Shown one piece after another: positions 1 through 36,392 of a DNA stretch of 36,392 bases. The notes beneath the pieces are model-generated. The model searched no databases and had not been told where the DNA came from. It saw only the letters and a program-made list of their open reading frames with translations. This stretch comes from Bacteroidota bacterium. GTDB taxonomy: Bacteria > Bacteroidota > Ignavibacteria > Palsa-1295. The position numbers were made by a program, and so were the translations under genes. Where the stretch lies: the NCBI GenBank assembly GCA_030706385.1, contig JAUZOQ010000026.1, positions 1 through 36,392 of the forward strand, read 5' to 3'. The first letter of the stretch is position 1; each line of letters starts with the position of its first letter.

Positions 1-3000
1 AGCCTTCTTCCTACTATAGATAATAGGATCAGAGATGCTCGAGCATCCGATGCTATCGGTGATCGAGATTGCATACGATCCGTTCGATGATATCGTAATT
101 CTATTGCTTGTTGCTCCTGGAATTGCTTGCCCATTCAACAACCATTGATATGATGTTGCAAGAGTCGTGCAGAAAAGCGTATCGTTAACTTGCGTGATGA
201 TCGGCTTCGATGGAAGTGGGAAGACTGTCACGGATATAGTAGAAGATGATCCGCTGCATCCGCCGCTGTTGGTAACGAGAACGGAATAGCTTCCCGCCTC
301 TCCTGTTCGCAAGAATTCGTTCGTAGCTCCGGAGATAAGAGATCCATCTTTCGACCACCGGTACGTTGCATATCCGCTTCCGGCATCGAGGGTGACGGAG
401 TCACCTGCGCAGAAAGAGAGTGCGCCGATTGCAGTGATGACGGGATGGAGCGAGGAGTCGATCGTGATCGTAATCGTTGCCGTATCGATGCAGCCGCCAA
501 AAATGGAATCAATCTCTGTCACCGTGCCGGTGCCCGTGGAGGCATCATTCCACTGAACGGAAATGATGTGAGAGCCTTGCCCACCTGTGATCATACCGTT
601 TGAAACGATCCAGCGATAGCTCACACTATCTTCGAAAGGAACAGAATAAGATTCGGGTCCGTCGCCAACACATATAGAAAGAGGTCCGCTGATCTCGACT
701 TGTGATGATGAGTCGATCGTGACGGAGAAGGGAGTGCTCATGCAGCCGGACGCATTCAGAGCTCGAACCGTATAGATACCGATTTGATCGATGGTGATGA
801 CTTGTGTTGTATCTCCGGTATTCCATAAGAACTTTGCTGCTGTCTTGGGGTCGGAGACATTTGCTTGGAGTTGCAGAGAACTTCCCGGACACAGGTGCAG
901 CGGTCCGTTTGCAGTAATGGAAGTAACGATTGGAGCCGGAGTCATAGTAATGAATACCGTTGCCGAACTTCCGGTGCAACCACCGCTGCCACGGACGGTA
1001 ACGGAATAACTACCGGCAGTGCGAACGATCGTACTATCGGCTGTGCTCCCATCACTCCACGCATAAGCAACAAAACCTTTTGCTGCGTGAAGAACGATGC
1101 TATCGCCATCGCAAAGATTAATGTTTCCGTCAGGAGAGATTGTCGGCACAAGAGTTGAATTCACGATGATCGTAATCGTCGTATCGCCCGTGCATCCCAG
1201 CGGAGTAGTTTGATGCAAGGTCAATCTCCATGTTCCCGATGTCAGCCAATGCACATCGATCGAATCGGGTCGCGTCGTTGAGGTGATCGTACCTCCACCT
1301 GAAAGAGTCCAGGACAAGGTATCGTTCGTTCTTCCGATCGCTCGGTAGCTTGTTACCGATTGCGGGCAGGCGGAGTTTGGCCCGATCACGATCGGGCTAA
1401 TTGGCAAGAGCACGGCAGTGACCGTATCGCTTACGCCTTGACATCCGTTCTGATCGGCGACAGTGACAAAATACTTGCCGATGCTTTTCGGGACCAAGCT
1501 ATCGGCTGTTGATCCGTCGTTCCACTGGTAACGGCTATATCCTTTATCGGCATGAAGTGTTACGGCATCGCTGCATAGAGAGACAATGCTATCGGGCGTG
1601 ATGCGTGGATGCAAAGAGGGAACAGTAATTAAGATCGTATTGCTTTGTGCAATACATCCATTCGTATCGGCAGCGACAACATAGTATGTACCACTTTGGC
1701 GTACGATCAGCGAATCCGAAGAACTTCCATCGCTCCATTTATAGGAAAAGTATTTTCGATCAAGTCGCAAGATGACGCTATCGCCTTTGCAGAATGTAAT
1801 GGGGCCGGAAGCTGTGATGAGCGGTGTCGGAAGAGGGTTCACAACGATGGTGATCTTCGCAAGTGCCTGACAGCCATTGGCATCGGTAACCGACTCCGTA
1901 TATGTTGTTGTCGCATTCGGAAATGCTCCAGTAACTCCAAGAGTCGGAGTGCTGATGCCTGTGACAGGCGACCAGTTATACGTATACGGCGGAGTCCCGC
2001 CGCGTGCCGAATCGCCGATGACGAGATATGTTCCGGCACACATCGTATCTGCCGTTTTAAGCGTCAGCTTCGGAGTAGGGTTCACAACGAAGAACAGCGT
2101 ATCACTGAGGCCATCGCATCCGGCAATGTTCGTGATAGCCACATTGAATTTATGCAATCCGGCAGCGATCGTATCAGGAATAATATATTGAAATGAATTA
2201 TTCAGCCAGGGAAGAGGCTTGCTGCCATCTTTCCAATTAACCGATGTATAATTGTAATTTGCCAACGTGATCGTATCCGGATCGCCTTTACAGATCGGGT
2301 TGCGAGTAGCCGTCAGAATTGGAGTCGTGAGATCGCAGAACTTGACGAGATAGCCATTCTCTTGCTTCACATGATTGGAATTTGTATATGTGAAGGCAGA
2401 TTGGTAGGTGCCGGCAGTTGCGATTCCGGTATCGCTGAGAGTGAATCCGCAGATCAGCGGATTCCCATAAAGATCGGTCGTTACACCCCAGGCTCCGTTC
2501 CACTCGTTACCGGCAAAGTATGTTCCCCAGATTCGGGCGCCGTCAGTAGTAAATTTTTCCAGGAATGCGCAATCGTTCGAATTCGTATCGGCATTAATAA
2601 CTTTGGCAAATGTCGTCTGATATGCACCTGCCGTTGCCAAGAGATCCGGATAGTTGGATTCGCCCGTGATAAACAAGAATCCATTCTTCTCGCAAATATC
2701 AAAAAGCCCAATGTCTTTTCTGCCATAGGTCGAACCAAAATATGTCGACCAGATGCGCGAACCGGATGAGTCGAATTTAACTATTAAACCCGCACCTGTA
2801 TCGTTAGGCATAGTTTCTTGAAATGCTCCCGTCGTTGCAAGTCCGCTTGAGGCTAAGCCGTTTGGATCGTAATAGGAATCGAAGCCCGCACCGCCGACTA
2901 TATAGACATTCGAATGAGGATCCGAACAGACGCTATACATCAGCTCAAAACCTGTTCCACCATAGTATGTACCCCATTTCAGATTGCCATTGCCGCCGAA

Positions 3001-4644
3001 CCTTGCCACAAAACCATCAGGCTCCTGCAACCATGTTGCAGTCGGACTCTTATTACTCAAGACGGCTTGGAATGACCCCGCAGTGCCAATACTATCGGTA
3101 CACGTTGTCCAGCCGGTAATAATCGCATTGCCTTGGGGGTCTACCGTTACGCTTTGAACCGTGCCCTCGCCATTCCACCCATAGTATGTTCCCCAAAGTA
3201 ACGATCCTGATGGATTGAATTTGGCCAGGAACGACATGCTATTTCCCGCTCCCTGAGTTCCTAATGTTTTTTGGTATCCTCCACTTGTGGCAATTCCCGT
3301 ATCACTTGCTGTACCGCCGCTGAGAAAAATATTATCATCATGATCGATGGCAACACACTGATAAATATTATCCCGGTCCTCTTCCTCAGGACCACCAAAG
3401 TAAGCGCCCCACAGCAATGCACCGGTGCTGTCGAATTTTGTCAGAAACGCATCACCATCATCGCCACGACCGTCAAGAAGAGGATTAAATTGCTTGTGTG
3501 CTCCGGGCGTGGCAATTCCGTTTTCGCTTGTCGTAAGTCCTCCGATAACGACATTCCTATGCTTATCCGTTGCTAATCCGAAAGGATAGGTTGCACCGCG
3601 TCCGCCATAGGTCGTAGCCCAAATCAGTTTTCCGAGTTGGTCGAATTTACAGATACGTGCTCCATAACCCACGACAAATGTATCTTGGTATGTCCCTGCT
3701 GTCGCAAGAACGGTATGACTATAGACAAAGCCACTGGTGTAGATATTGTTGCTTGAATCCAACGCCACATTATATATTCGTGTGCCCATGTCACCTGTTA
3801 CGTAGGTGGCCCATTGCCGAGTCGGAGGATCGATAACGAGATCTTTCTTTCTGTCATAGTTTCCGATGGTGAACCGTAGATCGTTATCGGCGATGACAAA
3901 ATCTGAAGGTATTACAACTTCTCTATTCGAGCCTTGATAGGAATACGGTTTATCTTCTTCTATGCTGCCTAGTAATGAGTATATCCGAAATTTCCCATCA
4001 GGCGAACAATTCATCGAGTCCATTCCCGAGTAGCGCATGACGATCTTGTTCGGCTCGCCTCCGGGATGGACGATGAAGTCGTACTTCATCACATCATCTG
4101 TGCTATAGATAATAAGATCGATATGAGGATACAGATCATGATAAATGATCTTTCGATACCCATGTATGCCATGAAGCCTGCAATGAGCGAGATAGAAATT
4201 ATAGTATGCGTCTACTGCATTTTGTGCTTCGATCCGGGGATGCTTGTTCGCTCCGATAAAATCCATATCGAGCCGTTGGAGGATGATGGTATCAGGATTC
4301 GGGATGCGTCGAGGTTCAAAACCAACAGTTGCTCGATGCATTTTCGCTGGAGGCTCAGGTCCGGAAATTATCCGGGTAAAGATGAAATGCAGTCCATGTG
4401 ATGTCAGATAGCATTTCAAGCCATTCGCATCGGAGCTATAGAGGATTTCGGGCATCGGATTTCCGTTCTTATCCTCGAGCTGTCCTTTATTTTCGATAAA
4501 TTCGATCCCGGAAGAGGCGAGGGCATAAGAACTTAGCAGGGAAGGCCGTTGGCAGATCGTATTCGGAGCCTGGCTATAGGAATTTTCGACACCGAACGTG
4601 CAACAAAGAGTAAGAACGGTGCAAAAAAGAAAGAGAGATTTCAT
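1..4644 (-). CDS. Giant secreted SBBP-repeat / Ig-like protein, C-terminus cut by window edge
   Basis: The reading frame starts at ATG 4644 and stays open to base 1, giving 1548 residues without a stop, so the C-terminus lies outside the window. Residues 1-24 are a signal peptide ending near SYSQA. Residues about 40-265 contain the FIENKGQ-type domain that usually precedes SBBP repeats (DUF7948-like). About 280-770 is a run of SBBP beta-propeller repeats, each pairing a 'KFDxxGxLxWxTYxGG' unit with a GTYQ-type strand. About 770-1548 is a series of Ig/PKD-like domains with recurring CxGDSV, YxWSDGSxADS and VTVxDxNGC motifs, two Cys per domain. Such proteins are exported and surface-attached in Bacteroidota, often by T9SS; a sorting domain is expected in the missing end but is not seen. 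The role is probably adhesion or surface structure (inference). The gene is divergent from the sigma/anti-sigma pair, which could control it. Confidence 0.88.
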   Translation of the reverse strand, partial: MKSLFLFCTVLTLCCTFGVENSYSQAPNTICQRPSLLSSYALASSGIEFIENKGQLEDKNGNPMPEILYSSDANGLKCYLTSHGLHFIFTRIISGPEPPAKMHRATVGFEPRRIPNPDTIILQRLDMDFIGANKHPRIEAQNAVDAYYNFYLAHCRLHGIHGYRKIIYHDLYPHIDLIIYSTDDVMKYDFIVHPGGEPNKIVMRYSGMDSMNCSPDGKFRIYSLLGSIEEDKPYSYQGSNREVVIPSDFVIADNDLRFTIGNYDRKKDLVIDPPTRQWATYVTGDMGTRIYNVALDSSNNIYTSGFVYSHTVLATAGTYQDTFVVGYGARICKFDQLGKLIWATTYGGRGATYPFGLATDKHRNVVIGGLTTSENGIATPGAHKQFNPLLDGRGDDGDAFLTKFDSTGALLWGAYFGGPEEEDRDNIYQCVAIDHDDNIFLSGGTASDTGIATSGGYQKTLGTQGAGNSMSFLAKFNPSGSLLWGTYYGWNGEGTVQSVTVDPQGNAIITGWTTCTDSIGTAGSFQAVLSNKSPTATWLQEPDGFVARFGGNGNLKWGTYYGGTGFELMYSVCSDPHSNVYIVGGAGFDSYYDPNGLASSGLATTGAFQETMPNDTGAGLIVKFDSSGSRIWSTYFGSTYGRKDIGLFDICEKNGFLFITGESNYPDLLATAGAYQTTFAKVINADTNSNDCAFLEKFTTDGARIWGTYFAGNEWNGAWGVTTDLYGNPLICGFTLSDTGIATAGTYQSAFTYTNSNHVKQENGYLVKFCDLTTPILTATRNPICKGDPDTITLANYNYTSVNWKDGSKPLPWLNNSFQYIIPDTIAAGLHKFNVAITNIAGCDGLSDTLFFVVNPTPKLTLKTADTMCAGTYLVIGDSARGGTPPYTYNWSPVTGISTPTLGVTGAFPNATTTYTESVTDANGCQALAKITIVVNPLPTPLITASGPITFCKGDSVILRLDRKYFSYKWSDGSSSDSLIVRQSGTYYVVAADTNGCIAQSNTILITVPSLHPRITPDSIVSLCSDAVTLHADKGYSRYQWNDGSTADSLVPKSIGKYFVTVADQNGCQGVSDTVTAVLLPISPIVIGPNSACPQSVTSYRAIGRTNDTLSWTLSGGGTITSTTRPDSIDVHWLTSGTWRLTLHQTTPLGCTGDTTITIIVNSTLVPTISPDGNINLCDGDSIVLHAAKGFVAYAWSDGSTADSTIVRTAGSYSVTVRGSGGCTGSSATVFITMTPAPIVTSITANGPLHLCPGSSLQLQANVSDPKTAAKFLWNTGDTTQVITIDQIGIYTVRALNASGCMSTPFSVTIDSSSQVEISGPLSICVGDGPESYSVPFEDSVSYRWIVSNGMITGGQGSHIISVQWNDASTGTGTVTEIDSIFGGCIDTATITITIDSSLHPVITAIGALSFCAGDSVTLDAGSGYATYRWSKDGSLISGATNEFLRTGEAGSYSVLVTNSGGCSGSSSTISVTVFPLPSKPIITQVNDTLFCTTLATSYQWLLNGQAIPGATSNRITISSNGSYAISITDSIGCSSISDPIIYSRKKA

Positions 4645-4662
4645 AGTGGCGCGTTCGCTTCG

Positions 4663-4670
4663 CAAATATA
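4663..4670 (-). promoter_or_regulatory. Candidate -7 element for the giant SBBP gene
   Basis: On the minus strand this reads TATATTTG, a full match to the Bacteroidota -7 consensus TAnnTTTG. It lies 18 bases upstream of the start codon at 4644. No clear -33 TTTG is seen at the usual 19-21 base spacing, so support rests on the -7 element alone. Confidence 0.4.
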
Positions 4671-4722
4671 GCACATTCCAACCATGTGTTCGGTGCCTGC
4701 TGATAAGACACGGATCGGAGAG

Positions 4723-4754
4723 TTTTGTCCCCAGGAATTAATTGTGTATTTTTG
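4723..4754 (+). promoter_or_regulatory. Bacteroidota-type promoter of the sigma/anti-sigma operon
   Basis: TTTTG (4723-4727) and TATTTTTG (4747-4754) are separated by exactly 19 bases. This fits the Bacteroidota primary sigma factor consensus TTTG-N19-21-TAnnTTTG. Transcription would begin near 4761, about 50 bases before the GTG start of the sigma gene. The operon therefore appears to have a housekeeping promoter, although an additional ECF promoter cannot be excluded. Confidence 0.65.
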
Positions 4755-4811
4755 GTGACCAGTTCGGGGACGGAATCCGATCTTCGGTGTCATATATCAT
4801 AAATCATCGCC

Positions 4812-5366
4812 GTGGCAGACGAACATAAAAGCGAAAACGACCTTATAAAGGATCTTCGGGGTTCCCGGAAGGAAGCAGAAAAGGCTTTCTCGGAGCTTTA
4901 TAGCCGTTATGGTCAACGGATCTACGCCTTTATCCTGCGGATGACAAGCGATCGGACTGCCAGCCAGGATCTGTTGCAGGAAACATTTGTAAAATTTTTC
5001 AATGCTACAAAGCAGGACCTGGTCTTTACCAATCCCGGTGGATTCATGATGATGATCGCCCGGAATCTGTGTCTGAATTGGAAGCGTGATGAACATCCGA
5101 CACTTCCGTTGGAAGAATTTTTGGAATCCGAGCATGAAGCAGGGATCGAGCGCGATGAACTGCTCAATCTCGTAACTGTTGCCCTTGAACTGCTGGAGTA
5201 CGAATATCGTGAAGCCTTTGTCCTGAAATATTATCAGGGATATTCGTACGAAGAAATGTCTGCCATCACCGGTTCGACCGTTACTGCGCTGAAGAAGCGA
5301 GTCTGGCGGGCAAAAGAAAAAATTCGATCCACCCTGAAGCCGTATATCCTTGAACTCAAAAACTGA
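4812..5366 (+). CDS. ECF-type RNA polymerase sigma factor
   Basis: A 184-residue sigma-70 family protein of ECF size, containing only regions 2 and 4. Region 2 (about 22-90) shows FSELYSRYGQRIYAFILR and the core-binding segment LLQETFVKFF. Region 4 (about 122-175) shows the EYREAFVLKYYQGYSYEEM helix-turn-helix and the AxKKRVxRAKEKI recognition helix. It should direct core RNA polymerase to a small regulon in response to an envelope signal. The start is GTG at 4812; no ATG is better placed. Five bases after its stop comes a membrane protein with an anti-sigma-like cytoplasmic head, the expected partner. The target promoter motif cannot be read from this window, and the ECF subgroup is unknown. 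Confidence 0.93.
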   Translation: MADEHKSENDLIKDLRGSRKEAEKAFSELYSRYGQRIYAFILRMTSDRTASQDLLQETFVKFFNATKQDLVFTNPGGFMMMIARNLCLNWKRDEHPTLPLEEFLESEHEAGIERDELLNLVTVALELLEYEYREAFVLKYYQGYSYEEMSAITGSTVTALKKRVWRAKEKIRSTLKPYILELKN

Positions 5367-5371
5367 AAGCT

Positions 5372-6367
5372 ATGGAAACGTCCTATCAAAAATTGATTCA
5401 CGATTATTTGGATGGTACGCTAAGCGAAGAGGAGGAGAGGTCGCTGTTCGATAATCTCTCGGCTCACCCGGAGTGGCGTGAAGAACTTGCTTTTCAGATG
5501 CGTATGCATGAAGCAATGCAGAAGGATATTGCTTCGGTGAGTATTCCGGCCAAGACCACTGCATCGGTCTTTGCAGCGTTGGGGTTCGGTGTTCCTCAGA
5601 AAGCTTCGGCTGCTTTTTTTGCCAAAGCACTTCCGCGACTTGGGCTATCCAAAGCGATCATCGGAATCTCATCCCTTGCCGTTGCTGCCGTTTCTGTTTA
5701 CGTAATCGCCCCCAAGACTGCGGATTCACCGAAGCAGATCGCTGCAACAACCGTTCGGACGCCTGTTGTACCTGCTGCTGAAAATATTTCACCTACGCAA
5801 TCTCCGAACATTGCAACTCTGCCCGCAGCCGAGAGGGAAGCCGCTCATCCGGCACCTGAACTTCACCGGTCCTATCAGGATATCGGAAAATTTTCTTCTG
5901 TCGATTACCTGACGAAATCGAAAGTCATCGGAATTACGAGCGGAGGAAACATTTTTATTTCGGATGACGGCGGCTCATTGTGGAGTGAAGCAAGATCGAA
6001 TACATCGAAGGATCTCTATGGCGTTCATTTTTCCGATTCATCGAACGGCGTCATAGTCGGCGCTGCAGGTACCATCCTTTTAACCGCTAATTCAGGGAAG
6101 GACTGGGCATCGGTTTCAAGCGGGACGGAAGCAAATCTGATCGCCGTCCGCTACATCACTCGCGATACGCTTTTTGCCTGCGGTGCGCAGGGCACGATCT
6201 TACGAAGTACTTCGGGCGGTCTCATCTGGAAAAAACTGGAAAGCGGGACTGCGGCAAGCCTCTTCAAGATCCGATTCCAGAATGGAAGGGAAGGTACGAT
6301 CGGCGGAGAGCACGGAATTACGCTGCAAACTCACGACGGAGGATCGTCCTGGTCGCCTTTGCCCTGA
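5372..6367 (+). CDS. Anti-sigma factor fused to a periplasmic Ycf48-like beta-propeller
   Basis: A 331-residue single-pass membrane protein. Residues 1-90 form a small helical cytoplasmic head (LIHDYLDGTLSEEEERSLF) like the N-terminal part of many anti-sigma factors, but the HxxxCxxC zinc motif is absent. Residues about 95-113 are the membrane segment (AIIGISSLAVAAVSVYVIA). A Pro/Ala/Thr-rich linker runs to about 170. Residues 170-331 hold four Asp-box-like repeats ending in DDGGSLW, ANSGKDW, TSGGLIW and HDGGSSW, with the VxFxDxxxGxxVGxxGTIL pattern of Ycf48/HCF136-type propellers. It is placed five bases after the ECF sigma gene. The inferred role is to hold that sigma factor and release it when the periplasmic propeller senses a ligand or misfolded protein. 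Four repeats seem few for a closed propeller, so it may be partial or oligomeric. Confidence 0.85.
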   Translation: METSYQKLIHDYLDGTLSEEEERSLFDNLSAHPEWREELAFQMRMHEAMQKDIASVSIPAKTTASVFAALGFGVPQKASAAFFAKALPRLGLSKAIIGISSLAVAAVSVYVIAPKTADSPKQIAATTVRTPVVPAAENISPTQSPNIATLPAAEREAAHPAPELHRSYQDIGKFSSVDYLTKSKVIGITSGGNIFISDDGGSLWSEARSNTSKDLYGVHFSDSSNGVIVGAAGTILLTANSGKDWASVSSGTEANLIAVRYITRDTLFACGAQGTILRSTSGGLIWKKLESGTAASLFKIRFQNGREGTIGGEHGITLQTHDGGSSWSPLP

Positions 6368-6377
6368 TACCTGTTCG

Positions 6378-7259
6378 TTATAACTGGAACATTCTCGAAA
6401 TATTGAATCCGAGTTGTATTCCGCCTTTGAGCCAATTATTATAGGTCTCGGTAATAAATGCTTTTTCGTTCATTCCGTTGGAGTTCGAAAGATGCACCTG
6501 AAATACATGGCCACCGGTTTCAATATCAAATCCGACTGCAATAGGATCGTAATTCAATCCGGATTTCATTCCGTTGAAGGGATGAAACCAATCGAAGGTA
6601 AACGAAATGCGATTGGTGACTCGGATTCTTCCACCAAATCCTAAAGCGTAAATATCGTGGGGATCACTCTTGAGATCGACGAGGTTCCGATGGACAAGAG
6701 TGGGAGAGAGCTGAACGCTAAAATCATCATTGAGTTTGGAGCCGAGCAGCACTTGTTGAAAGAATGCAAGACGCGAAGTAAAATAATTGGAGATGGTCTG
6801 ATCCGGAAACGGCAATGTTTCGCAAGTCACTCCGGCCACAAGAACAACTGATAGAGGCATTTGTCTTGCACCCTTCGATTGTTGGATCAGCCTGTACTTC
6901 ACGGAGCCATCGTACTCTTTCTTGATCGAGCTTCGTCCGAAACCAACGAGTAGATCATTGAAGGGAGCGTAGTCGAAACTGAAACGAATCGTCGATTGGT
7001 CTAATCCGAAGAGCTGACTTGGCCCACCGTTGATCGGGCCAAATCGGTGCAATATCCTGAAATCGAGTGATCCGGCTCCGAGCATTTCAATGGATTGTCC
7101 ATTAATAATGCGCGTCGATTTGAAAGCGTTCTTAATATACTCGGTTTGCGGAATCGTATCCTTTACCAGATCGAGCAAACTCTCCTGAGCAAACATACGC
7201 GGGGCAAAGCCTCCGAAGATCGCAAGGGAGAAAGCGAGACAGGCAATTTTTTTTTTCAT
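6378..7259 (-). CDS. DUF5777-like outer-membrane beta-barrel protein
   Basis: 293 residues from ATG 7259. Residues 1-25 are a signal peptide (MKKKIACLAFSLAIFGGFAP, cleaved near MFAQ). The mature part alternates amphipathic strands typical of a porin-like barrel. It has the family-like segments RILHRFGPINGG, FSFDYAPFNDLLVGFGRS and GFDIETGGHVFQVHLSNS, and it ends in aromatic/hydrophobic residues. The start was set at 7259 because its ATG overlaps the stop of the upstream YceI gene as ATGA, the usual sign of coupled translation; an in-frame ATG at 7277 gives six more residues and is less likely. It is the last gene of a four-gene envelope operon. Function is unknown; transport or anchoring of the redox partners is an inference. 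Confidence 0.85.
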   Translation of the reverse strand: MKKKIACLAFSLAIFGGFAPRMFAQESLLDLVKDTIPQTEYIKNAFKSTRIINGQSIEMLGAGSLDFRILHRFGPINGGPSQLFGLDQSTIRFSFDYAPFNDLLVGFGRSSIKKEYDGSVKYRLIQQSKGARQMPLSVVLVAGVTCETLPFPDQTISNYFTSRLAFFQQVLLGSKLNDDFSVQLSPTLVHRNLVDLKSDPHDIYALGFGGRIRVTNRISFTFDWFHPFNGMKSGLNYDPIAVGFDIETGGHVFQVHLSNSNGMNEKAFITETYNNWLKGGIQLGFNISRMFQL

Positions 7260-7834
7260 GGCAACGGATCGAGCCAAACGGCTACCTGAATATTTACGGT
7301 GTTGGATATTTTATCTTTTACGAGTGAGGGGATCTCGATATCGAAATCGGAAAGTTGAATCTTGAACGCAGCCGTACCGCTTACTTTGCCATTCTTGACG
7401 ATCAATGTTCCGTGTGCAGGAACATCTTTTGTCAGTCCATGAATAGTGAGCTGGCCCGTGATCTTCACCGGATAGGATCCATCACGGGAGAGATCGACTT
7501 TAGAGAAATCGTCGATCTTTCCTTTATACGTCGATTTCGGATACTTATCGCTCTCAACATAATTCTCGTTGAAATGCTCCTGCATCAATGCACGCCTGAA
7601 TTCGAATGCCTTCAACAATACGGCAAGTTCCACATTCCCGGTCTTTGCATCGAGTACGAAGGTTGCCTTTTTGTTTTCTGCTGTGATATCTTCGAGGGGA
7701 CCGGATGCATCGAAAGTTATGTCACCGGATTTTGTAAAATACTTGCTTTGCGCATAACTTGATGCCTGGGTGAGACAGAATGCCAGCGCCAGAAAAAATA
7801 TTTGTGTTGTCTTCTTCATCATTAATGTATTCAT
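7256..7834 (-). CDS. YceI-family periplasmic lipocalin-like protein
   Basis: A 192-residue secreted protein with an N-terminal signal peptide (MKKTTQIFFLALAFCL, cut near SYAQ) and a YceI beta-barrel domain at about 35-190. Family features seen are KSGDITFDASGP at the first strand, FEFRRALMQEHFNENY, SDKYPKSTYKG, the GQLTIHGLTKDV strand, and the final DFDIEIPSLVKDKI. YceI proteins bind polyisoprenoid or other amphiphilic ligands in an eight-stranded barrel. In Bacteroidota they often sit beside cytochromes and barrel proteins. The start may be 7834 or the internal ATG at 7819, which gives a cleaner signal peptide. It lies 20 bases after the OB-fold gene and overlaps the next gene by four bases. 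Confidence 0.92.
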   Translation of the reverse strand: MNTLMMKKTTQIFFLALAFCLTQASSYAQSKYFTKSGDITFDASGPLEDITAENKKATFVLDAKTGNVELAVLLKAFEFRRALMQEHFNENYVESDKYPKSTYKGKIDDFSKVDLSRDGSYPVKITGQLTIHGLTKDVPAHGTLIVKNGKVSGTAAFKIQLSDFDIEIPSLVKDKISNTVNIQVAVWLDPLP

Positions 7835-7854
7835 AAATAGTCAGTTCATTCGCA

Positions 7855-8298
7855 TTATTGTCGTTTATCTTCATCAAATGTGCATCGCACGAGCACGACA
7901 TCGGTGAGCATGCCGCTACAAATACCGGTAACATTAACCGTATCTCCGGTGTGAAGTTTCTTTGCTTCTTCGATGTGGCGTGCATCGAGTTGGCAACTCA
8001 CATCGGCAATGGGATCTCCGCTATCGAGAGCAAGGCTGACCGAACCGGTGTGATCCGTACTCACCGCCTTCAACACTCCGCGTGCGCATGTCACTTTATT
8101 CAAATACTTCGCGTTGGCTGCACCTTCGTTTTCCGAAAATTCTTTAAAGAGTGCTGGAGCCGCAATGCACACATCGGCTTTTGTATTTGTCAGATCGGCG
8201 TTTCCGCGCGAATATTGATAGTATCCGTAGCCTGCGATACCTAAGAGTACTACGGCAACGCTGCCGAGTATCGTCCATGTTCTTTTCTTCAATGCCAT
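7855..8298 (-). CDS. Membrane-anchored OB-fold protein (tRNA_anti-like family)
   Basis: 147 residues. Residues 7-28 are a hydrophobic N-terminal anchor (WTILGSVAVVLLGIAGYGYY). The remainder fits the tRNA_anti-like OB-fold family: SADVCIAAPALFKEFSENE-type helix, then a five-strand barrel with CARGVLKAV, SVSLALDSG, DVSCQLD, GDTVNVTGICSGML and VVLVRC. Despite the family name, the periplasmic location argues against RNA binding; these domains occur in Bacteroidota envelope operons with unknown ligand. The sequence has several Cys (about 44, 71, 102, 127, 138) that could form disulfides. It lies between the haem lipoprotein (40 bases upstream) and the YceI gene (20 bases downstream), so it is likely co-transcribed with both. 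Confidence 0.8.
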   Translation of the reverse strand: MALKKRTWTILGSVAVVLLGIAGYGYYQYSRGNADLTNTKADVCIAAPALFKEFSENEGAANAKYLNKVTCARGVLKAVSTDHTGSVSLALDSGDPIADVSCQLDARHIEEAKKLHTGDTVNVTGICSGMLTDVVLVRCTFDEDKRQ

Positions 8299-8338
8299 CG
8301 TGTTATCCTCTTCCTATTCAATGTTTAATTCATAAAAT

Positions 8339-8722
8339 TTAATTATTGGGTGCGCCCATATTGATCCATTTCTGAATGATCGCAATATTGCAGTCGCTAA
8401 GTCTGCCACCATTGTTCGGCATCGCAAAGTATCCCGGCTGCTGCCTGATCGATCCCATCAATCTTCCTCCGGTAGCCACTGCTGCAAAATGCGAGTAATC
8501 ATCAAGTGTGACATTGCCGTTTGCAGCTGCATGTGTCTTGTCATGGCATGAATTGCAACTCGCATTGATAACAGGTGCGATCGAAACCGAATACGTGACC
8601 GCACTCGTGTCGCAGACAATGTTCTGATTTGCCGCTGAGTAGAGCTCTTCGGATGTATCGTAATAGCACCCCGCTACCGCTACCGAGATCAGGAGAGAAA
8701 GATAAAAAAGCTTACGTGTCAT
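8339..8722 (-). CDS. Monohaem c-type cytochrome lipoprotein
   Basis: 127 residues. A lipoprotein signal ends in the lipobox VAGC with acylated Cys19. One haem-binding CNSCH motif lies at 56-60 within a cytochrome-c-like domain. Met101 (FAMPNNGG) is the probable distal axial ligand, followed by the C-terminal helix CNIAIIQKWINMGAP that typically ends these domains. It should be an electron carrier tethered to a membrane face in the periplasm. It is the first gene of the operon with OB-fold, YceI and DUF5777 proteins, which suggests that the group works on a redox or envelope task. The redox partner cannot be read from the sequence. Confidence 0.9.
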   Translation of the reverse strand: MTRKLFYLSLLISVAVAGCYYDTSEELYSAANQNIVCDTSAVTYSVSIAPVINASCNSCHDKTHAAANGNVTLDDYSHFAAVATGGRLMGSIRQQPGYFAMPNNGGRLSDCNIAIIQKWINMGAPNN

Positions 8723-8929
8723 ATCTGATAAGATTCATGCAAAAACGGTACCAATCTCTGAAACCGCTCAGGTCTCGAACTATTTCAATGCTATAGAGAT
8801 ACGTCGGGAGGGTACATTGTTTCAATGAATAATTTGTCATAATTACTCAATCGCCTGAAATTGTCGAAACAACGGCCCGATATTTGAGTCAAAGTAGGGT
8901 ATCTTCCCCGATTGTTAAAACTATAAGTC

Positions 8930-9376
8930 ATGAAAAAGATATTTACAGTTGTTTGCATTTTTACGGTCATCATCGCATACTCATGCACGCATGTCAGCGG
9001 GACGTTCATCAGCCAGCACGGTTCGATGCGAGGAAGCTCAATGAAGGATAATTGTATGGATTGCCATAAAATCGGAGCAACAGAAGGGGGTTTCACTGTC
9101 GGAGGAACGGTGTATGAAGCCGATACTGTGACACGATATGCGAATGGAACAGTCTATTTATATAGCGGCCCGAATGAATCCGATAGCGTTGTGGCCTCGA
9201 TCGAAGTTGACGGAGTGGGAAATTTTTACACAACACATCCGATCGATATGAGCAAGGGAGTTTATCCTGCAGTGGTTTCTTCACGCGGATATAAGGCATT
9301 CATGCAAACTCCGACATCATCGGGAGCATGCAATAGCTGCCATGGAGTCAGTCAGGCGCACATAGTAGTGAAGTAA
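8930..9376 (+). CDS. Diheme lipoprotein with a beta-sandwich between the two haem motifs
   Basis: 148 residues. The signal peptide ends at IAYSC with lipid Cys19. There are two haem-binding motifs: CMDCH at 42-46 near the N-terminus and CNSCH at 134-138 near the C-terminus. Between them about 80 residues look like a carboxypeptidase-regulatory/transthyretin-like beta sandwich (GGTVYEADTVT, GTVYLYSG, VDGVGNFYTT, YPAVVSSRGYKAFM). The function is probably electron transfer or haem-dependent sensing at the membrane. The gene is divergent from the four-gene cytochrome operon (207-base spacer with no clear promoter match) and converges on the cyclase gene with only seven bases between them. No close family name can be given. 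Confidence 0.85.
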   Translation: MKKIFTVVCIFTVIIAYSCTHVSGTFISQHGSMRGSSMKDNCMDCHKIGATEGGFTVGGTVYEADTVTRYANGTVYLYSGPNESDSVVASIEVDGVGNFYTTHPIDMSKGVYPAVVSSRGYKAFMQTPTSSGACNSCHGVSQAHIVVK

Positions 9377-9383
9377 GAACGCG

Positions 9384-10445
9384 TCAACTTTTTTTCTTTG
9401 CCTCAGCTGCCTCTGTATTGACCACACTAAACAACTCCACTTCGTGCTCTTTGCCTTTTAAGAGGAATGAACCTACCCGAAGAGCTTTATAGGATGAGTT
9501 CGCGATCGGCAGTACATCGAGAAGTTCACGAGATAAAAGAATTTTTGCTCCGAGCGAATTACAAGTCTCTTTAATTCGCGACGCCGTATTGACAACATCG
9601 CCTTGAAAGACTATTTCTTTCTTGATATCCCCAATCTGTCCCGTTACCACGGTTCCATAATGAAATCCTGCTTTGAATCCCGGAATGAACCCGTATTTCT
9701 GCTGATACTTCGGTGCCAGTTGTTCCATCACTTCGCTGATCCGGAAAAAACAATCGATGCAGTTCATCGCTTTCATTGAGCGAGTGTGCGACCATGTAAC
9801 GACTACTTCATCGCCGACATACTGATAGATCTCGCCTCCGGATTCTAGAATCGGCTTGGTAATATCGTAAACATAATCGTCGAGTAACTCGTGATAGCGA
9901 ATATTACCGATGCGTTCGGCAATTGTTGTGGAGGCATTAAGATCGAGAAACATGAAGATGCGCTCCTCTTCAATGGGTTTGCTATACTTTCCGATGATCA
10001 TATTCAGCAGGACATTCTGCCCGAGCATTCGACTCATCTGACGGATCATGTTGAAAAAAAAGGAAAGAGTCAGCCCATAGAGCACGATCGTCAGCAACTC
10101 GCCTCCGAACATGAATTCCCGGAAAGTCGGCAAGTGCCGCTCGTTACTCATACCGGAATTTCCGAAGATCTCCTTGTAGACGGCAAAACCGACCAAAACA
10201 TAAAACAGGATCACGACTAACTGAACGGCAGTTCGCAATAAGAGTGCGGAGGTGAAGCGAATGCGACGCAGCGGTTCATGCAAAATTCGTTTTTCAACAG
10301 TCGTTATCGAAAAACTGATAAGGATTCCAACGATCATGCCGGCGGCGATCGTCTGAATATTGGTGCCATAAAGATAGATCGGGAATGCGATGCCGCCGAT
10401 GATTCCGACGAGCAACGTGATCATGAAAGAGCGAAAGGGTCGCAT
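9384..10445 (-). CDS. Membrane-bound class III adenylate/guanylate cyclase
   Basis: 353 residues. The N-terminal half has about four membrane helices (roughly 10-28, 33-52, 68-90, 113-135). The C-terminal part (about 160-340) is a class III nucleotide cyclase catalytic domain. Visible catalytic features are metal Asp168 in FLDLNAST, metal Asp212 in QYVGDEVVVTW, and the NTASRI segment that carries the transition-state Asn and Arg. It should make cAMP or possibly cGMP at the inner face of the membrane, with the membrane part sensing a signal. The substrate cannot be decided by eye. No cNMP-binding effector is obvious in the window. A GGDEF enzyme was considered, but the GGDEF motif is absent. 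Confidence 0.92.
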   Translation of the reverse strand: MRPFRSFMITLLVGIIGGIAFPIYLYGTNIQTIAAGMIVGILISFSITTVEKRILHEPLRRIRFTSALLLRTAVQLVVILFYVLVGFAVYKEIFGNSGMSNERHLPTFREFMFGGELLTIVLYGLTLSFFFNMIRQMSRMLGQNVLLNMIIGKYSKPIEEERIFMFLDLNASTTIAERIGNIRYHELLDDYVYDITKPILESGGEIYQYVGDEVVVTWSHTRSMKAMNCIDCFFRISEVMEQLAPKYQQKYGFIPGFKAGFHYGTVVTGQIGDIKKEIVFQGDVVNTASRIKETCNSLGAKILLSRELLDVLPIANSSYKALRVGSFLLKGKEHEVELFSVVNTEAAEAKKKS

Positions 10446-10521
10446 GCAATAATAAAGCGTGAATTCCGGGGAATGGCAGCCGGCCAGAGAAGTACCGCGC
10501 CAAAATATTAAGCCCGATAAA

Positions 10522-10529
10522 CAAAAATA
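10522..10529 (-). promoter_or_regulatory. Possible -7 element for the cyclase gene
   Basis: The minus strand reads TATTTTTG, a full match to TAnnTTTG, 76 bases upstream of the cyclase start at 10445. No -33 element is present at 19-21 bases. It is the only match in the 135-base spacer, which otherwise shows no gene. Confidence 0.3.
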
Positions 10530-10580
10530 CTCAGGAAAAGAGCGGGAATAAGTAGATCAATCCTGATCCTACGGGCAATC

Positions 10581-12443
10581 CTAAAAACTATACTGAGCGC
10601 TGAGCCATATACCTGCAGGGTACTCGTTATAGCCATTCCAAAAATCGCCATCGGCATTAAAGATATTCTCCGCCCGGCATTTCAATCGGAATGTTTCGCT
10701 CAAATCGTACCTGGCTTCCAGATTAATGAATGTAAGCGATTTACTGATTCGGGCCAAATGGATCAGCTCAATCTGCGGAATGAATTTCTGTGAAAGAGTA
10801 TGGATTTGGTAGATCGCCTGTAACTGAGACGTCGGTTCATACGGGAGGTTAGTCCCGTTATTAAGATTCGAAGACGAGCGAAAGAGTACCGATGCCCGAA
10901 GTTGATCCTTGGAAAAAATCCTGACGCTCGCACCTGCTTCGAATTCGATGCGTCGAGTATTCTCGGGTTCGACATCGAAGATCGGATGCTTGGCAACATC
11001 GAAGAACTGATGAAAGACCGGTTCGTTCTTTCTTTCGATGAACCGGAGTTCTCCATGAAGCTCGTTATCGATAGAGATAAAATAATTGAGGAATGCACGA
11101 AGATGAATCGGTTCGGTAACAATGCTGCGCTTATCGCTGGGAAGAGGTGAGTCGTTGGGATTGGCAACCAATGCAATGATAGGAGAGTAAAAGAGATTTT
11201 CTGCAAGCAGGTCGCGCAGCGCAACAAGGTGAGGAGCGGGCTCGAACCCTGCTCCGGCTTCGATCTCAGGCGAAAGCCGGGCGCGAATATTTATCACGGG
11301 ATAAAAGGAGGTAATGCTCTGGCTTGCATCGCTTCCGCCAATATATCCAAGTCCTGCCAGCCATCTTACGGGCGCATTCTCTTTTTGCTGAAGGGATAGC
11401 TCTCCTGAAATCATGTGCGGGTCGTACGTTAGGGAAGCGATCGAACTTGCTGCTTCATATCCTGTTCGAAATTGAATGCGATACGAGGAATTAGGAATAT
11501 CTTTCGAAAGCGCAATATCGATCGAACCCAAATCCTCGGAATTCCCGCTCTTGATTTCATCATGGAGCATCGAAAGTGCCAGCCGTGAACGAAGCTTCAG
11601 TTGCGCCGGTGAGCCGAGAATAAAGGAAGCATCGAGATCCGTCTTGGCCAGAGTATGTTCGGTACTATCGAACTGCGAAACGAGAAGTCTGGTATTGCCG
11701 CCTGTCCGTGCATTCACATCAAGCTCAGGGATTTGGGCGGCATTCTCAGGGGCTGCCGATGGAAAGGTGAAGTTGCCACCGGCGCCGAACTGCCAGAATT
11801 GTTTTACAGCAGGCACAGGTGAACTTGTTATTTTGAACAAGCCGCTAAGCTCTAATGCCGAATGCTCATTCGAAATGACGAGTGAACGGGCGCTGGCGAT
11901 GGGAAGATAGGGAGTGCCTGCTGCAAGTTCGATCGATGTGCCCGGCATTGTGCGGCGCTCCAAAGGCCTAGGCATAGGTAGTGCATCGTAGAGCGGCAGA
12001 TCTTCTTTCGTTACCGGATCCATCTTCGAGACGAGTGTCGTATCGGCAGGCACGACTGATCTTGAGGTTTCAACCAGGATTTCTGCTGGATATTGAAAGC
12101 GGACTCCGGCAGGTGTCATCCGATACTCCGGCAATTCGGAAAGCATTGAATCGAGCCATTCTTTATCTGTCATCGATACAGAGGAATCGATAACAATGAT
12201 CGCCGAATCCCTGACGCTCGTTGAATCGAGTTCTGCCACAGAGCTATCGCGAATGCTTTGGGCGATCAGGTTTTGCGCTTTAAGTGTGTCGACAAAACCG
12301 ATGACGCGGATCCTGCCGCCTTTGCGCTGTTTCAATTCCCGTTCCAGCGAAGGCGGAAGCCGCCGTATCTGCGGAGATAGCTGGGCAAACGAATCATTCG
12401 AAAGCGAGAAAAAGACGAGACAAAAAAAGACTACGGTGCGCAA
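10581..12443 (-). CDS. Outer-membrane beta-barrel protein, TonB-receptor-like C-terminus
   Basis: 620 residues from a TTG start at 12443, chosen because it begins a good signal peptide (MRTVVFFCLVFFSLSNDSFA); no ATG lies in frame upstream before a stop. Residues 20-190 are an extended Ser/Asp/Val-rich region with RGGRIRVIGFVDTL-like start and no recognised domain. From about 190 the sequence becomes repeated amphipathic beta strands (ALELSGLFKITSS, LSSRLALSML, SSYRIQFRTGYEA, LEARYDLSETFRLKCRAENIF) ending in SAQYSF. This matches the C-terminal aromatic signal for outer-membrane barrel assembly and the last strands of TonB-dependent receptors. No plug domain or TonB box was recognised, so uptake by TonB is doubtful. 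It is flanked by spacers on both sides and is probably a single-gene unit. Confidence 0.75.
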   Translation of the reverse strand: MRTVVFFCLVFFSLSNDSFAQLSPQIRRLPPSLERELKQRKGGRIRVIGFVDTLKAQNLIAQSIRDSSVAELDSTSVRDSAIIVIDSSVSMTDKEWLDSMLSELPEYRMTPAGVRFQYPAEILVETSRSVVPADTTLVSKMDPVTKEDLPLYDALPMPRPLERRTMPGTSIELAAGTPYLPIASARSLVISNEHSALELSGLFKITSSPVPAVKQFWQFGAGGNFTFPSAAPENAAQIPELDVNARTGGNTRLLVSQFDSTEHTLAKTDLDASFILGSPAQLKLRSRLALSMLHDEIKSGNSEDLGSIDIALSKDIPNSSYRIQFRTGYEAASSIASLTYDPHMISGELSLQQKENAPVRWLAGLGYIGGSDASQSITSFYPVINIRARLSPEIEAGAGFEPAPHLVALRDLLAENLFYSPIIALVANPNDSPLPSDKRSIVTEPIHLRAFLNYFISIDNELHGELRFIERKNEPVFHQFFDVAKHPIFDVEPENTRRIEFEAGASVRIFSKDQLRASVLFRSSSNLNNGTNLPYEPTSQLQAIYQIHTLSQKFIPQIELIHLARISKSLTFINLEARYDLSETFRLKCRAENIFNADGDFWNGYNEYPAGIWLSAQYSF

Positions 12444-12608
12444 ATGGAAAAATGGTTTTCTTTCTAACTTCTCTTTGGTGAGGATAATTTCACGCTGAAT
12501 GGTATTCTTCCTTGATTATGAATCCGAATTAATTAAACCTTCGCCGCCTGCGATGCTCCTATAGCAAAGAAATTGATTTTGTCTTAATACAACAACAAAC
12601 TACCAATA

Positions 12609-12998
12609 ATGAAAACGAACATTCTTCTATCAACACTTATCAGTGCATTCGTTCTTGCAGGCTCAGGAGCGATGGCACAGACTACGCCTGAGCAATCGGG
12701 CCAGCCCCAGACATCCGTTCCGGCGCAGACAACGTCGAAACATCGCCTCGGAGTCGGCACGCGGATGAAGATCCAACAGGCTCGCATTAAGGAAGGAATC
12801 AAAAATGGAACATTGACCCGATCGGAAGCGAAGAACCTGGAAATGCATGAAGCGGGTATCGCCACCGATGCAAAGATCGATCGCGCCGAAAATGGCGGCA
12901 AACTTACACCAGCCGAACGCAACAACCTTGAGAAGCGTGAGAATCGCCAGAGTGCACGCATCTATAGAAAAAAACATAACGCACGTAATCAGCAATAG
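12609..12998 (+). CDS. Small secreted basic protein, unknown function
   Basis: 129 residues. Residues 1-23 are a signal peptide (FVLAGSGAMAQ cleavage region). The mature chain is helical and highly charged. It has two short similar helical hairpins: IKNGTLTRSEAKNLEMHEAG and GGKLTPAERNNLEKRENRQS, each 'G-x-L-T-x-x-E-x-x-x-L-E'. The end is very basic (RIYRKKHNARN). Proteins of this pattern occur in many Gram-negative bacteria, but no function is known to me. It is followed by a strong hairpin terminator at 13028-13055, so it is likely transcribed alone. The repeated hairpin could resemble EF-hand-like or Spy/CpxP-type helices, but the motifs of neither are present. Confidence 0.8.
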   Translation: MKTNILLSTLISAFVLAGSGAMAQTTPEQSGQPQTSVPAQTTSKHRLGVGTRMKIQQARIKEGIKNGTLTRSEAKNLEMHEAGIATDAKIDRAENGGKLTPAERNNLEKRENRQSARIYRKKHNARNQQ

Positions 12999-13027
12999 TA
13001 ATCATCGGCATGTCAACGTGCTATGCA

Positions 13028-13060
13028 AGAGCGCAGGCCTCATGGGCTGCGCTCTGTTTG
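13028..13060 (+). terminator. Hairpin terminator after the small secreted protein
   Basis: A perfect 9-bp stem AGAGCGCAG (13028-13036) / CTGCGCTCT (13047-13055) has two more inner pairs closing a TCAT loop, and is followed by the T-rich GTTTGTGTG. It ends the 12609-12998 transcript. The next promoter-like element begins only ten bases downstream. Confidence 0.7.
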
Positions 13061-13065
13061 TGTGT

Positions 13066-13073
13066 TATATTTG
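13066..13073 (+). promoter_or_regulatory. Candidate -7 element for the SRPBCC-TPM-acpS genes
   Basis: TATATTTG matches TAnnTTTG fully and lies 23 bases before the ATG at 13096. A -33 element is not clear because that position is inside the preceding terminator stem. Confidence 0.4.
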
Positions 13074-13095
13074 GACGATTAGAAAGGGAATTAAT

Positions 13096-13497
13096 ATGAA
13101 AACAAAGACGATCAGACAGTCCGTCACGATTCACGCGAAAGCGCACGATGTCTTCGAAGCCTTAATGGATGAAAAAAAACATGCCAAGTTTACAGGTGGA
13201 CCTGCAAAGATCAGCCGGAGGGTCGGCGGAAAATATACAGCCTACGGCGATTACATGGGTGGAGAAAACCTCGAGATCATTCCCGATAAGAAAATAGTCC
13301 AGACCTGGCGATCGACTGATTTGCCGAAAGACCTGACGACAAAGATCACCTTTAACTTCAAGGAGGAAAAAGGCAAGACTAAGCTGGCCTTCACGCATTC
13401 CGGAGTTCCGGAAAAGCAGTATGAAGAATTTCGCAAAGGCTGGATCGATTTCTATTGGAATCCGCTAAAAGCCATGCTTGAAAAGAATTCTCAATGA
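13096..13497 (+). CDS. SRPBCC (AHSA1/START-like) domain protein
   Basis: 133 residues from ATG 13096, preceded by a purine-rich GAAAGGG about eight bases upstream; the frame extends further 5' but that part is out of character and crosses the terminator. The whole protein is one AHSA1-like fold: IRQSVTIHAKAHDVFEALMD at the start, FTGGPAKISRRVGGKYTAYG, the IVQTWRSTDLP strand, then TKLAFTHSGVPEKQYEEF and the C-terminal helix KGWIDFYWNPLKAMLE. These proteins bind hydrophobic ligands or act as Hsp90 co-chaperones; the role here is unknown. Its stop overlaps the start of the next gene as ATGA, so the two are co-translated. Confidence 0.9.
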   Translation: MKTKTIRQSVTIHAKAHDVFEALMDEKKHAKFTGGPAKISRRVGGKYTAYGDYMGGENLEIIPDKKIVQTWRSTDLPKDLTTKITFNFKEEKGKTKLAFTHSGVPEKQYEEFRKGWIDFYWNPLKAMLEKNSQ

Positions 13498-14015
13498 AGC
13501 GGTTCTTCTCGCTCGGTTTGATCCTTCTTCTCTGCTATTGTCCGAATGCGACTAGGGCTCAGGTGCACTCGGATGGAGATTCAATTAAGCGCGAGTTCAC
13601 TTTTCCAGAGCAGGTCGGATGGGTCAATGATTTCGAGAACGATCTCGATAGTTTGACGATTCAACAGCTAACGACACTTTTCAGCGATCACGAGGAGAAG
13701 ACGACTGATCAGATCGTCGTAGTAACAATTGCAGACTTCAAGCCCTATACTTCATTAACCGATTACGCCCTTGCACTTGCGAACTACTGGAAAGTCGGGC
13801 AGGTGAAGAAGAATAACGGAGTCCTTATTGCCCTCACGAAAGCAGGCCGCAACGTTCGAATCGCCACCGGAAGCGGAATGGAAGAGAAGCTTACCGATGC
13901 CATGTGCAAGAAAATAATAGATGAGAAGATGATCCCTCAGTTCAAGAAGGGGAATTACGGACGTGGATTGCTCGATGGCTCGAAAGAGATCGTCCGCATT
14001 CTGGAAAAGAATTAA
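13494..14015 (+). CDS. Secreted TPM-domain protein
   Basis: 173 residues. Residues 1-22 form a signal peptide ending near TRAQ. The TPM domain (about 40-170) shows GWVNDFENDL, IVVVTIADFKPYTSLTDYALALANYW, KVGQVKKNNGVLIAL, VRIATGSGMEEKLTDAMCKKIID and GLLDGSKEIV, all typical. TPM proteins occur in photosystem II repair and in bacterial envelopes, and some have phosphatase activity. Larger relatives end in a membrane segment plus a Gly-rich tail; this one is the short, soluble form. It overlaps the SRPBCC gene by four bases and is 12 bases from acpS. Confidence 0.9.
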   Translation: MKRFFSLGLILLLCYCPNATRAQVHSDGDSIKREFTFPEQVGWVNDFENDLDSLTIQQLTTLFSDHEEKTTDQIVVVTIADFKPYTSLTDYALALANYWKVGQVKKNNGVLIALTKAGRNVRIATGSGMEEKLTDAMCKKIIDEKMIPQFKKGNYGRGLLDGSKEIVRILEKN

Positions 14016-14027
14016 CTTAATAGAAAA

Positions 14028-14414
14028 ATGATCTTCGGCATTGGCATTGATACGATTGAAGTCGAACGGATTGCGAAGACGTTATCCGATTACGGAGATC
14101 AATTCCGTAACCGAATCTTTACCGAAGATGAAAGCGCATACTGCCTTTCGCGCAGATTCAGCGCCGAGCATTTTGCCGCACGGTTCGCCGCCAAGGAAGC
14201 ATTTGCCAAGGCCATCGGAACAGGAATTCGCCGAGGGTTTCGGTGGCGAGAAGTCGAAGTGCGGAAAGAGTATTCGGGTAAACCGATCGTCTTGCTCCAC
14301 GGTACAATGATAGGCAAGGTTGCCTCGATTGTCGGGCCAGATTACTCTGTCAGTGTAAGCCTCACCCACACCAAAGAGCTGGCAGAAGCGATTGTTATCA
14401 TCGAAAAAGGGTAA
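14028..14414 (+). CDS. acpS: Holo-[acyl-carrier-protein] synthase
   Basis: 128 residues, the usual length for AcpS. It transfers 4'-phosphopantetheine from CoA to the conserved Ser of acyl carrier protein, activating fatty-acid synthesis in the cytoplasm. Diagnostic features are FGIGIDTIEVERI at the start with the magnesium-binding Asp8, FTEDESAYC, and the central FAARFAAKEAFAKAIGTG with the second metal-binding Glu. The C-terminal strand SVSLTHTKELAEAIVI carries the conserved SxSHxxxxA-like region, with Thr in place of one usual His/Ser position. It follows the TPM gene by 12 bases. Confidence 0.96.
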   Translation: MIFGIGIDTIEVERIAKTLSDYGDQFRNRIFTEDESAYCLSRRFSAEHFAARFAAKEAFAKAIGTGIRRGFRWREVEVRKEYSGKPIVLLHGTMIGKVASIVGPDYSVSVSLTHTKELAEAIVIIEKG

Positions 14415-14493
14415 TTCCTGACTTTTATAGAACTTTTAGCGGGGTTTAGGCTGTTATGCACGTCCAATTTTAAGAAGAAAGAAGGATTAGACA

Positions 14494-14646
14494 ATGAAAC
14501 GTACATTCCAGCCCAGCCGCCGTAAACGCGCAAATAAGCATGGTTTCCGCGCTCGTATGGCAACTGCCAACGGCCGCCGAGTCTTAGCTGCTCGCAGGGC
14601 TAAAGGACGCCGTAAGCTCACGACGAGCGACGAAAGCCGCGGGTAA
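14494..14646 (+). CDS. rpmH: Large ribosomal subunit protein bL34
   Basis: 50 residues, shorter than most automatic gene-length cut-offs. The product starts [18 protein letters not shown] and continues [24 protein letters not shown], the full bL34 signature. It binds 23S rRNA in the large subunit. The C-terminal TTSDESRG extension is slightly longer than in enterobacteria. A purine-rich AAGAAAGAAGGA lies upstream. It is followed by a hairpin at 14673-14706 and then rnpA, keeping the classic rpmH-rnpA-yidD order. No dnaA lies nearby. Confidence 0.97.
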
Positions 14647-14672
14647 GGCTGCTTTAGATCCAATTTTTCGAT

Positions 14673-14708
14673 AAGAGCATCCCGGTCTTGAAGCCGCGAT
14701 GCTCTTTT
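14673..14708 (+). terminator. Terminator/attenuator hairpin between rpmH and rnpA
   Basis: The stem AAGAGCATC (14673-14681) pairs perfectly with GATGCTCTT (14698-14706). Inside, a single C/C mismatch is followed by CGG/CCG closing an eight-base loop, and the 3' side runs into TTTT. It could set a high rpmH to rnpA transcript ratio by partial termination. Confidence 0.65.
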
Positions 14709-14726
14709 GCATTTCTTGGGGCAAAC

Positions 14727-15197
14727 ATGAAAAACGATGCATTAACCATAGATCGGCCTGCGGTAAACCTCCTTCCGATGATGAGGTTGCAGAAAGATAT
14801 CGATGAGCTCTTTGCACGAAGAAAGTGGCTTGTCCGGTCCCTGCGTGAGACGAACATGCTAAGCTCCCTGTTCTTTTTCCGAAGGCTTGAGGAAAATGCC
14901 GAGCCTCTGCTTCTTTTGCTACATGCACCGAAGCGTATCGCAAGATACGCTCACGAACGCAATAAGCTCAAACGGCGGATACGGGAAGCGCTCCGGCAAA
15001 GCGAGGAGATACGCGAAGCTGTTCGAGAACTTTCCGGAAACAAAATGCAAGTACTGCTTCTAGTCCGTTCGGATTTCAATCCATCGAAAGATCATGGCTG
15101 GCCCGAAATACAGGAAGATATCTCGCTACTTGGAATAAAGCTTTTGGAGAAGATCCAAAAAGCGAAGAATAAGATCGGAAGTCCCGAATCCGTATGA
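14727..15197 (+). CDS. rnpA: Ribonuclease P protein component
   Basis: About 156 residues from ATG 14727. The protein helps RNase P RNA cleave 5' leaders from pre-tRNA. The signature is [16 protein letters not shown], matching the RNR(x)KR-RE motif, preceded by the hydrophobic strand [13 protein letters not shown]. The C-terminal part, [12 protein letters not shown]...[17 protein letters not shown], fits the last strand and helix. An earlier in-frame ATG at 14688 lies inside the loop of the hairpin between rpmH and rnpA, so 14727 is preferred (a GGGGC precedes it). The stop overlaps the yidD start as ATGA. The N-terminal 30 residues are longer than usual. Confidence 0.92.
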
Positions 15198-15403
15198 GAA
15201 GAATTTTTGCTTTCATCATCCGTCTCTATCAGCAGGTCGTTTCTCCGCATCTGGGGAATAACTGCAGGTTCGAGCCGACATGCTCCGAGTACATGATGCA
15301 AGCAGTGATGAAGTACGGAGTCATCAAGGGCGGTTGGATGGGGATCAAGCGGATCGGCCGATGCCATCCACTTCATCCAGGCGGGTACGACCCCGTGCCG
15401 TAA
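15194..15403 (+). CDS. yidD: Membrane protein insertion efficiency factor YidD
   Basis: 69 residues, the standard length. The core [43 protein letters not shown] is diagnostic (Cys24, Cys30 and Cys51-region pattern, C-terminal GGxDPVP). It is a small amphipathic inner-membrane-associated protein that assists YidC-dependent insertion. Translation is coupled to rnpA by the four-base overlap. The usual next gene, yidC, is missing; a DUF2203 gene follows instead. Confidence 0.96.
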
Positions 15404-15438
15404 AAATATCGAATGAGTATTCACAGTTTTTCAAATCT

Positions 15439-15825
15439 ATGCAGTATACAAAACATTTTACCGTAGCCGAAGCCGTGCGCGAGCTTCCTCTCGTTATTTC
15501 CGTCATTCGTGAGATCGCTGCGCTGAAAAGCGAACTCGACCGGAAAGGGTACGATGTGTACCGTCATCAATATTTTGGCGGTATCGGTCCGAACGGCCAG
15601 AAAGTATTTCCACCTGAAATGGAAGAGCTTGTAGCAAAGGTCCGCGAACTGAATGAGCGAGGGATCGAGATCAAAGATCTTGATAAGGGACTCATCGATT
15701 TTCCCGCTCTTCGGGCGAACGGCGAAGAAGTGTATCTGTGTTATATGCTCGGCGAGGAAACGATCCTTGCCTGGCATCCCCTCGAAGGCGGCTTCGCCGG
15801 CCGGCAACCCATAACTGATTTATAA
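15439..15825 (+). CDS. DUF2203 family protein
   Basis: 128 residues from ATG 15439; the frame is open further upstream, but the homologous part begins here with KHFTVAEAVRELPLV. Family features seen are LVISVIREIAALKSEL, the ELVAKVRELNERGIEIKD helix, KGLIDFPALRANGEEVYLCY, and the end EETILAWHPLEGGFAGRQPI. Function is unknown; the fold is a helical pair with a C-terminal beta part and acidic residues (ExE, D) that may bind metal (inference). No signal peptide is present, so it is cytoplasmic. It follows yidD by 35 bases. Confidence 0.9.
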   Translation: MQYTKHFTVAEAVRELPLVISVIREIAALKSELDRKGYDVYRHQYFGGIGPNGQKVFPPEMEELVAKVRELNERGIEIKDLDKGLIDFPALRANGEEVYLCYMLGEETILAWHPLEGGFAGRQPITDL

Positions 15826-15842
15826 ACATCATCACTATTCAT

Positions 15843-16691
15843 ATGAAAATACTCCGATTCATCCCGATCGCTGCACTTCTTGCTTTCGTTTCCCTTATTT
15901 CGCTTCAAAGTTGTTCCAAGAGCGATAAACCTGCAGGTACAACTACTGATAGCTCCAAGACAACGACAACAACTACTCCCGCCCCGTCGACTGATGCCAC
16001 AGCTCCGGCAGCGCTCAGTGACAAGGCAAAGAAAGGTCAGCTCTTGTATTATAATACTTCTCTCGGAAAAGTAAAAGTCGCATGTGCTACGTGTCACTCC
16101 GATGGATCGGCAAAAACACAAGGCAATCAGATCCGTCAGGGACATACTCTCGCCGGAGTTACCAGCCGGACGGCAACTTGGAATGGAATGTATAAAGGTG
16201 ATAACTTGAAAAAGTTTGCCTACGGTGCATCGCTCTGTGCAGCCGTTTTCCAGAAACGTGCCGATATCAAGACTGTCGATAAAGCACTTTCGGCCGATGA
16301 AGTCGATGCTCTTAATGAATACTTAGCCGCCATCAACACCGCTCCCGGAGCGATGACATCGAATCTGAAGATCCAATGGGTTGGCAAACCGACCTTTAGC
16401 GATGAAGCTCCGGATGAGAAGATCGCAAAGCCCGGTATCACAGCCATCATGAAACTTCCCGGTGATCCTGCAAAGGGCGAAACAGTATTTGGCGCTTCCT
16501 GTGGAACGTGCCACAGCATTAGCGATAAGAAGATCGGACCTCCGATGGTCAAAGCTGCGAAGGATATGAACTATGTGGCGCAGACGATTCGCTTTGGCTC
16601 CGGTCAAATGGCATTCTATGCGAAGGATGTCCTGAGCGATCAGCAAGCCGCCGATGCTATCGCATATATCCAATCCAAGCTCGGGAAATAG
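15843..16691 (+). CDS. Diheme c-type cytochrome lipoprotein
   Basis: 282 residues. The lipobox LQSC places the acylated Cys at 24, followed by a Thr/Ser/Pro/Ala-rich linker (30-60) that lets the domains reach away from the membrane. Two cytochrome c domains follow, with CATCH at 81-85 and CGTCH at 220-224. The second is followed by KIGPPMV, and Met residues near 262 (GQMAFYA) are candidate axial ligands. It resembles the diheme SoxA/TsdA-like or 'c-type cytochrome' group, but the SoxA active-site Cys cannot be placed with confidence. It probably carries electrons in the periplasm. A hairpin 20 bases downstream ends the transcript. Confidence 0.9.
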   Translation: MKILRFIPIAALLAFVSLISLQSCSKSDKPAGTTTDSSKTTTTTTPAPSTDATAPAALSDKAKKGQLLYYNTSLGKVKVACATCHSDGSAKTQGNQIRQGHTLAGVTSRTATWNGMYKGDNLKKFAYGASLCAAVFQKRADIKTVDKALSADEVDALNEYLAAINTAPGAMTSNLKIQWVGKPTFSDEAPDEKIAKPGITAIMKLPGDPAKGETVFGASCGTCHSISDKKIGPPMVKAAKDMNYVAQTIRFGSGQMAFYAKDVLSDQQAADAIAYIQSKLGK

Positions 16692-16711
16692 GTATATCGA
16701 ATCTAGGTGGA

Positions 16712-16731
16712 GGCGGGGATTTCTCTCCGCC
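16712..16731 (+). terminator. Hairpin after the diheme cytochrome gene
   Basis: GGCGGGGA (16712-16719) pairs with TCTCCGCC (16724-16731) with one G-U wobble and a TTTC loop. No long T run follows, so it is a weak or Rho-assisted terminator. The rest of the 132-base spacer shows no gene or clear promoter. Confidence 0.5.
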
Positions 16732-16823
16732 TTCGCCGAATCAATTCGCATACTTATTCGTACGTCTAAGGTCGGACGGCCATCAGGAATTGTTTCTGCC
16801 CCGGCGTTTGTCTTTACGTATAT

Positions 16824-18086
16824 ATGAAGAAGCTTACCATCGCATTCGTATTTCTCCTCACACTTTCATCTGCTGCTTTAAGCCAATCGAAGCTCTTAAT
16901 TCCTATGGATTTGGAGCAAGCCAATCACTTAAAGGCCTATGGCATCACCTATTGGGCGCTTACCAAAGGAATTACGATCGACTGGCTGCTCAATTACCGG
17001 GGCGGGAGTTTTATGGCCGATAATGATGATGCTCTGGCAGCGGAGTGCCGCATTCGCGGCGTAAATTTCGAGAAGCTCGATGCCTCAAGCGCGCAATCGA
17101 TCTATGCCCTTGTACAATCGGAAGATAAGAACATGGATGCAGTTCGGCTCGAGAAAGCGCCGAAGATCGCCGTCTACGTTCCTCCGGGTTTCCAACCTTG
17201 GGATGATGCAGTGACGCTTGCCCTCGATTATGCCGAAGTGCCCTACGAGAAGGTATGGGATGACGAAGTTCTTTCAGGAAAACTTGCGAAGTACGATTGG
17301 CTCCATCTTCATCATGAGGATTTTACGGGCCAGTATGGTAAATTCTACGGGCCATCGAGAAACGAACCTTGGTATCAGGCTCAGGTCCGGCTTCTTGAAG
17401 GAGAAGCGAAAAAATTAGGATATGCGAAGGTCAGTGAAATGAAGAAGGCCGTTGCGCGGAAGATAAAGGACTATGTAGCCAACGGCGGGTTCATGTTCGC
17501 TATGTGCTCGGCAACCGATAGCTATGACATTGCTCTTGCAGCGGAGAATACGGATATCTGCGATGCCGTTTTCGATGGCGATCCGATGGATCCGGATTTC
17601 GCTTCGAAACTTGATTTCAAAAAAGACTTTGCCTTCGAGAATTACAAGCTCGAAACAAGCCCCATGGTCTATGAATATTCCGAGATCGACGTACAACCAA
17701 GTGAGATCGGAAGCCAGGACAATGATTATTTCACTCTCTTCGATTTCAGTGCAAAGTTCGATCCTGTGCCTACGATGCTGACTCAGGATCATGTGAATGT
17801 CATCAAAGGCTTCATGGGGCAGACGACGATGTTCCACAAGCGATTCATAAAGAAGAACGTGACGATCCTTGCAGAGAATCAAGGGACGGAATTTGTCCGA
17901 TACCTCTATTCGAACTATGGTAGAGGCTTCTTTGCCTTCTACGGCGGACACGATCCGGAAGATTACCAGCATCAGGTCGGTGATCCCCCGACAGATCTGC
18001 GCCTGCATAAACAAAGCCCGGGATACAGGCTTATCCTCAATAATGTGCTCTTTCCGGCTGCCAAGAAAAAGAAATTGAAGACGTGA
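16824..18086 (+). CDS. Secreted protein of the family often labelled 'asparagine synthetase B' in Bacteroidota
   Basis: 420 residues. Residues 1-20 are a signal peptide (LLTLSSAALSQS). The body begins KLLIPMDLEQANHLKAYGITYWAL and KGITIDWLLNYRGGSFM. It continues with a glutamine-amidotransferase-like alpha/beta region (KIAVYVPPGFQPWDDAVTLAL, YDWLHLHHEDFTGQYGKFYG, FMFAMCSATDSYDIAL). The end is GRGFFAFYGGHDPEDYQHQVG with HKQSPGYRLILNNVLFPAA. Neither the N-terminal Cys nucleophile (Cys2) nor the ATP-binding SGGxDS motif of real AsnB is present, so the common label looks wrong. CSATDS (Cys near 229) with the later His could be a Class-I-GATase-like site. It acts outside the cytoplasm. Function is unknown. 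It forms an operon with the next gene (seven bases apart). Confidence 0.8.
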   Translation: MKKLTIAFVFLLTLSSAALSQSKLLIPMDLEQANHLKAYGITYWALTKGITIDWLLNYRGGSFMADNDDALAAECRIRGVNFEKLDASSAQSIYALVQSEDKNMDAVRLEKAPKIAVYVPPGFQPWDDAVTLALDYAEVPYEKVWDDEVLSGKLAKYDWLHLHHEDFTGQYGKFYGPSRNEPWYQAQVRLLEGEAKKLGYAKVSEMKKAVARKIKDYVANGGFMFAMCSATDSYDIALAAENTDICDAVFDGDPMDPDFASKLDFKKDFAFENYKLETSPMVYEYSEIDVQPSEIGSQDNDYFTLFDFSAKFDPVPTMLTQDHVNVIKGFMGQTTMFHKRFIKKNVTILAENQGTEFVRYLYSNYGRGFFAFYGGHDPEDYQHQVGDPPTDLRLHKQSPGYRLILNNVLFPAAKKKKLKT

Positions 18087-18093
18087 ATAATCC

Positions 18094-18582
18094 ATGGTAA
18101 AAACGACCGTTATTGTTTTCTTCTGTGTAGCAGTTTTGATCGCATCTTCCGGAAGAAGCACCGTACGCCACTCTCCCGTTTCGGATAAATCTCTTACCTT
18201 CACGTTCAACAGGTTTTACATGAAGGATACGCTGAAGTTTGTCGAATGCACGCTTTCAAATAATACCGATAGCACATTCTGGATCCTTGCCTATGATACG
18301 ACGCACGTTCATGGGAAGATCTTCATCCGGCCAATTTTTTCGCTGGAGGAGAAGAAAAAAGGAAAGTGGGATGATAGCGGCCTGGGATTTTCGGGAATCG
18401 GGATTGATCGGTTTATCTTTAGGCCGGGCGATAGATATTATTTCGAAACTCCGGATTTTGACCGCAACGCCGAGGCAATCAGGATCGGCATCGATCTCAG
18501 GATCAGATCTTCAGATAATACTCTTCGTATCGCTCGCCAACTTTGGTCCGATGAAATTAGATTGGGTAAGGAAAAAGACTGA
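18094..18582 (+). CDS. Small exported protein, unknown function
   Basis: 162 residues. Residues 1-20 are a hydrophobic N-terminal signal or anchor (VIVFFCVAVLIASS). The rest is a predicted beta sandwich: SLTFTFNRFYM, KFVECTLSNNTDSTFWILAYD, KIFIRPIFSLEEKKKGKW, FRPGDRYYFETPDF and IRIGIDLRIRSS. It resembles generic Ig-like accessory proteins; no family was recognised. Only seven bases separate it from the preceding secreted protein, so it is probably a partner. It converges on the AlkD gene across a 53-base spacer. Confidence 0.7.
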   Translation: MVKTTVIVFFCVAVLIASSGRSTVRHSPVSDKSLTFTFNRFYMKDTLKFVECTLSNNTDSTFWILAYDTTHVHGKIFIRPIFSLEEKKKGKWDDSGLGFSGIGIDRFIFRPGDRYYFETPDFDRNAEAIRIGIDLRIRSSDNTLRIARQLWSDEIRLGKEKD

Positions 18583-18635
18583 TCAACGAAGTTGAGATCC
18601 GGTATTGGTCGCAAAAAGCTGTCTCTATTATGTCT

Positions 18636-19361
18636 TCACTTCTTCAATCCCAGTATCTTCCGTAACTTCTCAGGTAATTTTCGGGTGCCTTCTCTCATTG
18701 TCAATCCCGATGCTTCTTTGGCATGCTTCCGAAGGAATTCGAATACCATCTCCGGATAATACCTGCACATTTCTCTTAAAGTCCAGCCGATAGCTTTGCG
18801 GATAAAGAAATCGTTTTCATGAAGCAGTTCTTCAAAACTTCCAAGTGCATATTCGGCATTGAGTTTTTTCTTACGGGCAGGAAGAACATGAATGAGTATG
18901 GCCGCGCGTCGTGTCCAGAGATGCCTACTCTTTGTCCAGGTTCGGACTTTGCTGTAGACGGGATCTCCGTAATTGATTGCAAGGACTCCGAGAATCTTGG
19001 TTGCGATCAGATCCAGCGTTGCCCATCCTTCGCAGCCGCCGATCATCTTCTTCAGGTAGGGGAGGTCTGCAGGTACAAGTTCCTTTGCATGTTGCTCCAA
19101 AAGCATGATTCCGATCGTTTGTTCTTCGAACCAATCCGAAGCCCAAAGCTCCTGTGTAAGGATGAGTGCTTCCTCCTTGGGTATTTTGTCTTTCTTCGGG
19201 AAAATAGACCGGAAAATGTCAGTTAACTCTGCCGCCTTGAGGCCATAGAATTTTTTCGACGACTTATGATATCCTTTATGAAAGGCTGCATGTTCGGGAT
19301 TCCGAGCTCGGCCGAGGAGAATGCGAACCTTCTGCAGACGTGCGTCGCGGTAGGATTTCAC
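18636..19361 (-). CDS. AlkD-like DNA alkylation repair protein (HEAT-repeat glycosylase)
   Basis: 241 residues, built of HEAT-like helical repeats. It fits the AlkC/AlkD family, which removes bulky alkylated bases such as N3- or N7-alkylpurines without flipping the base. Residues matching the Bacillus cereus AlkD active site are Trp113 and Asp117 (CEGWATLDLIA), Arg151/152 (HLWTRRAAI) and Trp193 (IRKAIGWTLRE). The N-terminal FHKGYHKSSKKFYGL matches the usual YMKxxFxFxG region only loosely. It is 12 bases downstream of the giant choice-of-anchor-D gene on the same strand, an odd pairing that may only reflect read-through. Confidence 0.9.
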   Translation of the reverse strand: MKSYRDARLQKVRILLGRARNPEHAAFHKGYHKSSKKFYGLKAAELTDIFRSIFPKKDKIPKEEALILTQELWASDWFEEQTIGIMLLEQHAKELVPADLPYLKKMIGGCEGWATLDLIATKILGVLAINYGDPVYSKVRTWTKSRHLWTRRAAILIHVLPARKKKLNAEYALGSFEELLHENDFFIRKAIGWTLREMCRYYPEMVFEFLRKHAKEASGLTMREGTRKLPEKLRKILGLKK

Positions 19362-19373
19362 GATCCAGTCTAT

Positions 19374-22300
19374 TTATTTTTCAATAACGAATGGCATGGC
19401 AAGCTTTGCTCCGGATGCTGTTATTCTGATTATGTACGAACCGGAAGAAATTCCTGAGAGATCGAGCGGTACATCGCTTCTGCCTTTTGGATGGTGGCGC
19501 ACTTCACGATGAATGGTCGAGCCTTTTGCATCGACGATCGCAAGATCGACATCTTCATCGTTCAGGGTTTTCAGATCGATATGTATCTTACCGCTTGCCG
19601 GATTGGGGCGAAGTGAGAATACCTTCGCAGAGAGCTGGCCATTCATCGCAAGCATGATCGTTTTATCGCCGCATTCATATCCGTAATGAAATCCGGTTTG
19701 TGCAACAGAAGTCGATAGCGCCATGCATTGCTCGTAATCGTTATCGGAGGAATTGAAATGAATATCCGATAGCGTCAGATCGGTTGTGCTATCTCTGGCA
19801 AGATAGACACGATAATACAATTCGGCAAGAATATGGTTGGGCGCAATAACGGGATTGCCAACGATCGTAATGCTATCTCCGTGTACCGATACGGTATGCG
19901 AACTTTGCGATGAGAGATAGGTAAGGAGATCGGGATGTTCGATCGAAAGCTTTGCATCGATACGAAAGATATCGTCCGGAACACTATCAGCAAGAATGCG
20001 CAGGACGAAAATATCGCCGGCTTTCACGCCATCGTTTCCACCCGCAAGCCGAATTGGATAATTTGTCGGATAGCGGTATCCGTGAGTGAGTGAGATCGGA
20101 GCCAGCGGTTCATTGCTCGTACTTGAAAATGTGAGCATTGCCTGCGATGCTGGTTTGTTTCCGATTGTATCGAGTACCGTCTGCACGCGCAATGTCGTGC
20201 CCTCTCCAGGAGGAAGAACGATCGGCAATGTATCGCCGGAGATCACGAATCCACTACCATTGATCAGTGCGTCGGAGATGATGAGTGTATCGCAGCCTCG
20301 ATTCATCAGTAGCAGAGTTGAATCCGGCGCCGCACATAGCCGAGTTGTTGGAAAATCGATCGAGGGAATACTTGCGGCAAGGACTTTTAGTCCGTCTGTT
20401 ACCGTAGCGCTGATGGCAATTGATGTATCACTCGTTTCTCCGGAGCGATGACGGCAATGCAGATGGAATGCAGCCGAGCGATTGCCTTTGAATGCGGGAA
20501 CAAGCCGAACCGGAACATGCATCGTATCGCCGCTTCCTAAAGCACGCTCATTGCCTGCGAATCCAAGAAAATCTGCATCTCCGCTAATGCCCACCGGCTT
20601 CACATAGAGCGTATCGCAGCCGGTATTGGAGCAGACGATCTCAGCGGAATCCGTCCGGCAGATAGAGATCGGCACGAAGGCTACTGATGGCGTGAGCACT
20701 GAGAAAACACTTCTACCCGGAACGGCATCTCCTTTAATAAGCAGATCGACATTCTCGAACTCATCCTCTCGCTCGAATTCGAAATGGGGGAAGGTGATGA
20801 AGTTTCCAATATCGGGTGGATGAAAATGAAATACAACATTAACCGAGCTATCAGGGGGTAGCGCAATCGGTAACTGCAGCGGTTCCATAGTAAATCCGGT
20901 GCTCAATTGTCCCGGGCCCGAAAGAATATTCAGCGTATCGCAGGCGAAGTTCGTGAACGTTACGATCGTATCTCTTCTTTCGTCGCAGCTCGTGACGCTT
21001 CCAAGATCGATGTTTCGATATGGCATCGGCGATGGAGCAATGGACTTATTGAGCCGGCCTGCAATAAGCAGGGCAACTTCTCCGTCGACTCCCTTTCGAA
21101 GAGTTGCGAACTTCACACTTGCCTGATACTTACCTGGCAGGCCGGGGCGGAAGTGAAACGAGACAGTCATCGAACTATCCGGAGGCAAGTTGACGGGCAG
21201 AGTCCGGTGATCGAGAGTGAATCCTTTTCCGAAGATTGCCGAACGTGAAACGATCGTCATCGTATCGCATCCGCGATTGGTGAAGTCGATCGAAGTATCG
21301 CGAAGCGGCTGGCACATTGAGGCCGATCCGAAATCAACCGTCGTATCGAGAACGACAGGTCCGACCTTGGAAGCGGTACACAAGCCATGCATATAGAAAT
21401 CGAGCGGGCGAGATCCGAAGCCATTCCAATCTGCATTGAAACGGAAATGTTCGGAGTAATCTCCGGTTGTCGGCGGAAGGAAATGAATACGGAATGTCGC
21501 GGAGCTATCGGAAGGAATGAACAGGGGATAGGTCACAGAATCAAAACTGAATCCAGCGCCGCTAATGGCTGCGTTCCGCGTGATGCGAAGCGGAACACAG
21601 CCGATATTGGCGATCGTGATCGTTGTATCTTTATATGGACTGCACGAAGAAACGGCATCCATCTCCATAACCGAATCGAGTCCCACCCCCGTAAAATCTG
21701 TAGCCTGTGCCGATGCCGAAAGCATAACGGAAAGCCGTTGGAGTATGCCGTTATCATCGAGTACGATCTGCGAAAATGTTTGATAGTTTCCCGGTACCGA
21801 TGGATGGAAATGATAAACAATATTTACCGAGCTATCGGGCGGAAGGATTACGGGCAGATTCAGCGAGTCAAATGCGAATTCGGAGCTGTATAGCGTTGGC
21901 TGATTCTGAATACTGATCGTATCGCATCCTCTATTGGTAACAGTTACCAGAGTATCAAGTCCCGGTCTGCAAGGAGAAACGGTATCGAAGACGAGTACTT
22001 GCGGGCTCGCTACTGCGGCGAACGCAGAAATGACATCGGCCGAAAGTACGAAAGTCGTATCCTGTATCGATCCGCCATCATCATCCTTCCACTGGATGTG
22101 CAACGTATCGTTGAACGAACCGGTCTTATGCTGGGGATCGAAACCAATCAGAAAATCGGCATGGCTAAACTCATTGATAGGGAATGGATAACTTGCCGAT
22201 GAATTGAGAGAGTAGAACGCCGAATCCGGCCCGGTCACGAAAGCATTTTCAACACTGAAATTCCTGCACCGTATTCCTTTGATGGCTGCTGTAAGTGAAT

Positions 22301-23366
22301 CTCGGAGACAGTTTGTAATCTCCAACTTTTCGGGAGCAGTAAAAAGCGGCGTGGCTCCTAACGACCCTGTTCCGTACCGCCATACATCACCGTTCTGATC
22401 GACAGCGATCAATATGCCGGTATTGATTGAAGTAAGCCACCGTGTATCGGCATAGTTGCTCGGGCCGTTAATAGAATCCCAGGTTATGCCTTTATCCATC
22501 GTCGCTATAATGCCGTAATTCAGAGTCTGGAAATAGGCAGCGCTGCGGGAGATCGACATTCCTCCGTTGAAGAATCCGTAAGGCTTTTGGATCAGCGATA
22601 CCCAGCTATCGCCTTCGTTTGCCGTTGCAAAAATTTCCGAGCGGTTCTGATTATGCGCGAAGTAATCTTCATTGGTGAGGTAGAGAAGGCTCGGATCGCA
22701 TTTATCCCAGTCGAGGCTGTAGGAATCGGCAATGTTCGGATCGATCGGTTTTGCCTGCCAGGTTTGTCCGTAATCATGAGAGATGACTAGTCGTGAGGCC
22801 GAGGCTTCGTATACGGCAACAGTTCCGCCATCTTTATATGCTGCGACATTAGGATTGAGTCCGGTATATTTCTTCGTCCACGTACCGCCTCCGTCATTCG
22901 AAACATAAATGCCGTTCTGGGCAAGGCTGATAATATTTGTTGCAGCTCCGGCAAAAATGGAATACCGACTTCCCGATGAGCCTGGAGCAGGCTGCTCGCT
23001 CCAGGACAGTCCGCCATCTTTAGTAATATAGAGATGATTTGGAGTTCTGCATAATCCAGTGGTGTTATCGAAGAAATCGATATTCATCACGAGTTCACCT
23101 CCAACCATGGAAGGGAGGCTGACAGTCCATGTTTTTCCGCTATCGCGCGAGCACAGAATTTCTCGCAAGCCAGCCCAAAGGATTCCGTTCTTGAAATGAA
23201 TAGCACCGCCGCTTGAACCGGGAGAAGAGTTGAAAATATGTGTTGCCAGATGTGACCACTGTCCGGGGCTTTCGGCAGGGGTAAATATTACTATTGCCGG
23301 AATGATAAGCATTCCGCACAACAGAATATGTTGTTTTCTGTGGCTTCTGTGGATACCGATGTGCAT
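19374..23366 (-). CDS. T9SS-exported choice-of-anchor-D / Asp-box propeller protein
   Basis: 1330 residues. Residues 1-35 are a long signal peptide. About 40-345 carry Asp-box repeats (SRDSGKTW, TKDGGLSW, SNDGGGTW, SHDYGQTW, MDKGITW) of a sialidase-like propeller. About 350-1130 hold a series of choice-of-anchor-D Ig-like modules; six share a 'C-x(10-14)-N-x-GC' Cys pair, GFxxDxxxLP and LPPDSSVxVxFHFxP. About 1130-1230 is a cohesin/dockerin-type beta region. The last 80 residues, FSLRPNPASGKIHIDL to YIIRITASGAKLAMPFVIEK, are a T9SS type A sorting domain. It is therefore moved across the outer membrane by T9SS and attached or released. Function is probably surface binding (inference). No -7 match was seen upstream. 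Confidence 0.92.
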   Translation of the reverse strand: MHIGIHRSHRKQHILLCGMLIIPAIVIFTPAESPGQWSHLATHIFNSSPGSSGGAIHFKNGILWAGLREILCSRDSGKTWTVSLPSMVGGELVMNIDFFDNTTGLCRTPNHLYITKDGGLSWSEQPAPGSSGSRYSIFAGAATNIISLAQNGIYVSNDGGGTWTKKYTGLNPNVAAYKDGGTVAVYEASASRLVISHDYGQTWQAKPIDPNIADSYSLDWDKCDPSLLYLTNEDYFAHNQNRSEIFATANEGDSWVSLIQKPYGFFNGGMSISRSAAYFQTLNYGIIATMDKGITWDSINGPSNYADTRWLTSINTGILIAVDQNGDVWRYGTGSLGATPLFTAPEKLEITNCLRDSLTAAIKGIRCRNFSVENAFVTGPDSAFYSLNSSASYPFPINEFSHADFLIGFDPQHKTGSFNDTLHIQWKDDDGGSIQDTTFVLSADVISAFAAVASPQVLVFDTVSPCRPGLDTLVTVTNRGCDTISIQNQPTLYSSEFAFDSLNLPVILPPDSSVNIVYHFHPSVPGNYQTFSQIVLDDNGILQRLSVMLSASAQATDFTGVGLDSVMEMDAVSSCSPYKDTTITIANIGCVPLRITRNAAISGAGFSFDSVTYPLFIPSDSSATFRIHFLPPTTGDYSEHFRFNADWNGFGSRPLDFYMHGLCTASKVGPVVLDTTVDFGSASMCQPLRDTSIDFTNRGCDTMTIVSRSAIFGKGFTLDHRTLPVNLPPDSSMTVSFHFRPGLPGKYQASVKFATLRKGVDGEVALLIAGRLNKSIAPSPMPYRNIDLGSVTSCDERRDTIVTFTNFACDTLNILSGPGQLSTGFTMEPLQLPIALPPDSSVNVVFHFHPPDIGNFITFPHFEFEREDEFENVDLLIKGDAVPGRSVFSVLTPSVAFVPISICRTDSAEIVCSNTGCDTLYVKPVGISGDADFLGFAGNERALGSGDTMHVPVRLVPAFKGNRSAAFHLHCRHRSGETSDTSIAISATVTDGLKVLAASIPSIDFPTTRLCAAPDSTLLLMNRGCDTLIISDALINGSGFVISGDTLPIVLPPGEGTTLRVQTVLDTIGNKPASQAMLTFSSTSNEPLAPISLTHGYRYPTNYPIRLAGGNDGVKAGDIFVLRILADSVPDDIFRIDAKLSIEHPDLLTYLSSQSSHTVSVHGDSITIVGNPVIAPNHILAELYYRVYLARDSTTDLTLSDIHFNSSDNDYEQCMALSTSVAQTGFHYGYECGDKTIMLAMNGQLSAKVFSLRPNPASGKIHIDLKTLNDEDVDLAIVDAKGSTIHREVRHHPKGRSDVPLDLSGISSGSYIIRITASGAKLAMPFVIEK

Positions 23367-23487
23367 GTTCCCTAATGACCGGATCGGTGGGAATCCGCGT
23401 CGTACAACTCCTATTAATGAAGTCGCTTTATCCGGGAATAGTTCTCACGTTTGGAATGGCAGGAAATTCGGAATGCAAACAAAGGAG

Positions 23488-25314
23488 TTACGCAGCTTTT
23501 TTTACCGGCTCCCACTCTCGTTCATCGAAGATCAGCTTTCGGGCAAGCTCTCTGCCCTTCTCATCGATCTTATGAAGCGGCATGATCTTTCCGGAGTGAA
23601 CGATTGCCATATCGAGACCTGCTTCGATAGCATAGTGAAGGAAAACGGAATTCAGTACGTGCCGCGAATGAGGATTCAGTCCGAACGAGACATTCGATAC
23701 TCCGAGGATCGTCTTGCATTTCGGATGTGCGGATTTGATCATACGGATCGCCTCGATTGTCTCCATTGCCGATTTGCGGAATTCATCATCGCCTGAGCCA
23801 AGCGTGAAAGTCAGTGTATCGAAAATAAGATCTTCCTCTCGCATGCCGTATTTATTGACGGAGATATCGATGATGCGCTCGGCGATCTCGAATTTTTTCT
23901 CGCGGGATTTCGCCATGCCTTGCTCGTCAATCGTCAGAGCAATAACGGCGGCGCCGTAGCGCTTGCAGAGCGGGAGCACATGCGCCATGCGCTCTTCGCC
24001 ATCTTCCATGTTAATTGAATTCACGATAGCACGGCCAGCGTAAAGCTTCAGCGCTTCTTCAATGACAGGGTACTCCGTCGAGTCGATCACCAGAGGTAAA
24101 GTGACTTGCGTATTAAAGAGCTTCATCACTTCACGCATATCGCGGACTTCATCGCGGCCAACATAGGCGACGCAAAGATCGAGCATGTGTGCGCCTTCCT
24201 TTACTTGCTCGCGAGCAACTCCGACTGCGGCTTCGTAATCTTCTGCAAGGATCAGATCCCGGAATTTCTTGGATCCGTTTGTATTGCAACGCTCGCCGAC
24301 AATAACGGGTGCAGGCTCCTGAGCCAGCGGCGAAGCGGAGTAGATCGAAGCTGCTGCCGGAGTCCAGGTCACATGACGCTCTTTCGAAGTGATCGTTTCC
24401 GCGAGTGAACTCAATCTTTTAATGTGCTTCTGGGTGGTTCCGCAGCAACCGCCGATAACCGATACACCGAGATCGGCAACAAAATGCTTCATCCACTTCT
24501 CCATTTCTTCAGGAGTGAGGTGGTAATGCGCTACTCCGCCAATATTTTCCGGAAGTCCGGCGTTCGGCATGCAGAATACCGGCTTGGTCGAGTTTTGCGC
24601 GAGATAGCGGACATTCTCTTCCATTTCTTTCGGCCCTGTTGCGCAATTCATTCCGATGAGACTGACAAAATCGAATGGCTCAAGCGCAGTGAGAGCTGCT
24701 CCGATCTCCGTTCCCATAAGCATCGTGCCCATCGTCTCGATCGTCACTGAAGCAATGACAGGAATCTGTCTTTTGCGTTCGGCAAAGAGATCCTGACAAG
24801 CTGCGAGTGCACACTTCATTTGGAGAATATCCTGGCACGTTTCGATGCAGAAGAGATCGACTCCGCCGTCGAGAAGTCCGGCCATTTGCGAATAAAAACT
24901 CTCGCGCATATCGTCGAAACCGATATGGCCGAGCGAGGGAAGCTTCGTCGTTGGGCCAATAGACCCGGCAACAAAACGCGGCTTAACACTCGATGAATAA
25001 TCAGCTGCAACCTTCTTCGCGAGGATCGCCGCTTCTTTGGATAGATCGTAGGCCAGGCTTGCGAGATCGTACTCAACGAGGACGATGGAAGCAGAACCGA
25101 AGGTATCGGTCTCAATCACATCGGCTCCGGCTTCAAGATAATCTTTATGTACAAGTGCCACTGCATCCGGCTTGGAGCGGACGAGATACTCGTTGCAGCC
25201 GGCAAGATGTTCGCCTCCGAAATCTTCGGAAGTGAGATGCTGGCCCTGCAGATGTGTGCCCGTTGCTCCGTCGAATACGAGCGGGCGATGTCTTAATGCT
25301 TCGAGAAATGTCAT
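23488..25314 (-). CDS. metH: Methionine synthase homocysteine- and folate-binding modules (MetH N-terminal half)
   Basis: 608 residues from ATG 25314; a TTG two codons earlier is possible. Residues 1-300 are the homocysteine S-methyltransferase barrel: FDGATGTHLQGQ, VIETDTFGS, and zinc ligands Cys224 (MNCATG) and Cys290/Cys291 (GGCCGTTQ). Residues 330-600 are the pterin-binding barrel: VIVGERCNTNGSKKF, DLCVAYVGRDE, LPLVIDSTEYPVIEEAL, and SNVSFGLN followed by NSVFLHYAI. The chain ends just after this barrel, so the cobalamin-binding and SAM-reactivation domains of full MetH (about 1200 residues) are absent. They must be supplied by a separate gene not in this window, or this is a two-domain methyltransferase using a separate corrinoid protein. 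No SAM or B12 riboswitch was seen upstream. Confidence 0.93.
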   Translation of the reverse strand: MTFLEALRHRPLVFDGATGTHLQGQHLTSEDFGGEHLAGCNEYLVRSKPDAVALVHKDYLEAGADVIETDTFGSASIVLVEYDLASLAYDLSKEAAILAKKVAADYSSSVKPRFVAGSIGPTTKLPSLGHIGFDDMRESFYSQMAGLLDGGVDLFCIETCQDILQMKCALAACQDLFAERKRQIPVIASVTIETMGTMLMGTEIGAALTALEPFDFVSLIGMNCATGPKEMEENVRYLAQNSTKPVFCMPNAGLPENIGGVAHYHLTPEEMEKWMKHFVADLGVSVIGGCCGTTQKHIKRLSSLAETITSKERHVTWTPAAASIYSASPLAQEPAPVIVGERCNTNGSKKFRDLILAEDYEAAVGVAREQVKEGAHMLDLCVAYVGRDEVRDMREVMKLFNTQVTLPLVIDSTEYPVIEEALKLYAGRAIVNSINMEDGEERMAHVLPLCKRYGAAVIALTIDEQGMAKSREKKFEIAERIIDISVNKYGMREEDLIFDTLTFTLGSGDDEFRKSAMETIEAIRMIKSAHPKCKTILGVSNVSFGLNPHSRHVLNSVFLHYAIEAGLDMAIVHSGKIMPLHKIDEKGRELARKLIFDEREWEPVKKAA

Positions 25315-25443
25315 AAGCAAGTACTAACGCAATTGCGGGATTCTTGTTCCATTGCCCCAAAGATCCTTAAAATCGATTAAGAAGCCTCCGAATTCAGGTT
25401 AATCTAGTACCAGTCCTCGTAACGGATATTCCGCGTCACAGAG

Positions 25444-25451
25444 TAATTTTG
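25444..25451 (+). promoter_or_regulatory. Candidate -7 element for the PD40 lipoprotein gene
   Basis: TAATTTTG matches TAnnTTTG fully, 48 bases before the ATG at 25500. The -33 position has no good TTTG. Confidence 0.45.
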
Positions 25452-25499
25452 CGCCCGCTAATTCAATGATTTCTATCTTTACAAAACCAAAATAACCAC

Positions 25500-26513
25500 A
25501 TGAAAACAATATTCTTTATCACGTCTGCAGTCCTCGCCACAATATTATTCAGTGCTTGCAAACAAGGATCGAATCTGACTGATAATATGCCAATGAGGAC
25601 AAATGCGGGAAGCGGATCCTCAACGGCACATCCGGCAATTACTTATGTTTCTGGAACCACCCTTAAGAAGATATTCTATAATACAATTGCCGTTATGGAT
25701 ACTGACGGAACACATCAAACAAATGTGTACACGGCTTCTTCCTCTTCGGAAACGGATATGAATCCGACATGGTCTCCATCAGGAGGCTCAATCGCTTGGA
25801 AAACGATATCTTCGGCTGTTTCTTCATCGATTTTAACTGCAGAAATAAGTGTCAACTCAAGTGGAACTCCGGTTGCAAGCAATCAGCGCACGGTGTATTC
25901 ACCCTCCTCTTCAGACTCGTTATCCATAATTACCCCCGCATGGTGCACCTCATCTGCAACAGCAAAAATTGCCTTTGTCCGCCAGTACATCGGTACAAAT
26001 TTAGGAAAAAGCGAACTTTGCACAATCTCAGAATCGGGTGGGAGCGTTACTGTTCTTGCTTCCTATTCAAAAAAGAATTCTGCAGGAACAGTTATCAGTC
26101 ACTATACCTATCCAACGTGGAGTCCGGATGATTCGAAAATTGCTGTTATTCGTGAAGATACCATTGGACATAACACGATTATGATCTTCGATGCTTCAAC
26201 AGGTGCTGCATTGGATAGCATTCCTATTTCGGGTGGAGTCAGTGAATTAGAATGGTCTCGCACCGGCATGAACAAACTCGTTTATATTTACACACCCAAT
26301 AGTTCAACTGCCTGGAGTCTATATTATGCCGATCCGACAACAGGTTCAACGCCTTCGACAAATTCCGTGACCGGTGGAGCACCTACGTGGTCTCCGAATA
26401 ATAGTAGCATCATGTACGTGAATTCTTCTTTGATGAAAGTTATTCCTCTCACTGCGACAACGACGACAGTTAGCTCTTCCGGTCCTGGGAATAAAATGAA
26501 CTGGAAGAAGTAA
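25500..26513 (+). CDS. PD40/TolB-like beta-propeller lipoprotein
   Basis: 337 residues. The lipobox FSAC puts the acylated Cys at 20. The rest is a beta propeller of WD40-like PD40 blades: MNPTWSPSGGSIAWKT, YPTWSPDDSKIAVIRE, ELEWSRTGMNKLVYIY and APTWSPNNSSIMYVNSS. This is the PD40 motif found in TolB and in many Bacteroidota lipoproteins. It is probably anchored in the outer or inner membrane facing the periplasm. The sequence is rich in Ser and Thr and lower in GC than its neighbours. A strong terminator follows. The TPR-LuxR regulator downstream may sense or control the same process, but nothing proves this. Confidence 0.88.
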   Translation: MKTIFFITSAVLATILFSACKQGSNLTDNMPMRTNAGSGSSTAHPAITYVSGTTLKKIFYNTIAVMDTDGTHQTNVYTASSSSETDMNPTWSPSGGSIAWKTISSAVSSSILTAEISVNSSGTPVASNQRTVYSPSSSDSLSIITPAWCTSSATAKIAFVRQYIGTNLGKSELCTISESGGSVTVLASYSKKNSAGTVISHYTYPTWSPDDSKIAVIREDTIGHNTIMIFDASTGAALDSIPISGGVSELEWSRTGMNKLVYIYTPNSSTAWSLYYADPTTGSTPSTNSVTGGAPTWSPNNSSIMYVNSSLMKVIPLTATTTTVSSSGPGNKMNWKK

Positions 26514-26556
26514 CAGCGAATTATTATCTGAGATTAAGTATTCAATTAGGTTTATT

Positions 26557-26582
26557 AAGTGGGAGAAATACTCCCACTTTTT
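26557..26582 (+). terminator. Strong Rho-independent terminator
   Basis: AAGTGGGAG (26557-26565) pairs perfectly with CTCCCACTT (26571-26579) around the loop AAATA, then T continues to 26582. It ends the lipoprotein transcript 13 bases before the ATG of the next gene. Confidence 0.85.
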
Positions 26583-26595
26583 GTTGATAGCTGAT

Positions 26596-28224
26596 ATGCA
26601 AAACGAAGTACTTAACCGGCCTGACGCAAAATTACTGGGCGCCCAAGCGTTACAAATTCTCGATGATCTAAGTAATATTGGGAGGAATGATAGTAACTCA
26701 GAGCTTGAAATAACCAATAAGTATCTAAAAAGTGAGGAAGCACTGCAGAATGAATATCTTCGGTGTGCTTTGCTCAGTAGAAAAGCAGTCCTTTTGCATC
26801 GAAAACGTCAGCAGCCAGAAGCAGAAACTGCTTTTGCGGAAGCATTATTGCTTTCCGAAAAATTGAACAATTATTTTATGATTGGTAAGATCTATCTTGC
26901 ATGGTCTGAAATTTCGCAAGAAAAAGGGCAAGTTGAGAGAACGTATGCGATGTTAGAAAACGCGCAAAAAAATTTCGGTAAAGCTAATCTGAGAAACTGG
27001 GAGGGAAGAGCATTATTAAATCTTGCTATTAATTATATTAATTGGGGCTCTTTTGAACAGGCTCCCGAAATTGCAGCTAGAGCAAAAGTACTTCTCGAAG
27101 ATTCACCGTATGCGGATGATCAAGCATGTTTGTATGTCAACCTTGGTGTTTTATACGGCAGACTCGGATTATACGAACAAGCACTTCAACACTATCTGAA
27201 AGCGCTTCCCTATGCGGAAGAGGTACCGTTACATCAAAAAATTGTGATTTACTATAACATCGCCAGTGATCTGCAAAGAGCAAATAGGTTCGAAGAAGCC
27301 GAGTCAAAGTTTAGGGAAGGATATTCATTCGCAAACAACGCGAATTATGCATATGGAAAACTGATTACGAAATTTGGATTAGCGAATGTAATACATGTTC
27401 AAGGCAATATTTCCGCAGCGAGGTCTGAATTCATCTCCCTTCTTGAGCTTGCTCGCGAAATTTCGGATACCCATATGGAACAATGCATTTTACATGAACT
27501 TGGCCATATAGAATTAAAAGATGGAAATCTCGATGCAGCGGAAATTATGGCAAAAGCGGCTTTAGAGATTGGAGAAAAGACCAAATTTAATGCCTTAACG
27601 GCAGATGGACACGACTTATTGCATAGGATCGCTAAGGCCAGGAACAATTATCAAACTGCACTGGAAGAATACAAAATTTTCCAAGAACAATGTCTTGAGT
27701 TTCACCAGTTGGAAATCTCACAGGTTAAATCGCAAGCGGAAACAAGAATTGAGCTTAAGAGAATTGAAATGGAAACAGACAAAACAAGGCAAAAAGCCGA
27801 GCAGCTCGAAAAAGATCTTGCCAATTCCGCCATTCACATCGCTTCCCAGACCGATCTGCTTGATAAATTCCGCGTCGATTTGCAGCAGATCGTGCTCGAG
27901 ATTGATGAGCCGATCAAAACACTGAAGAAGGTCAAAGCAAAATTAAAAGAGCTTCCGTGCAAGCAAATCGACTGGACAAAATTTGAAGTTCAGTTTTCTC
28001 AGGTGCACCCTGAGTTCAGGACGAAACTCGCCAATAAGTATCCCGACCTTACGGATATGGAGCAGCGTATTGCGGCGATGGTGCGGATGGATCTGAAATC
28101 CTCTGATATTGCCCGGCTTTTTTGCATCACCGAGCGCGCCGTAGAATTCCATCGGCTGAATCTCCGGAAGAAGCTGAATCTAAAATCGGGTGAGACTTTG
28201 CCGAAGTTTTTGTCGAATGTCTAA
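26596..28224 (+). CDS. TPR-repeat protein with C-terminal LuxR-type DNA-binding domain
   Basis: 542 residues from ATG 26596; a TTG at 26581 lies inside the terminator stem region and is unlikely. Residues about 50-360 are tetratricopeptide repeats (VYVNLGVLYGRLGLYEQALQ, YYNIASDLQRANRFEEAE, and similar). Residues about 375-440 are a coiled coil (IELKRIEMETDKTRQKAEQL). The last 60 residues are a GerE/LuxR helix-turn-helix: LTDMEQRIAAMVRMDLKSSDIARLF, ITERAVEFHRLNLRKKLNL. This architecture (TPR sensor, coiled coil, LuxR output without a receiver) is common in Bacteroidota and suggests a signal-binding transcription factor. It has no signal peptide or membrane segment. Its start, 13 bases after the terminator, has no separate promoter match, so expression may depend on read-through. 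Confidence 0.9.
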   Translation: MQNEVLNRPDAKLLGAQALQILDDLSNIGRNDSNSELEITNKYLKSEEALQNEYLRCALLSRKAVLLHRKRQQPEAETAFAEALLLSEKLNNYFMIGKIYLAWSEISQEKGQVERTYAMLENAQKNFGKANLRNWEGRALLNLAINYINWGSFEQAPEIAARAKVLLEDSPYADDQACLYVNLGVLYGRLGLYEQALQHYLKALPYAEEVPLHQKIVIYYNIASDLQRANRFEEAESKFREGYSFANNANYAYGKLITKFGLANVIHVQGNISAARSEFISLLELAREISDTHMEQCILHELGHIELKDGNLDAAEIMAKAALEIGEKTKFNALTADGHDLLHRIAKARNNYQTALEEYKIFQEQCLEFHQLEISQVKSQAETRIELKRIEMETDKTRQKAEQLEKDLANSAIHIASQTDLLDKFRVDLQQIVLEIDEPIKTLKKVKAKLKELPCKQIDWTKFEVQFSQVHPEFRTKLANKYPDLTDMEQRIAAMVRMDLKSSDIARLFCITERAVEFHRLNLRKKLNLKSGETLPKFLSNV

Positions 28225-28244
28225 CTCACCTGTTTGTTCCAGAG

Positions 28245-28277
28245 ATTGCTTCGTCGTCCTCGGCGGACTCCCGCAAT
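28245..28277. repeat. REP-like 'ATTGCTTCG...GCAATGAC' palindromic element
   Basis: ATTGC (28245-28249) and GCAAT (28273-28277) flank GTCC-TCGGC-GGAC, giving a nested stem-loop. The sequence resembles a dispersed intergenic repeat of the GATTGCTTCG...CCGCAATGAC type seen in many bacterial genomes. Only one copy is in this window. The rest of 28225-28505 shows no gene, apart from a candidate -7 element at 28343. Confidence 0.45.
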
Positions 28278-28342
28278 GACTTCCTATTGATACTGTCATC
28301 TAATAATAGACTACCGAGTAACGGCTTTTCCCCCCTTCCGGG

Positions 28343-28350
28343 TATTTTTG
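28343..28350 (+). promoter_or_regulatory. Orphan -7-like element
   Basis: TATTTTTG is identical to the -7 element of the sigma operon, but no TTTG lies 19-21 bases upstream and no convincing gene follows on this strand before the antisense gene 28506-29366. It may be chance or drive an untranslated RNA. Confidence 0.2.
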
Positions 28351-28505
28351 TGTCCGATACTTCGATGTTATTTTTTTTGCTTAACTATTTAACGAAATGG
28401 AAAACTCATTTCTCTTAGCAGCCTTCGCGGCCGGCACTCAGCCTCACAGCCAGTATAAAAGATTCTCTCTATTCGTTAAGAAGTTTCATGCGGGGCTAGA
28501 TGCAC

Positions 28506-29366
28506 TCATTGCTTCACCAGCTTCACCGTCATCTCACTTATTATCGAGTATGGGGACTTTTCTCGTTTGGCATCGATCGTCGCTATATAATGTGTCTCAA
28601 TCGCAAGACCTGTAGGAATATCGACGACGAAATCCGCAGATATATCGGAAGTCACGCTGGCATTAGTAACATCACCCCAGCCCTTATTCTCAGAACTGAT
28701 CTTCGCAAACTGTTTATCCAATGATTTCAGGGTAAAGATCGATTTCGTCGAGACTACTTTTCCGTCCTGATTCAGATAGCCGATACCTTTCCACCTGTCT
28801 CCAACGGCAACCGGATATCCCGCGAACGACGTAGTTTGAATGCATTGCTTAGCACTTCCCCTGATCATCTGAGTCATATCATCTTTTTCCGGATAGATGC
28901 TGTCAACATCCGTGCGTATGGCTTCCCCTCGCTTGTTCATATCTACCCAAAAAGTCCGCCCGATCGAGACTGTGGCAAGCGCGTACATATCTGCTACGAT
29001 TTTTTTTGTGGCTTGCGTGGTGCTATGACATTTCGAGAAATCGTCGGTCTCGACATGAATGTCCAGATTCTTGCCGCTCATGGTTATGGAGATGCTCTCG
29101 AGTTTGTACGCAAGCCGAGTGACTTCATTTTTCAATGTATCCTCTACAGTAACCAGAAATCGTGAATCAGTCTGTTGCAGGATTTTCAACTTCCCGTCCT
29201 CGTTTTCGATGAAGTCTGTTCCTTTTTGCGAACTTGTTAGCTCATAGCGGTCGCCCTTCTTTAGATTGAGCCGGAGATCGAGGGAGTCGTGAGCTTGTGC
29301 AGAGGAGTTTTCTTCTGAAATCAGAAGAATCGAGAGGATGAGGAGAAGGGGTCGAAGAGTATTCAT
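28506..29366 (-). CDS. Secreted DUF6263-like protein
   Basis: 286 residues from ATG 29366; an upstream in-frame start at 29384 adds six residues before the signal peptide and is less likely. Residues 1-24 form a signal peptide (RPLLLILSILLISEENSSAQ). The mature chain is mostly beta strands: LRLNLKKGDRYELTS, FLVTVEDTLKNEVTRLAYK, FAGYPVAVGDRWKGIGYL, and the end DFVVDIPTGLAIETHYIAT. This pattern fits DUF6263, a group of exported proteins with unknown function in Bacteroidota. It is divergent from rsmA with a 59-base gap. Confidence 0.75.
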   Translation of the reverse strand: MNTLRPLLLILSILLISEENSSAQAHDSLDLRLNLKKGDRYELTSSQKGTDFIENEDGKLKILQQTDSRFLVTVEDTLKNEVTRLAYKLESISITMSGKNLDIHVETDDFSKCHSTTQATKKIVADMYALATVSIGRTFWVDMNKRGEAIRTDVDSIYPEKDDMTQMIRGSAKQCIQTTSFAGYPVAVGDRWKGIGYLNQDGKVVSTKSIFTLKSLDKQFAKISSENKGWGDVTNASVTSDISADFVVDIPTGLAIETHYIATIDAKREKSPYSIISEMTVKLVKQ

Positions 29367-29381
29367 GCGAAAATAGATCGA

Positions 29382-29389
29382 CAAAGATA
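29382..29389 (-). promoter_or_regulatory. Candidate -7 element for the DUF6263-like gene
   Basis: The minus strand reads TATCTTTG, a full match to TAnnTTTG, 15 bases upstream of the start at 29366, giving a very short leader. No -33 match was seen. Confidence 0.35.
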
Positions 29390-29425
29390 CGGATAATTCG
29401 ATATTTCGCCGTGTTTGACATCCCG

Positions 29426-30256
29426 ATGAAATTCAAAGCTAATAAGTCGCTCGGGCAGAATTTTCTTGTCGATGAGAAGGCCCGGAATCGGATCGCAGAA
29501 GCCGCAGGGATTGCCGAAGGAGACGTTGTGATCGAGATCGGCCCGGGCACAGGCCTTTTAACAAAAGAGCTGTTAAAACGGCCCTTGCGAAAGCTCATTG
29601 CTTACGAAGTCGACGCCGGAGCGATCGATTTGCTCAGGACTGAGATCCAAGACGAGCGCTTCGATCTGCGAGGTGAGGACTTCCTGAAAGCTGATCTCTT
29701 AGCCCTCAGTTCGGAATTCGGATCACGGTTGAAAGTGATCGGGAATATCCCGTATTACATCACGAGCCCCATCATTTTCAAGCTGATCGATGACCGCCAG
29801 GTGATCAGGGATGCAACGCTACTGATCCAGCTCGAAGTGGCCGAGCGCCTGGTCGCCAATCCACGAACAAAGGAATATGGTATTCCTACCGTACTAGCTA
29901 ACTTCTTTGGTGAGGTGAAGTTCTGCTTCAAGGTGAAGGCCGGCTGCTTCAGGCCGGTACCGAACGTTGATTCGGCGCTCATCAAGATCGATTTCCTTCG
30001 AGATTATCTTTCCCGAAGCGGTACTAGAGAACCTGACGGTTTTGAAGCAAAAACCTTCCAGCGATTCGTGCGTACGATGTTCGCCATGCGTCGCAAGATG
30101 CTTCGCAACAACCTCAAGAGCTATCTCAGTACCGGCGACTTTGGCAAAGCGGTCGAAGATGTGGCCATCGAACGGTATCTCAGCCAGCGTGCCGAAGAGC
30201 TTGATGTGGAGGAATTCCTGAGATTCTTCATGGCAGTCGAGAAGTGGGTCAAATAA
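29426..30256 (+). CDS. rsmA: 16S rRNA (adenine(1518)-N6/adenine(1519)-N6)-dimethyltransferase
   Basis: 276 residues from ATG 29426; a GTG at 29411 adds five residues and is less likely because the family begins with KANKSLGQNFL. RsmA (KsgA) dimethylates two adjacent adenines at the 3' end of 16S rRNA during small-subunit maturation. Motifs seen are KSLGQNFLVDE, motif I VVIEIGPGTGLLTKEL, motif IV VIGNIPYYITSPIIF, RDATLLIQLEVAERLVA, and FRPVPNVDSALIKI. The C-terminal helical part includes FVRTMFAMRRKMLRNNLKS. Its neighbours are unrelated, and the gene probably starts from the 59-base divergent spacer. Confidence 0.96.
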   Translation: MKFKANKSLGQNFLVDEKARNRIAEAAGIAEGDVVIEIGPGTGLLTKELLKRPLRKLIAYEVDAGAIDLLRTEIQDERFDLRGEDFLKADLLALSSEFGSRLKVIGNIPYYITSPIIFKLIDDRQVIRDATLLIQLEVAERLVANPRTKEYGIPTVLANFFGEVKFCFKVKAGCFRPVPNVDSALIKIDFLRDYLSRSGTREPDGFEAKTFQRFVRTMFAMRRKMLRNNLKSYLSTGDFGKAVEDVAIERYLSQRAEELDVEEFLRFFMAVEKWVK

Positions 30257-30302
30257 CCTCTCTTGGCGTAAGAAACATCGAAGATCCCCACCATTAAGAG
30301 TA

Positions 30303-30334
30303 TCTGGCTATAAGCGAAAGCTGACGTATTTTTG
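30303..30334 (+). promoter_or_regulatory. Promoter of the PAP2-family gene
   Basis: TATTTTTG (30327-30334) matches TAnnTTTG. TCTG (30303-30306) lies 20 bases upstream as a degenerate -33. Transcription near 30341 would leave about 19 bases before the TTG start at 30360, which supports that start. Confidence 0.5.
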
Positions 30335-30359
30335 TAGTACCGACTTACACAACATTTTT

Positions 30360-31364
30360 TTGAAGAACCAACCGAAGCAGCCTGGTTTTTTCCGTGGCAT
30401 CATACGCGTCACCTCGCCGACGGAAATGATCACCTTCATTTTTATCGTGTTGATGCTGGCCCTGACTGCCATCTTCCAGGACCATCTCGATACCATCGGC
30501 ATTGTCATTAATTCTTCCATTCTGCTCAGTGCAATCGTCATTGTTAATTTCATTCGTACTAAGAGTGACTCGAAATTCGTTCGCGGGCTCCATACGTTCT
30601 ATATTATTCCAGTCGTTCTGTTAGTCTTCAAAACCGTTGAAAAACTTTCGTTTTCAATACACGGTCGTGATTATGATAACATCCTCATGGCAATCGATCG
30701 CGGATTTTTCGGAGCAAACCCTACGGTTTGGCTTTATGAGCATATCCCCGTGATGCCTCTGTTTGTCGAGATCATGCAGATCTGTTATTTCTCCTACTAT
30801 TTTCTGCCGATCATCCTTGCCGTCGAACTCTTCATTCGGCGCAGGCATGATCATACGGAAGACCGGTATACGGATGAGCTCGAGCAGCTGCGCTTCATCA
30901 TGATCTACGGTTTGCTGACGTCGTACCTGGGGTATTTTTCCATGCCCGGCATAGGTCCGCGATTTACGATCCACGACTTCTGGGGAATATCGAAAGAACT
31001 GCCTGGTATCTATTTTACCGAACCGATTCGATGGTTTATCAATCTCGCAGAAAATATCAGAGTCGGGATGACAAATGCACAAGCTGCACATGTTGTTACA
31101 CGCGACGTCTTCCCGAGCGGCCATACCGAACTTGCCTTGCTTTCAATGATCCTTGCGTTTCGATTCAATGCGCGGGCCCGCTGGGTGATCCTGTTCCTTG
31201 GCACGGGATTGATCTTCTCGACCGTTTATCTTCGATATCATTACGTGATCGATGTTCTTGGCGGTACTCTTCTTGCCTTGATCACGCTTTGGTCTGCACC
31301 ACCTTTAATGCGTTATTTTATGGGCCTCAAGCGAAAGATCGGCAGATATTTGGGAAAGGCGTAG
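30360..31364 (+). CDS. PAP2-family membrane phosphatase / phosphotransferase
   Basis: 334 residues from TTG 30360; the next in-frame ATG (30426) would remove the basic N-terminus and lies deeper in the first membrane helix region. About six to seven membrane helices are visible. The PAP2 active site includes the FPSGHTE motif at about 250-256 and the LRYHYVIDVLGG motif at about 290-300, giving the conserved SGH and H-x3-D. The upstream PGIGPR segment fits the Aur1/inositolphosphotransferase-like branch (PAP2_3). It may act on undecaprenyl pyrophosphate, phosphatidic acid, or transfer a phospho-head group; the substrate is unknown. It acts with its active site on the periplasmic face. Confidence 0.9.
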   Translation: MKNQPKQPGFFRGIIRVTSPTEMITFIFIVLMLALTAIFQDHLDTIGIVINSSILLSAIVIVNFIRTKSDSKFVRGLHTFYIIPVVLLVFKTVEKLSFSIHGRDYDNILMAIDRGFFGANPTVWLYEHIPVMPLFVEIMQICYFSYYFLPIILAVELFIRRRHDHTEDRYTDELEQLRFIMIYGLLTSYLGYFSMPGIGPRFTIHDFWGISKELPGIYFTEPIRWFINLAENIRVGMTNAQAAHVVTRDVFPSGHTELALLSMILAFRFNARARWVILFLGTGLIFSTVYLRYHYVIDVLGGTLLALITLWSAPPLMRYFMGLKRKIGRYLGKA

Positions 31365-31419
31365 TGATATGCGGACTAGAAGTTCGTAGCAGGACGATCT
31401 GCACATTCGAGAGGACCGC

Positions 31420-31836
31420 TCATGTTTTTATCGGAGTAGTCGTAGTTTCGGGCAGGCAACACTTCTTTATCAGAGCAAGTCGTGATCTGGCGATTCTTGC
31501 TTCTTCGATATCAACCTGATAGCCGTCGTATCGAGCGGAGATGCTTGCTTCGTAGAGGAATTTGTAAGCGTCGTGGGCTGACTTCATTTTTTTGTGAACG
31601 AGGGTGATCCGTGACTGATGGCTATCTCTGCTAAAATCATCGTGCTTGTTCCTGTCAAGATAATATTCATCGAAATCCGCGTAAGAATCGCTTCCAAGTG
31701 TCAATGGGAAAAGGCAGCTTTCGATGAAATACCTGGCAGAGTAGAATGCTGTTGTCACCACCCAGTCATTCCACATTCCGGTCGAAAGCAGATGGTCGCA
31801 TAATGATTCATTCAGCAGAGCAAGAGAAGTATTCAT
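31420..31836 (-). CDS. HEPN-like domain protein (possible RNase toxin or defence component)
   Basis: 138 residues, all-helical. It resembles HEPN domains. The first helices read LLNESLCDHLLSTGMWNDWVV and TTAFYSARYFIESCLF, matching the 'W-x-V-x-x-x-YYxAxxx' core. The central part has SHQSRITLVHKKM, containing an RX4H pair (Arg76-His81) like the HEPN RNase site, plus His73. The C-terminal helices include AYKFLYEASISARYDGYQV, the usual 'YxxLxxxSxxARY'. HEPN proteins are often RNases in toxin-antitoxin, CRISPR and abortive-infection systems, though non-catalytic forms exist. The start overlaps the upstream gene by four bases (ATGA). Function is inferred from distant resemblance only. Confidence 0.6.
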   Translation of the reverse strand: MNTSLALLNESLCDHLLSTGMWNDWVVTTAFYSARYFIESCLFPLTLGSDSYADFDEYYLDRNKHDDFSRDSHQSRITLVHKKMKSAHDAYKFLYEASISARYDGYQVDIEEARIARSRLALIKKCCLPETTTTPIKT

Positions 31837-32336
31837 TGCGCGATGGACTTGTGAAAATAAATATATCCTTCTGAAATAACCTTCATGTCGTCATATTTTT
31901 CTCCCTTGCCAAAGAAATGGAATTCAATGGAGAATGTAGCATTCGTCTCTCTCTGGGTAAGCTCAGTCGTATAATCCAACACACGAAGGAGAGAATCATT
32001 TAGAAATTCTTCTTTCGAAAGAGCGATAAGCACTTCGAACTCATCCCAGTTAGTAATCCTTAGCTTGGCTGAGGAGGGATGAAAATTTCTTTGGCGCAGT
32101 TCTTCGAGAACGGATGCGGTCAACACCCCTGCCTTTTGTTTATTTCCTCCGAATTGTTGGTCAGCCAAGGCAATCAACCGATCGACCCCTGTTCTAACGC
32201 CTGCAGTGAACGATCCGATCATCTGATTCGGGCCGTAGCGTTCATATCCGGGTTCAGGTCCGATCCAATCGTCTTCGCTGACAACTAATCTTTGGCTCAC
32301 ATCATCTCTTGGCGCATTAGATTTTACCACTTGCAA
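31833..32336 (-). CDS. Unrecognised partner of the HEPN-like protein
   Basis: 167 residues from a TTG at 32336, or 165 from GTG at 32330, which has GGGAG six bases upstream and may be the true start. I do not recognise the family. The first 60 residues are loop-rich and include PEPGYERYGPNQMIGSF. Residues 60-90 form a helix. Residues 90-165 form an alpha/beta unit: AKLRITNWDEFEVLIALSKE, a helix NDSLLRVLDYTTELT, the strand TNATFSIEFHFFG and the end SEGYIYFHK. The size, order and translational coupling to the HEPN gene resemble antitoxin-toxin or MNT-HEPN pairs. The GSx10DxD motif of a true nucleotidyltransferase is not seen, so that identity is speculative. Confidence 0.65.
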   Translation of the reverse strand: MQVVKSNAPRDDVSQRLVVSEDDWIGPEPGYERYGPNQMIGSFTAGVRTGVDRLIALADQQFGGNKQKAGVLTASVLEELRQRNFHPSSAKLRITNWDEFEVLIALSKEEFLNDSLLRVLDYTTELTQRETNATFSIEFHFFGKGEKYDDMKVISEGYIYFHKSIAQ

Positions 32337-32429
32337 CTCCCATTCCTTCCTAAAATGAGGTCATTTCCCAAGTAGCAAATTCTATACCAATTTCAAAGTA
32401 AGCTCAACAGTTCTTCTATCACACCGGTA

Positions 32430-32450
32430 AGAATCTTGCCACAAGATTCT
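32430..32450. promoter_or_regulatory. Perfect 9-bp inverted repeat, probable operator
   Basis: AGAATCTTG (32430-32438) and CAAGATTCT (32442-32450) are perfect inverted copies around CCA. They lie in the divergent spacer between the HEPN-like module and the AraC region, 16 bases before a candidate -33 element. No T run follows on either strand, so a dimeric repressor or activator site is more likely than a terminator. Confidence 0.55.
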
Positions 32451-32465
32451 GTTCGTTATGACAAA

Positions 32466-32495
32466 TTGTTTTACTCGGCAGTACCGATAATTTCC
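32466..32495 (+). promoter_or_regulatory. Partial Bacteroidota promoter upstream of the AraC region
   Basis: TTG (32466-32468) and TAATTTCC (32488-32495) are 19 bases apart. The -7 element matches TAnnTTTG except at the last two bases. Transcription would start near 32502, just before the ATG at 32512. Confidence 0.35.
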
Positions 32496-32511
32496 AGATA
32501 TAGCGTTACTT

Positions 32512-32775
32512 ATGACCTTATTTCAGCACGCGACAGCGATTTCGAATTTGGCACACCTGTTGAAAAGTAGCCTTGACGGGAAGGGGACAAAACTCCCCGC
32601 TTATGATCCGAAAAATATTGACGATTCTTACGAATCCGGTGTGGGATTAATCAAGGTCACCAATTGTGCAGAAATGAAAGATGCGAGATGGATTGCGAAA
32701 TACTCGGATTTCGAATTTGAATGGGAATGCTTCGACAAAGCTGTATATCAGATACATGGTCAGTATTCGGTGTAA
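32512..32775 (+). CDS. Small ORF overlapping the AraC gene start (doubtful)
   Basis: 87 residues from ATG 32512. It has no signal peptide or recognised motif; the chain contains SSLDGKGTKLPAYDPKN and ends HGQYSV. It overlaps the AraC gene by up to 95 bases in a different frame, including DNA that encodes the conserved AraC-family N-terminus (KLYIRYMVS). It could be a leader ORF that couples AraC translation, or a non-coding open frame. The candidate promoter at 32466-32495 ends about 17 bases before its ATG, which is the only support. Confidence 0.3.
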   Translation: MTLFQHATAISNLAHLLKSSLDGKGTKLPAYDPKNIDDSYESGVGLIKVTNCAEMKDARWIAKYSDFEFEWECFDKAVYQIHGQYSV

Positions 32776-33304
32776 GCTGATCGTTAAATCTGAAATCGAG
32801 AAACTCGGACTTCATCACTCAGCTATAAAACTCGGTGAAGTCGATATCAAGGAGCCGATATCCGACGAAACTCGCAATACCCTAAACACACGACTCAAAC
32901 GATGGGGACTGGAGTTGATGGAAGATAAGCGATCAATCCTCATCGAGAGGATCAAGGATGTTATCATTGAAACGATCCATTACGCCGATGAATCCGTCAA
33001 AATTAATTTCTCCGAATTGCTCAGTGAAAGATTGGGATACAGTTATACTTATCTAGCAAATATTTTTTCGGAAACAACGGGCTCAACGATTGAGCACTTC
33101 GTAATCGCTCATCGAATAGAGCGCGTAAAGGAGTTGCTCATGTATGATGATCTTACCCTCAACGAAATAGCTTACAAACTTCATTATAGCAGTGTTGCAC
33201 ATCTATCCCACCAATTTAAGAAAGTCACTGGGCTCACTCCAACTTTTTTTAAGCATTTGCGTCATAAGCGCCTAACCGGTCGCGAAAAAATCGTCGCTCT
33301 ATGA
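32681..33304 (+). CDS. AraC-family regulator with HMA-like N-terminal domain
   Basis: The open frame gives 207 residues from ATG 32681. Conserved sequence starts at KLYIRYMVSIRCKLIVKSEI, so a TTG at 32717 (195 residues) is a likely true start; ATG 32756 would lose conserved residues. The N-terminal part (about 20-85) resembles a ferredoxin-like heavy-metal-associated fold, common in this Bacteroidota AraC group but with a single Cys instead of CxxC. Residues about 105-200 are the AraC double helix-turn-helix: SELLSERLGYSYTYLANIFS, then LTLNEIAYKLHYSSVAHLSHQFKKVTGLTP. Its ligand is unknown. It may bind the inverted repeat at 32430-32450 and control itself and the divergent HEPN pair (inference). 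Confidence 0.88.
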   Translation: MRDGLRNTRISNLNGNASTKLYIRYMVSIRCKLIVKSEIEKLGLHHSAIKLGEVDIKEPISDETRNTLNTRLKRWGLELMEDKRSILIERIKDVIIETIHYADESVKINFSELLSERLGYSYTYLANIFSETTGSTIEHFVIAHRIERVKELLMYDDLTLNEIAYKLHYSSVAHLSHQFKKVTGLTPTFFKHLRHKRLTGREKIVAL

Positions 33305-33445
33305 GACTGGGGATGGATTGGGGGAAAAATGGTGATTTCAAGCATTCCTTACACTTTGGGCCAGAGGAATTGACTACCTCTAAGTACTATCTCTTTTGAT
33401 TTTGCCTGAATTCGTCAGATTCCAACTTTGGCAAGATATTTGCTG

Positions 33446-33550
33446 GGCATGGCAGTTCTGGTTCCCATAAAACTACTGACCATGCCTTATCGGTCCGTAG
33501 TGTATCCCGTGGCAGGGGCATCTACTCGGGTAGGTGCCCCTAGTTTTTTT
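33446..33550 (+). ncRNA. Candidate structured RNA ending in the 33514-33550 terminator
   Basis: An 11-bp stem GGCATGG-CAGT (33446-33456) / ACTG-A-CCATGCC (33475-33486) with one bulged A encloses an 18-base loop. It is followed after 27 bases by a very strong terminator hairpin. The structure lies over 140 bases after the AraC stop, has no ORF, and has a one-mismatch -7-like GATATTTG at 33435-33442 that lacks a -33. It could be a small RNA or a long structured 3' UTR of the AraC mRNA. The upstream part, 33305-33434, shows no other feature. Confidence 0.4.
33514..33550 (+). terminator. Very strong Rho-independent terminator
   Basis: AGGGGCATCTAC (33514-33525) pairs with GTAGGTGCCCCT (33530-33541), twelve pairs including one G-U, around a TCGG tetraloop, then AG and seven T. 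The T run points to the plus strand, so it ends the AraC or sRNA transcript and not the minus-strand gene at 33562. Confidence 0.85.
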
Positions 33551-33561
33551 CGGAGAGCAGA

Positions 33562-34329
33562 CTAATTGGTGATCGCCATATTTGCCTTCTTCCTATGGTG
33601 AACAGTCTCATAAATTACCAGTACAACGAGAATAGCAAGGAGGATCATCGAAGATCCCATTGTGCCAAAACCGAGGCCACCTTGTTCCGGAGTCTTAGTG
33701 AGTACGTCGCCGAATGTCGCTCCGAACGGCCGGGTCAAGACAAACGCGATCCAGAAAAGAACAATGCGGGATGCTTTTGTGAAGTAGTATGCCAGGACGA
33801 CTAAGCTTAGAAGTGCAGTTATAAGAAGTGCTCCTCCAGCAAATCCCAGTCCGGAATTATCGGCAAGGAAATCACCGAGGGCTGTGCCCAGCGTGTTTGA
33901 AAATAAGATTGCAGTCCAATAAAATAATTCGCCTTTAAAGGTCTTAATATTCGTGACGGAAAGTGACTTCTCGCTATAATGCCATAGCCGCAAGACCACG
34001 ATCAGGACTGTTACAAGGATGAGCGAACCGGTTGCATAACCAAGCCCGAGTGTCCGATCCATATAGTCCGACATCGTCGTCCCTGCCGTACTTGTGGCAA
34101 GAATCACGGCCCAGTAAAGAACGGGGATATTTCGCTTTGCAAAAAGCTGACCTGTAACTGCCAGAGCAAATCCGCTCAGCAGTATAATGGAGCTGATGGC
34201 ATAGCCAACGTTCAGCGTCATTGAGAGGAGATCGCCGGCAGTTTCTCCGAGTGTCGTTGCCGAGATCTTCATGATCCAAAACAGCAGCGTGACTTCCGGG
34301 ATCTTGTTTTTGCGTAAGTGATCGGTCAT
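33562..34329 (-). CDS. Four-repeat membrane protein (COG4705-like)
   Basis: 255 residues from ATG 34329 (a TTG at 34332 is one codon earlier). About eight membrane helices are arranged as four copies of the same two-helix unit. Each copy has 'W-hydrophobic-TxxGxxxGDxxxxxxGxGxxxGxxxL': SATTLGETAGDLL, ATSTAGTTMSDYM, FSNTLGTALGDFL and LTRPFGATFGDVL. The conserved Thr-Gly-Asp in every repeat suggests a polar site inside the membrane, so a transporter or channel is plausible. The family (COG4705-like membrane-anchored proteins) has no known function. The gene reads toward the strong plus-strand terminator. No promoter match was seen upstream. Confidence 0.85.
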   Translation of the reverse strand: MTDHLRKNKIPEVTLLFWIMKISATTLGETAGDLLSMTLNVGYAISSIILLSGFALAVTGQLFAKRNIPVLYWAVILATSTAGTTMSDYMDRTLGLGYATGSLILVTVLIVVLRLWHYSEKSLSVTNIKTFKGELFYWTAILFSNTLGTALGDFLADNSGLGFAGGALLITALLSLVVLAYYFTKASRIVLFWIAFVLTRPFGATFGDVLTKTPEQGGLGFGTMGSSMILLAILVVLVIYETVHHRKKANMAITN

Positions 34330-34388
34330 CAAATATCGAGAAGTGTGAGTACGGAGAAAAGCATTAAATGAGAAGAGGGTTTCCGGAA

Positions 34389-34420
34389 TTTTGTCGGAAT
34401 AGAATTTTGTTATAGTTTTG
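34389..34420 (+). promoter_or_regulatory. Bacteroidota-type promoter of the 34519 gene
   Basis: TTTTG (34389-34393) and TAGTTTTG (34413-34420) are 19 bases apart, an excellent match with the same -33 and spacing as the sigma operon promoter. Transcription from near 34427 gives a leader of about 92 bases. Confidence 0.65.
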
Positions 34421-34485
34421 TCCGATCGATGCGATAATTCTTGTCGAGCGGATTGCCACGATCCCCGGAAGAATGGTATGGTTTA

Positions 34486-34504
34486 GGTGGGTTGCTTTCC
34501 CACC
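34486..34504 (+). promoter_or_regulatory. 5' leader hairpin of the 34519 gene
   Basis: GGTGGG (34486-34491) pairs with CCCACC (34499-34504) around a seven-base loop, 14 bases before ATG 34519 and inside the predicted leader. It may modulate translation start. No known riboswitch was recognised. Confidence 0.35.
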
Positions 34505-34518
34505 ATATTAATATTTCC

Positions 34519-35013
34519 ATGAACAGGCTTTTGGATTTCCAGAGTGTGTTTACCTGGAGCGAGCTCCCGAACTGGCTTATTGCGCTTTTTACCGGAATCT
34601 ACGTTTTCATTACCGGTCGCCTATGGCGTATTGCATTGCGCAAACGCGTTCCGAATGTATCTATCTATCACATCTATTTCGGTAAAACCGAATCTGGGTC
34701 GAAACAAGGTGTTTTTCTTATTCTCAAGAACTTCAGCGAAGATCCAGCCTTGAACGTACATCTGAAATGGCATCTGGCCGTTCATGAACGGGAATCGATC
34801 GTGGCTTCCTCGAATCGGATCATTAGTAGCATCTATCCGAGCCGGGAGATCAAGAAAGGATTTGTGATCGGTCATCTCAACCAGTGGAGAAACGATCATG
34901 CGAATTTCTTTGTCGTCGTCGATATCAGCTATGAGGATTCCTGGAAGAAAAAATATACGGAAAAACATCTGGCAACTTACGATTACGATCTGGAAGAATT
35001 CTCTGTTGAATAG
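34519..35013 (+). CDS. Single-pass membrane protein, unknown function
   Basis: 164 residues from ATG 34519; the frame is open further upstream from a TTG at 34441, but that would cross the leader hairpin. Residues about 18-38 are a membrane helix (NWLIALFTGIYVFITG). It is followed by basic RLWRIALRKR, which suggests the C-terminal domain is cytoplasmic. The remainder is a beta-rich domain: VSIYHIYFGKTES, KQGVFLILKNFSEDPALNVHL, ANFFVVVDISYEDSW. No family was recognised. It has its own strong promoter and is 47 bases before the GlcD gene, which may share the transcript. Confidence 0.7.
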   Translation: MNRLLDFQSVFTWSELPNWLIALFTGIYVFITGRLWRIALRKRVPNVSIYHIYFGKTESGSKQGVFLILKNFSEDPALNVHLKWHLAVHERESIVASSNRIISSIYPSREIKKGFVIGHLNQWRNDHANFFVVVDISYEDSWKKKYTEKHLATYDYDLEEFSVE

Positions 35014-35060
35014 GTTGATCCCGGCCAACTTCTACTTGTCTTCGGGTGTTAGATCCTGTC

Positions 35061-36392
35061 ATGCTCGATCATACTCAATTTCTTGCAATACTTCCTCAGG
35101 AGCGCATTCTTTTCCGCGATGCGGATAGGCTTGTTTATGATTCTGATGGCGTAACGCTTGAGCGGTATCGACCATCACTGGTTCTTCTGGCCGAAAGCGC
35201 TGAAGAGATCGAGAGAATTGTCGAATACTGTTACAATCATGGAATCCCTTTTGTGACCAGAGGTGCAGGAACGGGTCTGTCCGGAGGAGCGCTTGCTTGC
35301 GGTGAAAGCATCATGATTGTTACGGCCGGCCTCGATAAGATTCTGGAAGTCAATACTGAAGAGCGTTGGGCTCTTGTCGAGTCTGGAGTCGTCAATGAGC
35401 AGCTATCAAAATTTGTTCGAAAATTTGGTTTAGATTTTGCGCCCGATCCTTCAAGCGGTTCGGCATCGACGATCGGCGGTAATATTGCCGAGAATGCCGG
35501 TGGTCCCCATTGCCTTAAATATGGCGCAACGGCAGAACATGTCCTAGGACTCGAACTTGTTCTTACTGGCGGTAAGAAAATTTGGCTTGATGCCAATAAT
35601 GCATCGGCACCGATCCTCTCGCTATGCATCGGAAGTGAAGGAACACTTGGCATCATCACGAAGGCAAAAGTGAAGCTCACACCAGTTGCAGAAGCGGTGA
35701 AGACTCTACTTATCGATTTCCCCACTGTGCGCGATGCCTCGGAAACTGTCAGCGCGATTATTGCTCAGGGAATTGTACCTGCAGCGCTGGAGATGATCGA
35801 TGCAGAGGTGCTTGATGCATTGGAAGCTGCTTTTAAATTAGGGTTTCCCACCGATGCCGGTGCTTTGCTCATCATCGAACTCGACGGAAAAAAGCAATCG
35901 CTCGAACGCCTGAGCAATCGTGTGATCGAAATCGCCCAAGAACATCAGTGCCGGACTGTTCGTGTTGCTGCAGATGAAAAAGAACGAAATGCCTTGTGGC
36001 AGGCCAGGAAGAAAGCATTCGGTGCATTGGGCAGAGTCAGCCCAAGTTATTACACCCAGGATGGAGTAATACCGCGCCATGCTTTACCCGAAGTCCTTGA
36101 GCAAATAGCTGCAATTGGAGAGAAGCACCAGTTACGGATTGCAAACATCTTTCACGCCGGAGATGGGAATTTACATCCAGCCATTCTCTACAATGAAAAA
36201 GATCCGGAAAGCGTCAGACGCGTTCTGGAGGCCAGCAAAGATATCCTCAAGCTCTGTATCAGCCGAAACGGCTCAATTACGGGCGAACACGGAATCGGGA
36301 TAGAGAAAAAGGAGGCCCTTGGCTGGATGTTTGGCGAAATGGACATTGCCATCATGGCAAGGTTGCGGAATGTCTTTAACGGGCAAGGAATG
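35061..36392 (+). CDS. GlcD-type FAD-linked oxidase, C-terminus cut by window edge
   Basis: 444 residues are present from ATG 35061 to the right edge with no stop; the family is usually about 460-470 long, so only the tail is missing. Residues about 35-180 are the FAD-binding domain with PFVTRGAGTGLSGGAL and SGSASTIGGNIAENAGGPHCLKYG. Residues about 200-440 are the FAD-oxidase C-terminal domain with IFHAGDGNLHP, SITGEHGIGIEKK. It should oxidise a 2-hydroxyacid such as D-lactate or glycolate, passing electrons to the respiratory chain or a GlcE/GlcF partner. No glcE or glcF is in the window, so the exact substrate and the gene symbol remain open. Confidence 0.93.
   Translation, partial: MLDHTQFLAILPQERILFRDADRLVYDSDGVTLERYRPSLVLLAESAEEIERIVEYCYNHGIPFVTRGAGTGLSGGALACGESIMIVTAGLDKILEVNTEERWALVESGVVNEQLSKFVRKFGLDFAPDPSSGSASTIGGNIAENAGGPHCLKYGATAEHVLGLELVLTGGKKIWLDANNASAPILSLCIGSEGTLGIITKAKVKLTPVAEAVKTLLIDFPTVRDASETVSAIIAQGIVPAALEMIDAEVLDALEAAFKLGFPTDAGALLIIELDGKKQSLERLSNRVIEIAQEHQCRTVRVAADEKERNALWQARKKAFGALGRVSPSYYTQDGVIPRHALPEVLEQIAAIGEKHQLRIANIFHAGDGNLHPAILYNEKDPESVRRVLEASKDILKLCISRNGSITGEHGIGIEKKEALGWMFGEMDIAIMARLRNVFNGQGM

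Follow-up and report, generated by a model that had tools for sequence, protein, structure and literature searches.

The window, which is the whole stretch of 36,392 nucleotides that was analysed, carries four adjoining genes of a set that recurs around the DUF5777 beta-barrel gene across the Bacteroidota, in which a YceI-family lipocalin of a dedicated clade accompanies the barrel and the redox protein beside it varies from locus to locus. Our reading of the whole, tentative and with just under an even chance of being correct, is that the four genes form a conserved operon for a periplasmic and outer-membrane redox unit, probably one that quenches oxidised or radical lipids. The four genes and their convergent neighbours are as follows.

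8339..8722, minus strand: mono-haem c-type cytochrome lipoprotein, 127 aa (lipobox cysteine, CNSCH, MP motif)
7855..8298, minus strand: OB-fold protein with an N-terminal hydrophobic helix, PF12869, 147 aa (Pfam, structure model)
7256..7834, minus strand: YceI-family lipocalin, PF04264, of the cassette-specific clade, 192 aa (Pfam, tree)
6378..7259, minus strand: DUF5777 beta-barrel, PF19089, 293 aa from the ATG at 7259 (Pfam)
4812-5366, plus strand: ECF sigma factor, a convergent neighbour, probably outside the unit
5372-6367, plus strand: anti-sigma-like protein with a YCF48/BNR C-terminus, a convergent neighbour, probably outside the unit

Read along the minus strand, the cytochrome gene comes first, then those of the OB-fold protein, the YceI protein and the barrel. 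As the preliminary description had it, 40 and then 20 bases separate the first three genes and the last two overlap by 4 bases, at 7256-7259 given a barrel start at ATG 7259; the longest barrel ORF begins at TTG 7277. The families that it had named were also borne out, the barrel, the YceI protein and the OB-fold protein scoring over the Pfam cut-offs of DUF5777, YceI and tRNA_anti-like, and the cytochrome being recognised by its CNSCH motif, its lipobox and its MP motif. The match to DUF5777 spans positions 1-247 of the 247 in the profile (307 bits, E 9.5e-92), that to PF04264 covers positions 30-148 of 150 (60.2 bits against a cut-off of 23.7, E 4e-16), and that to PF12869 reaches 67.2 bits against a cut-off of 23.5 (E 1.5e-18). 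Profile search of the source genome, a draft of 3.5 Mb, gave a single match each to DUF5777 and PF12869 and two to YceI. For a divergent di-haem gene next to the cassette (8930-9376), a search at E 0.01 found no homologue in the 66 loci described below, all their ORFs included.

DUF5777 was found by profile search in 153 of the 395 genomes sampled from the phylum (152 over the cut-off), yet the term is absent from the literature searched. Its neighbourhood was surveyed in 60 stretches, about one per genus, taken from the DUF5777 matches listed (down to about E 3e-66); weaker matches, and with them the greater part of the matches from the window's own class, lie outside this sample. Five named contigs and the window brought the set to 66 loci with 67 barrels. 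Two barrels were set aside, that of L034 at a contig edge and that of L071 in a locus duplicating another, so that 65 remained. This count of co-occurrence across the Bacteroidota, which the preliminary description had proposed, reveals a conserved neighbourhood: with both strands counted out to 2.5 kb from the barrel, YceI was present at 58 of the 65, a cytochrome belonging to the same family as that of the window at 56, the OB protein at 24 and a Rieske protein at 5. YceI or the cytochrome accompanied every one of the 65 barrels, a cytochrome or a Rieske protein 60 of them, and cytochrome, OB protein and YceI were found jointly at 24. No single partner is obligatory, since within the same distance five barrels lacked a recognised redox protein (L050, L077, L085, L087 and L092) and seven lacked YceI. 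Because genomes carry few YceI copies (at most nine matches each in a search that scored up to nine candidates per genome, with no more than 11 first-look candidates in the rows listed), chance alone would be expected to place YceI near only one or two of the 65 barrels. We infer that the four genes are one conserved operon, read as a single transcript. Co-occurrence with COX1 was considered as a further line of evidence and rejected: none of the 17 COX1-negative genomes has DUF5777 (Fisher p 0.0002) and 11 of the 17 belong to family f26, and the association was left unused because it is confounded by kinship.

DUF5777 also occurs on plasmids, in four records from Emticicia oligotrophica, Persicobacter psychrovividus, Hymenobacter volaticus and Aureibacter tunicatorum. 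All four carry nearby a YceI gene and a lipoprotein-like gene with a haem motif, the latter annotated as hypothetical in three of them. The Aureibacter tunicatorum plasmid also has the OB protein, again annotated as hypothetical, and that of Emticicia oligotrophica additionally carries a Rieske protein, a sigma factor and an outer-membrane barrel-type protein. The plasmid cassette of Emticicia oligotrophica DSM 17448 makes the system testable in a named strain.

The YceI protein of the cassette belongs to a dedicated, separate clade. We built a tree of 119 rows, 59 from within 1.5 kb of a barrel and 60 others, the latter consisting of the best-scoring canonical copies plus the remaining copies in twelve genomes; proteins longer than 260 aa, the copy in L133 (score too low) and the Burkholderia protein BcnA were left out. 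A clade of 62 rows, with support of 100/98, takes in 58 of the 59 barrel-linked rows, the barrel-linked YceI of L086 falling elsewhere. Three of its other four rows lie 1.5-2.1 kb from a barrel, and the fourth belongs to an OB-YceI pair in a stretch that has no barrel.

The OB-fold protein is a less constant member. PF12869 was found in 52 of the 395 genomes, 38 of them with DUF5777 and 14 without (odds ratio 5.4, p 8e-8, uncorrected for kinship), and for 40 of the 70 PF12869 places a barrel among the 150 listed for DUF5777 was present no more than 5 kb away. The structure model (pLDDT 75) had its informative match in 3f1z, with TM-scores of 0.57 and 0.70, the latter being the best target-normalised value among the fold matches listed for this protein; the remaining matches are mostly lysyl-tRNA synthetases with low target TM-scores. 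The haem chaperone CcmE was tried as an identity for this protein and rejected, the matches being to tRNA_anti-like and, weakly, to SoxE_N (E up to 1), with none to CcmE.

Redox proteins interchange among the cassettes. The commonest is the cytochrome, whose window member carries one haem motif, CNSCH, and matches Cytochrome_CBB3 at E 6.4e-5 with 23.7 bits, under the Pfam cut-off of 27 bits. The family as a whole is lipoprotein-like with a haem motif, and the MP motif is found in 55 of its 58 small members (one of the 58 being a duplicate locus), so that these proteins are predicted to bind haem with an axial methionine. The spacing of the haem motif varies, with CX4CH in 14 of the 58 small members and CX3CH in L036, and 14 of the 25 larger members have both CX4CH and CX2CH. 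A Rieske protein adjoins five barrels, four of them among the nine that lack the cytochrome; PF00355 scored over its cut-off in all three of these proteins that were scanned (L042, L049 and L066), and the occurrence of Rieske amounts to four changes on the barrel tree. A few loci bear other carriers. A plastocyanin-type cupredoxin with a type IX secretion (T9SS) tail is encoded in L051 and L060, and a DOMON-like protein with such a tail in L056, L059 and L065, the DOMON cut-off of Pfam being passed in L059 alone, by 0.1 bit. L057 was considered as another DOMON carrier and rejected on inspection and Pfam scanning, only the T9SS tail being present. We also observed that Crp-family regulators stand directly ahead of the barrel in L056, L059 and L065. 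The gene run of L038 continues beyond barrel and cytochrome with a small gene and then with genes for a 4Fe-4S protein, a membrane protein of the NrfD type, an Ig-like protein and a second cytochrome; L082 and L095 have similar gene runs by gene length alone, and L048 has an Ig-like gene family in common with the L038 run. The barrels of these four loci form one long-branched clade. The NrfD/Fe-S module, whose proteins were scanned in L038 only, goes with a barrel clade that is without YceI. The preliminary description had suggested a small lipid-linked electron-transfer or envelope-repair unit, and the conserved set with its varying redox protein upholds this in kind, the putative role in electron transfer being supported by gene association.

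These additional carriers raise the possibility, which we consider rather unlikely, that the cassette lets electrons out or in across the outer membrane. The periplasmic cytochrome or Rieske protein would pass them, through the barrel or beside it, to redox proteins at the surface or to extracellular enzymes, with YceI carrying only the quinone that feeds the chain. Since they are T9SS-tailed, the cupredoxins and DOMON-like proteins of the five loci named above are probably bound to the surface, as this explanation would have it, and the NrfD/Fe-S module in the clade without YceI (scanned in L038 only) points the same way. So does Cbp2D, which combines YceI and cytochrome domains and whose cytochrome domain, in the part of the source that deals with it, donates electrons to LPMOs (PMC8981238). 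However, among the neighbours scanned, no such surface protein was recognised in the window cassette or in most loci, and the single haem of the core cytochrome is too few for a haem wire through the barrel.

The barrel itself could be modelled only poorly. Its nearest named relatives, at 68% identity, come from metagenome-assembled genomes labelled Ignavibacteriae bacterium and Candidatus Kapaibacterium. H71 and H251 are invariant in an alignment of six rows, and the histidines that correspond to them in the motifs HRFG and GGHVF are conserved in at least 90% of 67 rows, though their positions in the structure model are uncertain. The model has 12 strands and low confidence (pLDDT 53.5) and the fold search is weak as a consequence: the closest structures were the outer-membrane channels FapF and COG4313, with TM-scores of at most 0.52 for this low-confidence model, and the barrel profile found no solved relative, its single match having an E value of 0.92. 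The likeness to channels would fit a transport unit, in which a hydrophobic compound would cross the outer membrane through the barrel and be carried in the periplasm by YceI, while the redox proteins would modify this cargo or be secondary. This explanation is helped by the five of 65 barrels that have YceI and no recognised redox protein within 2.5 kb, but both the pLDDT and the TM-scores just given weaken the structural argument, and the presence of a cytochrome or Rieske protein at the 60 others makes it distinctly unlikely. Finally, four short and closely spaced genes in the window alone would be no proof of a unit, but it is extremely improbable that they are chance neighbours without a joint function, because the same linkage is seen under many family and genus labels within the phylum, and also on plasmids, and the YceI proteins form a cassette-specific clade.

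A sigma/anti-sigma pair is linked to the cassette in some relatives. At 8 of the 65 barrels we found, within 2.5 kb, an anti-sigma-like protein with a short N-terminus, a linker and a C-terminal barrel-like part, and an ECF sigma ORF stands directly ahead of all eight (the two ORFs overlap in L085); five of the eight pass the threshold for transmembrane hydrophobicity. A ninth case (L160) is preceded by an unlabelled ORF of 181 aa, and OMP_b-brl_2 scored over its cut-off in both proteins of the nine that were scanned (L045 and L160). A model built from these nine rows, here called Dma-like, matched 40 of 390 genomes at E up to 1e-10. Outside the training rows, 15 of the 16 matches at E up to 1e-80 fell within 5 kb of a barrel; at E below 1e-45, 20 of 32 places were near a barrel and 12 away from any barrel listed, a further 12 weaker places (E 1e-20 to 4e-11) lying outside this count of 32. 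In all of 20 further loci, 19 of them picked for the nearness of the model match to a barrel, the sigma factor, the anti-sigma-like protein, YceI and the barrel are encoded on the same strand with at most two other genes between them, and by profile search 12 of these 20 have the cytochrome, three a Rieske protein and five neither. On the tree of the 65 barrels the association amounts to five changes. The barrel-type protein on the Emticicia plasmid gave no match to the Dma-like model. We consider that in some relatives the cassette is probably switched on by the ECF sigma/anti-sigma pair.

The window's own sigma pair was examined as a regulator of the cassette and rejected. It is convergent with the four genes, its anti-sigma protein carries a YCF48-like domain and not a C-terminal barrel, the Dma-like model has no match in the source genome, and none of the 15 ORFs labelled as sigma factors comes from the kin loci L031, L032 and L036. 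Since the source genome is without a Dma-like match, the regulatory argument comes from the relatives.

In the mechanism that we propose for the redox unit, in which the subcellular places, the bound ligand, the direction of electron flow, the protection of lipids and the regulation are all predictions, the YceI protein probably holds an isoprenoid quinone or a similar lipid in the periplasm, and the haem lipoprotein, or in some relatives the Rieske protein, would exchange single electrons with this ligand. The OB-fold protein may be an accessory, anchored via its N-terminal helix, and the DUF5777 barrel would be the outer-membrane partner. The most likely purpose would be to keep a lipid-soluble reductant in its reduced form at the outer membrane, quenching oxidised or radical lipids, as has been proposed for the Burkholderia BcnA/LcoA system. 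In some relatives the ECF sigma factor would be held by an anti-sigma protein that spans from the cytoplasm to the outer membrane. A wider proposal, possible though somewhat doubtful, is that the cassette is a redox-repair system dedicated to the Bacteroidota outer membrane, in which interchangeable c-haem, Rieske and cupredoxin carriers would recharge a quinol held by the lipocalin, this quinol in turn protecting outer-membrane lipids at the DUF5777 barrel or through it, and in which the sigma/anti-sigma pair of some lineages would sense the outer membrane directly.

Several known systems share features with the cassette. In MtrCAB porin-cytochrome conduits multihaem cytochromes are threaded through an outer-membrane barrel; the cassette likewise combines a putative outer-membrane barrel with a c-type cytochrome, but its core cytochrome has one haem and is not multihaem. 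The Das/Dma systems, pairs of a sigma factor and a dual membrane-spanning anti-sigma factor, resemble what is found in the relatives, where an ECF sigma gene stands next to that of a protein composed of a short N-terminus, a linker and a C-terminal barrel-like part; as presented in the part of the paper available, they concern Bacteroides vesicles and glycan use, and the term YceI does not occur in the paper (PMC13088901). Cbp2D of Cellvibrio japonicus brings together a YceI-like domain, X158, and c-type cytochrome domains, with a proposed redox role, but from the portions of the two papers that describe it this is a single multidomain protein with a carbohydrate-binding module, found in secretomes, and has no barrel (PMC8981238, PMC12542752). 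No description of the cassette was found in the titles and abstract openings listed from the literature on YceI, Bacteroidota cytochromes and Rieske proteins. The closest tested precedent is BcnA/LcoA of Burkholderia, where, according to the available part of the report, a gene for a YceI-type lipocalin adjoins one for haem electron transfer, lipid peroxidation is higher in mutants, and, in the proposal of its authors, a quinone bound to the lipocalin is reduced by the cytochrome (PMC9113575). LcoA is described there as a membrane cytochrome b561, whereas the cassette has a c-type cytochrome lipoprotein or a Rieske protein, the DUF5777 barrel and sometimes the OB-fold protein; a Pfam scan of 18 window proteins, those of the cassette and of its two flanks among them, gave no match to cytochrome b561, and for this reason we do not assign the cassette to the BcnA/LcoA system. 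On our best reading, the cassette would work in the manner of these systems of a YceI protein plus a redox partner, with other electron carriers and with a barrel.

The haem motif of the cassette cytochrome varies among the loci compared. CX4CH replaces CX2CH as the sole haem motif in 14 of the 58 small cassette cytochromes, those of the comparison stretches L076, L078, L083, L084, L088 and L091 included, and the cassette cytochrome of stretch L036 carries a CX3CH motif.

Outside the cassette, the window carries the following features:

4812-6367, forward strand: an ECF sigma factor gene, together with one for an anti-sigma-like protein
8930-9376, forward strand: divergent gene for a lipoprotein-like product, with two CXXCH motifs flanking an insert
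9384-10445, reverse strand: gene for a protein with an adenylate/guanylate cyclase domain (PF00211)
15843-16691, forward strand: gene for a cytochrome c protein in which the CXXCH motif occurs twice

The anti-sigma-like protein contains a hydrophobic stretch at about residue 95, and its C-terminus matched YCF48 repeats. Judged by eye, the N-terminus of the PF00211 protein, ahead of the cyclase domain, is apparently hydrophobic. When the ORFs of the 66 cassette loci were searched, no homologue of the divergent two-motif product was found. The 420-aa protein encoded next after the cytochrome c gene had no Pfam match.

A second YceI cluster, of a distinct type, is present in stretches L048, L156, L157 and L158, where a 420-460 aa protein is encoded between two YceI genes; the L157 copy, the one scanned, gave no Pfam match. 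On the Hymenobacter volaticus plasmid (L168, 1-8751), the set comprising a haem-motif protein, YceI and DUF5777 is present twice, the two copies being separated by truncated haemoglobin and hemA genes.
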